From Devosia indica (lineage in GTDB: Bacteria; Pseudomonadota; Alphaproteobacteria; Rhizobiales; Devosiaceae): 64,000 nt of DNA. Below, in pieces: positions 1 through 64,000 of the stretch (positions are counted from its first letter, which is position 1; every line of letters begins with the position of its first letter). Under the pieces are notes generated by a model. The model searched no databases, had not been told where the DNA came from, and was given only the letters and a program-made list of their open reading frames with translations. Where the stretch lies: positions 1 to 64,000 of the forward strand of contig NZ_PYVZ01000011.1 in assembly GCF_003056405.1 (NCBI RefSeq), written 5' to 3'. The position numbers and the translations under genes are program-made.

Positions 1-74
1 CCGCCATGCTCCAGCACCATCCGCACCGCTCGGGTTCGCACCTCAGGGGAAAACTTGTTCGTTGTCTTGCTCAT
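1..74 (-). CDS. IS3-family transposase OrfA, N-terminal 24-25 residues
   Basis: The reading frame starts with ATG at 74 and gives MSKTTNKFSPEVRTRAVRMV followed by LEHGG, then leaves the window. This is the usual opening of IS3-family OrfA proteins, which carry an N-terminal helix-turn-helix that binds the insertion sequence ends. Family members are about 90-100 residues, followed by an overlapping OrfB integrase. Only the start is visible, so activity cannot be judged. Confidence 0.8.
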   Translation of the reverse strand, partial: MSKTTNKFSPEVRTRAVRMVLEHG

Positions 75-127
75 CAGGCTCTATCCTAATTGGGAGTTAG
101 AGCCTCCGACAGTCCCGGCGCGGTTCA
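1..127 (-). mobile_element. End of an IS3-family insertion sequence (rest outside window)
   Basis: Read leftwards, the element seems to begin at 127 with TGAACCGCGCCGGGACTG, a terminus of the kind found on many IS3-family elements, and is followed 53 bp later by the start of an OrfA transposase. It interrupts a staphylococcal-nuclease-type gene whose remaining part starts at about 128. The other end and any target duplication lie outside the window, so the subgroup (IS407- or IS2-like) is not decided. Confidence 0.75.
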
Positions 128-399
128 GGCAGAACCTGCGCCTGCAGTCCTACGATACCCCCGAACCCCATGATGGCATCTGCGGCGGCGGCGCCGAGAT
201 CGCGCTCGCCAATCGGGCCAGCGCCCGGCTGCTGCAATTGCTGAACACGAACCCGTTTACCGTGGAGACATTCGGCATCGACGGAACCGGCGAGCGGACA
301 TTGGCCACCATTCGTATCGCCGGCCGCGACGTTGGCGACTTCCTGATAGAGGAAGGGCTGGCCCGACGCTGGCCAGATGGCGAGGAGTTCTGGTGCTGA
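128..399 (+). pseudogene. Thermonuclease-like (SNase-fold) gene, 5' end lost to IS insertion
   Basis: The frame ending with TGA at 397-399 encodes about 90 residues with the pattern of the C-terminal two thirds of the staphylococcal nuclease fold: a YDTPEP segment (family: DAPE), a Cys-Glu pair before an alpha-helical stretch, then a D-GER-LA-I block, and GLARRW near a terminal FWC. The usual signal peptide and first beta strands are missing because the IS terminus abuts the fragment. Without them the OB-fold cannot close, so it is called a remnant. It lies 40-70 bp from the putative transposon end and was probably cargo of that element. Confidence 0.65.
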
Positions 400-437
400 A
401 GGTATCGGGCGTTCATCATCGGTTTGGGCTAGAAGCA

Positions 438-469
438 GACATTTGTCACGGTAGACAATAGTCAACACA
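438..469. mobile_element. Putative terminus of a Tn7/Tn5053-like transposon in comM
   Basis: Two near-identical 11-bp repeats, GACATTTGTCA (438-448) and GACAATAGTCA (454-464), stand 16 bp apart and are followed by ACA at 465-467 or 467-469. Read from comM inward this is TGT then TGACTATTGTC then TGACAAATGTC. Arrays of TGAC...TGTC sites behind a terminal TGT are typical of ends bound by TnsB/TniA-type transposases. The flanking 5 bp would be CAACC or ACCTA. The transposase genes are not in the window, so this rests on end structure and on the position inside comM. Confidence 0.5.
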
Positions 470-1118
470 ACCTAAGCATGTTGTGCCCGCCGGCCGCGGC
501 CACTTCGAGCGCGCGCCGCGCCACGGCCTGGCCGCGCACATCGGCAAGATCGGGCAGGTCGCCGGGCGCGATCAATTGGCGGGCCGGCTGGGGACGCGCC
601 TGCAATTGATGGCCGGTCAGGTGATTGGCCAGTGCGATCAGGCTATCCACGGCAATGATGTCGACATCCTCGCCGGCCCAGGCCGCTTCCGACCCGGAGG
701 CCCGCGGACAGATAATCCCCATGCCCTTGGCGCTGGCAGCCATGGCCGCGGGAAGAACCCCGCCGACATGGGCAAGGCGCCCGTCGAGCCCCAGTTCGCC
801 CAGCGCCATATAGCCCTCGAGCGCATCCTGCGGGATGGCGCCCAGCGCGCCCATCAGGGCCAACGCAATGGGCAAATCATAGTGGCTGCCCTCCTTGGGA
901 AGATCGGCGGGCGCCAGATTGATCGTGATGCGCTTGGGCGGCAGGCCGAGTCCGGACGCGGTGAGGGCCGCGCGCACCCGCTCGCCGCTTTCGCGCACCG
1001 CCTTGTCGGGCAGGCCGACCAGCACCAACGCGGCCAGGCCGGGCGCAATATGGGCCTGCACATCGACCGGAACGGCCTCTATGCCCTGAAACGCCACAGT
1101 CGTTACGCGGGTGACCAT
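462..1118 (-). pseudogene. comM: ComM/YifB family ATPase, truncated before Walker A
   Basis: ComM is a hexameric AAA+ helicase for branch migration during natural transformation; family members have about 500 residues. Here the N-terminal ChlI-type domain is intact (VQAHIAPGLA, VGLPDKAVRES, PKRITINLAPADLPKEG) but the frame runs into a TGA after GGHNMLRLC. The Walker A loop (GPPG-GKS) should start within a few residues of that point. The ATPase and C-terminal domains are absent from the window. The start at 1118 gives MVTRVTTVAF. The break coincides with the putative transposon end, so the gene is called disrupted rather than naturally short. Confidence 0.85.
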
Positions 1119-1233
1119 CGGCTCTTGCCCCCAATTGCCGGGCCTGACGCTAGCAGATCGTTCATCGCCCAGCAAGAACGAAGAGCGAACGAAAGATGGC
1201 CTGTTAACCATGCGCGCTGCCACACTGGTTACC

Positions 1234-1248
1234 CTAAAACTCCATTAA
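1234..1248 (+). promoter_or_regulatory. CtrA-type box upstream of GH25 gene
   Basis: CTAA-N7-TTAA lies about 60 bp upstream of the GH25 start and between two divergent genes (comM remnant and GH25). It differs by one base from the full CtrA consensus TTAA-N7-TTAA. No binding data exist, so this is motif evidence only. Confidence 0.35.
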
Positions 1249-1305
1249 CCGGCCCATGTTGAATCAAGATGGAATTGTCCTCGTTGCGTTTGGGTGTTTT
1301 CCATA

Positions 1306-2142
1306 ATGATGCTGTCCCTGTCCCGCTCTGCCTCCGCCGCGTTGCGTGGCGCCGTGATGAGCCTTGCCGTGGTGGCCCTGGCCGCCTGTGGCAGCATGGG
1401 TGGTCTGTATAACGCCATTCCCGGTGACAACCGGCCGCATTCGGGCGTCGACCGGGCGCGGTCCATGCCGATCCAGGGGATCGACGTGGCGCGCTATCAG
1501 GAGAATGTGGATTTTGCCCGGGCGCGCGCGGCTGGCACGCATTTCGTGTTCATGAAAGCCACCGAGGGCAAGGACTATATCGACCCCAATTTCCGCCTCA
1601 ACTGGCAGCGGGCGCGCGATGCGGGCATGCCGCGCGGCGCCTATCATTTCATGACCTGGTGTTCGCTGGCGTCCGAGCAGGCAGCCTGGTTCACCCAGAA
1701 CGTGCCCTATGATCCGAGCGCCCTGCCGCCGGTGCTGGATCTGGAATGGAACAATCATTCGAGCTGCAAGGTCAAACCGAACAAGGCTGACGCGCTCGAA
1801 AAAATCCGGCTGATGCTCGACGTCATGGAGCGCCATAGCGGCAAGCTGCCGATCATCTATACCGACATGAATTTCCATCGTGACATTCTGGCCGGCGAAT
1901 ATTTCCCCAATGCCTTCTGGCTGCGCTCGACCGCCGCCGAGCCGCATGAACGCTACGACAACCGGCCCTGGACATTCTGGCAATATACCCAGACGGGCGT
2001 AGTGCCGGGCGTGCGCGGGGAAGTCGACCGCAATGTGTTCTACGGCACCACCGAGGACTGGCTGATGTTCCTGCATACCGGCTGCGATCCGCGCGCCATT
2101 GCCGCGCTGCAGGCAACCGGCCGCTGCCTGCCTGCCAAATAG
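1306..2142 (+). CDS. GH25 (lysozyme-like muramidase) lipoprotein
   Basis: The 278-aa product begins with a lipoprotein signal: hydrophobic stretch 16-27 and lipobox LAAC with Cys28. The rest is one glycoside hydrolase family 25 domain (about 55-265). The family's catalytic acids are recognisable as D60 (QGIDVARYQ) and the DLE pair D145/E147 in PPVLDLEW; VFMKATEG, GAYHF and WTFWQYTQ are further family motifs. GH25 enzymes cleave the N-acetylmuramic acid-N-acetylglucosamine bond. Membrane anchoring suggests a role in the cell's own wall turnover rather than secretion. ATG at 1306 was preferred over an upstream GTG at 1294. Confidence 0.85.
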   Translation: MMLSLSRSASAALRGAVMSLAVVALAACGSMGGLYNAIPGDNRPHSGVDRARSMPIQGIDVARYQENVDFARARAAGTHFVFMKATEGKDYIDPNFRLNWQRARDAGMPRGAYHFMTWCSLASEQAAWFTQNVPYDPSALPPVLDLEWNNHSSCKVKPNKADALEKIRLMLDVMERHSGKLPIIYTDMNFHRDILAGEYFPNAFWLRSTAAEPHERYDNRPWTFWQYTQTGVVPGVRGEVDRNVFYGTTEDWLMFLHTGCDPRAIAALQATGRCLPAK

Positions 2143-2219
2143 ACTGCCATTTGGCGCTACCCAACCGGCCTGCCGCCGCATAAAGTTGTGCGGCGAGTTG
2201 GGCAAGGAGGGCAGGGCCG

Positions 2220-3236
2220 ATGGGCTTTCTCAACGATTTGGGACTGGATGGTCTCAGCATCACGCTGATCGGGCTGGGCATATTGCTGGTGCTGGTGCTG
2301 TTTGCCGGCGCCAAGACCGTACCGCAGGGCTATAATTTCACCATTGAGCGGTTCGGCAAATATACCCGCACGCTCTCGCCCGGCCTCAATCTGATCGTGC
2401 CGTTCATCGATGTGATCGGCAAGAAGATCAACGTCATGGAGCAAGTGCTGGACGTTCCCCACCAGGAGGTTATCACCCGCGACAATGCGACGGTGACGGC
2501 CAATGGGGTGACGTTCTACCAGATCCTGGATGCCGCCTCGGCCGCCTATGAGGTGACCAATCTCGAACACGCCATTCTGAACCTCACCATGACCAATATC
2601 CGCTCGGTGATGGGCTCAATGGACCTTGATTCCCTGCTCTCCAATCGCGACGAGATCAATGACCGCGTATTGCGGGTGGTCGATGCGGCCGTCTCGCCCT
2701 GGGGTGTCAAGATCACCCGCATCGAAATCAAGGATATCGACCCGCCCAGTGATCTGGTGGATTCGATGGGCCGGCAGATGAAGGCCGAGCGTGAGAAACG
2801 CGCCACGATTCTGGAAGCCGAAGGCCGGCGACAGGCCGCCATTCTCAAGGCAGAGGGCGAGAAACAGGCCCAGGTGCTGGAGGCCGAGGGTCGACGCGAA
2901 GCCGCCTTTCGTGATGCCGAAGCCCGCGAACGCGCCGCAGAGGCCGAAGCCAAGGCTACCCAATTGGTGTCCGAAGCCATTGCCGCGGGCAATGTGCAGG
3001 CGATCAACTATTTCGTGGCCAACAACTACATCAAGGCGCTGGAAAAAGTGGCCACCTCGCCCAACCAGAAGCTGCTGATGCTGCCGGTCGAGGCGTCGAG
3101 CGTGATCGGGGCGATTGGCGGCATTGCCGAGATTGCCCGGGAAACCTTTGGTGCGGAAAAGCCGGTACAGCCGCGCCCGGCGAGCCGGCCGCCAGCCAGC
3201 CCGCCGCCCAGCGCGACGTCGCCGGCGCAGGACTGA
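2220..3236 (+). CDS. qmcA: SPFH/band-7 domain protein, QmcA family
   Basis: The protein (338 aa) has one N-terminal membrane helix (about 12-30), a stomatin/prohibitin (SPFH) domain up to about residue 190 with the family hallmark VPQGY, ERFGKYTRTLSPGLN and MRQMKAEREKRA-like region, and then an alanine/glutamate-rich coiled coil built from EAEGRRQAA-type repeats (about 200-255). The tail is proline-rich. SPFH proteins form membrane scaffolds or flotillin-like domains. It sits 12 bp upstream of an NfeD gene, the classic partner, so the two very likely form one operon and act together in membrane protein quality control. Confidence 0.9.
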   Translation: MGFLNDLGLDGLSITLIGLGILLVLVLFAGAKTVPQGYNFTIERFGKYTRTLSPGLNLIVPFIDVIGKKINVMEQVLDVPHQEVITRDNATVTANGVTFYQILDAASAAYEVTNLEHAILNLTMTNIRSVMGSMDLDSLLSNRDEINDRVLRVVDAAVSPWGVKITRIEIKDIDPPSDLVDSMGRQMKAEREKRATILEAEGRRQAAILKAEGEKQAQVLEAEGRREAAFRDAEARERAAEAEAKATQLVSEAIAAGNVQAINYFVANNYIKALEKVATSPNQKLLMLPVEASSVIGAIGGIAEIARETFGAEKPVQPRPASRPPASPPPSATSPAQD

Positions 3237-3248
3237 CGGATCCGGGCC

Positions 3249-3698
3249 ATGCAGATTGTTTCCTTCCTGGTCGAGAACGGACCCTGGAGCTGGATCGTGG
3301 CCGGGCTGGTGCTGCTGGCGCTCGAGCTGGTGCTGCCCGGCGGCTTCCTGCTCTGGATGGGCATTGCCGGCATCCTGACCGGCATCATCACCCTGTTCCA
3401 GCCGCTGGCCTGGCCCCTGCAATGGCTGATTTTCGGGGTGCTTTCGCTGGTTTCCATCTATGCCTGGGTGCGACTGACCAAAAATCGCGCCACCCAGACC
3501 GACCGGCCCTTGCTCAACCAGCGCACCGAGCATTTCATGGGCCGGGAGGTGGTGCTGGACCAGCCTATTGTCGACGGCTTCGGGCGGCTGACCATGGGCG
3601 ATACCAAATGGCGCGTCAGCGGCCCCGACCTGCCTGCCGGACAGCGGGTGCGCATCATTGGCGCCGAGGGCGCGGTGCTGCAGGTCGAGCCGGTCTAG
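3249..3698 (+). CDS. NfeD family membrane protein
   Basis: A 149-aa protein with two to three hydrophobic helices in the first 75 residues (WIVAGLVLLALELVLPGGFL is characteristic) followed by a soluble OB-fold tail containing GREVVLDQPI and the typical G-TKWRVSGPDLPAGQRVRI segment. This is the short NfeD form without the ClpP-like protease domain. NfeD proteins bind SPFH partners; the gene follows qmcA directly. Confidence 0.9.
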   Translation: MQIVSFLVENGPWSWIVAGLVLLALELVLPGGFLLWMGIAGILTGIITLFQPLAWPLQWLIFGVLSLVSIYAWVRLTKNRATQTDRPLLNQRTEHFMGREVVLDQPIVDGFGRLTMGDTKWRVSGPDLPAGQRVRIIGAEGAVLQVEPV

Positions 3699-3807
3699 GC
3701 AGTTCTGCGCAAGGTTTCATTAACCACAAAATGCAAAGATCGGGACCCGGCCTCATGGGCCTGTTCCGGCTTGCCCATGCCTGCCGGCTTGATCTGCGGA
3801 GCGGGAC

Positions 3808-5073
3808 TTGGCCCGGCACGACCTGACAGCCTTGCGCATTTTGCTGACCAGCACGGTTCTGGCCGGTCCGGCGCTGGCTGACCCCCTGATCATTGATGAA
3901 ACCAGCCTGCGCGAAGACCGGCTGGCGCCAGGCCTCTATCCGGCCGCGCCGGTGCCCGAGGAATTCGCGTTGCCCAGCGAGCCGGGTCACCCGCCGGTCG
4001 AAATCGACTGGTCGGTTGGCCTCAAGGGCAGTTACAGCAGCACCACCAGCGGCGAGCGCTTTGTCACCACGCTCAATCCAGCCATCTCGGCGACCCATCA
4101 GGGTGTGCGTACCGACCTGGTGCTGGAAGGCGATGCCGAACTGGCCCGCGACACCGACGGCACGTTGGGCGTTACCGGGCTCGACCTTGATTTTTCCGCC
4201 ACCACCCGGCTTGATCGCGACACCACGATGAACGGCGGGGCCAGCCTGAACCTGTCGCGTGATCTGCCGTCGGTGCCCGGGCTCGATCCGGTCATCATCG
4301 AGCCGCCGCTCAGCGTCACCGGCCGCCTCGACGGCGGTATCGACCGGCAGTTCGGCAAGTTCAATCTGGGGCTTGATGGCACCATCGCCCGCACCGCTTA
4401 TGGACCAACCACGCGCAGCGATACCGGCGTCACCGACAATTCGAACCAGAATGTCTGGGAGGGCGATGCGACCTTGCGTCTTGGCTTTCAGGCCACCCCA
4501 ATCATCGAGGTGTTCACCGAAGCCGGGCTGGGTCGTGACTGGTATGACAGGACCGGGGCCGGCGGGGTCAAGGCCGATGCCACTAGCCGCACCCTGCGCG
4601 CGGGCCTTGCTGGCCAGTGGAACGGTCTTGTCTCGGCCAGCGCATCGGTGGGTATCGGTCAGCATGATTTCGACAATGCCAGCCTCAATGACATCACCAC
4701 GCGGCTTTACGACGCCAGTATCACCTATACGCCCGACCCCACGCTCAACCTGACCGCCGCACTGGCCACCACGGTGGAGCCCACCGGCGCAGACAGCACG
4801 GGCACGGCAAGGGTCGCCCATACCGCAAGCGCCAGCCTCGGCTATACGGTCAATTCCTGGTTGCGCCTGCGTGCATCAGCCGACTGGGCCCGATCCTGGC
4901 TCGAAGGCAGCACGGAAACCGAACAGCGCCATGGCGCCGGCATTGGTGCGGATTACAAGGTCAATGCCCATACCGCCGTTTCGGCCGATTATGGCTATGC
5001 GCATCGCGACAACAGTGCCAGCGGGGTGCTCGAGAGCCACACCGTCAGCCTTGGCGTGACGGTGCGGCGCTGA
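3808..5073 (+). CDS. Outer-membrane beta-barrel protein, function unknown
   Basis: The 421-aa product starts with a likely signal peptide (to ALA at about 24) and then consists of alternating polar/hydrophobic strands rich in Gly, Thr, Asp and Ser, such as LKGSYSSTTSG and LRASADWARSW, ending in an aromatic-poor strand LGVTVRR. This pattern fits the putative beta-barrel porin families used for uncharacterised alphaproteobacterial outer-membrane proteins. The only in-frame start is TTG at 3808, preceded by GAGCGGGAC as a weak ribosome-binding site. It stands alone and converges on galU. No substrate can be inferred. Confidence 0.7.
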   Translation: MARHDLTALRILLTSTVLAGPALADPLIIDETSLREDRLAPGLYPAAPVPEEFALPSEPGHPPVEIDWSVGLKGSYSSTTSGERFVTTLNPAISATHQGVRTDLVLEGDAELARDTDGTLGVTGLDLDFSATTRLDRDTTMNGGASLNLSRDLPSVPGLDPVIIEPPLSVTGRLDGGIDRQFGKFNLGLDGTIARTAYGPTTRSDTGVTDNSNQNVWEGDATLRLGFQATPIIEVFTEAGLGRDWYDRTGAGGVKADATSRTLRAGLAGQWNGLVSASASVGIGQHDFDNASLNDITTRLYDASITYTPDPTLNLTAALATTVEPTGADSTGTARVAHTASASLGYTVNSWLRLRASADWARSWLEGSTETEQRHGAGIGADYKVNAHTAVSADYGYAHRDNSASGVLESHTVSLGVTVRR

Positions 5074-5082
5074 CCGGCACGG

Positions 5083-5967
5083 CTAGAGCTGGTCTTCCAG
5101 ATCGAGCTTGCGCAATTCCTCGACAAAGCCGGGGCGGATATCGGGACGGTCCAGGGCAAAGACCACATTGGCGGTCAGAAAGCCCAGCTTGGAGCCGCAA
5201 TCAAACACCTTGCCCTCATATTTCACCCCGGTGAAGCGTTGCTGGCCCATCAGGGTCTGCATGGCGTCGGTAAGCTGGATCTCATCGCCAGCGCCGCGGG
5301 TCTGCTCGGCCAGCAGGTCAAAGATTTCAGGCTGCAGGATGTAGCGTCCGGAGATGAACAGATTTGAGGGCGCCTCTTCGCGCTTGGGCTTTTCCACCAT
5401 GCCATTGATGGCAAAGCCCTCATCCGGCCCATCGCCGCGCACCACAACACCATAGGAGGATACGTCCTCCCAGGCGCATTCCTCCACGCCGATGATATTG
5501 CCGGCGCGCTCCTCATAGGCATCCATCATCTGCTTGAGCACGCCCGGCTTGGCCTGGAAGATCATGTCGGGCAACAACAGGGCAAAGGGCTGATCGCCGA
5601 CAATGTCGCGGGCGCACCAGACGGCGTGGCCCAAGCCCAGCGGCTCCTGCTGGCGGGTAAAGCTGGTGCGGCCCGCCGAGGGCAGGTCTTGCTGCAATTC
5701 CTGGAGCGCCTCGGTCTTGCCGCGGCTTTCCAGCGTCGCTTCGAGTTCGAACTGGCGGTCGAAATGGTCCTCGATAACGCCCTTGTTGCGGCCGGTAACG
5801 AAGACGAAGTGTTCGATGCCGGCCTCGCGGGCCTCGTCCACCGCATATTGGATCAGCGGCCGGTCCACGACCGTCAGCATTTCCTTGGGCATGGCCTTGG
5901 TTGCTGGCAGGAAACGGGTTCCCAGACCTGCGACGGGAAAGACGGCTGTACGGACACGTTTGGACAC
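5083..5967 (-). CDS. galU: UTP-glucose-1-phosphate uridylyltransferase
   Basis: GalU makes UDP-glucose from UTP and glucose 1-phosphate. The 294-aa product has the nucleotide-binding signature [11 protein letters not shown] (residues 14-24) with MPKEM, and conserved blocks [21 protein letters not shown] and GRYIL. A GTG at 5967 is taken as start because AGGAGA lies 7 nt upstream and homologues begin at this point; longer ATG readings would add unrelated residues. The divergent neighbour is galE, which consumes the product, so the two genes feed exopolysaccharide and LPS sugar supply. Confidence 0.95.
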
Positions 5968-6077
5968 GCGATGCTCTCCTGAGTGGCATTCGAAGGGTAG
6001 TCGGCGTAAAGCTAAATCAACATCTGCCACATAATGTTGCAACCAAATAGCGTTGTGATGCCGGGAGTTAGCGATAA

Positions 6078-7064
6078 ATGACAGTATTGGTTACCGGGGG
6101 CGCCGGCTATATCGGGAGCCATATGGTGCTCAATCTGGCCGATGCGGGCGAAAAAATCGTCGTGCTGGACAATCTGGTCACCGGCTTCGACTGGGCGATT
6201 GACGGGCGCGCGATTTTTGAAACCGGCCATGCCGGCGACACCGAACATGTGCTGGGATTGATCGAAAAGCACGCTGTTACCGAGATCATTCATTTCGCCG
6301 GTTCGATCGTGGTGCCCGAATCGGTGGTCAACCCGCTGAAATATTACGGCAACAACACTGCTACCTCGCGCAATCTGATCGAGGCGGCCGTCAAGGGCGG
6401 GGTGAAGCACTTCATTTTCTCGTCCACCGCCGCTGTTTACGGCATGACCGGGCTGGACCCGGTGGTCGAAGAGACCCCTCTCAATCCGATGTCACCCTAT
6501 GGCCGGTCCAAGCTGATGACCGAATGGATGCTGGCCGATGTGGCGGCGGCCCATGACATCACCTATGGCGTGTTGCGCTATTTCAACGTGGCCGGCGCAG
6601 ACCCGCAGAAGCGCTCCGGCCAGTCCACGCCCGAGGCCACCCACCTGATCAAGGTCGCCTGCCAGGCGGCCCTGGGCCAGCGCGAAAAGATGGATATTTT
6701 CGGCACCGATTATGAAACGCCCGACGGCACTTGCGTGCGTGATTATATCCATGTCACCGATCTGATCGCCGCCCATGCGCTGCTGCTCAAGCATCTGCGC
6801 GGCGGGGGCGAGAGCACCACGCTCAACTGCGCCTATGGCCGTGGCTATTCGGTGCGCGAAGTGGTGAACACGGTGCGCAAGGTCTCCGGGGTCGATTTCC
6901 GTGCCGATGAAGGCCCGCGCCGCGCCGGTGACCCGGCCTCGATTACCGCCACTGGCGAAAAGGTGCGGCAGATGCTGGGCTGGGTGCCTCAGCATGATGA
7001 CCTCGAGGAAATCGTCGATACCGCCTTCAACTGGGAGCGGCATCTGATGACCCGCAATCGCTAG
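6078..7064 (+). CDS. galE: UDP-glucose 4-epimerase
   Basis: The 328-aa protein is an extended short-chain dehydrogenase. It has the NAD-binding GGAGYIGS (7-14), the catalytic S115-S116-T117 and the Y141-GRS-K145 pair. It interconverts UDP-glucose and UDP-galactose. The C-terminal region contains [13 protein letters not shown], typical of GalE. It is transcribed away from galU. Confidence 0.95.
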
Positions 7065-7074
7065 GAGAGGCCCA

Positions 7075-8277
7075 ATGCGCACCCGGCTGGTGGTTCTGAC
7101 CTGGCTGGCGCTGGTGGCGCCAGTCCTTGCCCAGCCGGCGGAGCGTTTTGAGGCCTTCCTGGCCGATCTTCGCAGCGAGGCGGTTGCAGCCGGTGTCAAT
7201 GGCGCTTTCTATGACAGCATAATATCGGGCATGACGCCCGATCCGCGGGTGCCGAACCTGGTTGAGACCCAGCCCGAGTTCACCACGCCGATCTGGGACT
7301 ATCTCGACAGCCGGATTTCCTCCGGCCGGATCGAGCGCGGCAAAACCGCCATGGCGCGCCAGGCAGAGCTGTTTGCGGCAGTGGGCCAGGCCTATGGTGT
7401 CGATCCCTATGTGCTCGGCGCCATCTGGGGCATGGAGACCGATTATGGTGCCGTGCTGTCCAATGACAATCTGATCCGGCCCATTGTGCGCTCGCTGGCC
7501 ACCGTCGCCTGGCAGCGGCGCAGCCGCTTTGCCGAGGACAAGGCCGATTTCATCGCTGCGCTGAAACTGACAGCGGCCAATGGCGGGATGTCGCCGGTGG
7601 GCTCCTGGGCCGGAGCGATAGGGCATTTGCAGGTCAATCCTTCGAATGTTCTGGCGCATGGCACCGATGGGGATGGCGACGGCCGTATCGACCTCCACGC
7701 TTCCCTCGCCGATGCCCTGGTCACCAGCGCGGTCTATCTCCGCCGGCTGGGCTATCAGCCCGGGCTCGATTGGGGTTTTGAGGTCGTGGTGCCGGACAGT
7801 TTCGATTATCTGCTGGCCAGCCGCGACCAATTGCGGCCCGTCTCCTTCTTCGCCGAGCGCGGCATTGTCCGCGTGGCCAATCGGCAGTTTGCCGATCTCT
7901 CCACCCCGGTGTTTCTGTATGTGCCGGCCGGCCGGAGTGGACCGAAATTCCTGATGACCGCCAATTATCTGGTGTTCAAAGGCTATAATTTCTCCGACAG
8001 CTACGCCATGGCGGTGGCGCATCTGACCGACCGTCTCAAGGGCAGCGGGCCGTTCGTCACGCCATGGCCGCGCGATACGCAATTCCCCGATCTGGCGCAG
8101 CGCCAGGCCATTCAGCAGGCGCTCAAGCAATTGGGTCTTTATGACGGGGCGGTGGATGGCCGCATCGGCCCGATCACCCAGGCGGCCTATGCCCGGTTCC
8201 AGGCGCAGCGCGGCGAGATTGCCGATGGCTTCGTCACCCGCGCCGCATTTGACGCCTTGAGCGCAGCGGTCCGGTAA
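7075..8277 (+). CDS. Lytic murein transglycosylase (MltB-type) with peptidoglycan-binding domain
   Basis: A 400-aa exported protein: signal peptide about 1-19 (ending APVLA), transglycosylase domain about 25-320 with catalytic Glu121 in WGMETDYG, and a C-terminal PG_binding_1 domain (about 335-398) seen as LKQLGLYDGAVDGRIGP. Such enzymes cleave the glycan strand with formation of 1,6-anhydromuramic acid. The gene starts 10 bp after galE with AGGAGAGG as ribosome-binding site, so it is probably cotranscribed. The family name is sure, the choice of one mlt symbol is not. Confidence 0.9.
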   Translation: MRTRLVVLTWLALVAPVLAQPAERFEAFLADLRSEAVAAGVNGAFYDSIISGMTPDPRVPNLVETQPEFTTPIWDYLDSRISSGRIERGKTAMARQAELFAAVGQAYGVDPYVLGAIWGMETDYGAVLSNDNLIRPIVRSLATVAWQRRSRFAEDKADFIAALKLTAANGGMSPVGSWAGAIGHLQVNPSNVLAHGTDGDGDGRIDLHASLADALVTSAVYLRRLGYQPGLDWGFEVVVPDSFDYLLASRDQLRPVSFFAERGIVRVANRQFADLSTPVFLYVPAGRSGPKFLMTANYLVFKGYNFSDSYAMAVAHLTDRLKGSGPFVTPWPRDTQFPDLAQRQAIQQALKQLGLYDGAVDGRIGPITQAAYARFQAQRGEIADGFVTRAAFDALSAAVR

Positions 8278-8352
8278 CGGGGTGGCGAGCGGCGTGGTCA
8301 GGACCGGGCGCTGGTGGTAAAAGGCGGCAATTGCAGCCTTGCGGAAATGGCT

Positions 8353-9531
8353 ATGAAACGGTTCGTCCTGTGTTGTCTGGTTAGCCTCGTTGTCCTGGCC
8401 GATTTCGGCCCGGCCTGGGCGCAGCCGCTCACGGATGACCGCATGCTGGTGGCCCAGGCCGAGCAGCCGCGCCGCCGCACGCTGTTCGACCTGCTGTTTG
8501 GCGAAGAGCCCGAACCCGCCCCGCAGGTGCGCCAGACCCAGCCACGCCAGCAGGCCGCGCCGGCACCGGCCGCTGCCCTGCCGCCACCCAAGCCCGCCAT
8601 CGACAAGGCAGAGGACGCCACGCGCCTTGCGGTATTCGGCGATTCGCTGGCCATTGACCTGGCCAGAGCGCTGGAGCGCTTTTACGCCGAAGACCCCAAT
8701 CTGGTGGTCGTCGAACAGGGGGTCAGTGCATCAGGTTTCGTGCGCGATGATTATTTCGATTGGAACGCGGCGCTGGCCGAGCAGATTGCTGCAGACAGTT
8801 TTGATCTGGCGGTGGTGATTATCGGCATCAATGACAATCAGGATCTCAACACCGGCGGCCAATCCTACGAGCCGCTGAGCGAAGGCTGGACCAGTGCCTA
8901 TCAGGCCCGGCTCAACACGTTTCTCGAGCAGTTGCGGGCGGCGCGCAAACCGGTGATCTGGATGGGCATGCCGCCCATGTCGCGCAGCCAGTATTCGGCG
9001 GCGATCAGCCAGATCAGCGCCTTGCACCGGCTGGCAGCGTTTTCCGGGGGCGCTGAGTATCTCGACATTTTTGATCGCTTTGCCGATGAGGAGGGGAAAT
9101 ACACCTCCCATGGTCCAGATGTGAACGGGCAGAATGCGCGCATGCGCAAGGATGACGGCATTCATTTTTCGTCGGCCGGCTCGGACAAGCTGGCTTTCTA
9201 TATCAGCCAGGCGATGCGCAGCTTTTATCGCGGCGGCCGGGTGAGCGTGGCCGTGGTCGATCCGCTGCAAGGGACCGATGCGGCGGCCATGCTGCGCCCG
9301 CCCTTCCAGGGTCTGGGGCAGATCCGACTGCTTGAAGTGGCCGGCACGGTGATGCCGCTGGGCCGGGCGCCGGAACGGGCCGGCGACCTGCTGACGGCCG
9401 GTGCGCCGATCAGTACGCCGGCCGCATTTCCGCTTGAGAGCCTGCTTGAGGCACCGGTCGGCCGTGTCGATGCCTTCGGTGTCGGTGTTTCACCCGCAAG
9501 CGAAGCCGAGCCGGTCAACAGCGCGCGCTAA
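8353..9531 (+). CDS. SGNH/GDSL hydrolase, DUF459 type, exported
   Basis: The 392-aa product has a signal peptide (to about AWA at 23), a proline/alanine-rich linker (50-85) and an SGNH hydrolase domain with the nucleophile Ser98 in FGDSLA, a GIND block and the catalytic DGIHFSS pair. DUF459 (COG2845) proteins are periplasmic and are thought to act on acyl groups of cell-surface polymers; the substrate here is unknown. ATG 8353 was chosen because GGAA lies 6 nt upstream; a nearby ATG at 8347 is possible. It ends inside the small convergent gene at 9528. Confidence 0.85.
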   Translation: MKRFVLCCLVSLVVLADFGPAWAQPLTDDRMLVAQAEQPRRRTLFDLLFGEEPEPAPQVRQTQPRQQAAPAPAAALPPPKPAIDKAEDATRLAVFGDSLAIDLARALERFYAEDPNLVVVEQGVSASGFVRDDYFDWNAALAEQIAADSFDLAVVIIGINDNQDLNTGGQSYEPLSEGWTSAYQARLNTFLEQLRAARKPVIWMGMPPMSRSQYSAAISQISALHRLAAFSGGAEYLDIFDRFADEEGKYTSHGPDVNGQNARMRKDDGIHFSSAGSDKLAFYISQAMRSFYRGGRVSVAVVDPLQGTDAAAMLRPPFQGLGQIRLLEVAGTVMPLGRAPERAGDLLTAGAPISTPAAFPLESLLEAPVGRVDAFGVGVSPASEAEPVNSAR

Positions 9532-9641
9532 AGCGTGGCGGTAATCGGGGTGAGCATTTCGGAGCGGACGGCACCGGTTCCGGCCACGCTTGTGGCCATG
9601 ATGGCAAAGATCAGCAAAGCCAGGGCAGCAGCGAGACGCAT
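9528..9641 (-). CDS. Small single-span membrane peptide, 37 aa
   Basis: The ORF has ATG at 9641, an AGGGA ribosome-binding site about 10 nt upstream, and encodes one hydrophobic helix (LAAALALLIFAIMATSVAG) followed by a short polar tail ending TPITATL. Its stop overlaps the stop of the convergent SGNH gene by 4 bases. About 70 bp upstream is a perfect CtrA box (9711-9725), which favours a real, cell-cycle-regulated gene. The helix could also be read as an uncleaved signal anchor. I recognise no family. Confidence 0.55.
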   Translation of the reverse strand: MRLAAALALLIFAIMATSVAGTGAVRSEMLTPITATL

Positions 9642-9710
9642 ATGGAAAAATCCCTATCCGTAGACCTGCGCTATTCCTGCGTCCGGATACGTCACGGTGC
9701 AATCACAGCG

Positions 9711-9725
9711 TTAAGACTTGCTTAA
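9711..9725 (-). promoter_or_regulatory. Perfect CtrA box (TTAA-N7-TTAA)
   Basis: TTAAGACTTGCTTAA matches the full CtrA consensus. It lies between marC and the 37-aa peptide gene and is placed so that it could control the small gene starting at 9641, or marC's downstream region not at all. Motif evidence only. Confidence 0.5.
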
Positions 9726-9762
9726 CGCCGACAATTTTCAGCAAATTAGCGGCATTGGCCGC

Positions 9763-10389
9763 CTAGCCGCCCAACAGGCCGCTGGCCTTGATGCCATCGA
9801 AGACGAATTGCACCGCAAGAGCGGCGAGCAGAATGCCGACAACGCGCGAGACCACCGACAGTCCGGTAAGGCCGAGCAGGCGCTGGATCGGGATCGCGAT
9901 GAGAAGGGTCAGCCAGCACAGGGCCAGGATCACCACGATGGCCGCCAGCACCAGCCAGAATTCGAGATCGGTGGTCGCCCCGGTGGTGAGCAGGATAACG
10001 GCGGAGATTGCGCCGGGTCCAGCCATCAGCGGCATGGCCAGGGGAAACACCGAAATGTCCTGGCTCTGGCGCGCTTCGAGCTCTTCTTCGTCCGTTGTCC
10101 CGGTGCCGCCAGAATGGCGGGCAAACACCATGTCGATGGCAATCAGCAGCAGCAGGACGCCACCAGCGGTGCGCAGGGCAGGAATGGTGATGCCGAACAC
10201 ATCCAGAATCGCATTGCCCAACACGGCAAAGAACAACAGGATCGCCAGCGCGATCAGCACGCCGCGCGTGGCAAAGGTGCGGCGCTGGGCCGGCGTATTG
10301 TCCTTGGTCAGCGCGGCAAAGATGAAGGCGATATCGGCCACACCGACAGTGGCGAACAGCGTGGCAAACGCGACGAGAAAAGTGTTCAT
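9763..10389 (-). CDS. marC: MarC family integral membrane protein
   Basis: A 208-aa protein with six predicted hydrophobic helices and the family landmarks FATVGVADIAFIF near the N-terminus, LRTAGGVLLLL, PLAMPLMAGPGAIS and GLTGLSVVSRVVGILLAALA. MarC proteins are found widely; the early link to multiple antibiotic resistance was not confirmed and the transport substrate is unknown. ATG at 10389 has GGGGAG 6 nt upstream. It stands alone, 58 bp after the DUF2283 gene. Confidence 0.9.
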   Translation of the reverse strand: MNTFLVAFATLFATVGVADIAFIFAALTKDNTPAQRRTFATRGVLIALAILLFFAVLGNAILDVFGITIPALRTAGGVLLLLIAIDMVFARHSGGTGTTDEEELEARQSQDISVFPLAMPLMAGPGAISAVILLTTGATTDLEFWLVLAAIVVILALCWLTLLIAIPIQRLLGLTGLSVVSRVVGILLAALAVQFVFDGIKASGLLGG

Positions 10390-10447
10390 GCAAGCTCCCC
10401 AGCCCAAGCCACAGCACTAGGGCATTTGCGCAGCCGCGCCAACCCTG

Positions 10448-10672
10448 TCAGCGGCGTCGCTCCGGACGATTGGGCGGGAGACTCTGTGCGAGCAAAGCGG
10501 CAGGAAGCTTCTTGTTCGCCCCTAGAACTTCCATCCCAATAATACACCCGTCCCTGTCGTAGTCAAAAACCACACCGCGTGAGACTTCTTCACTTTCCTG
10601 CACAGGCCCCGTCGAGAAATAGATATAGGCTGCGTCGGCCTCGGGGTCGTAGGTAACAATTGGTCCGCTCAC
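10448..10672 (-). CDS. DUF2283 family small protein
   Basis: A 74-aa protein with the DUF2283 pattern: [12 protein letters not shown], then a charged turn, [20 protein letters not shown]. The function of the family is unknown; members are often encoded next to toxin-like or metabolic genes. Its ATG overlaps the gshB stop by 4 bases, so it is translationally coupled to glutathione synthetase. Confidence 0.85.
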
Positions 10673-11619
10673 TTTGGCCTCCGCCGCTTCTCGATCGCGT
10701 CCCAGATCAGCACCGCAATATCGGGTCCGCCGAAGCGTTTGATTTCGCGGATGCCGGTGGGGGAGGTGACGTTGATCTCGGTGAGATAGCCACCGATGAC
10801 GTCGATGCCGACAAAGATCATGTCGCGCTCTTTCAGCGCCGGGGCAATGGTGGCGCAGATTTCCTTTTCGCGCTCGGTCAGCGGCGAGAGCTCGGGGCGT
10901 CCGCCCACATGCATGTTGGAGCGCGCCTCGCCATCGGCGGGAATGCGGTTGAGACCCATCACCGGCTCGCCATCAATGATGATGATGCGCTTGTCGCCCT
11001 GGCGCACATCGGGCAGGTAGCGCTGCACCATGAAGGGTTCGCGATAATTGGCCTCGAACAGCTCGAGCAGGCTGGCCAGATTGTGGTCGCCCTCCTGGAT
11101 GAAGAACACGCCGGCCCCGCCATTGCCGTAAAGCGGCTTGACGATGATATTGCCGTGTTCCTTTCGGAACGCCCGGATCTCAGCCCGGTCGCGCGTCACC
11201 AGGGTCGGCGGCATCAATTCGGGGAACTCCGTCACCAGGATCTTTTCGGGCGCATTGCGCACCGCGGCAGGCGGATTGACCACCAGGGTGTTGGGATGAA
11301 TGCGCTCGAGCAGATGGGTGAGCGTGATATAGTTCATGTCAAAGGGCGGGTCCTGGCGCATCAGCACCACGTCCTGGGTGGACAGGTCCACCCGTGCGGC
11401 TTCGCCCAGGGTGAAGTGCTCACCCTTTTGCGCGTCGCTCACCGTGACTTTCTGGCAGAGGGCGCTCACCACGTTGCCATTCAGCGACAGCGTATCGGGG
11501 GTGTAGTGCAGCAGTTCATGCCCGCGCGCCTGGGCTTCGAGCATCATGGCGAAGGTGGAATCGCCGGTCGGGTTGATGGTGGCAATATGGTCCATCTGGA
11601 CGGCGACTTTGAGCGACAT
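10669..11619 (-). CDS. gshB: Glutathione synthetase
   Basis: GshB joins gamma-glutamylcysteine and glycine using ATP. The 316-aa product shows the GSH-synthetase N-domain ([17 protein letters not shown]) and the ATP-grasp domain with [28 protein letters not shown] and the metal-binding [12 protein letters not shown] 11619 gives the usual [10 protein letters not shown] start; an earlier in-frame start would run into yraN. It follows yraN and rsmI on the same strand, an order common in Proteobacteria. Confidence 0.95.
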
Positions 11620-11627
11620 GGCAAGAC

Positions 11628-12014
11628 TCACGCTGCGGGAAAGGCGTTGATGAGATGGCGTGGCCAGCGCCAGGGTGCAAGGAAAATCACGTCGAAACGG
11701 AAGTCCTTGCCAGATTCGGCCGGGTGGCGCGCCTGCCAATATTGGGCAGCGCGGGTGATGCGGCGGCGATTGATCGCAGCATGGGTCACATGCTCATCAG
11801 CGTTGCGGGCCCGCGCCTTGACCTCGACAAAAACGATGGTGCCGGCCCGCTCGACCACCAGGTCGATCTCGCCCATCGGGGTTTTGAAGCGGCGCTGGCG
11901 CAGGCGATAGAATTTCAATTGCAGGAACAGGGCGGCCAGCATTTCGCCGCGATGGCCAGCCCGTTCGGCGGCAATGCGCCGCTCACTGGGCGTTTTTGAG
12001 GGCGAGCGCGGCAT
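11628..12014 (-). CDS. yraN: UPF0102 (YraN) family protein
   Basis: A 128-aa protein of the restriction-endonuclease-like fold: the signature [21 protein letters not shown] contains the D and E-x-K residues of the PD-(D/E)XK superfamily. The function of YraN is not established. The start at 12014 (or ATG at 12017) overlaps the 3' end of rsmI by about 30 bp. The rsmI-yraN-gshB arrangement supports the call. Confidence 0.88.
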
Positions 12015-12870
12015 CATAGACTTCCTTGCGCTTGAGGCCGAACCGCGTTGCGATCTCGTCGACCGCAGCGCGCAGCGGCTGTCCGGCCATGGCCTCGGAG
12101 AGGGCAGCCTGCCAATCCTCGGCAGATGGCGCACTGGGTTCGGCGGCGCCTGCCACGATAATGACCGCCTCGCCCTTGGTGCTCTCCTCGCTGAATTGGC
12201 CGGCCAAGTCGGCAAGCGACCCGCGAAAGGTGCGTTCAAAGCGCTTGGTCAGTTCAAGCGAGACGGCCGCCTGCCGGTTGCCCAGCACGTCGTGCATGCC
12301 GGCAAGGCAGGCGGCGAGGCGACGGGGTGATTCGTAGAACACCAGCGTTTCACGTGAATCCTTGAGTTTTTCCAGTGCATTGGTGCGGGCCCCGCCCTTG
12401 GGCGGCAGGAAGCCGTGAAAGGTGAAGGCATCGGTGGGCAGGCCGGCCACCACCAGCGCCGAGAGCAGCGCCGATGCGCCGGGGATGGGAAAGACCGGCA
12501 GGGCCTGTTCGGCCAGCGCCCGGATGAGCGGGAAACCGGGATCGGAGAGCAGCGGGGTGCCGGCATCGGAAATCAGGGCAATGGCCGCCCCGGCCGCCAC
12601 GCGCGATGCGATCGCCTCTGCCTTGTCGCGCTCATTGTGCTCATGCAACGCCTGGCGCCGGCCCTTGATGCCGTAATGGTCGAGCAATTTGGCCGAAGTG
12701 CGCGTGTCTTCGCACAGCACCAGCTCGGCGCCGGCCAGGGTTTCGAGCGCACGCAGGGTGATGTCACGCAGATTGCCGATGGGCGTCGCCACGACATAAA
12801 GGCCCGGCGCCAAGGGCGGGGCTTCGAACCTGGTGCCGGCAATGAAATAGTCCCTATGCGCCTCACTCAT
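11983..12870 (-). CDS. rsmI: 16S rRNA (cytidine1402-2'-O)-methyltransferase
   Basis: RsmI (295 aa) 2'-O-methylates C1402 of 16S rRNA with S-adenosylmethionine. Family motifs are YVVATPIGNLRDITLRALE at the N-terminus, CEDTRTSAKLL, SDAGTPLLSDPG, PGASALLSAL and FYESPRRL. ATG 12870 is the preferred start; ATGs at 12879-12897 also fit. The gene contains a ParB-type palindrome at 12347-12360, which encodes part of DSRETL. It is divergent from the lpoA-like gene, as in the enterobacterial yraL-lpoA-yraN neighbourhood. Confidence 0.93.
   Translation of the reverse strand: MSEAHRDYFIAGTRFEAPPLAPGLYVVATPIGNLRDITLRALETLAGAELVLCEDTRTSAKLLDHYGIKGRRQALHEHNERDKAEAIASRVAAGAAIALISDAGTPLLSDPGFPLIRALAEQALPVFPIPGASALLSALVVAGLPTDAFTFHGFLPPKGGARTNALEKLKDSRETLVFYESPRRLAACLAGMHDVLGNRQAAVSLELTKRFERTFRGSLADLAGQFSEESTKGEAVIIVAGAAEPSAPSAEDWQAALSEAMAGQPLRAAVDEIATRFGLKRKEVYDAALALKNAQ
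12347..12360 (-). promoter_or_regulatory. parS-like site inside rsmI
   Basis: GTTTCACGTGAATC, core TTCACGTGAA, one base from the parS palindrome GTTTCACGTGAAAC. The changed arm makes a GANTC site (GAATC). It is about 35 kb left of the proposed origin. Confidence 0.6.
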
Positions 12871-12955
12871 CGCCTGCCCCATACGCATCTCAAACATTGG
12901 TTAACCATATGCGGCGACCTTGTTAACACATTGTGAGGATTTGAAACGGCATCGC

Positions 12956-14185
12956 ATGGAAATGGGGGACAAAGGGGCAAGATGGAGCCGCCGCGCGGCC
13001 TTGGCGGGTCTGGCCTCGGCGCTGGCCGCCTGTTCTCCGGGTTCGCTGCAATGGGGGTCGCGCTCCTTCTCGCTGCCCTGGGCCGGTGATGGCGCCAACA
13101 CTGGCGGCCTGTCCCCGATCGCCAGTGCCCCCAAGGAACAGTTCGGGCGCGGTCGCGTCAATGTGGCGCTCTTGCTGCCGCTCTCGGGCAATGCGGCGCT
13201 GAGCCAGTTGGGCACGGCGCTGGCCAATGCGTCAAAGCTCGCTATTGGGTTCATCGAGGCCAATCCCAATATCGGCGAGAACATCACCATCTCGCTGCGC
13301 GATACTGGCGACAGCGCGGCGGGGGCCACCAGCGCCGCCAATGCCGCCGTGGCCGATGGCGCCAAGCTGATCCTGGGGCCGGTGACGGCCGAACAGGTGA
13401 GCGCCGCCGGGGCGGCAGCGCGGGCGGCCAATATTCCGCTGATCGGTTTTGCCAATAACAGCGCGGTCGCCATGCCGGGCGTCTATGTGCTCAACGTGCT
13501 GCCCGAAACCGAAATGAAGCGCGCAGTGCGCTATCTGCGCGATCAGGGGCGGCGCGGGCCAGCGGGCATTTTTCCGGCAACGCCCTATGGCGAGGCCCTG
13601 GCCACGGCCTTCCGGCAACAGGCCATTGCCGCCGGGTTCAATCCCGGCGCGGTCTATACCTTTTCCAATATCAGCGAAGCCCAGCAGATCGTCGACCAGG
13701 CCAGGCCGCTGATCGAACGCGGCGCGATCGATGCCCTCGTCATGCCCGACCGGGCCAGCGCCCCGACCTTTGCCAGCTTGTTGGCACAGGCCGGCGCCAC
13801 CCCTGAAACGGTGCAATTGGTCGGCTCGGCCGATTGGGCCAATGACCCCGCATTGCTGGGCAATCCGGCGCTGGCCGGAGCGATCTTCCCGGCGGTGGAC
13901 GAGGCCGGGCTCAATGCCATTCGCGCCGATTATGCGGCGCGCTTTGGCGGCAATCCGCCGCAAATGGCCACCATTGCCTATACCGCCACGATCCTGGCCA
14001 ATGTGAACACCCTCTCGCTGGCCACCCCGCCTTACGAGGCGAGCCTGCTCACCAACCCCGCCGGTTTTGCCGGGCGCGACGGCCTGTTCCGGCTCTATGC
14101 CAATGGGCGGAGCGACTATGCGCTGGTGATCCGGCAGATCAGTGCGGGCGGGGTGACGCGCCCGGTGGATGGGGCGAAGCTTTAG
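12956..14185 (+). CDS. Penicillin-binding protein activator (LpoA-like) lipoprotein
   Basis: The 409-aa product has a lipobox LAAC with Cys26 after a twin-Arg-containing signal (WSRRAALAGLA), then a periplasmic-binding-protein fold of type I (about 60-400) starting VNVALLLPLSGNAALSQLG and including LILGPVTAEQV. The C-terminal half of E. coli LpoA, the outer-membrane activator of PBP1a, has this fold. Adjacent rsmI and yraN are the neighbours of lpoA in Gammaproteobacteria, which supports orthology, but the N-terminal TPR half is missing. The gene is divergent from rsmI across an 85-bp gap with two GTTAAC palindromes. Confidence 0.75.
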   Translation: MEMGDKGARWSRRAALAGLASALAACSPGSLQWGSRSFSLPWAGDGANTGGLSPIASAPKEQFGRGRVNVALLLPLSGNAALSQLGTALANASKLAIGFIEANPNIGENITISLRDTGDSAAGATSAANAAVADGAKLILGPVTAEQVSAAGAAARAANIPLIGFANNSAVAMPGVYVLNVLPETEMKRAVRYLRDQGRRGPAGIFPATPYGEALATAFRQQAIAAGFNPGAVYTFSNISEAQQIVDQARPLIERGAIDALVMPDRASAPTFASLLAQAGATPETVQLVGSADWANDPALLGNPALAGAIFPAVDEAGLNAIRADYAARFGGNPPQMATIAYTATILANVNTLSLATPPYEASLLTNPAGFAGRDGLFRLYANGRSDYALVIRQISAGGVTRPVDGAKL

Positions 14186-14817
14186 CCGAGGATATCCCGG
14201 CTCTGGATGCGGCTGACCCCTGCCGCTTCCATATCGGCCCAGGCCTGTTCCAGAGACCCGTTGGCATCGATGGCGCGGGTGGCGTCTTCGATGACGGTGA
14301 CGTCAAAGCCCCCGGCGGCCCCGTCCAGCGCCGTCCAGGCGACACAGAAATCGGTGGCCAGCCCCACCACGAACAACCGTCCCACATCGCGTTCGTTGAG
14401 ATAGCCGGCCAGGCCGGTCAAGGTTTCGCGGTCCGCCTCCTGGAAGCCCGAATAGCTGTCAATGGCCCGGTTGTAGCCCTTGCGGATGATGAGCTGGGCA
14501 TGGGGTATGTTGAGATCCCGGCTGAGCTCGGCACCCTTGGTCTGCCACACGCAATGGTCCGGCCAGAGCACCTGGGTGCCATAGTCGAGTTCGATTGTCT
14601 CGAAGGGCGCCTTGCCCGCATGCTGGCTGGCAAAGGAAATATGGTCGACCGGGTGCCAGTCCTGGGTGAGCACGACATTGCTGAACCGGCCCGCCAGCTT
14701 GTTGACCAGCGGCACGATCTCGTCGCCCCCCGCCACCGCCAGGCTGCCGCCAGGCAGGAAATCATATTGCACATCGACAACGACAAGCACGTCTTGGGGC
14801 GTAATGGCAGTGGTCAT
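14182..14817 (-). CDS. pncA: Nicotinamidase
   Basis: PncA (211 aa) deamidates nicotinamide to nicotinate in NAD salvage. The catalytic triad is D15 (VDVQYDF), K113 and C158 (ATDFCVAW); the metal site is D53-W-H55 and H59 in DWHPVDH. The stop codon overlaps that of the convergent lpoA-like gene by 4 bases, and the start is within 4 bases of the pabBC stop, which suggests cotranscription with pabBC. Confidence 0.95.
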   Translation of the reverse strand: MTTAITPQDVLVVVDVQYDFLPGGSLAVAGGDEIVPLVNKLAGRFSNVVLTQDWHPVDHISFASQHAGKAPFETIELDYGTQVLWPDHCVWQTKGAELSRDLNIPHAQLIIRKGYNRAIDSYSGFQEADRETLTGLAGYLNERDVGRLFVVGLATDFCVAWTALDGAAGGFDVTVIEDATRAIDANGSLEQAWADMEAAGVSRIQSRDILG

Positions 14818-16598
14818 GCGTCAGGATTCTCCAGCTCTACCCATTCGGCCCGGACCAGTCCGCGCACCGAATTGCCCAGCCAGATTGCATCGGCGGCGCG
14901 CAGATCGGCAAGCCCGAGCACGCGCTCTTCTGCCTGGCCGGTGGCGAGCAGCTCGGCACGCAGCGTGCCGGGCAGCACGCCGGAGGTCAGCGGCGGGGTG
15001 AAGAGCCGGTCCCCGCGCTTGATGAACAGGTTGGTAAACGAGCCCTCGGTTACTTCGCCGCGTTCATTGGTGAACACCAGCTCATCCAGGCCATGCGCCT
15101 CATGGGCCCGCTGGCGCGGCGCGTCATAAAAGGCACGATTGGTGGTCTTGTGCGCCAGCCAGATGCTGGCAGAATCCAACGCCTCTGTGGCAATGGCGAA
15201 GCGGAATTTGTCCGGGGTGGGCGGCAGCGGCACGGCGCCGAGGTCGAAGCCGTCGTCGGACAAGGTGAGCCGCACCCGCATGGGTCCGGTCCAGTCCAGG
15301 GCATGCGCGGCCAGGCAGGCCAGGGCCCCCTCGCGCGTCGCCGTCAGGCCAAAATAGGCCGCCGAGGCGATCAGGCGATCAAGATGCCGATCCAGCAGCG
15401 CATAGCCGTCCTCCGGCGTCCATTTGAAGGTTTCGATCAGGGTGACCGGCGGGGCCGGGTCAGACAGGAAACTCAATTTGAGCAGGGCCTCCTCATATTC
15501 ATCGCGCGCTTCCGAATCCGCGACGATGCCGCCGCCAATGCCAATCTCGCCGCGCCCTTCGCTATCGATCACCGCCGTGCGGATAGCCACGTTGAAGGCA
15601 AAATCGCCGTTCGGGGCGAGATAGCCGATCGAGCCGGTATAGAGCCCGCGCGGGATCGCCTCGAGGGCGTGGATGATTTCCATCGCCCGCAGTTTTGGTG
15701 CGCCCGTGATCGAGCCGCAGGGAAAGAGATTTTCCAGCACCTCGACGAAACCCACACCCGGGCGGATTTGCGCCTTTATTCCCGAGGTCATGGTATGGAG
15801 GCTGCGATAGGTCTCAACGGTAAAGAGGTCCGTCACCGCAACCGAGCCGGTTCGGGCAATGCGGCCCAGATCGTTGCGCAGCAGGTCAACGATCATCAGG
15901 TTTTCCGCGCGGTTCTTTTCATCGGCGGCCAGGGCGGCCCGCCCGGCCGCGTCCTGGGCAAGGGTTGGCCCGCGCCGAAGCGTGCCCTTCATCGGCCGGG
16001 CGCTGAGCGCATCGGCAACCAAGGAGACAAACAGTTCGGGCGAGCGGGAGAGCACCTGGTGATCCCCGGCATCGAGATAGGCGCCATAGGCCGTCTGCTG
16101 GCTCTGCGCCAGGCGGCGATAGAGGCCCAGCGCATGCCCCTCAAGCATGAAGCGGGCCTTGAAGGTCAGATTGACCTGGTAGCTGTCGCCGGCGGCAATC
16201 AGCGCCTTGACCTGCTCGAAGGGTTTTTCATAGTCCGCAAAGCCGGAAACGGGGTTGACCGAAATGGCACGGCCATCGGGCGCCTCGGCCAGAAGCCGCC
16301 ATAGCTGGTCGGCCCCAAGCCGCTCTGGTGCCTGATAGAGTCCGAACCAGAGCAGCGGGGTCTTGCTCCGCGCAGGGAGCAGCGCTTCAAGCCGTTCCTC
16401 GAAAATATGGCCTAGCTCATAGGCCAGGTAGCCGGCGGCCCACAGCCCGTCCCGGCCGGCCTTGGCGATCCGTGTCAGGGCGGCCCTGGCCTCCGCAGCC
16501 GTATGGGCGACCAGCACCGCGCGCGGGGCGCGAAACAGCAGGTTCTGGCCATCAGGGTTCAGATTGTCATGCAGCAAAAGGGTGCCGGGCGTCATCAT
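14814..16598 (-). CDS. pabBC: Fused aminodeoxychorismate synthase component I / aminodeoxychorismate lyase
   Basis: The 594-aa protein combines two folate-pathway steps. Residues about 1-375 are PabB-like (chorismate-binding), with RPMKGTLRRG holding the key Lys, ENLMIVDLLRNDLGR, and PCGSITGAPKLRAMEII. Residues about 390-594 are PabC-like with the PLP lysine in HKTTNRAFYD and EVTEGSFTNLF. Together with a PabA glutaminase encoded elsewhere it turns chorismate into 4-aminobenzoate. This fusion is known from several alphaproteobacteria. The start at 16598 (MMTPGTLLLHD) has an alternative ATG one codon later. Confidence 0.92.
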   Translation of the reverse strand: MMTPGTLLLHDNLNPDGQNLLFRAPRAVLVAHTAAEARAALTRIAKAGRDGLWAAGYLAYELGHIFEERLEALLPARSKTPLLWFGLYQAPERLGADQLWRLLAEAPDGRAISVNPVSGFADYEKPFEQVKALIAAGDSYQVNLTFKARFMLEGHALGLYRRLAQSQQTAYGAYLDAGDHQVLSRSPELFVSLVADALSARPMKGTLRRGPTLAQDAAGRAALAADEKNRAENLMIVDLLRNDLGRIARTGSVAVTDLFTVETYRSLHTMTSGIKAQIRPGVGFVEVLENLFPCGSITGAPKLRAMEIIHALEAIPRGLYTGSIGYLAPNGDFAFNVAIRTAVIDSEGRGEIGIGGGIVADSEARDEYEEALLKLSFLSDPAPPVTLIETFKWTPEDGYALLDRHLDRLIASAAYFGLTATREGALACLAAHALDWTGPMRVRLTLSDDGFDLGAVPLPPTPDKFRFAIATEALDSASIWLAHKTTNRAFYDAPRQRAHEAHGLDELVFTNERGEVTEGSFTNLFIKRGDRLFTPPLTSGVLPGTLRAELLATGQAEERVLGLADLRAADAIWLGNSVRGLVRAEWVELENPDA

Positions 16599-16690
16599 GC
16601 TGCGCTCTTAGGCTGTTTGTTCGCCTTGGGGAATCATCCAATGCAGGCCGGTGCTTTGTCGAGGAAGCAGGAAATTCCCCAATACGCGCG

Positions 16691-16719
16691 CTTGAAGCGT
16701 TCATGACACCCCCCTATAT
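16691..16719 (+). promoter_or_regulatory. RpoH (sigma-32)-type promoter of dnaK
   Basis: CTTGAA (16691-16696) and CCTATAT (16713-16719) are separated by 16 bp, matching the alphaproteobacterial heat-shock pattern CTTG-N17/18-CYTATNT. It lies 123 bp upstream of the dnaK start. The rest of the 243-bp gap upstream of dnaK holds no gene. Confidence 0.65.
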
Positions 16720-16841
16720 ACGCCCCGAGGCCCCGCAAGGGGCGACTTCACAACCTATGAGGGACCCCGGCCCATCGGGCCAGGAAGCTGCTTTCCTTGA
16801 GAGGGCTTTAATCGCGGGTTCGCTGAGAAAGAGGCAGAGTA

Positions 16842-18758
<1,917 letters not shown>

Positions 18759-18780
18759 GGCTGGCTAGACTGAAATGACA

Positions 18781-18815
18781 AAGCCCCGGTGGAGACGCCG
18801 GGGCTTTTGTTTTGG
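18781..18815 (+). terminator. Rho-independent terminator of dnaK
   Basis: AAGCCCCGG / CCGGGGCTT stem (18781-18789 with 18798-18806) with a short loop and the T-run TTTTGTTTTG after it. It begins 22 bp downstream of the dnaK stop. Confidence 0.9.
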
Positions 18816-18878
18816 GTCCAAGCAGGATGAGTCCGGTAGTGACGGATGGGGATCGGCCATCCACCAGAATGGACACAG

Positions 18879-19120
18879 ACTTATCCTCGGGTCCAAAACG
18901 TGCGTCATAATCCCCCCATCACTCCCGCGCGGACGGACTGCAGCGAACTTTTGCGGGGGGAGCCGGTTGGGTGCTGGGTCGCTCCAGGGCCTGCCTGCTC
19001 GTTGGGTCACCTTGCGACGAGCGATCAATAGGGGCCACGACAGCAGGAGAAACCCGGTGTTCCGAGGCGGCGACGTCTCTATTTACTCTAGTTTACTGAG
19101 ACGCACGCGCCTCGGAACAC
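18879..19120. other. Structured intergenic element A (copy in dnaK-dnaJ gap)
   Basis: The 646-bp dnaK-dnaJ gap has no convincing long gene. It holds a conserved block (ACTTATCC-3-4 bp-CCAAAAC, 18879-18897) and, about 170 bp further, a two-step stem-loop: outer arms GTGTTCCGAGGCG (19057-19069) and CGCCTCGGAACAC (19108-19120), 4-nt internal loops, inner arms CGTCTC (19074-19079) and GAGACG (19098-19103), and an 18-nt loop containing TAGTTT. A homologous element with the same architecture lies at 38317-38567. Strand and function are unknown; a small RNA or a mobile palindromic repeat are both possible. Confidence 0.6.
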
Positions 19121-19185
19121 GTCCACTTCCGCAACCGCGTCGCTGCAAGGCCAGGCGGCAGACGCGCTTGTTTAGAGTTTGCCAT
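19093..19185 (-). CDS. Possible 30-aa small protein
   Basis: An ATG at 19185 has GGAGG 8 nt upstream and opens a 30-codon frame (MANSKQARLPPGLAATRLRK then 10 residues, strongly basic) that stops inside element A. The good ribosome-binding site is the only support; the corresponding part of element B does not keep this frame. Confidence 0.25.
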   Translation of the reverse strand: MANSKQARLPPGLAATRLRKWTCSEARASQ

Positions 19186-19246
19186 GACATGGTCCTCCGC
19201 CTGCAAGTGCGTCACAGGCAGGGTCGGCCCTTCGGGACGGCGCGGC

Positions 19247-19260
19247 GTTTCACGTGAATC
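19247..19260 (-). promoter_or_regulatory. parS-like site upstream of dnaJ
   Basis: GTTTCACGTGAATC in the dnaK-dnaJ gap, 145 bp upstream of dnaJ, with a GANTC site in one arm. The preceding CGGGACGGCGCGGC resembles the bases before the parS-like sites at 29656 and 48927. Confidence 0.6.
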
Positions 19261-19404
19261 CAAGTGCTGTTGATCCACCGGCCCGCCCTTGCTAAGAGGC
19301 GCACGCCTGCCCATATGCGGGTTTGAGCGCCGGCCCAGCCGGCCTTTCTTGATTTCAATCCAGCGCGACGACCAGACCGGCGCGACCGACAAAGAGAGTT
19401 CAAC

Positions 19405-20544
19405 TTGGCCAAACGCGATTTCTATGAGGTGCTTGGCTGCCAGAAGGGCGCTGATGATGGTGCTCTCAAGAGCGCCTATCGCAAGCTCGCCATGCAGTTT
19501 CACCCCGACCGCAATCCGGGCAATGAAGAGGCCGAGCACAAGTTCAAGGAAATCAACGAGGCCTACGACACCCTCAAGGACCCGCAAAAGCGCGCGGCCT
19601 ATGACCGGTTTGGGCATGCCGCCTTTGAAAATGGCGGCGGGCCGCGTGGTGGTCCGGGCTTCGGGCCGGAATTTGCGTCCTCCATGTCCGACATCTTCGA
19701 GGACATCTTCGGCGATTTCATGGGCGGTGGCGCCGGTCGAAGGGGCGGTGGCGGGGCGGCGCGCATGCGCGGCTCGGACCTGCGCTACAATCTCGAGATC
19801 ACGCTCGAAGAGAGCTTTGAAGGGCGCACCGTCGAGATCGACGTGCCGACCCTGGCCACCTGCGAAACCTGCGACGGGGCCGGGGCCAAGCCGGGCACCG
19901 GCACCCATACCTGCCGGCAGTGCAATGGTCATGGCAAGGTGCGGGCCGCCCAGGGCTTTTTCACCATCGAACGCACTTGCCCGGTCTGCCAGGGCCGCGG
20001 CCAGATGATGGACCAGCCCTGCACCGATTGCGGTGGCCAGGGCCGGCGGCAGCAGAATCGCAAGCTCAGCGTCGACGTGCCCCAGGGCATCGAAGACGGC
20101 ACCCGCATCCGCCTGGCCAATGAGGGCGAGGCCGGATTGCGCGGCGGCCCGCCGGGCGATCTGTATATTTTCGTCTCGATCAAGCCGCACCAATTGTTCC
20201 AGCGCGACGGCGCCGATCTCTATGCGCGCGTGCCCATCTCGATGACCACTGCCGCTTTGGGTGGCGAGTTCGAGGTGCCCACGCTGGACAATGCCCGCGC
20301 CAAGGTGAAAGTGCCGGCTGGCACCCAGCCGGGCCAGCGTGTGCGCCTCAAGGGCAAGGGCATGCCGGTGCTGCGGAGCAAGGATGTCGGCGACCTCTAT
20401 GTGCAGCTCGACATCGAGACACCGCAAAATCTGAGCCGCAGGCAGCGCGAACTGCTCGAGGAATTTGCCCGTCTCGAAACCGGCGAAACCAGCCCGACAT
20501 CGGACGGTTTCTTCGACAAGCTCAAGAAAATGTTTGAGGCTTGA
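19405..20544 (+). CDS. dnaJ: Molecular chaperone DnaJ (Hsp40)
   Basis: The 379-aa protein has a J domain with H33-P34-D35, a Gly-rich region (about 74-120), four CxxCxGxG zinc repeats ([32 protein letters not shown]) and a C-terminal substrate-binding domain. It delivers clients to DnaK and stimulates its ATPase. The start is TTG at 19405, with AAAGAGAG 8 nt upstream; the family begins [10 protein letters not shown]. Confidence 0.98.
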
Positions 20545-20560
20545 GCCCGGCGCTTCGCGC

Positions 20561-20585
20561 CAAATCACGCCGGTGGCGTGATTTG
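20561..20585. terminator. Perfect hairpin after dnaJ, likely terminator
   Basis: CAAATCACGCC GGT GGCGTGATTTG is an 11-bp perfect inverted repeat 16 bp after the dnaJ stop. There is no T-run, so it may end transcription only partly or be an intergenic palindromic repeat. Confidence 0.5.
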
Positions 20586-20673
20586 AGGGCTCAAGGCCAC
20601 GAGGCCTATGGCCGAGTGGCACGAAGGTGCGGCATGCTCAGCACCTTCTCCGCAGGTCTGAGGGCCACACGCC

Positions 20674-21528
20674 GTGCATGATATCGTCCTGACCTTTGAC
20701 GACAATTTCTGGGGCCCGGCCTATGCGACCATGCGCTCGCTCTGCCTGACCAGCACCGACCCCACCGCGCTGCGGTTCCATGTCTTTCACACCGGGCTCA
20801 AGCCGGACAATCTGGCGATCATCCAAACCATTGCACGCGACTACGGCGCCGCCCTGCATCTGGCCGACCTCAAGCAGAGCGATATTCTGGGCGCGCGCAT
20901 TGCCGCCTTCCCACGCATTCGCATGAAGCGGCTCAACCCGATCGTCTATGTGCGCCTGTTCCTGAGCGAACTGCTGCCGGCCGGGACGAAGCGGGCGCTT
21001 TATGTCGACGCCGACACCTTTGTGCGCAATCCGATCGAAAAGCTGTTCGCCATCGACATGGAAGGCAAGGTGATTGCCGCCGTGCTGCAGCCGGACCGCA
21101 TGCATTGCATTGCCGGGCGCGACCTTGCGGCCCGGTCGAGCTTTTCCATGGCCGAGCCCTATTACAATGCCGGGGTGATGCTGATCGATCTCGAGCGCTA
21201 CGCCCAGGTCGATTTCATCGCCGGCCTCAAGGATCTGCCACCCGGCGAACTTGAGCAGTTCTATTACGACCAGGACATTCTCAACTATGTGCTGAAAGGG
21301 CAGTTCCTGGAGCTCGACCCGCGCTGGAACATGCAGAACCCCGAGCCGGCGCACGAGGTGTTCGATCCCCATATCCTGCACTATTCATCCGACAGCCGCC
21401 CCTGGTGGCCCTGGGCGCGCGTGGCCTTCAAGCAGACCTATCGGCACCTGATGACCAATGCGCATTACTACCGCTACCAGCGCGAGCAATATTGGCGGCT
21501 GGTCCGGCGCCTTTTGAGGTTGGGCTAA
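20674..21528 (+). CDS. Family 8 glycosyltransferase
   Basis: The 284-aa product is a GT8 retaining glycosyltransferase (GT-A fold), related to LPS glucosyl/galactosyltransferases and galactinol synthase. It has the metal-binding DAD at 112-114 in LYVDADTFV, PYYNAGVMLIDL, and DQDILN. It should transfer a hexose from a UDP-sugar; the acceptor is unknown, with LPS or a surface polysaccharide most likely. The GTG start at 20674 follows CTGAGGGCC. It stands alone between dnaJ and an intergenic repeat. Confidence 0.85.
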   Translation: MHDIVLTFDDNFWGPAYATMRSLCLTSTDPTALRFHVFHTGLKPDNLAIIQTIARDYGAALHLADLKQSDILGARIAAFPRIRMKRLNPIVYVRLFLSELLPAGTKRALYVDADTFVRNPIEKLFAIDMEGKVIAAVLQPDRMHCIAGRDLAARSSFSMAEPYYNAGVMLIDLERYAQVDFIAGLKDLPPGELEQFYYDQDILNYVLKGQFLELDPRWNMQNPEPAHEVFDPHILHYSSDSRPWWPWARVAFKQTYRHLMTNAHYYRYQREQYWRLVRRLLRLG

Positions 21529-21531
21529 AGC

Positions 21532-21600
21532 TTCGCGCCGAAAAGTGGGTGCCGGTTTTCGGCAGAACGCGATGCGACAACAAAAAACTTAGGGCCGGCG
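21532..21600. repeat. Hyphomicrobiales-type intergenic palindromic repeat
   Basis: CCGAAAA (21538-21544) and TTTTCGG (21556-21562) flank GTGGGTGCCGG, followed by a conserved-looking tail AACGCGATGCGACAA. A motif of the form CGAAAAGTGG-CCGGTTTTCGG is widespread between genes in this order. It begins right after the GT8 stop. Confidence 0.55.
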
Positions 21601-21628
21601 AACCGATTTCGTCCGTTTGCGCGCGGCT

Positions 21629-21838
21629 CTAGGGCAGGCGGCGCTCGGCGGCCTGCAGCTCGCCGACGAGATCGGCAATGGCGGTTTCCGCTGCCGCCTC
21701 GATATCCTCCAGCGCCGTTCCATAGGGCACTTCCAGGCCCAACCGCTTGGATGGATCATCGGCCCAGACAAAGGACACAAAGCTCTTTTTCTGCGCGATG
21801 TCGTGGCTGAGATGGGTGATGGTCATCGTCTTGGCCAT
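21629..21838 (-). CDS. Small protein of unknown function, 69 aa
   Basis: The ORF starts at ATG 21838 with GAGGA 9 nt upstream. The product (MAKTMTITHLSHDIAQKKSF and onward) has a central VWADDPSKRLGLEVPYGT segment and ends in an acidic helix EDIEAAAETAIADLVGELQAAE. There is no signal or membrane segment. The two halves look like a beta strand pair and one amphipathic helix. I recognise no family. Confidence 0.6.
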   Translation of the reverse strand: MAKTMTITHLSHDIAQKKSFVSFVWADDPSKRLGLEVPYGTALEDIEAAAETAIADLVGELQAAERRLP

Positions 21839-21906
21839 GGCGGCTGTCCTCATGGTCTGGCGGGGACGGGCGGGCCGATGGCGGCCGCGCCCGGAGACTA
21901 TAGCGA

Positions 21907-22314
21907 TTATTCGGACGGGAACTGGGCCATGTCCATATAGACATATTCCCAGACATGGCCGTCTAAATCGGCAATGGCGCGCGAATACATGAAGCCATAA
22001 TCATCCGGATCGCGCTGCTCGGTGCCGCCCGCCTTGAGCGCGGCCGCGGCAATGGCATCCACGGCCTCACGGCTGTCACGCGACAGGGCATAGAGCGCGC
22101 CGATCTCATTGTTGAAATCGGGGATCGGTTTCTTGGAAAAACCCTGGAATTTCTCGTAGGTCAGCAGCATCACATAGATGGTGTCCGAGATCACGATCGA
22201 GGCCGCGGTCTCGTCGGTGAACTGCGGATTGTGCTCGAAACCGAGCGCCTTGTAATAGGCCATGGCGGCGGCGAGGTCGCGAACCGGCACGTTGACGAAA
22301 ATCGAGGTGGTCAT
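21907..22314 (-). CDS. VOC-superfamily (glyoxalase-like) protein
   Basis: A 135-aa single-domain protein starting TTSIFVNVPVRDLAAAMAYY, with LGFEHN, DETAASIVISDTIYVML and the C-terminal DLDGHVWEYVYMD. This is the pattern of one vicinal-oxygen-chelate repeat pair, of the subgroup often annotated as lactoylglutathione lyase-related. The substrate is unknown. ATG 22314 has AAGGAGA 6 nt upstream. Confidence 0.85.
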   Translation of the reverse strand: MTTSIFVNVPVRDLAAAMAYYKALGFEHNPQFTDETAASIVISDTIYVMLLTYEKFQGFSKKPIPDFNNEIGALYALSRDSREAVDAIAAAALKAGGTEQRDPDDYGFMYSRAIADLDGHVWEYVYMDMAQFPSE

Positions 22315-22431
22315 AAGCGGTCTCCTTGAAATGTGCTCCAGGCCCGACAATCGCGCCTATACCAAGCTATTTCCTTGCACCGACGAACTGGTCACGTCAC
22401 TTTCGACATTCTTGATTATTCCGGAGGCAAT

Positions 22432-22977
22432 ATGAAGACGGCGCTTACCCTGTCCGGGTCAATCCGCAAGGGGTCCTATAACCGCATTCTGCAACAGCAT
22501 ATGGGCCGCAAGCTTACCCAGGCCGGGGTTGCGGTGACCGAAATCAGCCTGGCTGATTTCGACATGCCGATCTTCAATGAAGACCTTGAGCCCGACCACG
22601 TGCCCGAGGCGGCGGTGAAACTGGCCGAGATGTGGCGCAGCCACGACATCGTGTTCATCGCAAGCCCCGAATATAATGGCGGAGTGCCGCCGCTTTTGGT
22701 CAACACCATCACCTGGCTGTCGCGCCAGAAGCCGAGCGTGTTTCGCCATGCCGTGTTCGGCATTGGCGGGGTCTCATCGGGAAAGTATGGCACCATATGG
22801 TCCTTGAGCCATCTGCGCGACAGCCTGACCAAGGTGGGCACGCTGATCGTGCCGACGCTGCTTGGCATCGGCCCGGCCGAGACCGCATTCGACGAGAATG
22901 GCGACCCGGTGGAACCGGCGATCATCCGCAAGGTTGACCAGATGGTCACCGAACTGACCCATTTCAGCCGGGGATAG
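22432..22977 (+). CDS. NADPH-dependent FMN reductase
   Basis: The 181-aa flavodoxin-fold protein begins TALTLSGSIRKGSYNR (phosphate-binding loop of the FMN site) and carries ASPEYNGGVPPLLVNTITWLS, the family signature. Members reduce FMN, quinones or azo dyes with NAD(P)H. CCGGAGG precedes the ATG by 5 nt. It lies 2 bp before the histidine-phosphatase-like gene, likely one transcript. Confidence 0.9.
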   Translation: MKTALTLSGSIRKGSYNRILQQHMGRKLTQAGVAVTEISLADFDMPIFNEDLEPDHVPEAAVKLAEMWRSHDIVFIASPEYNGGVPPLLVNTITWLSRQKPSVFRHAVFGIGGVSSGKYGTIWSLSHLRDSLTKVGTLIVPTLLGIGPAETAFDENGDPVEPAIIRKVDQMVTELTHFSRG

Positions 22978-22979
22978 AA

Positions 22980-23585
22980 TTGCGCGCGCTCTACCTCACC
23001 CACCCACAGGTCCGGATCGATGCGGCTATCCCGGTACCGCTCTGGGGCCTGTCGGATCTGGGCCGGGCGCGGGTCGAGGCCTTTGTGACGCGCGGCGTGG
23101 TGCCCGAAGGGGCGATCATCTTTTCGAGCCGCGAAACCAAGGCGCTGCAAATGGCCGAGCTGATCGCGGCAGCGGCCGGCACACCGGTGCTGGCCGATCA
23201 CCAGATGGGCGAGAATGACCGCTCCGCCACCGGCTTCCTGCCACCGGCCCTGTTCGAGGAAACGGCGGACCGTTTTTTCGCCTTTCCCCAGCAGAGCATC
23301 GAGGGCTGGGAGCGCGCCATTGACGCCCAGGCGCGTATCGTCTCGACCATTCGGACCGCTTGTGCTGCTGTGTCCGCCGATGGTGTGGCGGTGTTTTGCG
23401 GCCATGGTGCGGTCGGCACCCTGCTCAAATGCCGGCTGGGCAATCGCCGCATTTCGCGCGAGGAAGACCAGGGCCATATCGGCGCGCCCGGCGGTGGCAA
23501 TGGCTTTGTCTTCGACCTTGCCGCCAAGCAATTGCTGACCGACTGGACACCGATGGAAGAAATCACGCCGGACTGGTTTGCGTGA
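22980..23585 (+). CDS. Histidine phosphatase superfamily protein, degenerate active site
   Basis: A 201-aa protein with the phosphoglycerate-mutase fold: GLSDLGRARVEAF, FSSRETKALQMAE, and the second catalytic His in FCGHGAVGTLL. In place of the usual RHG near the N-terminus it reads YLTHPQV, keeping the His but losing Arg and Gly. Similar THP/SHP variants occur in rhizobial homologues, so this is probably a defined subgroup. The start codon is TTG at 22980, 2 bp after the preceding stop. Confidence 0.8.
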   Translation: MRALYLTHPQVRIDAAIPVPLWGLSDLGRARVEAFVTRGVVPEGAIIFSSRETKALQMAELIAAAAGTPVLADHQMGENDRSATGFLPPALFEETADRFFAFPQQSIEGWERAIDAQARIVSTIRTACAAVSADGVAVFCGHGAVGTLLKCRLGNRRISREEDQGHIGAPGGGNGFVFDLAAKQLLTDWTPMEEITPDWFA

Positions 23586-23591
23586 TGAAGC

Positions 23592-24077
23592 CTACCGACC
23601 GGTCCAGTCCTCCAGCCCGAACAGCTCCAGCGCATCGTTGAGCGCCGGGGTCAGCCGGTCCAGCCGCTCGTTCTCTCCCACGACGTCGCGCAGCCGCATC
23701 GGGCCGGCCATTGGCACGGCGGCGACCAGCGCGGCCCCCGCTTCGCTCAGGAACACATTGCGGGCCCGCCGGTCCTCGGGATTGGTGCGCACCAGGCACA
23801 GCCCCTTGCGGCGCAGATCGTCAATCGCCTGGCCAAGCGTGGCGGGATGAGCCAAGAGCGCCTTGCGCAGGGCCGCCAGCGGAATATGGGGGCGTTCGGA
23901 GACGATATGCAGCACCGCCAATTGCAGCGTGGTGATCTTGTGGTCGCGCTTGAGCGCGGCTTCAAAAGTCTTGAGCGCGGTATCGAGCCGCATCCAGGCT
24001 ACCATGGCCGCCAATGCTTGTTGCTGCATGAGAAAATCCGGAAAACACGAGCAGAAAGCGGCTTGATATGATGCCAT
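23592..24077 (-). CDS. MarR-family transcriptional regulator
   Basis: The 161-aa product has a winged helix-turn-helix core: LQLAVLHIVSERPHIPLAALRKALL, LGQAIDDLRRKGLCLV, and the wing NPEDRRARNVFLSEAG typical of MarR. Dimerisation helices flank it. The ATG at 24077 lies within one of two direct repeats containing TGCCATAGCAT, which suggests autoregulation. ATG 24092 is an alternative start. Confidence 0.88.
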   Translation of the reverse strand: MASYQAAFCSCFPDFLMQQQALAAMVAWMRLDTALKTFEAALKRDHKITTLQLAVLHIVSERPHIPLAALRKALLAHPATLGQAIDDLRRKGLCLVRTNPEDRRARNVFLSEAGAALVAAVPMAGPMRLRDVVGENERLDRLTPALNDALELFGLEDWTGR

Positions 24078-24114
24078 AGCATTGCCCTGCAAGCCTGTTA
24101 TGGTGCCATAGCAT
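24071..24114. promoter_or_regulatory. Repeated putative MarR operator
   Basis: ATGCCATAGCAT (24071-24082) and GTGCCATAGCAT (24103-24114) are direct repeats 32 bp apart (about three helix turns), overlapping the marR-like start and lying 70-110 bp upstream of divergent pyrF. Confidence 0.4.
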
Positions 24115-24184
24115 CAAGAGAAGGCTTGCTCTGGGTCCGCTCCTGTGCGAGGCGAAGGGCAAATCACAAATCGGGAGAAAGACC

Positions 24185-24886
24185 ATGTCTGGCCAGTTGA
24201 TCGTGGGTCTCGACGTGTCTTCACGCGCGCGCGCCGAAGAGATCGTTTCGCTGCTCGGCGACAGCGTCGATTTCTACAAGATCGGCTATCAGTGCTTTTA
24301 TGGCGCCGATGGCTACAATCTGGGCAAGGCCCTGCTCGCGGCCGGCAAGAAGGTGTTCTTCGATCTCAAACTGCTCGATATCGACAATACGGTCGAAAAG
24401 GGCGTGGCGGCCATTGCCGAAACCGGCGCCACCATGCTGACCGTGCACGCCTATCCCAAGGCCATGCGCGCCGCCCAGAAGGGCGCGGAGGGCTCGGGCC
24501 TTTGCGTGCTCGGCGTCACCGTCCTCACCTCGATGGACGACAATGATGTCAAGGACGCCGGCTATGCCCGCGATGCGGCCGGGCTCGTCGCCCTGCGCGC
24601 CCAGCAGGCCCGCGAGGCGGGCATTGGCGGCGTGGTCGCTTCGGCCCATGAGGCCGAAATGGTCCGCACCATTGTGGGCAGCAAAATGGCCATCGTCACC
24701 CCTGGCATCCGCCCCGCCGGCTCCGAGCCCGGCGACCAGAAACGCACCACGACCCCCGCCGACGCCCTCGGCGCCGGCGCCAGCCATCTGGTCGTTGCCC
24801 GCCCGATCATCGCTGCACCCGACCCGGCCGCAGCGGCGCGGGCGATCCTGGCGGAGATGGACGGGAAACGGGTAAGCGTGGCTTAG
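24185..24886 (+). CDS. pyrF: Orotidine 5'-phosphate decarboxylase
   Basis: PyrF (233 aa) makes UMP from OMP. The catalytic D60-x-K62-x2-D65 array is in [19 protein letters not shown] at the start and [16 protein letters not shown] near the end bind the phosphate. AGGGC-AATC region upstream is unremarkable, with GGGAGAAAGACC as ribosome-binding site. Confidence 0.96.
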
Positions 24887-24989
24887 AGGCCAGGCCGGTT
24901 ACGGCCCGGCCCGGCGCGCATAGCGCCCCGGGCGTTCCTCCCTTCAATCGCGCCACTGGCGCAAATGCTCGCCTATCGGCGAACGGTCG

Positions 24990-25994
24990 TTACCCCGCCA
25001 GCCCATGCCTCTGGCTCAGCTCTTCGAGATCGAGCTGGGGGCGGGCGCCGATATGGGTGATGACTTCGGAGGCGGCCAGGCACCCGGTCTTGAGCGCTGC
25101 GTCCATGGTCTGGCCGCGCGCCAGGCCGAGCAGGAACCCGGAGGCAAACAGATCGCCGGCGCCGGTGGCGTCCACCACCTTGTCGACCGGGAAGGCGGGG
25201 ACCGAAACCACTTCGCCGTTGAACACGGCCATGGCGCCCTCGGCACCCATGGTGATGGCGGCGACTTCAGCATCCTTGGCGATTTCGCGCACCGCTTCGC
25301 CCAGATCATCGGTTTGATAGAGCGATTTGATCTCATTCACATTGGCAAAGACATAGTCGATGGTCTTGGAGCGGATCAGGTCGAGAAATTCGGCGCGGTA
25401 GCGATCGACGCAGAACGGGTCCGACAGGGTGAAAGCCGCAGCGCGTTCGTTCTTGTGGGCATAATGCGCGGCCAGCACGAAGGCCTTCTTGGCTTCCACC
25501 GGATCCCACAGGAACCCTTCCATATAGGTGATCGCCGCGCCGCCGATTTCATCGGGATGGATATCGCGCTCGGTCAGTTCGTGGCAGGCGCCCAGATAGG
25601 TATTCATGGTCCGCTCGCCATCAGGCGACACGAAGATCATCGAGCGGGCGGTCAGCGCGCCGTTCTTGAGGCGCGAGGTGTTGTAGTGCACGCCGATTTC
25701 GGTGAGATCGGCTTCGAATACATCGCCCAGCGGATCATCGGCCACCTTGCCGACAAAGGCAGCGCGCCCGCCTAGCGAGGCGACGCCGGCGGCGGTGTTG
25801 GCAGCCGAGCCGCCCGAAATCTGTTCGCGGCCCAGCGGCATCTTGGCATAGAGGTCTTCGGCCCGATCAGTATCGATCAGGTGCATGATGCCCTCTTTCA
25901 TGCCCTCGCGCTCGATGAAGCCGGGCTCCACCGGGGCGATGATATCTACAATCGCGTTGCCGATGGTCAGCACGTCGAAGCGGGTCTGGGTCAT
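24990..25994 (-). CDS. PfkB-family carbohydrate kinase, adenosine-kinase type
   Basis: A 334-aa ribokinase-fold kinase. It has the two PfkB signatures: ISGGSAANTAAGVASLGG and DATGAGDLFASGFLLG, the latter with the catalytic Asp. The N-terminal DVLTIGNAIVDIIAPV and the PFCVDRYRAEFLDL region match bacterial adenosine kinases more than sugar kinases. It would phosphorylate adenosine to AMP in purine salvage. The gap to pyrF contains only GC-rich hairpins. Confidence 0.88.
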   Translation of the reverse strand: MTQTRFDVLTIGNAIVDIIAPVEPGFIEREGMKEGIMHLIDTDRAEDLYAKMPLGREQISGGSAANTAAGVASLGGRAAFVGKVADDPLGDVFEADLTEIGVHYNTSRLKNGALTARSMIFVSPDGERTMNTYLGACHELTERDIHPDEIGGAAITYMEGFLWDPVEAKKAFVLAAHYAHKNERAAAFTLSDPFCVDRYRAEFLDLIRSKTIDYVFANVNEIKSLYQTDDLGEAVREIAKDAEVAAITMGAEGAMAVFNGEVVSVPAFPVDKVVDATGAGDLFASGFLLGLARGQTMDAALKTGCLAASEVITHIGARPQLDLEELSQRHGLAG

Positions 25995-26122
25995 GTGCGG
26001 GCGTGTCCGGCGTTGGGGAAAAGGCCGTGGGCCGGTTTAGAGCATGATGGCGACCGGGGCAATTGTTTTGGCCGCTGTGCTCCGGGGCGGGCCCGTGCTG
26101 CAACGACCAGCCGGACGCCACC

Positions 26123-26683
26123 CTAAAGCGAGGAAATAATCTCTTCCACCAGCGCCTCGGTATCTTCACCCGAGCGTATGGCGATTTGCCCGTCGAGCAG
26201 CAATACGGCCAGGCCATGCACTTTGGCCCAGGCCGCCAGCGCGCGTATCCGGCCCTTGTCGAGATCGCCGCCCACCAGATGGCGCAGCGTATCAAAGGCC
26301 GCATCGGCCGCCATGCGCAGGCCAGGCCGGCTATCCTTTTTCAATTGCGGCGAGAACATCAGGCGGAACAGGTTCGCGTTCTGCAGCGCAAAGACCACAT
26401 AGGTCTTGCCCATGGCCGCCATGGGGTCATCCGGCCCGCTCGCCGCCACCGCCTCCATGCGCGCGGCAAAGCGCTGGAATCCGGTTACTGCCAGGGCTTC
26501 GAGCAGGGCAGCGCGACTGTCGAAATGCCGATAGGGGGCTGCCGGCGAGACCCCCACCGCCCGCGCCAGATCGCGCAGGCCCAGCCCGGCCTCGCCCTGC
26601 TGTTCGAGAATGACCAGCGCCGCCTCAAGCAGGGCCTGGCGCAGATTGCCGTGATGATAGGGACTGTTGGTAGATGTTGACAT
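26123..26683 (-). CDS. TetR-family transcriptional regulator
   Basis: A 186-aa regulator with an N-terminal helix-turn-helix (about 10-55: GLRDLARAVGVSPAAPYRHFDSRAALL) and a C-terminal ligand domain with WAKVHGLAVLLLDGQ, the WHG subgroup. The ATG at 26683 abuts two direct repeats, TGATCACATAG and TGATTACATAG, so it is likely autoregulated and may control the divergent membrane gene. Confidence 0.9.
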   Translation of the reverse strand: MSTSTNSPYHHGNLRQALLEAALVILEQQGEAGLGLRDLARAVGVSPAAPYRHFDSRAALLEALAVTGFQRFAARMEAVAASGPDDPMAAMGKTYVVFALQNANLFRLMFSPQLKKDSRPGLRMAADAAFDTLRHLVGGDLDKGRIRALAAWAKVHGLAVLLLDGQIAIRSGEDTEALVEEIISSL

Positions 26684-26725
26684 TGATCACATAGTAAAGC
26701 AGATATGTATGCACTGATTACATAG
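26684..26725. promoter_or_regulatory. Putative TetR operator repeats
   Basis: TGATCACATAG (26684-26694) and TGATTACATAG (26715-26725) are direct repeats 31 bp apart in the 59-bp gap between tetR and the DUF2214 gene. This gap is clearly AT-richer than its surroundings. Confidence 0.45.
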
Positions 26726-26742
26726 AATGGGGCAAAGCGCAA

Positions 26743-27192
26743 ATGCTCGACCTGATCCTGGCCTCGGCCCACCACCTGGCCGTCTTCGCCTTGGTGGCCT
26801 TGTTTGCCGCTGAATTCGCGTTGGTGCGCCCCGGCCTGTCGGGGCCACGCCTCAAACAATTGACCCGCATCGACGCGGCTTATGGCGCAGTTGCCGGTCT
26901 TGTCATTATCGTGGGCATTATCCGCGTCATCTTCGGTGCGGTGGGCTATGAATACTACATCGGCAACCACGCCTTCTGGGGCAAGATGGCGGCCTTCGTC
27001 ATAATGGGACTGCTGACGATCCCGCCGACGCTGGCCTTCCGTCGCTGGGCCAGGGCGGGCGCCGACCACGCCGACTATGCTCCGCCGGCCAGCGAAATTT
27101 CGGCAAATCGCCGCTTCATCCATTTGCAGGCTGGCGTGCTGCTGCTGATCCCGATCTTTGCCGCCGCCATGGCCCGGGGCTATGGAGGGTGA
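26743..27192 (+). CDS. DUF2214 family membrane protein
   Basis: The 149-aa protein has four hydrophobic helices (about 3-25, 48-70, 82-100, 128-146) and the DUF2214 markers HHLAVFALVALFAAEFALVR, LTRIDAAYG and NHAFWGKMAAF. Function is unknown. It faces the tetR gene across a short gap with repeated operators, so it is the obvious candidate target. Confidence 0.85.
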   Translation: MLDLILASAHHLAVFALVALFAAEFALVRPGLSGPRLKQLTRIDAAYGAVAGLVIIVGIIRVIFGAVGYEYYIGNHAFWGKMAAFVIMGLLTIPPTLAFRRWARAGADHADYAPPASEISANRRFIHLQAGVLLLIPIFAAAMARGYGG

Positions 27193-27195
27193 CCC

Positions 27196-27228
27196 TTTTG
27201 ACCTCTCGCTCCGGGGGAGAGGTCAAAA
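27196..27228. terminator. Bidirectional terminator between DUF2214 gene and nth
   Basis: A 12-bp perfect inverted repeat TTTTGACCTCTC / GAGAGGTCAAAA with a 9-nt loop, between two convergent genes. The A/T arms provide a T-run in both directions. Confidence 0.8.
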
Positions 27229-27250
27229 TCAGCAGTGCGGGTGAGGGCGC

Positions 27251-27925
27251 CTATCGCCCAACCGGCAGCGGGGTCTTGGGCTCGAACCGGCACCACTCCG
27301 CAATCGGGCAGCGCCAGCATTCGGGCTTTCTGGCCTTGCAGATATAGCGGCCATGCAGGATCAGCCAGTGATGCGCGTGCAGCATGAAGCGCTCGGGCAC
27401 CTGCCGGGTCAGCGCCTTTTCGACATCGAGCGGGGTCTTGCCCGGCGCCAGACCCGTGCGATTGCTGACCCGGAACAGGTGCGTGTCGACCGCAATGGTG
27501 GGCTGCTTGAAATAGATATTGAGCACCACATTGGCGGTCTTGCGTCCGACCCCGGGCAGAGCCTCGAGGGCTGCGCGGTCCGGCGGCACCTCGCCACCAT
27601 GTTTTTCGATCAGGATCTGGGAAAGCGCGAAGACATTCTTGGCCTTGCCGCGATAGAGCCCGATGGTCTTGATCAGTTCGGTGATCTGCTCGACCCCCAG
27701 CGCCACCATGGCCGCCGGCGTGGGGGCCAGCTCGAACAAGCGCTTGGTGGCCTTGTTGACCCCCACATCGGTGGCCTGGGCCGATAGCACCACAGCCACC
27801 AGGAGGGTGAAGGCATTGAGGTAATCGAGTTCGCCCTTGGGTTCGGGCTCGATCTCATGGAAACGGGCGAAAATCGCCTCGGCATCGGCCCGGCCCAGTT
27901 TCTTCACTTTTTTGGCAGTCGCCAT
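27251..27925 (-). CDS. nth: Endonuclease III (DNA glycosylase/AP lyase)
   Basis: Nth (224 aa) removes oxidised pyrimidines and nicks AP sites. The helix-hairpin-helix with catalytic Lys is in ALPGVGRKTANVVLN, the catalytic Asp in VDTHLFRVSNRTG, and the [4Fe-4S] cluster is bound by C-x6-C-x2-C-x5-C near the C-terminus. ATG 27925 gives MATAKKVKKL; longer readings cross into the divergent gene. The DUF2244 gene opposite is a frequent neighbour in this order. Confidence 0.96.
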   Translation of the reverse strand: MATAKKVKKLGRADAEAIFARFHEIEPEPKGELDYLNAFTLLVAVVLSAQATDVGVNKATKRLFELAPTPAAMVALGVEQITELIKTIGLYRGKAKNVFALSQILIEKHGGEVPPDRAALEALPGVGRKTANVVLNIYFKQPTIAVDTHLFRVSNRTGLAPGKTPLDVEKALTRQVPERFMLHAHHWLILHGRYICKARKPECWRCPIAEWCRFEPKTPLPVGR

Positions 27926-27973
27926 TCTCTCGGCCTCATTTCTCTGCCAGTATTTCGGCCAAGAGGATCTGCG

Positions 27974-28453
27974 ATGCAAGTCACCACGACCACCCCACTG
28001 TTTGCGGCAACCCTGCGACCGGACCGGTCGCTGCGCATGGCTGGCGGCTGGCTGGCCCTGGTGCTGGCCACGATTGTGGCAGCCCCGTTTCTGCTCGCCT
28101 TGCCCGAATTTGTCGTACCAGGCCTGTCGGCCTTTGCCATCGGCACCGCTTGTCTGGCGGCCATGAGCGTGCGGCAGGCGCGGCAACGCCACGTCAGCCA
28201 GCAGGTTACGCTCTGGGCCGACCAGATCGAAATCACCACGACCCGGCCAGGCGTGGAAAAGACGCTTGAGCGCTTCGACCCGGCAGAGGCACGTTTGCGC
28301 CTTGAGCGCGACGGCTTCGAGCGCACCACCGGTATCTATCTGCGCGCCGCGGACCGTGAAATCGTGCTCGGGCCTTTTCTCTCCACCGCCGACAAGTCGA
28401 GCTTTGCCAAGGCCTTCGGCGCGGCCCTGCGCAAGGCGCGCCGCGCCCGCTAG
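27974..28453 (+). CDS. DUF2244 family membrane protein
   Basis: A 159-aa protein with two adjacent membrane helices (about 24-45 and 48-66) and a soluble C-terminal beta-rich part with RFDPAEARLRLERDG and EIVLGPFL. The DUF2244 family is of unknown function and is typically next to nth. AAGAGGATC precedes the ATG by about 8 nt. Confidence 0.85.
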   Translation: MQVTTTTPLFAATLRPDRSLRMAGGWLALVLATIVAAPFLLALPEFVVPGLSAFAIGTACLAAMSVRQARQRHVSQQVTLWADQIEITTTRPGVEKTLERFDPAEARLRLERDGFERTTGIYLRAADREIVLGPFLSTADKSSFAKAFGAALRKARRAR

Positions 28454-28504
28454 CAGGGTCTCGTTGCGGTCAAATCCGGGTCGTGCTGCCCCCCATCAAG
28501 CGCT

Positions 28505-29410
28505 ATGACCATCCGGAGTTTTCCAGTGAAAGACCCGGACATGAACCAGCATCTGACGCTGACGCCGGACAGCGATTACGACACCATCCGCGCCGCCATC
28601 CGCTATCTGAGCGAGAACGGTCCAGATACCACCGACCTTGATCGCTTCGCCCGCGCGCTCGGCCTCACCGAGCGGCAATTGACCGATCTGTTCCGGCGCT
28701 GGTGCGGCCTGTCCCCCAAGAGCTTTGCCCAGGCCGTGGCGCTCGACCACGCCAAGAGTCTTTTGCGCGACAAGGCCAGCGTGCTCGACGCCACCTATGA
28801 GGTTGGCCTGTCATCCACCTCGCGCCTGCATGATCTGTTCGTCACCTATGAGGCCATGCCGCCCGGCGTGTTCCGCGCCGGCGGTGCCGGTATCGACATG
28901 ATCTGGGGCGTGGCCCCGTCGCCCTTTGGCCTGGCCGTGGTCACCGCCACCGATTACGGCATTTCCGGGCTCGGCTTTGCCGATGCGCAAACCAGCGTCG
29001 ATGACGCCTTTGCCGATCTGGCCAATCGCTGGCCCAAGGCACGCTTCCGGCGCGACGATCAGCGCATTGCCGCGCTGGTTGCCGGCATATTCGAACCTAC
29101 GCGGTGGTCACCTGATCGGCCAGTGCGCGTCGTGCTGATCGGCACCGATTTCGAGGTCAAGGTCTGGGAGACGCTGCTCAAGATACCCTGTGGACAGGCG
29201 ACGACCTATTCGGATGTGGCCCGGACCATCGGCCGGCCCAGCGCCTCACGCGCGGTCGGGGCGGCGGTGGGCAAGAACCCGATCAGCTTCGTCGTGCCCT
29301 GCCACCGCGTGGTGGGCAGTTCGGGCGCGCTGACCGGCTACCACTGGGGCGTGCCGCGCAAGCGGGCGATCCTGGGCTGGGAAGCTGGTGTGATCTCGGC
29401 GGCGCACTAG
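28505..29410 (+). CDS. AraC-type HTH fused to O6-methylguanine-DNA methyltransferase (Ada-like)
   Basis: The 301-aa product joins an AraC-type helix-turn-helix (about 30-115: LTERQLTDLFRRWCGLSPKSF) to an Ogt/Ada methyltransferase domain (about 120-298) with the acceptor cysteine in VVPCHRVVG (about residue 263). It should remove methyl groups from O6-methylguanine by suicidal transfer. The zinc-binding N-Ada domain that senses methylphosphotriesters is absent, so activation must differ from E. coli Ada. Starts at 28505 and 28541 are both possible. Confidence 0.88.
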   Translation: MTIRSFPVKDPDMNQHLTLTPDSDYDTIRAAIRYLSENGPDTTDLDRFARALGLTERQLTDLFRRWCGLSPKSFAQAVALDHAKSLLRDKASVLDATYEVGLSSTSRLHDLFVTYEAMPPGVFRAGGAGIDMIWGVAPSPFGLAVVTATDYGISGLGFADAQTSVDDAFADLANRWPKARFRRDDQRIAALVAGIFEPTRWSPDRPVRVVLIGTDFEVKVWETLLKIPCGQATTYSDVARTIGRPSASRAVGAAVGKNPISFVVPCHRVVGSSGALTGYHWGVPRKRAILGWEAGVISAAH

Positions 29411-29471
29411 CCGCCTGTCGCCGCCGGCACTGCCCTGCATGCCATCGGTATCACCGCGTTAGCCCGCGCCG

Positions 29472-29601
29472 TTCGAGCATAGCTCTCATGGCCTGCGGCT
29501 CCTGCCATTCGAGCGTAGCTCTCATGGCCTGCGGCTCCTGCCATTCGAGCATAGCTCTCATGGCCTGCGGCTCCTGCCATTCGAGCATAGCTCTCATGGC
29601 C
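29472..29601. repeat. 36-bp tandem repeat, three and a half units
   Basis: Units begin TTCGAGC-TAGCTCTCATGG at 29472, 29508, 29544 and 29580; the last stops after 22 bases and passes into the repeat below. One base differs between units (ATA or GTA). There are no spacers, so this is not CRISPR. The 322-bp gap 29411-29732 otherwise holds only the parS-bearing repeat. Confidence 0.9.
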
Positions 29602-29669
29602 TTCTCGCCTCAAATCTCCCCACTGGGGAGATTTGCCCTGACGGGACGGCTCGAAGTTTCACGTGAATC
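29584..29669. repeat. parS-bearing intergenic repeat, copy R1
   Basis: GCATAGCTCTCATGGCC, then CTCGCCTC, then an 11-bp-arm hairpin AAATCTCCCCA / TGGGGAGATTT (29612-29634), then GGGACGG and CGAAGTTTCACGTGAATCGA. A second copy with the same order lies at 48857-48940. The hairpin could act as a terminator for the upstream Ada-like gene. Confidence 0.8.
29656..29669 (-). promoter_or_regulatory. parS-like site in repeat R1
   Basis: GTTTCACGTGAATC, with GAATC (GANTC) in one arm, 64 bp before the AI-2E family transporter start. Confidence 0.6.
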
Positions 29670-29732
29670 GAAAGGTTGGGGAACTTCCGGCATGCTGGGG
29701 CTTTGCCCCCTTGTTCACAAAGCAAGGACAGC

Positions 29733-30767
29733 ATGACGGACCTCACCCGCGCCATTCTGATCGGCATCCTGGCCATTGTCACGCTGATGATCGCCTGGCA
29801 GCTATCCGCGATCCTGCTGCTGGTCTTTGCCGGCATGCTTGTGGCCGCCCTGCTCGATGCCGCCGTCCGGCCGCTCGACAAACTCGTGCCGCTGCCGCGC
29901 GCGCTGATCGTCGTTCTGGTTACGCTGCTGATTGCCAGTCTGACCGCCGCTGGCCTGTCCTGGGGCGGGATCAGTCTGTGGCAGGGCTTCGACGAGCTCT
30001 GGTCGATGATCAGCAAACGGGCCACCGAGCTCTATGAGCGTTTCGGCGAGGATCTGGGTGACCAGCTCTCGAGCGAGGGCAATTCACTCATGCAGGACCT
30101 CCTGCCCAACCCTGCGGACCTGTTCAGCCAGGCCGGGTCCATTTTTGGGCTGACCCTGGGCGTGCTCGGCAATATCGTGATTATCGGCTTTCTCGGCCTG
30201 TTCTTCGCGATCAACCCGGCGGGCTACCGCGATGGCGTGCTGGTGCTGATACCAGCACGCCATCGCCTGCGCTGGAAAGACGCGTTCGACCACACCGGGC
30301 AAACGCTGCGGGGTTGGCTGGTCACGCAACTGGCGGTGATGATTCTGATCGGGTGCCTGGTCTTCACGCTGCTGACGCTGCTGGGCTCGCCAGATGCCCT
30401 GTTGCTCGGCCTGCTGGCCGGCTTTCTCAATTTCATCCCCTATCTCGGGCCGGTCATTTCCGCCGTGCCGGTGCTATTGACCCTGGCCGGCCAGGACATG
30501 ACTGCCCTCTGGATCGGTGCGCTGGGTTTGCTGCTGATCCAGAATATCGAGGGCTATGTCATCACGCCGCTGCTGCAGCAGCGCATCATCGAGTTACCGC
30601 CGGCCTGGTCCCTGACCATCATGGCGGTGATGGGCGTACTGTTCGGCCCCATGGGCGTGGCCCTGGCCACACCCCTTTTCGCCGTCAGCCGTACATTGAC
30701 CCAGAAGCTCTATATCGAACCCCGAGATGCGGGCGAAACCGGGCAGGGCACAATCCCTAGAGCGTGA
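29733..30767 (+). CDS. AI-2E family transporter (PerM-like)
   Basis: A 344-aa membrane protein of about eight helices, with an amphipathic central region and the family segment [18 protein letters not shown], and [19 protein letters not shown] near residue 230. Members are proposed to export autoinducer-2 or to act as Na+/H+ exchangers; substrate here is undetermined. ATG 29733 has AAGGACA. The 3' end overlaps convergent gpmA by 11 bp. Confidence 0.88.
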
Positions 30768-31371
30768 CCCGCTCCACCAGCTTGCCGTCCGGGCCGATCT
30801 TGTAGATCGTCGGTTCACCCGTGCCGATTTCGCGAGCGAGGATTTCGTCCGGCGTCAGTCCTTCAATGGCCATTACCAGCGCACGCAGCGAATTGCCATG
30901 GGCGGCCACCAGCACGGTCTTGCCCGATTTGAGCAGCGGCAGGATTTCGGCCTCGTAGTAGGGCAGGGTGCGTGCAGCGGTGTCCTTGAGCGATTCGCCG
31001 CCCGGCGGGGGCACGTCGAACGAGCGGCGCCAGATATGGACCTGCTCCTCGCCCCATTTCTCGCGCGCATCGTCCTTGTTCAGGCCCGCCAGATCGCCAT
31101 AGTCGCGCTCGTTAAGCGCAATATTGCGAGTGATGGTGACGTTCTGGATGCCCATCTCCTCGAGCATCAGGTCCAGCGTGTGCTGCGCCCGGCGCAGGGC
31201 GGAAGTGTAGTAGAAGTCCGGTTCGATGCCGGCCGCTTTGAGGCCCTTGCCGGTCGCGCGGGCTTCATCGATCCCCTTTTCGGTCAGGCCCGGATTGCGC
31301 CAGCCGGTAAAGAGGTTCTTGAGGTTCCATTCGCTCTGGCCATGACGCACCAGGATCAGTGTTCCGCTCAT
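30757..31371 (-). CDS. gpmA: 2,3-bisphosphoglycerate-dependent phosphoglycerate mutase
   Basis: GpmA (204 aa) interconverts 3- and 2-phosphoglycerate. The phosphohistidine motif is [10 protein letters not shown] (H10), followed by [33 protein letters not shown] and the second His in [10 protein letters not shown]. The protein is slightly shorter than the enterobacterial enzyme, lacking the C-terminal tail. It starts at 31371 and is 61 bp downstream of dapB. Confidence 0.95.
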
Positions 31372-31432
31372 GTTTTTTTGGTCCCTTGTATTTATGTTTC
31401 GTGGAAGGCCCTGCACACAGGGCGCAAAAAAC

Positions 31433-32245
31433 TCAGTCGGCAAGGCCGAGGACGTCGGCCATGGAATACAGCCCCGGCTGCTGCCCGGCGGCCCAGAGCG
31501 CCGCTTTCACTGCGCCATTGGCATAGATGGTGCGGTCCTGCGCCCGGTGGTTGAGTTCGATGCGCTCGGACTGCCCGGCCAGGATCACCATGTGATCGCC
31601 AATGACATTGCCGCCGCGCAGCGTGGCAAAGCCGATCGTGCCGGCTTCACGCGGTCCGGTATGGCCGTCGCGCACACGCACCGAATGATCTTTCAGACTA
31701 ATATTGCGGCCCCGCGCCGCGGCCTCGCCCAGCATCAGGGCTGTGCCCGAGGGGGCATCGACCTTTTTGTTGTGGTGCATTTCGAGCACTTCGACATCAT
31801 AGTCACTGAGTGCCCTTGCGGCCTTTTCGACCAGCACGGTCAGCGCCACCATGCCGGGGGAAAAATTACCCGACTTGACGATCCGCGCCCCGGCGGCGCC
31901 CGCTGCAGCGATCGCAGCATCGTCGGTTTCGGTGCAGCCCGTCGTGCCGATGATGTGGATCAAGCCGTGTGCTGCCGCCTGTTGGGCCAGCGCCACGCTG
32001 GCGGCCGGCGCGGTAAAATCGATAATGGCATCGGCCTGGTCAAGAAGTGCCGCAGCGTCATCGCTGACCGGCACGCCCAGCGCATCAAGGCCGGCAAGCG
32101 TTCCGGCGTCCTTGCCGATAGCGGCCGAGCCGGACCGGTCCAGCGCGCCGACCAGCTCCACCCCGTCATGGGCGGCGACGGCGGCAATATTGGCAATGCC
32201 CATGCGCCCACCGGCTCCGGCCACGATAATGCGCAATCTGGTCAT
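31433..32245 (-). CDS. dapB: 4-hydroxy-tetrahydrodipicolinate reductase
   Basis: DapB (270 aa) reduces the dipicolinate intermediate of lysine and diaminopimelate synthesis with NAD(P)H. It has the dinucleotide loop AGAGGRMG (9-16), [10 protein letters not shown], and the substrate motif [15 protein letters not shown] with the catalytic His-His/Lys. AGGGAG stands 10 nt before the ATG. Confidence 0.96.
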
Positions 32246-32370
32246 GCCAAGAACTCCCTGCAATTGTCTTGCCCTATAGCAGCGCGTTGCCGCCCCGCCA
32301 ACCGGGATGCCCGGAACCATCTGCCTGTGCTAGGATTCGGTAAAAGCAAGAAGAGAAAGTGGACCTGTCC

Positions 32371-32721
32371 ATGAGCCTCACCAATGTGCTGGCCGGAATT
32401 GCTGTCGAAGATCTCGGGCATTCCCTGGTCTGGTATGAATATCTGTTCGGCCGCCCAGCCGACGCGCGCACCATGGTCGATGTGGCCGAATGGAAACTGC
32501 CCGGCGGCGGCTGGGTGCATGTGATGACCGATGAGGACCGGGCCGGAGCCAGCGTCTGCATGCTGATCGTGGATGACATTGCCGACGAGCTGGCGCGGCT
32601 CGAATTGCATGGCATCAAGCCGGTGGCCAAGGCGATCGGGGATTTCTTCAAGACCGCCAAGCTGCGCGATCCGGATGGAAACCTGATCATCCTGAGCCAA
32701 CCCCAACACGGGACGTATTAA
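32371..32721 (+). CDS. VOC-superfamily protein
   Basis: A 116-aa one-domain glyoxalase-like protein: VLAGIAVEDLGHSLVWYEYLFG, EWKLPGGGWVHVM, and LRDPDGNLIILSQPQ at the C-terminus. A metal ligand pattern is only partly visible, so catalysis is uncertain. A GTG at 32359 would add four residues. The next gene is another VOC protein of different sequence. Confidence 0.8.
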   Translation: MSLTNVLAGIAVEDLGHSLVWYEYLFGRPADARTMVDVAEWKLPGGGWVHVMTDEDRAGASVCMLIVDDIADELARLELHGIKPVAKAIGDFFKTAKLRDPDGNLIILSQPQHGTY

Positions 32722-32789
32722 GCGCTCGCTGTCGATATGGCCCAAAGCCCTTCGTTGTACCGGTATAGAACTGCAAACGAGGGAACAGA

Positions 32790-33182
32790 ATGACGCAGGA
32801 CATCACCGTCAATGTTAGCATCGATGTGCCATCGCTCGATGCAGGCTTGGCCTTCTATCAAGTCGTGTTCGGGTTCGAGGAGGTCGCGCGGCCCTTTGCC
32901 ACGATGGCCGTGCTCAATGCGGGCAATGTCAGCATGTGTATCCACGGCAAGGCCGAGGGCACCGAAAGCTCACCCACAAAAGGCGAGACCCGGCGTTACG
33001 CGCGGCACTGGACTCCGGTCCATCTCGACTTCCATGTCGAACGCCTGATGCCGATGGTCCAAAAGATCAAAGAGGCCGGCGGGCAGATCGAGCAATTGCT
33101 GCTTGATATGGGCCCAAGGCCGGTGGCCTTTTGTGCCGATCCCTTCGGAAACGGGTTTTGCGTGATCGCCAAGAGCCAATAG
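32790..33182 (+). CDS. VOC-superfamily protein
   Basis: A 130-aa glyoxalase/bleomycin-resistance-fold protein: ITVNVSIDVPSLDAGLAFYQ, FEEVARPFATMAVLN, the central HWTPVHLDFHVE and C-terminal FCADPFGNGFCVI. The HLDFHV segment supplies a possible metal-binding His. GAGGGAACAG precedes the ATG. Substrate unknown. Confidence 0.82.
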   Translation: MTQDITVNVSIDVPSLDAGLAFYQVVFGFEEVARPFATMAVLNAGNVSMCIHGKAEGTESSPTKGETRRYARHWTPVHLDFHVERLMPMVQKIKEAGGQIEQLLLDMGPRPVAFCADPFGNGFCVIAKSQ

Positions 33183-33192
33183 CAACGACGCG

Positions 33193-34143
33193 CTAAAGCC
33201 GCTTGAGCTTGACCTCCTCGACCCGGTGGTCCTTGCCCTTTTTGAGGATCAGATCGGCGCGGCCACGCGTCGGCAGCACGTTTTCGAGCAGATTGGGCAG
33301 GTTGATCGTCTCCCACACATTGCGACCGAACGCACCCGCCTCCTCCTCGCTCATTTCCGAGAATTTCCGGAAAAACGAGGTTGGATCGCGGAAGGCGGTT
33401 TCGCGCAGACGGAAGAAGCGGGTGAGGTACCAATCGCGCAGATCATTTACATCGGCGTCGATATAGATCGAGAAATCGATAAAGTCCGAGGCGAACAGGA
33501 TCGGCTTGCCGTCGCGCGGCAATTCGCCGGGCTGGAGAATATTGAGCCCCTCGACAATCAGAATATCGGGGCGCTCGATGATCACCTCTTCGCCCGGCAC
33601 CACGTCATAGACCAGGTGCGAATAGACCGGCACCGAGACCTTGGCCTTGCCCGATTTGATGTCGCCCAGAAAATTGACGAAGCGGGCCCGGTCATAGCTT
33701 TCCGGAAAGCCCTTGCGCTGCATCAGTCCGCGCGCTTCGAGCACCTTGTTGGGATAGAGGAACCCGTCGGTGGTCACCAGGTCGACCTTGGGGCTCGACG
33801 GCCAGCGGCTGAGCAAAGCGCGCAAGATGCGCGAGGTGGTCGACTTGCCCACCGCCACCGAGCCGGCCACGCCGATGATGAAGGGCACCTTGTCGCCCGG
33901 CGTGTTGAGAAAGCGCGAGGAGACATCGTGCAGGCCCTGGATCGCCTCGACATAATAGGCGAGCAGGCGGGAGAGCGGCAGATAGATTTCTTCGGCCTCG
34001 GCCAGCGAGATGGGGTCGGTCAGGGCGCGCAGCCGATCGATGTCGTCGGCATTCAGGGTCATGGGCTGGCCGTTGCGCAGATCGCTCCACTGGTCCTTGG
34101 TGAAGCTGCGATAGGGGTCGAGCCCCGGGAGACGCTTGGCCAT
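33193..34143 (-). CDS. coaA: Pantothenate kinase, type I
   Basis: CoaA (316 aa) catalyses the first step of coenzyme A synthesis. The Walker A loop is [12 protein letters not shown] (91-102), with the family blocks [13 protein letters not shown] at the N-terminus, [18 protein letters not shown] and [11 protein letters not shown]. The ATG overlaps the hisE stop by one base, so it is coupled to the histidine cluster, a known order in rhizobia. Confidence 0.95.
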
Positions 34144-34460
34144 CAGGTATTGTCCTTGCGGGCGGCCTTTTCGGCCAGGCCCGACTGGGCGGTGCGGCTG
34201 TCGAGTTCGGCCATCACTTCGGACAGCGGCACGCCTTCGGCCTTGAGCACCACCAGCAGATGATAGAGCAGATCGGCGCTTTCCTTGACCAGCTCGGCGC
34301 GATCATGGGTGACCGCGGCAATCACCGCCTCGGTGGCTTCCTCGCCCAGCTTCTGGGCGGCCTTGTTGGTGCCGCGGGCAATCAGCTTGGCGGTGTAGCT
34401 GTCTTCCGGCGAGGCAGCGGCGCGTTGGGCAATGCGCGCTTCGAGGTCTTCAAGGGTCAT
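34143..34460 (-). CDS. hisE: Phosphoribosyl-ATP pyrophosphatase
   Basis: HisE (105 aa) hydrolyses PR-ATP to PR-AMP, the second step of histidine synthesis. The all-alpha NTP-pyrophosphatase signature is [13 protein letters not shown] with E-x2-E and [10 protein letters not shown]. It lies 59 bp after hisF and touches coaA. Confidence 0.95.
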
Positions 34461-34519
34461 GTCGGGCTGGTCTCCTCAGTGCGGACCATTGGCGGAAATC
34501 GGACCGCCTGCAATTGAAC

Positions 34520-35317
34520 TTAAGCCGCGCTGTCGAGGCGCATCGCGATGCCATGCTCGGCCATGTAGCGCTTGGCCTCGGGGATGGTGAAGGTGCCGAA
34601 GTGAAAGATCGAGGCGGCCAGCACGGCGCTGGCATGGCCTTGCTTGACCCCATCGACCAGGTGCTGCAGCGTCCCGACGCCGCCCGAGGCGATCACCGGC
34701 ACTTCGACGCTGTCGGCAATGGACCGGGTCAGTTCGAGATCGAAACCGGACTTGGTGCCGTCCCGGTCCATCGAGGTCACCAGCAATTCGCCGGCGCCGC
34801 GCTCGACCATGCGAGCAGCAAATTCGACCGCGTCGATGCCGGTCGGCTTGCGCCCGCCATGGGTATGGATCTCCCATTCGGACCGGTTGTCACCACCCGC
34901 GCGCTGGCCCAGCCGCTGCTTGGCATCGACCGAAACCACAATGCACTGATTGCCGAACTTGTCGGCGGCCCGCGCGATGAAATCGGGATCGTTCACGGCC
35001 GCGGAATTGATCGCCACCTTGTCGGCCCCGGCCAGGAGCAGCTTGCGGATATCCTCGATGCTCCGAACGCCGCCACCCACCGTCACCGGCATGAAGCAAT
35101 GCTCTGCGGTGCGCGCCACCACGTCGAAAATCGTGTCGCGGCCTTCATGGCTCGCGGTGATGTCGAGAAAGGTCAGCTCGTCCGCCCCGGCCGCGTCATA
35201 AGCCATGGCGGCTTCCACCGGATCGCCGGCATCGATCAGATCGACAAAATTGACACCCTTCACCACGCGGCCGCCGGCCACATCGAGGCAGGGGATGATA
35301 CGTGTCTTGAGGGTCAC
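34520..35317 (-). CDS. hisF: Imidazole glycerol phosphate synthase subunit HisF
   Basis: HisF (265 aa) is the cyclase half of the enzyme that works with HisH. The TIM barrel carries the catalytic Asp12 in [15 protein letters not shown] and the second Asp in [23 protein letters not shown] and [13 protein letters not shown] are phosphate loops. The start is taken as GTG 35317, which overlaps the stop of a duplicated hisF 5' fragment as GTGA, with AAAAAGG about 8 nt before it. ATG 35326 would add MPP. Confidence 0.93.
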
Positions 35318-35415
35318 CGGCGGCATCCTTTTTCGTTTTGCGCGTCCTGGCTGCGCTGCGGGCGTCGCGGGCCGGCCACGTCGAGACAGGGAATGATACG
35401 GGTCTTGAGGCTCAT
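35314..35415 (-). pseudogene. Duplicated 5' end of hisF (33-codon ORF)
   Basis: ATG 35415 opens a 33-codon frame starting [15 protein letters not shown], the same as hisF residues 1-15 except Ser for Thr at residue 2, then an unrelated basic tail, and ends in TGA at 35314-35316 overlapping the hisF GTG. The 45-bp copies differ at six positions, four of them synonymous third positions. The ATG also overlaps the stop of the preceding gene as ATGA, the arrangement expected of the original hisF start. Confidence 0.85.
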
Positions 35416-35741
35416 GGTGTCGAACCCTTCTGCATCCGCCCCCAGGCGATGCGATGGATGATGAGTGTGGCCAGCCAGACGATCAGTGCACCCCCGCCCA
35501 GCGGCAGGGTGGCCAGGGCGAACAGGCCCAGCACAAAGAAGAAGCTGATGACCCCGCCAAATTCGAAATCCCCAATCATGCAGGGATGCATGTCGTGCTC
35601 GGTCAGGGTGCAGCCATTGACCTCGGCCAGCAGGCCGGAAAACAGAGCAGAAAAGATGGGGGCCAGGGCGAACAGAACGATCACGCCAAACAGCAGCCAG
35701 TAGACCCGCCAGGGAAAGTTTACCGGCTGTTCCGTGCTCAT
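35412..35741 (-). CDS. Small membrane protein in the his cluster, function unknown
   Basis: A 109-aa protein with three membrane helices (about 10-32, 55-75, 80-98) and a periplasmic loop with three cysteines or so ([17 protein letters not shown]). It is coupled at both ends by ATGA-type overlaps: its ATG overlaps the stop of hisA and its stop overlaps the hisF-copy start. I recognise no family; uncharacterised membrane proteins at this place are common in Hyphomicrobiales. Confidence 0.75.
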
Positions 35742-36466
35742 GCCGCCCTCAACTTCGCCAATGCTTCACGTGAATCAATGCGCCCGTCATAGAGCGCCCG
35801 GCCGGAAATGGCGCCTTCAAGCACCTGATAGTCGGGATGCGTCATGCGCTCGATATCGTCCATCGAGGCAAGACCGCCCGAAGCGATGACCGGGACCGAG
35901 GTTGCCCGCGCCAGCTCAAGCGTGGAGTCCCAATTGATCCCGGCCAGGACGCCGTCGCGATCAATATCGGTGTAGATAATCGCGGCTACACCAGCGCCCT
36001 CGAAGCGCCTGGCCAGTTCGATCACCGAAAGCTCGGAGGTCTCGGCCCAGCCCTCGACGGCCACCATGCCCTTACGCGCATCAATGCCGACGGCGACCTG
36101 GCCGGGCCATTTTTGGGCCGCCTCTTTCACCAGCGCCGGATCGCGCACCGCGACGGTGCCGAGAATGACCCGGCTGAGACCCTTGTCGAGCCAGGCTTCA
36201 ATATGCCCCAGATTGCGGATGCCGCCACCGAGCTGGACGGGAAAATTCACCGTCTTGAGGATGGCTTCGACCGCCGCGCCATTGACGCTCTCGCCGGCAA
36301 AGGCGCCGTTGAGATCGACCACGTGCAGATATTCAAAGCCCTGGTCCTCAAAGCTCTTGGCCTGCGCGGCCGGATCGTCGTTGAAGACCGTGGCTTCGTT
36401 CATGTCGCCAAGTTTCAGGCGCACGCACTGGCCGTCCTTGAGGTCGATGGCGGGGAAGAGGATCAT
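35738..36466 (-). CDS. hisA: Phosphoribosylformimino-5-aminoimidazole carboxamide ribotide isomerase
   Basis: HisA (242 aa) is an Amadori isomerase of histidine synthesis. The TIM barrel begins [18 protein letters not shown] with catalytic Asp8, and has [17 protein letters not shown] and [12 protein letters not shown]. The ATG 36466 overlaps the hisH stop as ATGA, which decides the start over ATG 36475. The 3' end carries a parS-like site (35763-35776) that encodes DSREAL. Confidence 0.95.
35763..35776 (-). promoter_or_regulatory. parS-like site in the hisA 3' end
   Basis: GCTTCACGTGAATC: core TTCACGTGAA with GAATC in one arm; one further base off the parS consensus than the other copies. 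Confidence 0.5.
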
Positions 36467-37116
36467 GGTGTCCATCCCAGGAAATTCTCGATCAGTTTCA
36501 AACCCAGCGCCTGGCTTTTTTCCGGGTGGAACTGGGTGCCGAATATATTGTCGCGGCCAACGCAGGCGGTCAGCGCCCCGCCATAATCGGTGGTGGCGAT
36601 CAGCGTTTCGGCGCGGTCGGTCTTGAGGTGATAGGAATGGACGAAATAGGCGTGCAGCCCATTGGGGCCCGTTTCGATCCCGTCGAGCAGCGCATGCGGG
36701 CGCGTCACCGTGATGGTGTTCCAGCCCATATGGGGGATCTTGAGGGTCGGGTCGGCGGGCGTGATTTTTTCCACCGCGCCGGGAATCCAGCCCAGGCCCT
36801 GGGTCACCGTCTTTTCCCGGCCCTCACTGGCCAGCAATTGCATGCCGACGCAGACGCCCAGAAATGGCACACCGCCCTTGATGACGCGCTCTTCCAACAC
36901 CTCGACCATGCCGGTGACGGCATCGAGACCTGCCTTGCAATCGGCAAAGGCGCCAACGCCGGGCAGCATGATGCGATCGGCCAGCCGCACGATTTGCGGA
37001 TCAGAGGTCACGTTGATCACATCGCCCTGGCCCCGCTCGGCAGCCACACGCTCAAAGGCTTTGGCGGCCGAGTGCAGATTGCCCGCGCCATAATCGATGA
37101 TGGCGATTGTGCTCAT
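36463..37116 (-). CDS. hisH: Imidazole glycerol phosphate synthase subunit HisH
   Basis: HisH (217 aa) is the class I glutaminase that supplies ammonia to HisF. The nucleophile Cys is in [11 protein letters not shown], with [10 protein letters not shown] at the start and the His-Glu pair in GTQFHPEKS near the end. Its ATG overlaps the DUF2628 stop by 4 bases. Confidence 0.96.
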
Positions 37117-37463
37117 GGATTGTTCTCCAGGCTGGCGACCCGCGCCAGATCAGCATCCGTGGCATAGCGATAGCCGGCGGCAGCATAGCCGCGCCGCTTG
37201 AGCGCCCGCTGTTGCGCGCCCGGCGCAGCAAAGCCGCAGGCGATGGCGAGCAGGATATAAAGCCAGATTACCGCATCGGCGCCGATATAGGGGGCGGCGA
37301 AAACCAGCGCCACGATCCACAGTACGAACAGCACAAGCTGTCCCCAGAGCCGATGGGCCAGTGCATGCACGGGCGGCAGCAGCGCGGCATACCAGGAGAA
37401 TTTCTCGGGCACCGCCTGGGGCAGGGCACCGGTATCGGATCTGAGAATGGCGTAGAGGGTCAC
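37113..37463 (-). CDS. DUF2628 family membrane protein
   Basis: A 116-aa protein with two membrane helices (about 47-62 and 66-84), an N-terminal segment [21 protein letters not shown], and a tail [15 protein letters not shown]2628 proteins sit inside the histidine cluster in many alphaproteobacteria; their function is unknown. The GTG start at 37463 has GGAG 7 nt upstream. Confidence 0.85.
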
Positions 37464-37529
37464 GGGACACTCCAAGGGCAAGATGGGGTCCCCTTAGTGC
37501 AAAATGCGCAGAGGGGGAAGGGCGGTGAC

Positions 37530-37624
37530 GGTCGTCCTCACCCTTCGCGGCACCTCAGGAGGAGGACTACCGAGAATGCTGATCGTTCGAAGCCCTCATG
37601 GTGAGACGCTTTGCGTAGCAAAGC
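37530..37624. repeat. Intergenic paired-hairpin repeat between DUF2628 gene and hisB
   Basis: GGTCGTCCTC (37530-37539) pairs with GAGGACTACC (37562-37571) with one mismatch, followed by CCTCATGGTGAG and a small hairpin GCTTTGC GTA GCAAAGC (37608-37624). Such mosaics are frequent intergenic repeats in this order. The 191-bp gap holds no gene. Confidence 0.5.
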
Positions 37625-37654
37625 CTCGAGCCACGCGGACGGCTTTCACCAAAG

Positions 37655-38242
37655 CTAAAGCACGCCCTTGGTGCTGGGCACCCGGTCGGCTGTGCGCGGA
37701 TCGATCTCGACCGCCTCGCGCAGGGCGCGCGCCACCCCCTTGAACATCGACTCGGCCAGATGGTGGTTGTTATCGAAGTAGAAATTCTCGACATGCAGCG
37801 TGATCCCGGCATTGATCGCCAGCGCCTGGAAAAACTCGCGGAACAGTTCGGTGTCGATCTCGCCGATCTTGTTCTGGCTGAATTCCGCCTTGAACACCAG
37901 GAAAGCGCGGCCGGACACATCCAGCGCCGCGCGGGTCAGCGTGCCGTCCATGGGCAGGTCACAGCTCGCATAGCGGCGTATACCCTTCTTATCGCCAAGG
38001 GCCTCTTTGACCGCCTGGCCCAGCGCAATGCCGACATCTTCGACCGTGTGGTGGAAGTCGATATGCAGATCGCCCTTGCAGCTCACATCCATGTCGATCA
38101 GCGAATGGCGGCTGAGCTGGTCCAGCATGTGATCGAAAAAGCCGATGCCGGTCTGCATCCGGTGCGCACCGGTGCCATCGAGATTGATCGAGACGGCGAT
38201 CTCGGTCTCGTTGGTCTTGCGGGCGATCATTGCGGTACGCAT
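37655..38242 (-). CDS. hisB: Imidazoleglycerol-phosphate dehydratase
   Basis: HisB (195 aa, monofunctional) dehydrates IGP. The manganese-binding repeats are visible as [24 protein letters not shown] and [12 protein letters not shown] with [12 protein letters not shown]-terminal start [14 protein letters not shown] fits the family. It is 191 bp upstream of the DUF2628-hisH-hisA run and probably part of the same leftward cluster. Confidence 0.96.
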
Positions 38243-38316
38243 CGGCTAGGGTCTCCGGTCATTCGGGGCTTGACTAGCAGATAGGCAGGTTCGCGTGAAG
38301 ATTGGGTTAGCCCGCC

Positions 38317-38567
38317 ACTTATCCCCGCGCCCAAAACCTGCCGCATACTCCCACCCATTGCTCTCGCGTCAGCGCGGCCGTGCCGGACAGCCTTCCAAGT
38401 TACCCTCTATCGAGAAACTTCGCAGACGGTTCGCGCAGCGAAGGCGCGGCTCCGGTGGAGCCGGGCCAGTCCAGAAGGCCTTGAGCGCTATGCGCGAATG
38501 GCAAGCGTTCCCGAGGCGGCTTTCGTCTCAGTTTTTTAGTTTCAGGGACGATATGCCGTCTCGGGAC
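38317..38567. other. Structured intergenic element B (copy in hisB-hslV gap)
   Basis: The 439-bp gap 38243-38681 contains a homologue of element A: the block ACTTATCC and CCAAAAC at 38317-38337, and a two-step stem-loop with outer arms TCCCGAGGCGGC (38509-38520) and GCCGTCTCGGGA (38555-38566), inner arms CGTCTC (38524-38529) and GGGACG (38545-38550), and a loop containing TAGTTT. Changes relative to A keep pairing (G-U or compensatory). No protein frame is shared. Confidence 0.6.
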
Positions 38568-38624
38568 ACCGCTCTGTCTTGATATCCGCAGGTCCAGGGA
38601 CCGTGCGGCGCTTGGGCACGTCTG

Positions 38625-38651
38625 TTGCAATCTGGGTTCGCACCCCTAAAT
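38625..38651 (+). promoter_or_regulatory. Possible heat-shock promoter of hslVU
   Basis: TTGCAA (38625-38630) and CCCCTAAAT (38643-38651) stand 12 bp apart, loosely like the sigma-32 pattern, 31 bp before the hslV start. The -35 lacks the usual CTTG, so support is weak. Confidence 0.3.
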
Positions 38652-38681
38652 ATCAGCCAACAGTTCGGAGTATCTTTTCCA

Positions 38682-39242
38682 ATGAGTGACAATAATTTTC
38701 CCGGCTGGCACGGCACGACCATCGTTTCGGTCCGCAAGGGCAACAAGGTGGTGGTGGCCGGCGACGGCCAGGTCTCGATGGGCCAGACGGTGATGAAGCA
38801 CAGCGCCAAGAAGGTGCGGCGGCTGGCCGATGGCAAGGTGATCGGCGGTTTTGCCGGCTCCACCGCGGATGCCTTCACCCTGTTCGAGCGGCTCGAAACC
38901 AAGCTCGAGCAATATCCCGACCAGTTGATGCGCGCCGCCGTGGAACTGGCCAAGGATTGGCGCACCGACCGCTATCTGCGCAAGCTCGAAGCCATGATGA
39001 TCGTAGCCGACAAGACCGATACGCTGGTACTGACCGGGACGGGTGATGTGCTGACCCCCGATCACGGCGTCATCGCCATTGGCTCGGGCGGCAATTACGC
39101 GCACTCGGCGGCGCTTGCCCTGCATCAGGCCACAGAGCTTGATGCCGAGGATATCGCCCGCCGCGCCATGAAGATCGCCGAGGAAATCTGCGTCTATACC
39201 AATGGCAATGTGACGGTCGAAACCATCGAGCTCGACGCGTGA
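38682..39242 (+). CDS. hslV: ATP-dependent protease subunit HslV
   Basis: HslV (186 aa) is the proteasome-like peptidase. After an 11-residue leader the mature protein starts at the catalytic Thr of [20 protein letters not shown]; the N-terminal leader is a known alphaproteobacterial feature and is thought to be cleaved. [14 protein letters not shown] is the second family block. The stop overlaps the next start (GTGA). Confidence 0.96.
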
Positions 39243-39763
39243 GCTTTGTTGTTAAGCGTCTGGGCATGGAGGATGCGGCGGCCTATCGCGCCATCCGCCA
39301 CGAGGCGCTGGCCAACCATCCCGAGGCTTTTGTCTCGACGGCCGAGGGCTTTGCGCAAAAGTCCGATGCTGAAATCGTTCAGACGCTGGAAACACTGACA
39401 ATCTTCGGCGCCGTCCTGCCCGATGGCCGTCTGGGCGGCATCAATGCCTTCTTGCGCAATGAGGGCGCCAAGGAGCAGCATCGCGGCTGGATGATTCAGG
39501 TCTATGTGCGGCCCGAACATCGCGGTTCGGGCATGGCGCAGGCCCTGGTCGAGCATCTGGTGGATCATGCACGGCACCATGTGCTGCAGATTCATCTCGG
39601 CGTCTGGTCTGAGAACATTCCGGCCATCAAGCTCTACAAGCGGCTGGGCTTTGAAACCTATGGCACCGAGCCCCGCTATCTCTTCGTGAACGGTCGATTT
39701 ATCGACGAACACCTGATGGTGCGCTTCCTGGACAAGGCACCGATCGAAAGTGACCCAAAATGA
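39239..39763 (+). CDS. GNAT-family N-acetyltransferase
   Basis: A 174-aa acyl-CoA-dependent acetyltransferase with the acetyl-CoA loop [18 protein letters not shown] and the C-terminal [17 protein letters not shown]. Its GTG start overlaps the hslV stop and its stop overlaps the hslU start (ATGA), so three genes are translated as one coupled unit. The same insertion between hslV and hslU exists in other Hyphomicrobiales. Substrate unknown. Confidence 0.88.
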
Positions 39764-41070
39764 GTGAAACCAACTTCTCCCCGCGCGAGATCGTCTCCGA
39801 GCTTGACCGTCATATTGTCGGCCAGGCCGATGCCAAGCGTGCCGTTGCCGTTGCCTTGCGCAATCGCTGGCGCCGGCAGCAGCTTTCGCCCGATCTCAGG
39901 CGCGAGGTGACGCCCAAGAATATTCTGATGATCGGGCCGACCGGCGTGGGCAAGACCGAGATTTCGCGCCGTCTTGCCCGGTTGGCCCAGGCTCCCTTCG
40001 TCAAGGTGGAGGCCACCAAGTTCACCGAGGTCGGCTATGTCGGCCGCGATGTCGAGCAGATTGTTCGCGACCTTGTCGAGGCGGGCATCACTGTCCTCAG
40101 GGATCGGCGCCGCCGCGATGTGCAGGCCCAGGCCCACCACAATGCCGAAGAGCGCGTGCTCGATGCGCTGGTCGGCACCTCGGCTACGCCGTCCACGCGC
40201 GAAAGCTTCCGCGCCAAGCTGCGCGGCAATGAGCTCGACGACAAGGAAATCGAGATCGAGATGCAGCCCTCGGCCAGCAGCGGCGGATTCGAAATCCCCG
40301 GCATGCCCAATGGCGGCATCGGCATGATCAACCTTTCCGACATGTTCAAGCAGGCCATGGGCGGGCGCGGGGTCAAGCGCAAGATCAAGGTCCAGGATGC
40401 CTATGAGCCGCTGGTGGCCGAGGAGGCTGACAAACTGCTCGACCAGGATCAGCTCAAGGCCGAGGCTATCGAGCTGGTGGAGAACCACGGCATTGTCTTT
40501 ATCGACGAGATCGACAAGGTCGCCCACCGCGAAGGCGGCGCACAGGGCGGGCCGTCCCGCGAAGGTGTGCAGCGCGATCTGCTGCCGCTGATCGAAGGCA
40601 CCACCGTTGCCACAAAATATGGGCCGGTCCAGACCGACCATATCTTGTTCATTGCCTCGGGCGCTTTCCACGTCTCCAAGCCCAGTGACCTGCTGCCCGA
40701 ACTGCAGGGCCGCCTGCCGATCCGGGTGGAACTGAAGGCGCTCACGCGTGAGGACTTCATTGGCATTCTCTCGGACACCGAGGCGAGCCTGATCAAGCAA
40801 TATGTGGCGCTGATGGGCACTGAAGGGGTGACGCTCAGCATCACCAAGGACGCCATCGAGGCGATTGCCGATGCGGCCGTGCTGGTCAATTCCTCGGTTG
40901 AGAATATCGGTGCGCGGCGCCTGCAGACGGTCATGGAGCGGCTGGTGGAGGAAATCTCCTTTGACGCGCCGGACAAGTCCGGGGAGACGGTCACCATCGA
41001 CGCCGCCTTTGTCCGCGACAAGGTCGGCGCCCTGGCTGGCGATACGGATCTGAGCAAGTTCGTGTTGTAG
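39760..41070 (+). CDS. hslU: ATP-dependent protease ATPase subunit HslU
   Basis: HslU (436 aa) is the AAA+ unfoldase of HslVU. Walker A is GPTGVGKTE, Walker B FIDEIDK, with the start [15 protein letters not shown], the GYVGRDVE pore motif and the C-terminal tail FVL that docks into HslV. It is the last gene of the hslV-GNAT-hslU unit. Confidence 0.97.
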
Positions 41071-41088
41071 CGGCCACGAACTCGATCA

Positions 41089-41113
41089 CCCTTCTCCCCT
41101 TGCGGGAGAAGGG
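41089..41113. terminator. Hairpin between convergent hslU and XRE gene
   Basis: CCCTTCTCCC / GGGAGAAGGG (10-bp arms, 5-nt loop) followed by AAAAGG on the + strand. It can serve as a terminator for both genes and resembles a common intergenic palindrome. Confidence 0.65.
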
Positions 41114-41124
41114 AAAAGGTCGGC

Positions 41125-41493
41125 CTACCGCTTCCTGTTGGCCCGCTTGACCACTTCATCGCGCAGGAATTTCAAATCCTCGGCCTCCAGCCGGCTGATA
41201 TCATCGCGCAGACGATTGGTCAGTTCGGTCGCCTCTGGCGCCAGGCCCCCGGTATTGATCGTCACCTTGGGGTCGGAAATCTCGGCCAGGCGCTGGAGTT
41301 CCTCGGCCTCGTCCCAGATAACGTTGAAGAAGGCGATGATGCGGTGGAGCAGGAAGGATGTGGGCTGGCCACGCTTGCCGTGTTCCAGCGCCGAAAGATA
41401 GGCGCTTGAGACGTTGAGGGCCGCCGCCATTTCCTTGAGCGAAATGCCGCGGGCTTCGCGCATGGCCCGCAATTTGGCGCCCAGCGGCGTCAT
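41125..41493 (-). CDS. XRE-family helix-turn-helix regulator
   Basis: A 122-aa protein with an N-terminal HTH (about 5-60): LRAMREARGISLKEMAAALNVSSAYLSALEHGKRG, then a helical part WDEAEELQRLAEISDP and an acidic-basic C-terminus. The HTH type is that of SinR-like regulators. Its ATG overlaps the stop of the Smr gene by 4 bases. Confidence 0.88.
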   Translation of the reverse strand: MTPLGAKLRAMREARGISLKEMAAALNVSSAYLSALEHGKRGQPTSFLLHRIIAFFNVIWDEAEELQRLAEISDPKVTINTGGLAPEATELTNRLRDDISRLEAEDLKFLRDEVVKRANRKR

Positions 41494-42071
41494 TGGCGCC
41501 GCAGGCGCACATACCACGCCCCCTCTCCGCCATGACCGCGCGCGGCGACACTCCAGCCGGATACCAGATGCGACAGGCCTGGTTCGCTCAGCCAGATGGG
41601 CAGCATGGTACGCAAAATGCCGCGCTCGGTCATGGCCGCGATATAGTCATTGTCGGTCTTTGCGCCCTTGCCGGTGATGACCAAGATGGTCCGGTCCCCC
41701 CGTGCCGCCCGCGCCCCGATATAGCGCCGCAGCACCTCGCGGGCTTCAGTCTGGGTCATACCGTGCAGATCGATCTTGCCATCGATCTCAATGCGTCCGC
41801 GCCGCACCTTCTTGTGGATGGCCGGGTCGACGGCCCGTTCGGCCGCCGGCGTGCCGGAGGCGGGCGCCTGATAGGGCGGCAGAAACGGCTTGGCGGGTTT
41901 GCGCGGTCCGGGCGGCGCCTTGACGACCGGCTCGGGATCAGCTTCAGGCACCGGCAAGGGACCGGCTCCCATTTTCAACAGGCCCTTGCGCCGCAGCGGC
42001 TCGACCGTGGCGGCCACGGTGGTCCAGAGATGAAAGTCATGCGGCAGGCGCCTGGAGCCGCGTTTGGACAT
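41490..42071 (-). CDS. Smr-domain protein
   Basis: A 193-aa protein with a proline-rich middle (about 40-85) and a C-terminal Smr domain: IDLHGMTQTEAREVLRRYIGARAARGDRTILVITGKG ends the DLHG and GKG motifs. Smr domains act as nicking endonucleases or RNA nucleases. In related genomes this gene follows timA and mltA near the origin; mltA is not between them here. Confidence 0.9.
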   Translation of the reverse strand: MSKRGSRRLPHDFHLWTTVAATVEPLRRKGLLKMGAGPLPVPEADPEPVVKAPPGPRKPAKPFLPPYQAPASGTPAAERAVDPAIHKKVRRGRIEIDGKIDLHGMTQTEAREVLRRYIGARAARGDRTILVITGKGAKTDNDYIAAMTERGILRTMLPIWLSEPGLSHLVSGWSVAARGHGGEGAWYVRLRRQ

Positions 42072-42092
42072 GGTTCAGCCTGCCGACTGCGA

Positions 42093-42815
42093 TCAATCGA
42101 GCTGGCTGGTGGCGATCACCTTCCAGTTGGGGTCGCGGGATTTGGGATTGCGCGAGAAGGTCCATTCATCGGCAATGGTCTGGACCTGATCGGCATTGCC
42201 CTCGACCAGATTGCCGTCCTTGTCGCGCGTGGCCGAGACGACCTCGGCATGGAAGTCGACCGTCACATTGACGTCCTTCTTGTCGAATTCAGCGTCGACA
42301 ATCGACACCTTGGGCAGGCCGACAAAGGTGAAGTCCACCGTCTTGCCCTCGGCCTCGCGATCGACAATGGCGCGCTGGAAACTCTCGAAAATGGGCTTGT
42401 CGAGCAGGTTCTTGAGCGTCTGGCGATCGCCCTCGGCGAAGGCCGTAACGATCATTTCATAGGCCTGCTTGGCGCCCTCAAGGAAGCTCTTGGGCGAGAA
42501 GCCCGGATCGACTTCGGCCACCGCCTTGAGACCAGCCGCGAGCGGTGCGTTGCCGGCGGCCGCCTGTTCGATCTCGGCTTCGAGCTTGCGGGCGCGGCGC
42601 TCATCGTCAAGATCGGGCTGGGCCGCACGGGGCCGCAACGGCACCACCGTTTCTTCATTGGCCGCAGCCTGTTTTTCCGTCGGGGTCGAACGGCTCCGGT
42701 CGATGGGCGGGCGCTCATTGCCGGTGCGCGTGCCCAGCACAGAGCGCAGCCGGAACAGCACAAAGACAGCAACGGCGATGGCAATCAGGGTCGGCAGATC
42801 GAGGAATTCGGCCAT
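42093..42815 (-). CDS. timA: Tim44-like domain protein (TimA)
   Basis: The 240-aa protein has one N-terminal membrane helix (about 8-25), a charged linker and a Tim44-like domain (about 95-240) with LEGAKQAYEMIVTAFAEGDRQTLKNLL and DEWTFSRNPKSRDPNWKV. It is the alphaproteobacterial relative of mitochondrial Tim44; a role at the inner membrane is inferred. ATG 42815 gives MAEFLDLPTL. It is divergent from fxsA. Confidence 0.9.
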   Translation of the reverse strand: MAEFLDLPTLIAIAVAVFVLFRLRSVLGTRTGNERPPIDRSRSTPTEKQAAANEETVVPLRPRAAQPDLDDERRARKLEAEIEQAAAGNAPLAAGLKAVAEVDPGFSPKSFLEGAKQAYEMIVTAFAEGDRQTLKNLLDKPIFESFQRAIVDREAEGKTVDFTFVGLPKVSIVDAEFDKKDVNVTVDFHAEVVSATRDKDGNLVEGNADQVQTIADEWTFSRNPKSRDPNWKVIATSQLD

Positions 42816-42987
42816 GTAGCGGGCACCTTGAATATGAGGCGTCGACAAAAAACTGTTCGCTGGCGCTCGTTGTGCGCCATATCTGGCCTATATATAGGCA
42901 AAGCTTTAGCCCGAAACCAGTTCACGATGGGGCGAGTTGCGTTTTTGCCGCGTCCGAGGTGAACAAAACTCCTGCGAGGAGCCGAAA

Positions 42988-43452
42988 TTGGCCCGCCTGA
43001 TTGCCCTTTCCTTCCTGGCTTTGCCGCTTCTGGAAATCGCCGTGTTCATCATTGTCGGCCGCGCCATCGGCCTGTTCCCGACACTCGCACTGGTGATCCT
43101 GGCAGCACTTGCCGGCGGGTTGCTGTTGCGCCAGCAGGGCCTGAGCACGCTTTCGCGGCTGCGCAACAATGTCAATGCAGGCACCATTCCCGGGCGCACC
43201 ATGTTCGACGCCATGCTAATCGGGCTGGCGGCCATCCTTCTGGTGCTGCCGGGCTTTCTTAGCGATGTGATGGCGCTTTCCCTGCTGATACCACCGGTCA
43301 GGGGCTGGCTGTTTTCGGCCCTGGCGGGCCGGGTGCGGGTGGTTGAAACCACCACCAGCTATCGCCGCCATGACGCGTCCCGGGACGAACAGGACGACGA
43401 AACGCGCGCCATCGAGCTTAAGGATGATGACTGGCGGGATCGCCGCGAATAG
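42988..43452 (+). CDS. fxsA: FxsA family membrane protein
   Basis: A 154-aa protein with three to four hydrophobic helices; landmarks are ALPLLEIAVFIIVGRAIGLFPTLALV, GLLLRQQGLSTL and VLPGFLSDVMALSLLIPPVRG. FxsA in E. coli counters F exclusion of phage T7; its cell role is not known. The TTG start has GAGGAG 7 nt upstream. It precedes secB by 84 bp, a conserved order. Confidence 0.9.
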   Translation: MARLIALSFLALPLLEIAVFIIVGRAIGLFPTLALVILAALAGGLLLRQQGLSTLSRLRNNVNAGTIPGRTMFDAMLIGLAAILLVLPGFLSDVMALSLLIPPVRGWLFSALAGRVRVVETTTSYRRHDASRDEQDDETRAIELKDDDWRDRRE

Positions 43453-43536
43453 GGGGCAAGCTTGTTCGCGTCGGCCAAAAGTGCTAGCCACACCGCCATA
43501 ATTGCCTCGAACCTAGCCATCTAGAAGGACCAAATA

Positions 43537-44058
43537 ATGGCCGATGACACCCAGGGCGCGGCAGCGCCGCAGCCCGGCACTGCCCCCAGCATGAACCTCG
43601 TGGGTCAGTACATTCGTGACCTCTCCTTCGAAAACCCCGGCGCGCCCGCAACGCTTCTGGGCGGCGGTGCCAATCCGGCGTTCAATGTGTCGATCTCGGT
43701 CGGCGTCAAGAAGCAGAGCGACGAGATCTATGCCATCGAGCTCACGCTCAATGCCAAGGCCAATCGCGAAGAGACCGTGCTGTTCAATGTCGAGCTGGTC
43801 TATGGCGGCATTTTCCGCATCAAGAACGTGCCGGAAAACCAGCTTTCCCCACTGCTGATGATTGAATGCCCGCGGCTGATCTTCCCGTTTGCACGCCAGG
43901 TGCTGGCCAGCGTGACGCAGCAGGGCGGCTTCCCGCCGCTGATGATGGAGCCGGTGGATTTCTCGGCGATCTATCGCCAGAACTTGGCGAAGCTGGCCCA
44001 GCAGCAGGGTGGCGCTCAGGCTGCCGACGCCGCCGCCGAGGCACCCAAGCCGAACTGA
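43537..44058 (+). CDS. secB: Protein-export chaperone SecB
   Basis: SecB (173 aa) keeps preproteins unfolded for SecA. Conserved blocks are YIRDLSFENPGAP, AIELTLNAKANREETVLFNVELVYGGIF and CPRLIFPFARQVLASVTQQGGFPPLMMEPVDF. The Ala/Gln-rich tail is variable in the family. Confidence 0.97.
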   Translation: MADDTQGAAAPQPGTAPSMNLVGQYIRDLSFENPGAPATLLGGGANPAFNVSISVGVKKQSDEIYAIELTLNAKANREETVLFNVELVYGGIFRIKNVPENQLSPLLMIECPRLIFPFARQVLASVTQQGGFPPLMMEPVDFSAIYRQNLAKLAQQQGGAQAADAAAEAPKPN

Positions 44059-44086
44059 TCGCAAACAGCATTGCGAACAAAATATG

Positions 44087-44109
44087 GGCCCCGGTCTCCC
44101 GCCGGGGCC
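44087..44109. terminator. GC-rich hairpin between convergent secB and dnaQ
   Basis: GGCCCCGG / CCGGGGCC, 8-bp arms, 7-nt loop, followed by TTAT on the + strand. It lies between the two stops, so it can end both transcripts. Confidence 0.6.
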
Positions 44110-44131
44110 TTATCATGTCGAGTGGCTGATC

Positions 44132-44842
44132 CTATTCAGCGGCAGCGCTTTGCTCATATCTGGCCCAGATGGCGTTCTCACCCATCTGTTCAATGAAGGC
44201 CTCGTGGGCATGCGCTTCAGCCGCGCTGAGCCGGCCGGGCAATGGATTGGGGCGCTGGGCTACCGCAATGCGGGTCTGGCCCATGCCGCTGGATGCCGTT
44301 TCCACCTCGGCCACCAGGGCCAGGCTCACCTGCTTGCCACCGATTAGCTCGAGATAGACTTCGGCCAGGATCTCGCTATCGAGCAGCGCGCCATGCAGGG
44401 TGCGTCGGGAATTGTCGATCCCGTAATGCTTGCACAGCGCATCAAGGCTGACGCGGGCACCCGGATGCTTCTGCCGGGCGACCATGACAGTGTCGATCAC
44501 CGCATTGGCAAGGCGCGGTAGTCCGGCCCATTCCATTTCGGCGTTGAGAAAGCCCATGTCAAAGGGCGCATTGTGGATGACCAGCGTGGCATCGCCGATA
44601 AAGGCGCGGAAATCCTCCGCCACCGCCTTGAAAAGCGGCTTGTCGGCCAGAAAGGCGTCGCCCAGACCATGCACGCGAAATGCCTCTTCGGGCATTGAGC
44701 GTTCAGGATTGATATAGACGTGAAAATTCTTGCCGGTCGGGATGTGATTGATGAGCTCGACACAGCCGATTTCCACCAACCGATCGCCGCCCTGCGGCGA
44801 GAGGCCCGTGGTTTCGGTATCGAGCACGATTTCCCTGATCAT
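44132..44842 (-). CDS. dnaQ: DNA polymerase III epsilon subunit (3'-5' exonuclease)
   Basis: DnaQ (236 aa) is the proofreading exonuclease. ExoI is LDTETTG (D8/E10), ExoII is VIHNAPFDMGFLNAE, ExoIII is HGALLDSEI with the catalytic His-Asp. It overlaps coaE by 4 bases, as in related origin regions. Confidence 0.96.
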   Translation of the reverse strand: MIREIVLDTETTGLSPQGGDRLVEIGCVELINHIPTGKNFHVYINPERSMPEEAFRVHGLGDAFLADKPLFKAVAEDFRAFIGDATLVIHNAPFDMGFLNAEMEWAGLPRLANAVIDTVMVARQKHPGARVSLDALCKHYGIDNSRRTLHGALLDSEILAEVYLELIGGKQVSLALVAEVETASSGMGQTRIAVAQRPNPLPGRLSAAEAHAHEAFIEQMGENAIWARYEQSAAAE

Positions 44843-45435
44843 CCGTCCTGCCGTTCTGCACGCAATTTGCGCACCAGCTCTGCCACTTCTGCCTCGATCA
44901 TCGGGATCGGCACGGTGGTGTCAAAGAGCCAGTCAGCGCGTTCCTTCTTTTCGGCCTGTGGCATCTGGCGGGCAAGCAGGGTCTCCATCTTTTCCACGGT
45001 CATGCCGGGCCGGGCGAGAATCCGCTCGCGCTGTACCACCTCGTCCACGTGGGTCACCGCGATGGTATCGAAACCATAATCATGGCCGCTTTCAAACAGT
45101 AACGGCACCTCGACGGCCGCCAGGGCATGACCATGCGCTTCTGCTTCATCAAGAAAGTTAGCGATTGCGTTGCGCACCAGCGGGTGGACAATGGCTTCAA
45201 GACGCAGGAAACCGGAGGGATCGGCGGCTAGGCGCCGCGCCAGTTCGGCGCGGTCGATGACGCCGTTGTCCGCAACACCGGGGAACAGCGCCTCGACAGG
45301 CGCGACGGCCGCACCGGCATAGAGCTGCGCTACCGCCTCGTCTGCCGAGAAGACGGGCACGCCACATTTGGCAAAGGCACCGAGCAAGGTCGACTTGCCG
45401 GTCGCGATCGATCCGGTGATGCCGATCCGCCGCAT
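44839..45435 (-). CDS. coaE: Dephospho-CoA kinase
   Basis: CoaE (198 aa) makes the last step to coenzyme A. Walker A is TGSIATGKST, with SADEAVAQLY, VEVPLLFE and RQMPQAEKKERADW. Its ATG is 4 bp from the aroE stop and its stop overlaps dnaQ, so aroE-coaE-dnaQ form one leftward operon. Confidence 0.95.
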   Translation of the reverse strand: MRRIGITGSIATGKSTLLGAFAKCGVPVFSADEAVAQLYAGAAVAPVEALFPGVADNGVIDRAELARRLAADPSGFLRLEAIVHPLVRNAIANFLDEAEAHGHALAAVEVPLLFESGHDYGFDTIAVTHVDEVVQRERILARPGMTVEKMETLLARQMPQAEKKERADWLFDTTVPIPMIEAEVAELVRKLRAERQDG

Positions 45436-45438
45436 GGT

Positions 45439-46269
45439 TCAATGATCCAGTGTTGCTTCGATCCGCGCCCGCAAGGCCGGTGTCACCTCTGGTTCGACCC
45501 CGAACCAGGCAGCAAAGCCCGGCACGGCCTGATGCAGCAGCATGCCCAGCCCGTCCACAGTGCGCAATCCCTCGGCCCTGGCCGCAGCCAGAAGAGGGGT
45601 TTCGAGCGGGGTATAGACAATGTCAGTCACCAATGCCGATTTGGACAGAAGGCTCATATCGAGCCAGTCAAAGCGCGTGCCATGCATGCCGATGGAGCTG
45701 GTATTGACAACCAGGTCCGTGCTCGGGGCCAATTCGGCATAGGCATCAAAGCCATGGGCTTCGAATGGCCCGTCAATTTCCTCAATCAGCGCCTGGGCAT
45801 TGGCCAGCGTGCGGTTGAGCACATGGACCTTGCCGCCATAGCGGCGCCGCAGGGCAACCAGTACGGCACGCGCCGCGCCGCCGGCCCCAATGACGACGGC
45901 GTCTTTGGAGCCGTCGGACCACCCGGGTGCATTGGCGTCAAGATTGCCCAGAAAGCCGAGATAGTCGGTATTGGTGCCACGCACCTTGCCGTCCTGCACC
46001 ACCAGCGTGTTGACCGCGCCGATGACCCGCGCCAACGCATCAACGCTGTCGCAAAGGGCAAAGACCGCTTCCTTGTGGGGAATGGTCACATTGCCGCCGG
46101 CAAATTCCCCGGCGCGCAGGCGGGCGAAAAAATCAGACAATGCGACCGGGTCGACATCGATAGCCTCGTAGGTACCTGCAATATTGTGTTCAGCCAGCCA
46201 GCTTCCATGGATCAAGGGCGAACGGGAATGGGCAATGGGGTGCCCGATAACAAATGCCCTGGTGGTCAA
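45439..46269 (-). CDS. aroE: Shikimate dehydrogenase (NADP+)
   Basis: AroE (276 aa) reduces 3-dehydroshikimate. Substrate residues are in GHPIAHSRSPLIHG and the catalytic Lys in NVTIPHKEAVF; the NADP loop is VIGAGGAARAVLVAL; the start of the tail is GLGMLLHQAVPGF. It lies 15 bp after maf. Confidence 0.96.
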   Translation of the reverse strand: MTTRAFVIGHPIAHSRSPLIHGSWLAEHNIAGTYEAIDVDPVALSDFFARLRAGEFAGGNVTIPHKEAVFALCDSVDALARVIGAVNTLVVQDGKVRGTNTDYLGFLGNLDANAPGWSDGSKDAVVIGAGGAARAVLVALRRRYGGKVHVLNRTLANAQALIEEIDGPFEAHGFDAYAELAPSTDLVVNTSSIGMHGTRFDWLDMSLLSKSALVTDIVYTPLETPLLAAARAEGLRTVDGLGMLLHQAVPGFAAWFGVEPEVTPALRARIEATLDH

Positions 46270-46284
46270 TGCTGGATCCTTGGT

Positions 46285-46887
46285 TCAATCCCGAGCGTAC
46301 AAGAGCTCAGGCGCGATGTCGCGCAATGCGGCCAGCAGCGGAAGCAGCGGCAGGCCCAGAATGGTGAAATAGTCGCCGGCCACGGTTTCGAACAGGCGAA
46401 TGGAGGGACCTTCCAGGCGATAGCTGCCGACCGAGGCAAGACTTGCCTCTCCTTCCAGATCGAGCACGTGATCGCGCTCCTCGGCAGAAAAATCCCGCAT
46501 GGTCAGCTCCGCCGTCTGGAGATCGGACCAGAGAAGATGCCCGTCCCGCACCAGGGTGACAGCAGCGTGCAGCCGGTGGGTCTTGCCACGCAGATGCTCG
46601 AGTTGCGTGACAGCATCCACTCGCGAAACCGGCTTGTGTAAAAGTTCAAGACCCAGCGCCAGCGTCTGATCGGCGCCGATCACCAGATCGCCGGGCCGGT
46701 CCCGGGAAACCGCTTCGGCCTTGTGCCGCGCCAGCAGCAAGGCAACATCACGGGCATCGCCGCCGGCCTCGAGCGCCTGGTTTTCGACCTGCCGCTCGTC
46801 AAGTTCTGCCGGCATGGCGGCAAAGCGCAATCCGGCCTTGTCCAGCAAGGCTTTGCGGGTGGCACTGGCGGAAGCAAGGATCAGCAT
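46285..46887 (-). CDS. maf: Maf-family nucleotide pyrophosphatase
   Basis: A 200-aa Maf protein with the N-terminal LILASASATRKALLDKAG signature, the catalytic GADQTL block (VIGADQTLALGLELLHKP) and the DYFTILGLPLLPLLAALR end. Members hydrolyse noncanonical or modified nucleotides. ATG 46887 is chosen over a GTG at 46905. It is the first gene left of the proposed origin; ppsR, often found between origin and maf, is absent. Confidence 0.93.
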   Translation of the reverse strand: MLILASASATRKALLDKAGLRFAAMPAELDERQVENQALEAGGDARDVALLLARHKAEAVSRDRPGDLVIGADQTLALGLELLHKPVSRVDAVTQLEHLRGKTHRLHAAVTLVRDGHLLWSDLQTAELTMRDFSAEERDHVLDLEGEASLASVGSYRLEGPSIRLFETVAGDYFTILGLPLLPLLAALRDIAPELLYARD

Positions 46888-47328
46888 GGAGAGCAGTTTT
46901 TCCACACTGTCATCCCCAGCTCAAGGCCGATCTGTGATCTGGTCGTGCAAGTCTGGCCCGGGACCAAACTTGTCCCCCTTGGCTAAGAATTTGTTAACAG
47001 TTGAATTCGGAGCCCGGCGAAGCAGGGGCGTGGAAAGGTCTGGGGAAAGCTAGCTCGGGCGATAGAAAGATATGCGCAGGCTCATCCACACCCGGAATCG
47101 AATCATTGACTCGGCAAAGGCCGGATTAACCTCTCGTTAATGAATTGGGCGCGTTAAGACTTCAGTAAGAGTTTGAACTTGATTCACACCCCGTTAACCA
47201 TCCCCTGCGCGCAAGTGTCACTTCATCGCTCGATTGTGGGTGACGAGGAATTGCAGCTAAACACCGCCATAAAGATAAAGAAGCGAAGCAAGAAAGACTC
47301 TTTATAGGGTTTTGGAAGGGATGAACCC
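46888..47328. other. oriC: Chromosomal replication origin (oriC), Cori-like
   Basis: The 441-bp gap between maf (leftward) and hemE (rightward) holds no gene. It contains CtrA boxes (see next entry), DnaA-like boxes TTTTCCACA (46898-46906) and TCATCCACA (47082-47090), each one base from TTATCCACA, and five GANTC sites: 47095, 47100, 47108, 47181 and 47296 (start positions). An AT-rich stretch runs from about 47265 to 47315. Place next to hemE, divergent genes and the nearby parAB-parS cluster match the Caulobacter Cori layout. Exact boundaries are not defined. Confidence 0.75.
46983..47168. promoter_or_regulatory. Three CtrA boxes in the origin
   Basis: CTAA-N7-TTAA (46983-46997), TTAA-N7-TTAA (47126-47140) and TTAA-N7-GTAA (47154-47168). 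The middle box matches the consensus fully. In Caulobacter CtrA binds such boxes in Cori and blocks initiation; the same role here is inferred. Confidence 0.65.
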
Positions 47329-48363
47329 ATGGCTCCGGTGACGCACAAACCATTGCTTGCCACGGTGTTGGGACAGCGTCAGGAACGCCCCCCGATCTGG
47401 ATCATGCGCCAGGCCGGACGCTATCTGCCCGAATATCGGCAGACCCGGGCACAGACCGACGGTTTCCTCGAACTGTGTTACACGCCCGAACTGGCCGTCG
47501 AAGTTACACTGCAGCCGCTACGGCGCTTCGATCTGGACGCAGCCATTCTGTTTTCCGACATTCTGGTGATCCCGGACGCCCTGGGACAGAGCGTGCGCTT
47601 TGCGACAGGCGAGGGCCCCTTGCTCGAGCCGCTCGACGAAAAAGGCATTGATGGCCTCGATCGGGATCGGGCGATGAGCCATCTGGCACCGGTATTTGAA
47701 ACGCTGCGCCGACTTCGCGCTACACTGCCCGCCCAGAAGACCTTGATTGGCTTCTGTGGTGCCCCCTGGACGGTGGCGACCTATATGCTGGGCGGTCGAG
47801 GCTCGCCGGATCAATGGACGGCGCGCCGGTTTGCGCTGGAGCACCCAAAGGCTTTTGACAAGCTGATCGATACTCTGGTGGACACCTCCATCGACTATCT
47901 CGCGGGACAGTTCGAGGCGGGCGCCGATGTGGTGCAGCTTTTCGAAAGCTGGGCGCTCAATCTGGACGATGCCAGTTTTGTCCGTCAGGTCATGGAACCC
48001 AACCGGCGGATTGTCGAAGGCCTGCGTCAGCGGGTCCCCAATGCACCGGTGATCGGGTTTCCGCGCGGCGCGGCAGGCAATCTCCGGCGCTATGCGGAGG
48101 CCACCGGGATCAATGCGCTGGGGATCGACTTCGCCACGCCGATCGATTTCGTCAATACGCATCTGCCGCCCGAGCTTGCTGTGCAGGGCAATCTTGATCC
48201 GCTGCGGCTGGTGGTCGGTGGTGAGGCCATGGAAAGCCAGGCCCGCGCCATTATCGAGGGCTTCGCGAATCGGCCGCATATCTTCAATCTGGGACACGGC
48301 ATTGTCCCCGAGACCCCGATCGCGCATGTCGAACGGCTGGTTGAATTGGTCAAGTGCGGCTGA
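47329..48363 (+). CDS. hemE: Uroporphyrinogen decarboxylase
   Basis: HemE (344 aa) decarboxylates uroporphyrinogen III to coproporphyrinogen III. Family signatures are PIWIMRQAGRYLPEYR at the N-terminus, GFCGAPWTVATYMLGG and NLGHGIVPETP near the end. The ATG at 47329 has GGAAGGG at a good distance. It is the first gene right of the origin. Confidence 0.97.
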   Translation: MAPVTHKPLLATVLGQRQERPPIWIMRQAGRYLPEYRQTRAQTDGFLELCYTPELAVEVTLQPLRRFDLDAAILFSDILVIPDALGQSVRFATGEGPLLEPLDEKGIDGLDRDRAMSHLAPVFETLRRLRATLPAQKTLIGFCGAPWTVATYMLGGRGSPDQWTARRFALEHPKAFDKLIDTLVDTSIDYLAGQFEAGADVVQLFESWALNLDDASFVRQVMEPNRRIVEGLRQRVPNAPVIGFPRGAAGNLRRYAEATGINALGIDFATPIDFVNTHLPPELAVQGNLDPLRLVVGGEAMESQARAIIEGFANRPHIFNLGHGIVPETPIAHVERLVELVKCG

Positions 48364-48394
48364 CAGGCGCTGCTGAACTGGTGAGGAGTTCGCC

Positions 48395-48823
48395 ATGTAT
48401 GAATGGGTCAAGGCGCTGCATGTCGTCTCGGTTATCGCCTGGATGGCAGGAATGATGTATCTGCCGCGCCTATTCGTCTATCACGCCGAAGCAGCGGTGG
48501 GTTCGGACAAGGCCGAGACCTTCAAAATCATGGAGCGCCGGCTTTATCGTGGCATCATCACCCCGGCAATGCTCGCCACCTGGCTGTTCGGACTGTGGCT
48601 GGCCTTCGGCTTCGGCATTGTTGATTTTTCTCAGGGGTGGATGTGGCTCAAGGCGGCGATGGTCATCGCGCTCAGCGCTGTGCATGGCTGGTACGGGTCG
48701 ATGCTGCGGGCCTTCAAGGACGATCGCAACACGCGGCCGCATACATTTTACCGCGCTATCAACGAGATCCCCTTCGTCATGGCGATCGTCATCGTCATCG
48801 CGGTGATTGTGAAGCCGTTCTGA
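48395..48823 (+). CDS. hemJ: Protoporphyrinogen IX oxidase HemJ
   Basis: HemJ (142 aa) is the membrane protoporphyrinogen oxidase of most alphaproteobacteria. It has four helices and the key residues His in KALHVVSVIAWMAGMMYLPRLF and Lys/Arg in WLKAAMVIALSAVHGWYG. It follows hemE by 31 bp, so the two haem genes form an operon. Confidence 0.93.
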   Translation: MYEWVKALHVVSVIAWMAGMMYLPRLFVYHAEAAVGSDKAETFKIMERRLYRGIITPAMLATWLFGLWLAFGFGIVDFSQGWMWLKAAMVIALSAVHGWYGSMLRAFKDDRNTRPHTFYRAINEIPFVMAIVIVIAVIVKPF

Positions 48824-48856
48824 GGGATCGGCTAAACTTGCTGTCTTGCCATACGG

Positions 48857-48940
48857 GCATAGCTCTCATGGCCTTCTCGCCTCAAATCTTTCCATCGGAG
48901 AGATTTGCCAGGCGGGACCGCCCGAAGTTTCACGTGAATC
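48857..48940. repeat. parS-bearing intergenic repeat, copy R2
   Basis: The same order as R1: GCATAGCTCTCATGGCC, CTCGCCTC, an imperfect hairpin AAATCT...AGATTT (48884-48906), GGGACCG and CGAAGTTTCACGTGAATCGA. The hairpin arms have diverged more than the flanking blocks. It lies between hemJ and rho and may end the hem transcript. Confidence 0.8.
48927..48940 (-). promoter_or_regulatory. parS-like site in repeat R2
   Basis: GTTTCACGTGAATC with a GANTC site, 165 bp upstream of the rho start and 1.6 kb right of the origin. Confidence 0.65.
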
Positions 48941-49104
48941 GATTTTGACAATTTGCTTTGAACTTGAAACGGGCCGCGGATCACGCTACATGGGGACAAG
49001 GCATCCCCTGATTGCGCGACCACCCCGGTTGCTGCGCGGTGCCGAAATTTCCCCTTATTCGACTGTCCAGTCTTACCGATATCCCTCTAGGGTCGTTTCG
49101 CTAC

Positions 49105-50370
49105 ATGCAGAATATCAAGCTCAGTGAGCTCAAGGCCAAGTCCCCGGCTGAACTCTTGGCATTTGCCGAGGAACTCGAGGTCGAGAACGCATCGACCATG
49201 CGCAAGCAGGAGTTGATGTTCGCCATCCTCAAGGAGCTGGCTGCCCAGGACATCAATATCGTTGGCGAAGGCGTGGTCGAGGTGCTCCCCGATGGGTTCG
49301 GCTTCCTGCGCTCGCCCGATGCAAATTACCTACCCGGGCCTGATGATATCTATGTCAGTCCCAGCCAGATTCGCCGCTTTGGCCTGAGGACCGGCGATAC
49401 GGTCGAGGGCGAAATCCGCTCTCCCAAGGAAGGCGAGCGTTATTTCGCGCTGCTCAAGGTTTCTACCATCAATTTCGAAGACCCCGAGGCCGTCCGCCAT
49501 AAGGTCAATTTCGACAATCTTACCCCGCTCTATCCCGAAGAACGGCTGCGCATGGAGTTGCCGGATCCGACAACAAAGGATCGCTCGGCGCGATTGCTCG
49601 ATCTCGTCGCGCCGCTCGGCAAGGGCCAGCGCGCATTGATTGTTGCGCCTCCGCGTACTGGTAAGACCGTATTGTTGCAAAATATTGCACAATCTATCGC
49701 CACCAATCATCCTGAATGCTATCTCATCGTCCTGCTGATCGATGAGCGTCCTGAAGAAGTGACCGACATGCAGCGCTCCGTGCGCGGCGAAGTCATCTCC
49801 TCGACCTTCGATGAACCGGCTTCGCGCCACGTTCAGGTCGCCGAAATGGTGATCGAAAAGGCCAAGCGCCTGGTCGAACACAAGCGGGACGTCGTTATCC
49901 TGCTCGATTCGATCACCCGTCTCGGTCGCGCCTACAACACTGTTGTTCCAAGTTCCGGCAAGGTGCTGACCGGTGGTGTCGACGCCAATGCCCTGCAGCG
50001 TCCCAAGCGCTTCTTCGGCGCAGCCCGCAATATCGAGGATGGCGGCTCGCTGACCATTATCTCCACGGCGCTGATTGATACCGGCAGCCGCATGGATGAA
50101 GTGATCTTTGAAGAATTCAAGGGCACCGGCAATTCTGAAATCGTGCTGGACCGTAAAGTCGCGGACAAGCGCGTCTTCCCGGCGATCGACATCAACAAGT
50201 CGGGCACCCGTAAGGAAGAACTGCTCGTCGAGTCCGATATCCTGCGTAAAATGTATGTCCTGCGCCGCATTCTCAATCCAATGGGCACGATCGACGCCAT
50301 GGAGTTCCTGACCGACAAGGTGCGTCAGACCAAAACCAATTCAGATTTCTTCGATTCGATGAACACCTAG
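49105..50370 (+). CDS. rho: Transcription termination factor Rho
   Basis: Rho (421 aa) is the RNA-dependent ATPase that ends transcription. It has an N-terminal helical domain, the cold-shock RNA-binding part with [25 protein letters not shown] (about 61-86), Walker A APPRTGKT (181-188), and the Q/R loops [12 protein letters not shown] and [22 protein letters not shown] 49105 gives MQNIKLSEL, the family start. Confidence 0.98.
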
Positions 50371-50393
50371 GGCCTCGGGCCGGGAGCCGGATC

Positions 50394-51686
50394 ATGCAGG
50401 CGGGCGACACCATAATGGCGCTCTCCTCCGGCGTATTGCCGGCAGGTGTTGCGGTCATTCGCCTCTCCGGTCCACGCGTGCAGGAAGCCCTGGACAAGAT
50501 GGCCGGGGGCACACCCAGGCCGCGGCAACTGGCGCTGCGTAAGATTGGTGCAGGCCAAATGCTCGATCAGGGTCTGGTCGCCTGGTTCCCCGCGCCCCAC
50601 AGCTTCACTGGAGAAGATTGCGCCGAGCTGCAGGTGCATGGCTCGCCTGCTGGTGTCAAAGCCATCCTGGCCGAGCTTGGTGGTCTCGGCCTGCGCCTTG
50701 CGGAAGCTGGAGAGTTTACCCGCCGCGCCTTTGAAAATGGCAAGCTTGATCTCGTTGAAATCGAAGGGCTGGGCGATCTGCTGAGCGCCGAGACGGAGAA
50801 GCAGCGCCAGCAGGCCCTGGCGCGTTTTGATGGCCGCCTGACGGAAAAAATCGCGCAATGGCGCGAGAGCCTGCTGGATCTGCGTGCAGAAATCGAGGCC
50901 CGGCTCGACTTCTCCGATGAAGGCGATGTGCCCGAGGCGTTGCCACATCACTGGCATAACCAGCTTGAGGCACTGGAAACAGCGCTCCAGGCAGCATTGG
51001 GTTCTCTTGAAAGCGGCCGGATCGTCCGCGAAGGCATCAGGGTGGCGCTGGCGGGCGCCCCCAATGCCGGAAAATCCAGCCTGATCAATGCCCTGGCAAA
51101 GTCTGACATTGCCATCGTATCGGACGAAGCAGGCACGACGCGTGACGTCCGGGAGGTGCCCCTGGATATTAATGGGCAGCTCTTCATTCTGCTCGATCTC
51201 GCCGGATTGCGCGACAGTGACAGCAAGGCGGAGACCGAAGGCGTACGCCGGGCACATCAGGCCATTGAGATGGCGGACATAGTGCTGTGGCTATCTGCCC
51301 CTGATGTGCCCGATATCCCTGCCCCTGATGTCACTGGCCAAGTGCTGCGCATCGGCACCAAATCGGATCTAGGATACTTGCCAGGGGTGGATGTCAGTAT
51401 CTCGACGCAGTCGCCGGATGATCTGATTGAACTGCGCCGGCGCCTTGATAGATTGGCTGACGGCATGACGGGCGGAGAACCCAGCCTCATCAGTCACGAA
51501 AGAGACCGCCTCGCCCTTGGCGGTGCCGTAGCGGCGCTCGAAGAGACCCGACGCAATCTCGGTGACTGGGAGCTAGCTGCAGAGTCGCTGCGCAGGGCGT
51601 CGGCATCCTTGGAGCGTCTGGTTGGCCGGATAGACGCGGAAAAGGTGTTGGATCGGCTGTTTTCCAGCTTCTGCATCGGCAAGTGA
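50394..51686 (+). CDS. mnmE: tRNA uridine-5-carboxymethylaminomethyl modification GTPase
   Basis: MnmE (430 aa) works with MnmG on wobble uridine 34 of tRNAs. It has the tetrahydrofolate-binding domain, a G domain with [26 protein letters not shown] and LLDLAGLRD, and the C-terminal zinc/redox motif FCIGK. A parS site overlaps its stop codon. mnmG follows after 241 bp. Confidence 0.96.
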
Positions 51687-51698
51687 TTCACGTGAAAC
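51685..51698 (+). promoter_or_regulatory. parS site 1 (mnmE stop)
   Basis: GATTCACGTGAAAC overlaps the TGA of mnmE. Core TTCACGTGAA; the left arm GATTC is a GANTC site. Confidence 0.8.
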
Positions 51699-51831
51699 GT
51701 GTAGCAGTGGTTCAGCCAAAAACGGCACGGTGGCCCGGACCAAACCAAGACGATCACAAGAACCAGACCCTATTGATAAACATGTCCGTCGTTACACAGT
51801 TGCGATACTACCCTACCCAGGTATCGAAATT

Positions 51832-51845
51832 GATTCACGTGAAAC
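51832..51845 (+). promoter_or_regulatory. parS site 2 (mnmE-mnmG gap)
   Basis: GATTCACGTGAAAC in the 241-bp gap; the gap contains no other gene but is open in the mnmG frame. Confidence 0.8.
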
Positions 51846-51879
51846 ATGCTCGGTGAGACCGGCAAGCAAGCGGACAATT

Positions 51880-51893
51880 GATTCACGTGAAAC
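51880..51893 (+). promoter_or_regulatory. parS site 3 (mnmE-mnmG gap)
   Basis: GATTCACGTGAAAC 48 bp after site 2 and 35 bp before the mnmG start. Confidence 0.8.
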
Positions 51894-51927
51894 ATTGGCC
51901 TATGTCAGGCGCCTTGGAGAAATTGCC

Positions 51928-53790
51928 ATGACTGACTATGCCGTCATTATCGTCGGCGGGGGCCATGCAGGCACGGAAGCCGCAGCAGCCTCGGCGCGCC
52001 TCGGCGTTCCCACTGCGCTGATTACCCATCGCTTTGACACCATTGGCGAAATGAGTTGCAATCCGGCTATCGGCGGATTGGGTAAGGGTCATCTTGTGCG
52101 CGAGATCGACGCCTTGGACGGGCTGATGGGCCGCGTGGCTGATGCCGCTGGTATTCAGTTTCGGGTGCTCAATCGCCGCAAGGGTCCAGCGGTGCGAGGC
52201 CCACGCGCCCAGGCCGATCGCAAGCTTTATCGCCAGGCCATGCAGGCCGCAATCTCTGCGCAGGACAATCTGGACGTCATTGAAGGGGAGGTCGACGACC
52301 TTGAGGTCACAAACGGCCGGATCAGTGGCGTCGTGCTGCTTGATGGTCGCCGGATTGGGACCAAGGCCGTGGTGCTCACTACGGGCACATTCCTGCGCGG
52401 TCTGATCCATCGTGGCGAAGAAACGGTGCCGGCCGGCAGGCTCGGGGAAAAGCCAGTGCTGGGCCTCTCGACGCGGCTGGAAGGACTGGGTTTGCAGCTT
52501 GGCCGGCTGAAGACCGGAACGCCGGCGCGCCTGGACGCCACAAGCATCGACTATGCCGTCCTTGAGGAGCAGCCGGGTGATACTCCGCCAGAAGCCTTTT
52601 CGGCACTGACCACCGGCATCACAACGCCGCAGGTTTCCTGCCACATCACGCGGACAACGGCCGAAACACACCGCATCATCCAGGACAACTTGCATCGTTC
52701 GGCGATGTACTCGGGCCGCATTCAATCGCGCGGTCCACGCTATTGCCCCTCGATCGAGGACAAGGTGGTCCGCTTTGCCGACCGGGACAGCCACCAGATT
52801 TTTCTCGAACCCGAAGGATTGGATGATCAGACGGTCTACCCCAATGGGCTGTCGACCTCATTGCCGGCAGAGGTGCAGATGGCGTTCCTGCAATCCATGC
52901 CCGGTCTTGAGTCGGTCCGGATCATCCGGCCGGGCTATGCCATTGAATATGACTATGTCGATCCAAGAGAGTTGAAGCCAACTTTGGAGGTCAAAAAGCA
53001 GCCGGGCCTCTATTTGGCGGGTCAGATCAACGGTACCACCGGGTATGAGGAAGCCGGCGCCCAAGGCCTACTGGCCGGCGCCAATGCCGCACTGGCCGTT
53101 AAGGGCGAAGTGGCCCTGGTGCTGTCACGGACGGAAAGCTATCTCGGCGTCATGGTCGATGATTTGGTCACGCGTGGTGTCAGCGAGCCTTACCGGATGT
53201 TTACCTCGCGCGCCGAGTTCCGTCTGCATTTGCGGGCGGACAATGCGGATCAGCGCCTGACGCCCTTGGGGTTGGAGCGTGGGCTGGTTGGTACAGAACG
53301 CAGCGATGTCTTCTCCAAACGTCAGTCGGCGCTGATCCAGGCGCGCAGCTTGCTACATAAACTGTCTGTTTCTCCCAATGAGGCGCGCAAGGCTGGCCTG
53401 GCGGTAAATGAGGATGGCAAGCGGCGGACGGCGTTTGAGCTGTTGTCCTACCCCGACTTGGAAGCGGCTGATCTGGCAGGGCTTTGGCCCGAACTGTCCT
53501 CGATGGATTCGGCTATCGTCGAGCAAGTCTCGATCGATGCCCAGTATGCAGTCTATCTGGACCGCCAGAAGTCGGACATTGAGGCAGTGCGACGGGATGA
53601 GCAGCGCGCTATTCCGGCTACGCTGGACTATATGGCTATTCCAGGTCTTTCTATGGAACTGCGGCACAAATTGGCCAATGCGCGCCCGCAAACCATTGCA
53701 CAAGCACAGGCATTGGACGGCATGACGCCGGCCGCCATCACACTTCTGCTCGCGGTAATCCGTCGCGGTCAACTGTCCAAGGTCGGCTGA
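51928..53790 (+). CDS. mnmG: tRNA uridine-5-carboxymethylaminomethyl modification FAD enzyme
   Basis: MnmG (620 aa) binds FAD through [21 protein letters not shown] and has the conserved [20 protein letters not shown] and [14 protein letters not shown] blocks. ATG 51928 ([12 protein letters not shown]) has GGAGA 9 nt upstream and matches homologues. The frame stays open for another 66 codons upstream, crossing parS sites 2 and 3; this is treated as untranslated. Confidence 0.97.
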
Positions 53791-54438
53791 ATGCAGGACG
53801 TTCAAGCCGTTGCGCGCTATGCGTCCGTTCTGTCACGCCCTGTTGACGCGGTCGTACGCGACCTAGAATCCTATGCCAAGTTGCTGACCAAATGGCAGTC
53901 AGTGCAGAATCTGGTTTCACGTGAAACATTGGCTCAGATCTGGACGCGGCATTTTGCTGATAGTCTACAGGTGCTCAGCCTGATGACATTAGCTGACCGG
54001 CTCTGTGTCGATATCGGTAGTGGCGGGGGCTTTCCGGCCCTCCCCATGGCGATTGCCAGCAAGGGCCTGGATCGCCACTTCGTCCTGATTGAGCCAACGT
54101 CCCGGAAAGTCAGCTTTTTGCGTACCGTGGCACGTGAGCTTGATCTGAATGTCACGGTGATCGGGCGGCGCTGCGACCAGATTGATTCACGTGAAACAGG
54201 CGTCCCAGACGTCATCACGTCGCGTGCTTTGGCGGCGATGCCTCAATTATGTGCCTGGATGGCCCCGTTTTTCGGCCCAAACAGCAGGGCCTTGCTGCAT
54301 AAAGGACGGGAACATGTTGAAGAGCTCGTGGAATCGGGTGCGCAATGGCATCATGACGTGCTAGTAAGGGTCAGTGACACAGATCCTGGCGGCGTGATCC
54401 TGACGGTTACGAATCTGCGCCGGAAAACAATGCGTTAG
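53791..54438 (+). CDS. rsmG: 16S rRNA (guanine527-N7)-methyltransferase
   Basis: RsmG (215 aa) methylates G527. The SAM loop is VDIGSGGGFPAL (73-84); NLVSRETLAQIWTRHFADSLQ at 40-60 is the conserved N-terminal block and is encoded across a perfect parS. It starts immediately after the mnmG stop and precedes parA, the order seen widely. Confidence 0.95.
   Translation: MQDVQAVARYASVLSRPVDAVVRDLESYAKLLTKWQSVQNLVSRETLAQIWTRHFADSLQVLSLMTLADRLCVDIGSGGGFPALPMAIASKGLDRHFVLIEPTSRKVSFLRTVARELDLNVTVIGRRCDQIDSRETGVPDVITSRALAAMPQLCAWMAPFFGPNSRALLHKGREHVEELVESGAQWHHDVLVRVSDTDPGGVILTVTNLRRKTMR
53914..53927 (+). promoter_or_regulatory. parS site 4, perfect palindrome in rsmG
   Basis: GTTTCACGTGAAAC, fully symmetric and the canonical parS core. 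It encodes the VSRET peptide of RsmG. Confidence 0.9.
54184..54197 (+). promoter_or_regulatory. parS site 5 in rsmG
   Basis: GATTCACGTGAAAC encodes the DSRET peptide at about RsmG residue 132; GANTC in the left arm. Confidence 0.8.
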
Positions 54439-54456
54439 CGGCACACGGAGGCCAAT

Positions 54457-55257
54457 TTGGCACCCCGGATATTGACTTTGGCCAATCAGAAGGGTGGCGT
54501 CGGCAAGACGACGACTGCCATCAATCTGGCGACCGCTCTGGCGGCCATCGGTGAACGCGTCCTGATCGTCGATCTAGACCCTCAAGGCAACGCCTCCACT
54601 GGTTTGGGCATTTCGCGGACGGATCGCGCCCTGTCAGCCTATGATGTGCTGGTAGGTGAGGCGAGTGTGCCGCAGGCCGCGGTGATGACCAGCGTGCCCA
54701 ATGTGGCCATTGTGCCGTCGACCATGGACCTGCTCGGCGTCGAGCTGACCATTGCCGATCAGGCCGATCGTGCCTTCAAGCTCCGTAATGCGTTCAAGAA
54801 TCTGGATGAACTGCGGATCAACGACCAGTCTATCAGCTATATCCTGATCGATTGTCCGCCCTCGTTGAACCTGCTGACGGTCAATTCGCTGGTCGCGGCC
54901 GACGCCGTGCTGGTGCCGCTGCAATGCGAGTTCTTCGCGCTTGAAGGGTTGAGCCAGTTGCTGCAGACCATCGAGCAGATCCGTTCAACGCTCAATCCGC
55001 GCCTGTCCATCCAGGGCGTGGTGATGACCATGTTTGACAAGCGCAACAACCTGTCCGAGCAGGTGCTGAACGATGTGCGGAGCGAAATGGGTGAGCTGGT
55101 CTATGAGACGGTGATTCCGCGCAATGTGCGGCTCAGCGAGGCGCCGTCCTATGGCAAGCCGGCGCTGCTTTATGATCTCAAATGTGCGGGAAGCCAGGCC
55201 TATCTTCGCCTTGCCACCGAAGTAATCCGTCGTGAGCGACGGTTGAATGCTGCCTAG
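54457..55257 (+). CDS. parA: Chromosome partitioning ATPase ParA
   Basis: ParA (266 aa) is the deviant-Walker ATPase that moves ParB-parS complexes. It starts LTLANQKGGVGKTTTAINLA (deviant Walker A KGGVGKTT at 12-19), then VDLDPQGNASTGLG and IDCPPSLNLLT. The start codon is TTG at 54457 with CGGAGG upstream. It is 9 bp before parB. Confidence 0.97.
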   Translation: MAPRILTLANQKGGVGKTTTAINLATALAAIGERVLIVDLDPQGNASTGLGISRTDRALSAYDVLVGEASVPQAAVMTSVPNVAIVPSTMDLLGVELTIADQADRAFKLRNAFKNLDELRINDQSISYILIDCPPSLNLLTVNSLVAADAVLVPLQCEFFALEGLSQLLQTIEQIRSTLNPRLSIQGVVMTMFDKRNNLSEQVLNDVRSEMGELVYETVIPRNVRLSEAPSYGKPALLYDLKCAGSQAYLRLATEVIRRERRLNAA

Positions 55258-55266
55258 GAGCTCAAC

Positions 55267-56142
55267 ATGACCGACAAACCAACCCGACTGGGCCGGGGCC
55301 TTGCCGCGCTGATTGGTGATATGGCGGCCATTGAGGGCGCGCGGGTGACCGAGTCGTCCGGTGGCAGCAAGCGCCTCCCCGTTGATTTCATTATCGCCAA
55401 TCGGTCCAATCCGCGCCGCAGCTTTGACGCTGAACAGCTTGAAGAGCTGACCAACTCGATCCGCGAGAAGGGTGTGATGTCGCCGCTCCTGGTGCGGCCG
55501 ACGGATGATCCGAATATTTTCGAGCTGATCGCCGGGGAGCGGCGCTGGCGGGCGGCGCAGAAGGCCGGCTTGCATGATGTGCCGGTCATCGTTCGCGAGG
55601 TCGATGACAAGGAAGCGCTTGAGCTGGCGATCATCGAAAACGTGCAGCGTGCCGACCTCAATCCGCTCGAAGAAGCGCTGGGCTACGGGCAGTTGATCGA
55701 GCAGTTTGAGTACACGCAGCAGGATCTGGCGCAGGTAATCGGCAAGTCGCGTTCGCATGTCGCCAATACGTTGCGGCTGCTCAAGCTACCCGAGGATGTG
55801 CGCGGCATGGTGTCGAGCGGCACCTTGACCGCCGGGCACGCCAGGACGTTGATTACGGCTGAGGACCCGGCCGCGTTGGCCCGCCAGATCGTTGACAAAG
55901 GGCTTTCGGTGCGAGAGGCGGAAGCGCTCAGCCAGCAGCGTGACCTGCCCAAGCGGAAGCCTGCGGCTACGCCGGCGCAGCGTGACGCGGATACGCTGGC
56001 ACTGGAGCGACGCCTGGCCGACGCGCTTGGCCTCAGCGTCGCGCTCAATCATTCCGAGCGCGGGGGCAAGGTCGAGATCCGCTACAAGACGCTGGAGCAG
56101 CTTGACGACATCTGCCTGCGCCTGACCGGTCGCACCAACTAA
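55267..56142 (+). CDS. parB: Chromosome partitioning protein ParB
   Basis: ParB (291 aa) is the parS-binding CTP-dependent clamp. The N-domain has the CTP-binding LVRPTDDPNIFELIAGERRWRAAQKAGL with GERRWRA, then the HTH QQDLAQVIGKSRSHVANTLRLLKLP, and a C-terminal dimerisation domain. It should bind the palindromes listed in this window. The terminator at 56171 follows. Confidence 0.97.
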   Translation: MTDKPTRLGRGLAALIGDMAAIEGARVTESSGGSKRLPVDFIIANRSNPRRSFDAEQLEELTNSIREKGVMSPLLVRPTDDPNIFELIAGERRWRAAQKAGLHDVPVIVREVDDKEALELAIIENVQRADLNPLEEALGYGQLIEQFEYTQQDLAQVIGKSRSHVANTLRLLKLPEDVRGMVSSGTLTAGHARTLITAEDPAALARQIVDKGLSVREAEALSQQRDLPKRKPAATPAQRDADTLALERRLADALGLSVALNHSERGGKVEIRYKTLEQLDDICLRLTGRTN

Positions 56143-56160
56143 CTTCTTGAAAACAAAGTT

Positions 56161-56198
56161 GTTCCACGTGAAACCGCCTCGTCCTGGGCGGTTTTTGC
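56161..56198 (+). terminator. parB terminator overlapping parS site 6
   Basis: GTTCCACGTGAAAC (56161-56174, one base from parS) runs directly into AAACCGCC / GGCGGTTT (56171-56178 with 56187-56194) plus TTTGCG, a rho-independent terminator. The last four bases of the palindrome are part of the stem. Confidence 0.75.
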
Positions 56199-56221
56199 GT
56201 TCACTCCAGACCGTCTTCCCG

Positions 56222-57244
56222 CTAATGGGTGGCCGCCATCATGCACAACGCCAAGGTGGTGCGGCGCAGTATTGCATCGGCCAGCGTCGGCTTGCGGCGC
56301 GAATCCGATACCCCTTGCAGCAGCCGTTCCACGGCCTGGGAGAGGGCTGGGTCCGTCCACAGGCGTAGCTGCTGCTCCAGGGCGCCCATGCGTGAGAAGT
56401 GCGGCTTGGGCCGCTGACCGTCAAGAACGGCCCGGGCGGTCTTGCCGCTATCGACTTCGGTACGCCAGCGGCGGAGGTTGGCGAAGTGATTCGTCAGCAT
56501 GGCCAACAATTGCTGCGGATTGACATTGGCCGCCAGCGCTCGATTCAGGGCCAGTTCAAGCCTTTCTGCATGCCCACCGCCAGTGGCATCGAGGATGGCG
56601 TCGATGGCAAGAGCGCCATTGTCGGCGCAGAGCAGCAGCACATCCTCGCGCGTCAGCACCTTGCTCGAAGCGGCGTAGAGCGTGAGTTTCTCCAGCTCGC
56701 GACGCGTTACTTCCCGGTCATTGCCGAGAATTTCGCGCAATGTGGGCACGACATCGCTATCGGTCCTGATGCCGGCCTGATTGAAGGTTTCGCGCATCAG
56801 CGCCATCAGGGTTTCGTCTGAATCCGGGTAGCAGGGCAGGGCGCGGCCGAGCTTGGCCGCCTCGACCAGCGAGCGCAGTGCATCGCGTGGGGTCAGATTG
56901 TCTGCCTCGAGCACGATGGCCGTGCCGCCGGGGTCGTCCCGCAGCTCGGTGAGTGGCATGACCAGCGCCTTGGTGGCATTGCGCACACGAATGATGCGCT
57001 TGCCGCCAAACAGGGAGACTGAGCGGGCCTCCAGCACCAGTTGAGACGGATCGGAGGCCAGTTCCGGTCCGTCAAAGATCGTGACATTCGCCGATGCCGG
57101 GTCGTCTCCGCTCAAATGGCGAATCAGGCGCTGTGCGGTCTCGCGCACCAGGCCGCCATCCGGCCCATAGGCGAGGAAAATCCCCTCGCTGAGATCGGGG
57201 CGCGCCAAGTAGCGCGCCACTTCATGGGCCTTGAGGGCCGTCAT
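56222..57244 (-). CDS. holA: DNA polymerase III delta subunit
   Basis: HolA (340 aa) opens the sliding clamp as part of the clamp loader. Landmarks are GPDGGLVRETAQRL near the N-terminus, LFGGKRIIRVRNATKAL, a middle domain with REILGNDREVTRRELEKLTLYA, and the C-terminal helical collar. It is convergent with parB. The leuS stop and holA start touch, with no lptE between. Confidence 0.92.
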   Translation of the reverse strand: MTALKAHEVARYLARPDLSEGIFLAYGPDGGLVRETAQRLIRHLSGDDPASANVTIFDGPELASDPSQLVLEARSVSLFGGKRIIRVRNATKALVMPLTELRDDPGGTAIVLEADNLTPRDALRSLVEAAKLGRALPCYPDSDETLMALMRETFNQAGIRTDSDVVPTLREILGNDREVTRRELEKLTLYAASSKVLTREDVLLLCADNGALAIDAILDATGGGHAERLELALNRALAANVNPQQLLAMLTNHFANLRRWRTEVDSGKTARAVLDGQRPKPHFSRMGALEQQLRLWTDPALSQAVERLLQGVSDSRRKPTLADAILRRTTLALCMMAATH

Positions 57245-59854
57245 CTAGACGACGATGTTGACGATGCGGTTGGGCACCACCACCACCTTCTTTGGCGCCT
57301 TGCCGTCCAGGGCCTTCTGGACGATCTCAAGGGCCAGCACCATGGCCTCGACTTCAGCCGCAGGCATGTCCTTGGCGACGGTAACCTCGCCGCGGCGCTT
57401 GCCATTGATCTGGATGGGCAGGGTCACCTCATCGTCGACCAGCATGGCCGGATCGACCTCGGGCCACCGGGCGTCTGCAACAAGCCCCTGTTTTCCAAGC
57501 ACTTCCCAGCAGCTTTCGGCCAGATGCGGCATCATCAGGTTGATAAGTTGCACCAGTTTCTCGACGCCGTCGCGCAAGGTCGGGGCGAGATCGGCTGCCG
57601 CCTTGCCCTCCTTGGCCTTTACCAGCGCATTGGTCAGTTCATAGATGCGGGCGACGGCGCGGTTGAAGCCGAGCCCCTCGATGTCCTGTGCAACGCCGGC
57701 GACGGTGCGATGGATAGTCTTGCGCAGGGCCAGGATATCAGTGCCATCCTGTGAAACAGTTACAGAAGTTTGTTCGGACAATTCGACCGTGTCATGCACC
57801 AGGCGCCAGATGCGCTGCTGGAACCGGCTGGCGCCTTCAACGCCGGATTCGGTCCATTGCACGTCGCGCTCGGGCGGGGAGTCCGAGAGCATGAACCAAC
57901 GGGCGGTATCGGCGCCATAGCTGCGCACGATCTCGTCGGGATCCACCACGTTCTTCTTGGATTTGCTCATCTTTTCGACCGAACCGATGGTAATCGGCGC
58001 GCCGGTCTGGGCGTGCCGGGCGGTGCGGGTGTCGCCGTCGGTCTCGATGATGATGTCAGTGGGGGGCACCCATTCGCCCTTGTCGCCCTTATAGGTCTCG
58101 TGGGTCACCATGCCTTGGGTGAACATTCCCTTGAACGGCTCGCTCAAGCCCACATGGCCGGTCGCCTTCATGGCGCGGGTGAAGAAGCGCGAATAGAGCA
58201 GGTGCAGGATCGCGTGCTCGATGCCACCGATATACTGGTCCACCGGCAGCCAGTGATTGGCGACCTCGGGAATAGTGGGTGTATCGGCATGGGGTGCGGT
58301 GAACCGGGCGAAATACCAGGACGAATCCACGAAAGTGTCCATGGTATCGGTTTCGCGGCGTGCGGCAGCACCACATTGCGGACAATGTGTATGTTTCCAG
58401 GTCGGGTGATGGTCCAGCGCATTGCCGGGCTTGTCGAAGGTCACGTCCTCGGGCAGCACCACTGGCAGGTCCTTCTTGGGCACAGGGATGGTGCCGCAGA
58501 CTTCGCAATGGATCACCGGGATCGGACAGCCCCAATAGCGCTGGCGCGAAATGCCCCAGTCGCGCAGCCGGTAGTTGACCTCGACCTTGCCCTGCGGCTT
58601 GCCATCGACCGTGCGGGCCGCGAAATGCTCGGCGATCCGTGCCTTGGCTTCGTCGATGGTCAGGCCATCGAGGAAGTCAGAGTTAAAGATGTTACCAGTG
58701 TCCACATAGGCTTCGTTGCCAATCGTGAAGCTGGCCGGATCGGCGCCTGGCGGCAGGACCACCGGGGTGACCGGCAGGTCGTATTTGCGGGCAAAGTCGA
58801 GATCGCGCTGGTCATGCGCCGGGCAGCCGAATACGGCGCCGGTACCATAGTCCATCAGCACGAAATTGGCGACATAGACGGGCAGGGACTGGCCCTCGAT
58901 CACCGGATGTTTGACGCGCAGGCCGGTGAAAACGCCTTTTTTCTCGGCCTTTTCCAGCGTTTCGGTGGCGGTGCCCTGACGGTGGAACTCGGCGATGAAC
59001 TCGGTCAGCGCCGGATTGCTAGCTGCTAACTGGGCCGTCAGAGGATGGTCGGGCGAGAGCGCGATAAAGGAGGCGCCGAAAATCGTGTCCGGTCGCGTGG
59101 TGAAAACGTCGATGCTATTGGCATCGGTCCTGTCGCTGGCCTCCAACTCGAACAGCAGCCGCAGGCCCTCGGACTTGCCGATCCAGTTGCGCTGCATGAC
59201 GCGCACCTTTTCAGGCCAGTCGGTCAGGCCATCCAGGGCTTCGAGCAGCTCCTCGGCAAAGTCCGAGATCCTGAAGAACCATTGGGTCAGCTCGCGCTGT
59301 TCGACCACCGCACCGGAGCGCCAGCCCTTGCCGTCGATCACCTGTTCATTGGCGAGCACGGTCATGTCCACCGGGTCCCAATTGACCTTGGAGCTTTTGC
59401 GGGTGACCAGGCCCGCTTCGAGCATGTCGATGAACATGGCCTGCTGGTGCTTGTAATAGTCGGGCGAGCAGGTGGCGATTTCGCGCGTCCAGTCGATCGA
59501 CAGGCCCATCGACTTGAGCTGGGCCTTCATCGCCTCGATGTTCTGATAGGTCCAGGCGCCGGGATGGGTCTTGCGCTCTATGGCGGCGTTTTCCGCGGGC
59601 AGGCCGAACGCGTCCCAGCCCATGGGGTGCAGCACATTCTTGCCGCGGGCGCGGTGGTAGCGCGCCACCACATCGCCCATCGCGTAATTGCGCACATGGC
59701 CCATATGGATGCGGCCCGAAGGGTAGGGGAACATCTCAAGGACGTAATAGGGATCGCGCGGATCATCATTTGCGGTGACGAAACTCTTGTTCTCGTCCCA
59801 GACCTTCTGCCATTTCGGTTCGCTTTCGCGCGGATTGTAGCGTTCGCCGCTCAC
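57245..59854 (-). CDS. leuS: Leucyl-tRNA synthetase
   Basis: LeuS (869 aa) charges tRNA-Leu. It has the class I HIGH signature as [11 protein letters not shown], the editing domain with [12 protein letters not shown], and [15 protein letters not shown] at 59854 is the start, with AAGGACG 9 nt upstream; it gives [15 protein letters not shown]. Confidence 0.97.
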
Positions 59855-59988
59855 GTGATGGTCGTCCTTGCAAGATTTCACGCCTGGCCCGCCGCAAATG
59901 GCGGCACAGCTTGCGTTTTTGAGGGTTTTTGGCTACCCGGACCATCACCAGAAATCCCTGCCAAGGTCAACAGAAACGGGGGCCGGAC

Positions 59989-60663
59989 ATGGCCAATAGC
60001 GCCGAAAGCGCCGCAGCGCGCCTGGAGTTTATCCGCACGCGCATGGAAAAGGCCCGCCGCCGCTTCGGCGCGCCACCCGAGGCGGTGGAACTGGTTGCCG
60101 TTTCCAAAACCTTTCCGGCCGACGTCATCGAGCCTTTTATCGCGGCGGGTCAGCATGTGTTCGGTGAGAACCGTGTGCAGGAAGCCAAGGAAAAATGGCC
60201 CGGTCTGCGCCAGAAATATCCCGATCTCAGCCTGCATCTGATCGGGCCGCTGCAGTCGAACAAGGCGCGCGAGGCGGTGGCGCGGTTCGATGTCATCGAA
60301 ACGGTGGACCGTGAGAAGATCGCGGCGGCCCTGGCTGCGGAAATGGCCCGAGCGGACCGGCATCTGCCGTGTTTCGTGCAGGTCAATATCGGCGGTGAAG
60401 AGCAGAAGGCCGGTGTGCCGGTCGATCAGGCAGTGGCGTTCGTGCGCAATTGCCGAGAGGTGCATGGGCTCACTATTGCCGGGCTTATGTGCATCCCACC
60501 CGACGGCCAGCCGGCCGGCCCCTATTTCGCACATCTGGCCACATTGGGCCGTGCGGCGGGGGTCGAGCAGCTCTCCATGGGCATGAGTGGCGACTTTGAA
60601 ACAGCCATTGCCATGGGCGCCACCCATGTGCGGGTGGGGTCGGCGCTGTTCGGCAAGCGCTGA
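59989..60663 (+). CDS. YggS family pyridoxal-phosphate-binding protein
   Basis: A 224-aa member of the YggS/PROSC (PLPBP) family with the PLP Lys in LVAVSKTFPADVI, GENRVQEAKEKW, HLIGPLQSNKAREAV and LSMGMSGDFETAI. It keeps PLP homeostasis and is not known to be an enzyme. It is divergent from leuS; the ATG at 59989 has GGGGGCCGGAC before it. Confidence 0.92.
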   Translation: MANSAESAAARLEFIRTRMEKARRRFGAPPEAVELVAVSKTFPADVIEPFIAAGQHVFGENRVQEAKEKWPGLRQKYPDLSLHLIGPLQSNKAREAVARFDVIETVDREKIAAALAAEMARADRHLPCFVQVNIGGEEQKAGVPVDQAVAFVRNCREVHGLTIAGLMCIPPDGQPAGPYFAHLATLGRAAGVEQLSMGMSGDFETAIAMGATHVRVGSALFGKR

Positions 60664-60665
60664 GC

Positions 60666-61190
60666 ATGCTGAGCCGCGCTCAGGCATTGAAACTGGTCGA
60701 TGTTCATCTGGCGGGAAGTGCCGTTGCCGACCACAGCATCTTTGTCGGTGATCTGATGGCCTTGCTTGCCGATTTGGTCCGACAGGATGCCTTGTTGTGG
60801 CAGGTCACCGGTTATTGCCACGATCTGGATATTCTGGTCACGGCGGATACGCCGTCTTTGCACGGACCGACTGCTGCGCAGTGGCTCCAAGGCCGATTGC
60901 CACCGGATGCTCTTGCGGCCATTGCCGCGCACGATCATCGCTCTGATATTGTGGCAGAAACGGCGCTGGCGGACGGCCTGAAGTTGGCCGATGCCCTGGC
61001 CGTCTTCGATCTTGGTGTGTCCAGGGGGGTGGCGCTTCAGCTTCGATCAAGCAGTGCAAAGGTTCTTGTCGACCGCTATTTGCCGCCAAAGCCGTGGCTG
61101 GGCACTATGATTGATGGCTTGAGCCAATCCCTGGGACTTTCTCGCCTCAATTTGGCGGATTGCCTTGATCGCCTTCCCCGGCAGCGCTGA
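60666..61190 (+). CDS. HD-domain-like hydrolase
   Basis: A 174-aa protein with the HD pattern: ADHSIFVGDLMALLADLV, GYCHDLDILV and AIAAHDHRSDI, then LADGLKLADALAVFD. The order H...HD...H...D is that of the COG2316-type predicted phosphohydrolases. Substrate unknown. It begins 2 bp after the YggS gene, so it is in its operon. Confidence 0.75.
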   Translation: MLSRAQALKLVDVHLAGSAVADHSIFVGDLMALLADLVRQDALLWQVTGYCHDLDILVTADTPSLHGPTAAQWLQGRLPPDALAAIAAHDHRSDIVAETALADGLKLADALAVFDLGVSRGVALQLRSSSAKVLVDRYLPPKPWLGTMIDGLSQSLGLSRLNLADCLDRLPRQR

Positions 61191-61324
61191 CAGCTCCGCC
61201 TGCAACTTTTCGTCCGGCTACCGCGTTGCTCCCGGTGAAATAACGCCGATGTGATTGGCTGGCCAAAAACGGGTCGCAATAGTGTGGCCTTGGTCGGCCA
61301 GCACGGAAAAGACCGGAGAAAACA

Positions 61325-62008
61325 ATGAACAAGCGACGCATCCTTGTCGTAGATGACGACGCGGACCTGCGCCAGACCCTGGTTGAACAACTCAAGGGCG
61401 AGCCTGATTTTGATATTCTCCAGGCCGGAACCGCCAATGACGCGCTCAAGGCGGTGCGCGAGCACAATGTTGAATTGACCATTCTCGATGTCGGCCTTCC
61501 CGATATGGATGGACGCGAGGCCGTCCGTCTGATGCGCCAGGAGGGCTATAAGAGCCCCGTGCTGATGCTGACCGGTCACGACACCGATGCCGACGAGATC
61601 AAGGGGCTCGAAGCCGGGGCCAATGACTATCTGACCAAGCCGTTCCGCTATCCGGTGTTGCTGGCGCGGATCAATGCGGCCTTGCGCCAGCGCGACCAGA
61701 GCGAGGATGCGGTCTTCACCATCGGGCAATACAGCTTCCAGCCGGCGGCCAAGGTGCTCGAGACCAATGAAGGCATCAAGGTGCGCCTGACCGACAAGGA
61801 GACTTCCATTTTGAAGTATCTCTATCGCCAGGGTCCAAAGACCATCACGCGAGATGTGCTGCTCAAGGAAGTCTGGGGCTATAATAACCGGGTCACCACG
61901 CACACGCTGGAAACCCATATCTATCGCCTCCGGCAGAAGATCGAGCGCGACCCCTCCAATGCGCGGCTTCTGGTGACCGAGGATGGGGGCTACCGTCTCG
62001 TCCCCTGA
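61325..62008 (+). CDS. cenR: OmpR-family response regulator, CenR/OtpR type
   Basis: A 227-aa regulator with a receiver domain (phospho-Asp55 in LTILDVGLPDMDG, Lys in YLTKPFRYP) and a winged-helix domain (RDVLLKEVWGYNNRVTTHTLETHIYRLRQKIE). Its sequence is like Caulobacter CenR and Brucella OtpR, which control envelope and cell division genes. In Brucella otpR is next to a gene for a cyclic-nucleotide-binding protein, as here. No sensor kinase is nearby. Confidence 0.85.
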   Translation: MNKRRILVVDDDADLRQTLVEQLKGEPDFDILQAGTANDALKAVREHNVELTILDVGLPDMDGREAVRLMRQEGYKSPVLMLTGHDTDADEIKGLEAGANDYLTKPFRYPVLLARINAALRQRDQSEDAVFTIGQYSFQPAAKVLETNEGIKVRLTDKETSILKYLYRQGPKTITRDVLLKEVWGYNNRVTTHTLETHIYRLRQKIERDPSNARLLVTEDGGYRLVP

Positions 62009-62064
62009 GCGGCGCAAAGCCTTTCATTTCCTGCCCGAACCAGACTATAGCTTGAGCCGGAACA

Positions 62065-62087
62065 GTCGCCCGCAGCCAGCGGGCGAC
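62065..62087. terminator. Hairpin between cenR and the cNMP gene
   Basis: GTCGCCCGC / GCGGGCGAC, 9-bp perfect arms with a 5-nt loop, 57 bp after the cenR stop. There is no T-run; it may attenuate rather than end transcription. Confidence 0.45.
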
Positions 62088-62115
62088 GCAATTTGGCGCG
62101 TTGGGTCTGGGGCCT

Positions 62116-62574
62116 ATGAGAATGGATGACGCGGCCGGGGTCTTGGCCCGGGCCGATTTCTTCGACATTTGCGACGATGAGCAATTGCGCATGCTCGGCT
62201 TTGCGGGCGACCGCAAGCATTTCGATGCCGATGCGGTCATCTACAAGGCCGGCGATGTGCCCAGCGGCGCCTATGTGCTGATCGAAGGGACCGTCAAAGC
62301 CAGGCATGAAGGCGCCGAGGCTGGCAAGCCCTATGCGCTCTCAGAACCGGGCAGCGTCATTTCGCCCACCTCGCTGATTCTGGAAAAACCCCGCCCTGTC
62401 ACTTTCACTGCCGTCACCGATTGCGAATTGCTGTTCGTGCCCCGGACGGCATTTCTCAAGCTGGCGCGGCAGAGCCCGGATTTGGCTGCGCGCGCGGCCC
62501 AGCGCATCGAGCAGGAGCTGGGGCGCTATATGCATGCGCTTGAGCCGCTGAAGGGCAAGATGAGGGGCGGTTAG
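62116..62574 (+). CDS. Cyclic-nucleotide-binding domain protein
   Basis: A 152-aa protein made of one cNMP-binding beta-roll (about 20-135): LRMLGFAGDRKHFDADAVIYKAGDVPSGAYVLIEG, then EPGSVISPTSLIL and CELLFVPRTAFLKL. No DNA-binding domain follows, so it is not a CRP. Brucella has a comparable gene beside otpR. The stop overlaps convergent xthA by 4 bases. Confidence 0.85.
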   Translation: MRMDDAAGVLARADFFDICDDEQLRMLGFAGDRKHFDADAVIYKAGDVPSGAYVLIEGTVKARHEGAEAGKPYALSEPGSVISPTSLILEKPRPVTFTAVTDCELLFVPRTAFLKLARQSPDLAARAAQRIEQELGRYMHALEPLKGKMRGG

Positions 62575-63383
62575 GGCCGCGCGAAACGCGCAATCACCGG
62601 CACGTGGTCGGATGGCTTGTCGGTCCAGCCGCGAGCCGGCTTGATGATCTCCGCCCCCACCGAGCGTTCTGCCACATCGGCGGTGGACCAGATATGGTCG
62701 AGCCGCCGGCCGCGGTCCGAGGCTTCCCAATCCTTGCCGCGATAGCTCCACCAGGAATAGATCTTGGTGTCATGGGGCACATGCTTGCGCACCAGATCGG
62801 TCCAGCCGTGACCACCATTGAGAATGGCATCGAGCGCCTCGGTTTCAACCGGAGTATGGCTAACCACCTTCAAGAGCTGCTTGTGGCTCCAGACATCATT
62901 CTCATGCGGGGCAATGTTGAAGTCGCCGGCGATCAGATGGCCGCGCTGGAATACGGGCTCGGCGAACCAGGTCTTGAGTTCGTCGAGGAACCCCAGCTTG
63001 TGCTTGAACTTGGGGTTGAGCTCGGGATCGGGCTCGTCGCCGCCGGCGGGGATGTAGAAATTGTGGAGGGTAAAGGGGCCGTGCCCCAGATCCACCAGTG
63101 CTGAAATATGGCGCGATTCCTCGATTTCGCAGAAGACGCGGCTGGAAATCTCGGTCAGCGGAAATTTCGAGATGATGGCGACGCCGTGATAGCCCTTCTG
63201 GCCATGCACCGCCATGTGCGGATAGCCGGCCGCGATGAAAGCGTTCCGCGGGAACTGGTCATTGGTGCATTTGATCTCCTGCAGCATCAGCACGTCGGGC
63301 TGATACTGCGCCAGGAAATCAAGCACCATGGGCAGGCGCAGGCGCACGGAGTTGATGTTCCAGGTGACGACGGAATGGGTCAT
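62571..63383 (-). CDS. xthA: Exodeoxyribonuclease III
   Basis: XthA (270 aa) is the main AP endonuclease. It has the EEP fold with VVTWNINSVRLRL, LMLQEIKCTNDQFP (catalytic Glu), GDFNIAP and the terminal SDHVPVIARF His. It is leftward and converges with the cNMP protein gene. Confidence 0.95.
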   Translation of the reverse strand: MTHSVVTWNINSVRLRLPMVLDFLAQYQPDVLMLQEIKCTNDQFPRNAFIAAGYPHMAVHGQKGYHGVAIISKFPLTEISSRVFCEIEESRHISALVDLGHGPFTLHNFYIPAGGDEPDPELNPKFKHKLGFLDELKTWFAEPVFQRGHLIAGDFNIAPHENDVWSHKQLLKVVSHTPVETEALDAILNGGHGWTDLVRKHVPHDTKIYSWWSYRGKDWEASDRGRRLDHIWSTADVAERSVGAEIIKPARGWTDKPSDHVPVIARFARP

Positions 63384-63489
63384 TGGGCGTCCGGAGAATC
63401 GGGCATTGGCAGGTGTGCCCTGTTATCGCCAAGGCGGGGTTGAGGGTAAAGCCGGAAATGGCGCTGGCACGACAGGATCTGTCAGCAGC

Positions 63490-63503
63490 GTTTCACGTGA
63501 ATC
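63490..63503 (-). promoter_or_regulatory. parS-like site between xthA and rplS
   Basis: GTTTCACGTGAATC with a GANTC site, 16.3 kb right of the origin; it lies between the rplS terminator and the xthA start. Confidence 0.6.
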
Positions 63504-63526
63504 GCTTTGCGTTCAGAACGGCATCC

Positions 63527-63560
63527 AAACAAAAAGCCCGGCACAATGACCGGGCTTTCC
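63527..63560 (-). terminator. Rho-independent terminator of rplS
   Basis: On the - strand AAGCCCGG / CCGGGCTT with an 8-nt loop and the run TTTGTTTGG. It starts 20-25 bp after the rplS stop. Confidence 0.85.
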
Positions 63561-63582
63561 AATTCTCAAAGAGCGGCAGCGC

Positions 63583-64000
63583 CTATTCGCTCTTGGCTTC
63601 TTCGCCTTCAGCGGAAGCAGCCTGTTCGGCGGCGGCAGCAGCAGCGGCCGCTTCAGCGTCCTTGGCAGCCTGTTCAGCGGCGAAGGCCTCGGCAGCAGCA
63701 ATCTTCTCGGCTTCGCGGGCTTCCTTGGCAGCCTGGGCGGCAGTGCGCTCGGCGTCCTGGATCTTCTTGGTGCGCGAATTGGTCGATTCGAAAATACGGG
63801 CCGACTTACCGCGACGATCACGCAGGTAGTACAGCTTGGCGCGACGGACCTTACCGCGCTTGATCACTTCGATCGAAGCGATATTGGGCGAGTAGATCGG
63901 GAACACGCGTTCCACGCCTTCGCCATAGGAGATCTTGCGGACGGTGAAGCTTTCCATGATGCCGCCGCCGGAGCGGGCAATCACGACGCCTTCATAGGCC
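63583..64000 (-). CDS. rplS: 50S ribosomal protein L19, N-terminus beyond window
   Basis: The frame runs to the window edge, starting [14 protein letters not shown] and continuing with the family core [42 protein letters not shown]19 sits at the 30S-50S interface. The tail after this core is about 70 residues of Ala/Glu/Lys-rich coiled coil ending EEAKSE; the bacterial core normally ends soon after RGKSARI. A long acidic tail is a recurring alphaproteobacterial feature. Confidence 0.93.

Follow-up and report, generated by a model that had tools for sequence, protein, structure and literature searches.

The stretch of DNA analysed here, called the window, comprises 64,000 nucleotides of a Devosia indica contig and carries parA, parB, a candidate oriC and a set of parS-like 14-mers, which are the predicted chromosomal parS sites of a ParABS system (Table 1). 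The placing of the candidate oriC next to hemE rests on what we take to be the Caulobacter arrangement. The helix-turn-helix residues TQ and GKSR of ParB are conserved with 6t1f and are the same as in Caulobacter ParB; the DNA-contact residues used for this check came from PMC7383237.

Table 1. Predicted genes and sites in the 64,000-nucleotide window.
Feature	Position	Strand	Remarks
parS-like GATTCACGTGAAAC	12347..12360	-	One GANTC arm; within minus-strand ORF
parS-like GATTCACGTGAAAC	19247..19260	-	One GANTC arm
parS-like GATTCACGTGAAAC	29656..29669	-	One GANTC arm; between ORFs
parS-like GCTTCACGTGAATC, also given as GATTCACGTGAAGC	35763..35776	-	GANTC arm facing GCTTC arm
Candidate oriC	46905..47330	.	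Flanked by ORFs taken as maf and hemE; contains 5 GANTC
parS-like GATTCACGTGAAAC	48927..48940	-	One GANTC arm; upstream of ORF read as rho (by eye)
parS-like GATTCACGTGAAAC	51685..51698	+	One GANTC arm; GA shared with TGA stop of putative mnmE
parS-like GATTCACGTGAAAC	51832..51845	+	One GANTC arm; mnmE-mnmG gap
parS-like GATTCACGTGAAAC	51880..51893	+	One GANTC arm; mnmE-mnmG gap
GAATC (GANTC)	53907..53911	.	2 bp upstream of perfect parS; from codons CAG AAT C
Perfect parS GTTTCACGTGAAAC	53914..53927	.	Inside ORF read as rsmG (VSRET)
parS-like GATTCACGTGAAAC	54184..54197	+	One GANTC arm; in rsmG (DSRET)
parA	54457..55257	+	ORF between rsmG and parB; ParA-/MinD-like NCBIfam matches shown, all below cut-offs
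parB (Spo0J-type)	55267..56142	+	TIGR00180 190 bits (cut-off 58); 6t1f match E 2.6e-77
parS-like GTTCCACGTGAAAC	56161..56174	+	Directly 3' of parB; no internal GANTC
parS-like GATTCACGTGAAAC	63490..63503	-	One GANTC arm; between ORFs

The window was searched for 14-mers matching GTTTCACGTGAAAC with at most three mismatches, and the background was estimated from 100 shuffles. Twelve matches were found against 1.40 expected (sd 1.17), a number reached in 0/100 shuffles. Nine of the 12 read GATTCACGTGAAAC, in either orientation, and a tenth, at 35763, is GCTTCACGTGAATC, which reproduces the earlier note's observation of a GANTC in one arm of 10 of 12 sites. The span of 51685-54197 given there for the sites holds for five of them; the remainder lie outside it. 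Genome-wide, 12 sites differ from GTTTCACGTGAAAC at no more than one position, 10 of them being GATTCACGTGAAAC and one perfect; 11 cluster with parA and parB inside the window, and one GATTCACGTGAAAC copy lies on another contig. Under a crude null in which the 21 one-mismatch variants are equally likely, the probability that at least 10 of 11 one-mismatch sites are GATTCACGTGAAAC is 6e-13. Arm direction was considered as a function and set aside for the mnmE-mnmG gap: eight of the 10 window GANTC arms point to the presumed origin (hand tally), and in the mnmE-mnmG gap both orientations occur across the order (10 and 6), so direction is not the kept trait there. Sites upstream of mnmE in the order are skewed in orientation (13 and 2), perhaps in part through shared ancestry.

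The genome encodes a predicted CcrM-type enzyme, whose absence would have told against the methylation idea of the earlier note. The ORF shows a DPPY motif and a C-terminal RAMA domain (PF18755, 64.7 bits; cut-off 35.2). Its best match is NF050803, the NCBIfam CcrM equivalog, covering profile positions 2-349 of 350 at 625 bits, below the cut-off of 830; the name of this model suggests a basis in the Caulobacter enzyme. GANTC occurs 78 times in the window against 221 to 265 expected, about 3-fold scarcer, at 1.07 per kb outside parS-like sites and 59.5 per kb inside them. The predicted CcrM may methylate GANTC in Devosia indica, a point on which this scarcity bears only indirectly. Across 762 kb of family loci, 124 of 1002 GANTC fall in parS-like sites.

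We then turned to relatives, where GATTCACGTGAAAC was present in 90 of 91 sampled genomes of the family (Devosiaceae) and in 69 of 150 from the order; elsewhere in the class it was just near chance (4/142 genomes, and 0/112 in a second sample). G237 and G271, with a weak ParB match or none, were left out of region fetching. The GANTC excess at parS is kept in the family genomes, the opposite of the relatives without excess that the earlier note had named as counter-evidence. Among order loci outside the family, 20 of 39 have no GATTC arm. The RAMA domain was detected in 88/91 family and 149/150 order genomes, and almost all alphaproteobacteria are reported to have CcrM (PMC11514494). Correlating the arm with CcrM presence was therefore uninformative, and since GATTCACGTGAAAC is missing from 81 of the same 150 order genomes, the presence of CcrM is not enough to predict the arm. 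In the family, genome G150 combines a RAMA domain with only two sites, both perfect. The RAMA-negative family genomes G172, G180 and G208 hold 4, 2 and 5 GATTC-arm sites; their assemblies are fragmented (230, 330 and 420 contigs), so that true CcrM absence is not separable from a gap. GANTC avoidance was rejected as a lineage difference, the median observed/expected ratio being 0.42 in 19 GATTC-arm loci and 0.40 in 20 without. GANTC enrichment near parS outside the family (about 5-7 per kb within 100 bp against 1.6-2.6 at 500-1000 bp) was alike for both site types, probably reflects the intergenic setting and was not counted as evidence.

The arm counts cover sites that have a CACGTG core, no more than three arm mismatches altogether and at least one arm with one mismatch or fewer. 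Exactly one GANTC arm was found in 354 of 548 site copies (family and order) and two in none, although these counts overstate independence because the copies are related by descent. The 425 family copies, from 55 genomes, comprised 311 that had a single GANTC arm and 114 that lacked one; the 123 copies from order loci comprised 43 and 80, respectively, and neither set included a copy with two. Among the 114 family copies without such an arm, 55 are the rsmG site and about 44 the site after parB (hand count). Within site groups, the 12347 site is GATTCACGTGAAAC in 16 of 17 grouped copies and perfect in one, the 35763 site is identical in 20/20, and the 54184 site is identical in 45/50. GATTCACGTGAATC was absent from all 314 fetched loci.

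In the family set deduplicated by genus and site group, A and C at arm position 2 stood at 58:5 if the partner arm was without GANTC, at 0:8 if it had one (P 1.2e-7), and at 4:3 if position 4 was not T and no GANTC was possible (P 0.028). The choice between A and C thus hinges on an existing GANTC at the site, A being used where it creates the sole GANTC, which implicates the GANTC itself and not ParB tolerance alone. Selection probably keeps one CcrM site in each parS of this lineage, and we consider it likely that the GANTC is the feature being kept. Freedom at arm position 3 (GACTC, GAGTC) was also considered as a GANTC signature and is suggestive at most: in 66 deduplicated family sites, position 3 changed four times in A arms and once in partner arms (two of the changes sit in rsmG codons, one being synonymous), and position 4 changed four times in A arms and eight times in partner arms; the 43 order sites added one position-3 change in an A arm.

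Two other explanations of these counts were weighed. If imperfect palindromes were favoured for their weaker hairpin or cruciform, A would be the cheapest break and A/A would be excluded because it restores the palindrome; A/A is indeed absent and A/C occurs. However, perfect palindromes are frequent, with 73 in the family loci and 70 in those of the order. The idea also leaves unexplained why A is preferred to C and why a GANTC adjoins the perfect rsmG site, and we consider it quite improbable. Less probable still is that A is due to codons, stop codons or shared site ancestry. The GA of the 51685 site does fall within the TGA stop of the putative mnmE, the site stands at equal distance from mnmE in most family loci compared, and in rsmG the T may be dictated by the GTT codon of VSRET; other sites, however, are intergenic or in different frames, and of the 29 sites that fell into no group, 24 carry a single GATTC arm, although failed grouping may mask ancestry among them.

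The sites in rsmG and at the parB terminator had been described as lacking GANTC. This is true of the 56161 site, whose nearest listed GANTC is at 56301, whereas the rsmG site has a GAATC just outside the 14-mer. The rsmG-site group is perfect in 53/53 copies, and 50 of 55 family copies have a GANTC at a distance of 2 bp. At the Asn concerned, the fraction of AAT is 0.94, more than in any other of the 27 conserved Asn columns compared in a post hoc test. Perfect sites other than the rsmG type had no GANTC within 13 bp (0/18, 17 of them after parB), and in the order outside the family just 7 of 69 perfect sites had one nearby, showing no clear compensation.

ParB specificity alone could also produce asymmetric sites, if the ParB of this lineage accepts or prefers A as the second base of a single arm and GANTC is a by-product. 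Consistent with this, ParB alignment column 155 is Q, N, A or S in 34 of 37 sequences from GATTC-arm loci and E or D in 12 of 20 from loci without such arms, an association that carries no phylogenetic correction; L221, having no parB, was left out. By our own mapping via 6t1f, the column corresponds to Caulobacter residue 163, beside the DNA-contacting Q162 (contacts from PMC7383237). The recognition helix GKSRSHVAN is nearly identical in both locus groups, which counts against specificity alone. In its favour, asymmetric parS are known, a Caulobacter figure legend giving the second half GTGAAA as conserved among parS (PMC5815017). The site after parB reads GATCC in five genomes, with A at position 2 and no GANTC, and GATTC arms near parAB or mnmEG occur outside the class and outside alphaproteobacteria among the matches listed (80 of at least 117 named stretches looked at). 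Nocardia matches (L045, L061, L071, L081, L100 and L118) were discarded, none lying beside a ParA or ParB detected in the locus. A symmetric additive affinity model, however, cannot let A beat C in one arm and lose to it in the other, as the ratios of 58:5 and 0:8 would demand, and we regard specificity alone as rather unlikely.

The farthest-reaching interpretation, to which we assign a probability of roughly 0.35, is that Devosia and its relatives have an epigenetic centromere on the main chromosome: nearly each parS would have one CcrM site in or beside it, ParB nucleation would depend on methylation, and partition would be clocked by replication and CcrM. Tuning of ParB loading by methylation state is the mechanism that we favour, tentatively and at somewhat less than even odds. 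Most parS of the family would be kept with one arm that CcrM can read (GATTC) and another that it cannot. When methylated, the site would bear one m6A at arm position 2 and a second, on the complementary strand, opposite position 4, with both groups falling in the half-site read by the ParB recognition helix. It would be fully methylated before replication and hemimethylated after passage of the fork, which would come early provided that the origin is at the candidate position. The methylation state would then raise or lower ParB nucleation or clamp loading at the GANTC arm. Segregation of sister origins would thereby be coupled to both replication and the late activity of CcrM, and the arm that cannot be methylated would secure a floor of ParB binding. 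Against such tuning, orders of the class outside Hyphomicrobiales carry the arm no more often than by chance. Also against it, Caulobacter lacking ccrM was reported to segregate its chromosomes correctly (PMC3973325), and ori1 partitioning was not obviously altered in CcrM-depleted Agrobacterium (PMC11514494), so that neither had an obvious main-chromosome partition defect. That no case of such coupling had been described, as the earlier note put it, needs the rider that GANTC at the Caulobacter parS locus has already been assayed for methylation (PMC5172544).

The order of events might also be reversed, with ParB on the GANTC blocking CcrM and leaving a lasting hypomethylated mark at parS for another factor, such as GcrA or the replication machinery, to read. 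ParB departs parS upon clamp closure, which weakens the case for lasting shielding, and we judge this improbable. MucR does shield GANTC from CcrM in Caulobacter and Sinorhizobium, and GANTC at the Caulobacter parS locus showed no significant methylation change under constitutive methylase expression (PMC5172544). The available text of that paper gives no high or low methylation level for this locus, however, and no parS site is evident in its table of the top 50 hypomethylated sites.

The timing of partition relative to replication in alphaproteobacteria is, in our view, unsettled. Conservation of one CcrM site in each parS would provide a concrete, testable link from replication-dependent methylation state to ParB loading, and a single genome offers natural controls in a perfect site with GANTC outside its arms and a site without any GANTC. 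Should methylation turn out not to matter, the asymmetry rule would still add to what is known of ParB site recognition.

At E. coli oriC, the hemimethylated window that follows the fork serves as a timer through Dam and SeqA. That system acts on initiation and without ParB; the hemimethylated timer is what it has in common with our proposal. The Devosia system resembles the chromosomal ParABS of Caulobacter and Bacillus in its CACGTG core with arms, its sites near parAB and its 6t1f-type ParB, and differs from their parS in having one GANTC arm at most sites of the lineage. In MucR occlusion, as here, a DNA-binding protein and CcrM meet on one site (PMC5172544), but MucR is a promoter repressor and not a centromere protein; according to the same source, hypomethylated promoters generally do not keep their functions from one species to another. 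In repABC replicons (Agrobacterium chromosome 2 and the 3parS of Paracoccus pAMI4), CcrM sites likewise lie close to centromere sites, and a partitioning role has been suggested for the M2 motif (PMC11514494, PMC9040568). Unlike the sites described here, those replicons have another RepB/parS type, and in the available text their GANTC are found outside the ParB half-site: in promoters, within repC or some 500 bp from parS3.

A pattern search with GTTTCACGTGAAAC, the perfect parS sequence of two arms around a CACGTG core, returned 12 sites with up to three mismatches in the window, compared with 1.40 expected. The earlier note had claimed that one arm reads GATTC in 10 of the 12 sites, creating a GANTC, the target of the methylase CcrM, and had suggested that methylation by CcrM could set the timing of ParB binding. 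The arm count was borne out, with exactly one GANTC arm in 10 of 12. With no more than one mismatch allowed, the whole genome (3.95 Mb in 69 contigs; the window is the initial 64 kb of contig 3) yielded 12 sites: 10 were GATTCACGTGAAAC, including one on another contig, and of the other two, one was perfect and one was a GTTCC site. GANTC occurred 78 times in the window versus 221 expected from base composition or 265 from a first-order Markov model, and its density was 59.5 per kb inside the sites and 1.07 per kb outside, so that the sites run counter to a general scarcity. The rsmG site, also said to be free of GANTC, was indeed perfect, but a GAATC lies beside it (see the table). Gene names (mnmE, mnmG, rsmG, rho, maf, and hemE) were assigned by reading ORFs, not by family search. 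In most of the family loci compared, a site lies as far from mnmE as the one in the window.

Positions of the features discussed in the window
Feature	Position	Remark
parS-like site	35763	Two mismatches, hence outside the genome-wide set with at most one
Candidate oriC	46905-47330	Lies in the gap that separates the maf and hemE ORFs
parS-like site at the end of mnmE	51684-51698	Overlapped by the TGA stop of the ORF read as mnmE, whose GA is the GA of GATTC
GAATC beside the perfect site	53907-53911	2 bp away from the site
Perfect site in rsmG	53914	
parB	55267-56142	Residue after the conserved HTH TQ (Caulobacter 163) is Q
GTTCC site	56161	

The check for ccrM put forward at the same time had a positive outcome, as the genome encodes a CcrM-type enzyme. 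Its RAMA domain, the C-terminal domain of CcrM, scored 64.7 bits in a profile search (cut-off 35.2), the ORF contains DPPY, and the best NCBIfam match was CcrM (NF050803) with 625 bits, under its cut-off of 830. The candidate oriC has an AT content of 0.49 versus 0.38 in the window, 5 GANTC, a DnaA box with one mismatch (the window has 7 of this quality), and a TTAA-N7-TTAA, seen by eye, which we take to be a CtrA-like motif.

Comparison with relatives, which the earlier note had also proposed, revealed an excess: 348 GATTC-arm sites versus 55 perfect and 19 other one-mismatch sites in 39 Devosia genomes. GATTCACGTGAAAC was present in 90 of 91 Devosiaceae genomes, and the sole exception, G150, encodes RAMA and carries two sites, both perfect. 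It was also detected in 69 of 150 genomes of the order, 6 of those 69 belonging to the family, and in 6 of 144 genomes of the class sample. Leaving out the own genome and G058, both of the order, 4 of 142 class-sample genomes carried one site each, which is near chance, given our estimate that an exact 14-mer turns up by chance ~0.02 to 0.03 times in a 3- to 4-Mb genome. The 154 sites found at two mismatches or fewer in 15 family genomes, including the own, comprised 107 GATTC/GTTTC, 21 perfect, 12 GATTC/GCTTC, 4 GATTC/GTTCC, and 10 others (control, 1 match), and 80 family loci gave the same picture (236 GATTC/GTTTC, 73 perfect, 16 GATTC/GCTTC, 15 GATTC/GTTCC, and 18 GTTCC/GTTTC). In the 39 order loci outside the family, each 20 kb or less around parB, 70 sites were perfect, 41 had one GATTC arm, and 13 differed by another single mismatch. 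The reversed pattern, used as a control, matched 0 times when one mismatch was allowed and 3 times when two were. One-arm variants at position 2, the base that makes GATTC rather than GTTTC, were tallied by us from the result rows of a phylum sample of 396 genomes. The A:C:G ratio was 72:7:4 in the order (55 other genomes), 0:5:0 in the rest of the class (112 genomes), and 7:6:1 beyond the class (228 genomes); the own genome contributes another 10:0:0. The GANTC-arm pattern is real, conserved, and non-random, and the sites are of a known kind, parS, with a new property. One order member (locus L180, genome G257) has just three parS-like sites within one mismatch, at 2070, 7539, and 12364; all are GTTTCACATGAAAC and none is canonical, so the parS core may have shifted in one family.

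No site had two GANTC arms among 425 in the family and 123 in the order, and GATTCACGTGAATC was not found in any of the 314 fetched loci to which its search was limited. If mere tolerance of A by ParB at position 2 were the explanation, whether an arm has A or C there would be independent of the other arm; the observed choice was dependent. After deduplication by genus and site group, the family A:C ratio was 58:5 when the partner arm lacked GANTC, 0:8 when it carried one (Fisher P 1.2e-7), and 4:3 when position 4 was not T and no GANTC was possible (P 0.028 versus 58:5), although copies are related by descent and the three contexts were defined post hoc. The corresponding raw counts were 307:5, 0:26, and 7:7. 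Site grouping by blastn was imperfect, one group of 212 merging several neighbouring sites. The order set, with 42:4 and 0:0 for partners without and with GANTC, held too few C arms for this comparison. A benefit for the first GANTC combined with a ParB cost larger for A than for C would fit these counts.

The alternative that ParB specificity, not GANTC, explains the arm is kept alive by the residue beside the DNA-contacting Q162 of ParB, which was Q, N, A, or S in 34 of 37 sequences (18 of them from the family) from GATTC-arm loci and E or D in 12 of 20 from loci without such arms, in statistics that ignore phylogeny. Among the loci listed, GATTC-arm sites also lie a few kb at most from parAB or mnmEG in bacteria outside the class. 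Examples are Tomitella (L044), Blautia (L070), an actinobacterial MAG (L099), and the non-alphaproteobacterial loci L237, L238, L239, and L243, so ParB can probably use this arm without CcrM. Against this explanation stands the dependence of the A/C choice on GANTC in the partner arm, because a symmetric additive model of ParB affinity does not fit 58:5 versus 0:8. We therefore favor selection on GANTC itself, with a probability of about 0.65. Among 80 loci listed, six Nocardia records (L045, L061, L071, L081, L100, and L118) contain GATTCACGTGAAAC, and neither parA nor parB was detected beside it in these six.

As for the perfect sites, all 53 copies in the family rsmG group were perfect, and 2 further perfect copies form their own group. 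GAATC lies immediately upstream in 50 of the 55 rsmG-type copies, generated by the CAG AAT C of Q-N-L codons. In a post hoc test of this one column, the Asn codon was AAT in 0.94 of 54 copies, the top of 27 conserved Asn columns from five genes (median AAT fraction, 0.61); the preceding CAG was unremarkable, with a fraction of 0.9 or more in 11 of 37 conserved Gln columns. In 5 of the 39 order loci (L166, L170, L175, L195, and L196), VSRES replaces VSRET near the rsmG start, creating a GANTC in the right arm. Outside the rsmG type, 0 of 18 perfect sites, 17 of which follow parB, had GANTC within 13 bp. The site after parB is thus the exception to the GANTC pattern. In 5 genomes (family loci L256, L264, L270, L273, and L294) it is GATCCACGTGAAAC, with a GATCC arm that has A at position 2 and a GATC instead of a GANTC.

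On methylation, a GATTC arm would carry one methyl group at its position 2 and a second, on the other strand, across from position 4, both within the half-site whose guanine 1 contacts R173. According to PMC7383237, R173 of ParB reads this guanine, and the recognition helix sits in the major groove of that half-site, making an effect of methylation on ParB binding plausible. In Caulobacter, most GANTC remain hemimethylated after fork passage until CcrM appears late (PMC5172544). Full or hemimethylation may tune ParB loading on the GANTC arm while the other arm serves as an anchor, which would account for the lack of sites with two GANTC arms. That methylation tunes ParB is a tentative proposal, with the odds slightly against it. 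Caulobacter chromosomes were reported to segregate correctly without ccrM (PMC3973325). The class sample, rather than Caulobacter itself, suggests that lineages like Caulobacter have no GATTC-arm sites. More telling against the methylation reading, provided that chromosome 1 there carries GATTC-arm sites, is the ori1 result in Agrobacterium, presumably of the same order as Devosia. Upon CcrM depletion, ori2 was reported to be delayed and ori1 not obviously so (PMC11514494).

No description of GANTC inside chromosomal parS arms was recognised in the accessible parts of the open PMC literature, which omits most subscription papers. The nearest known systems include repABC replicons, in which GANTC lies near parS (PMC9040568, PMC11514494), and the Caulobacter parS locus, where GANTC methylation was measured and did not change significantly with constitutive methylases (PMC5172544).
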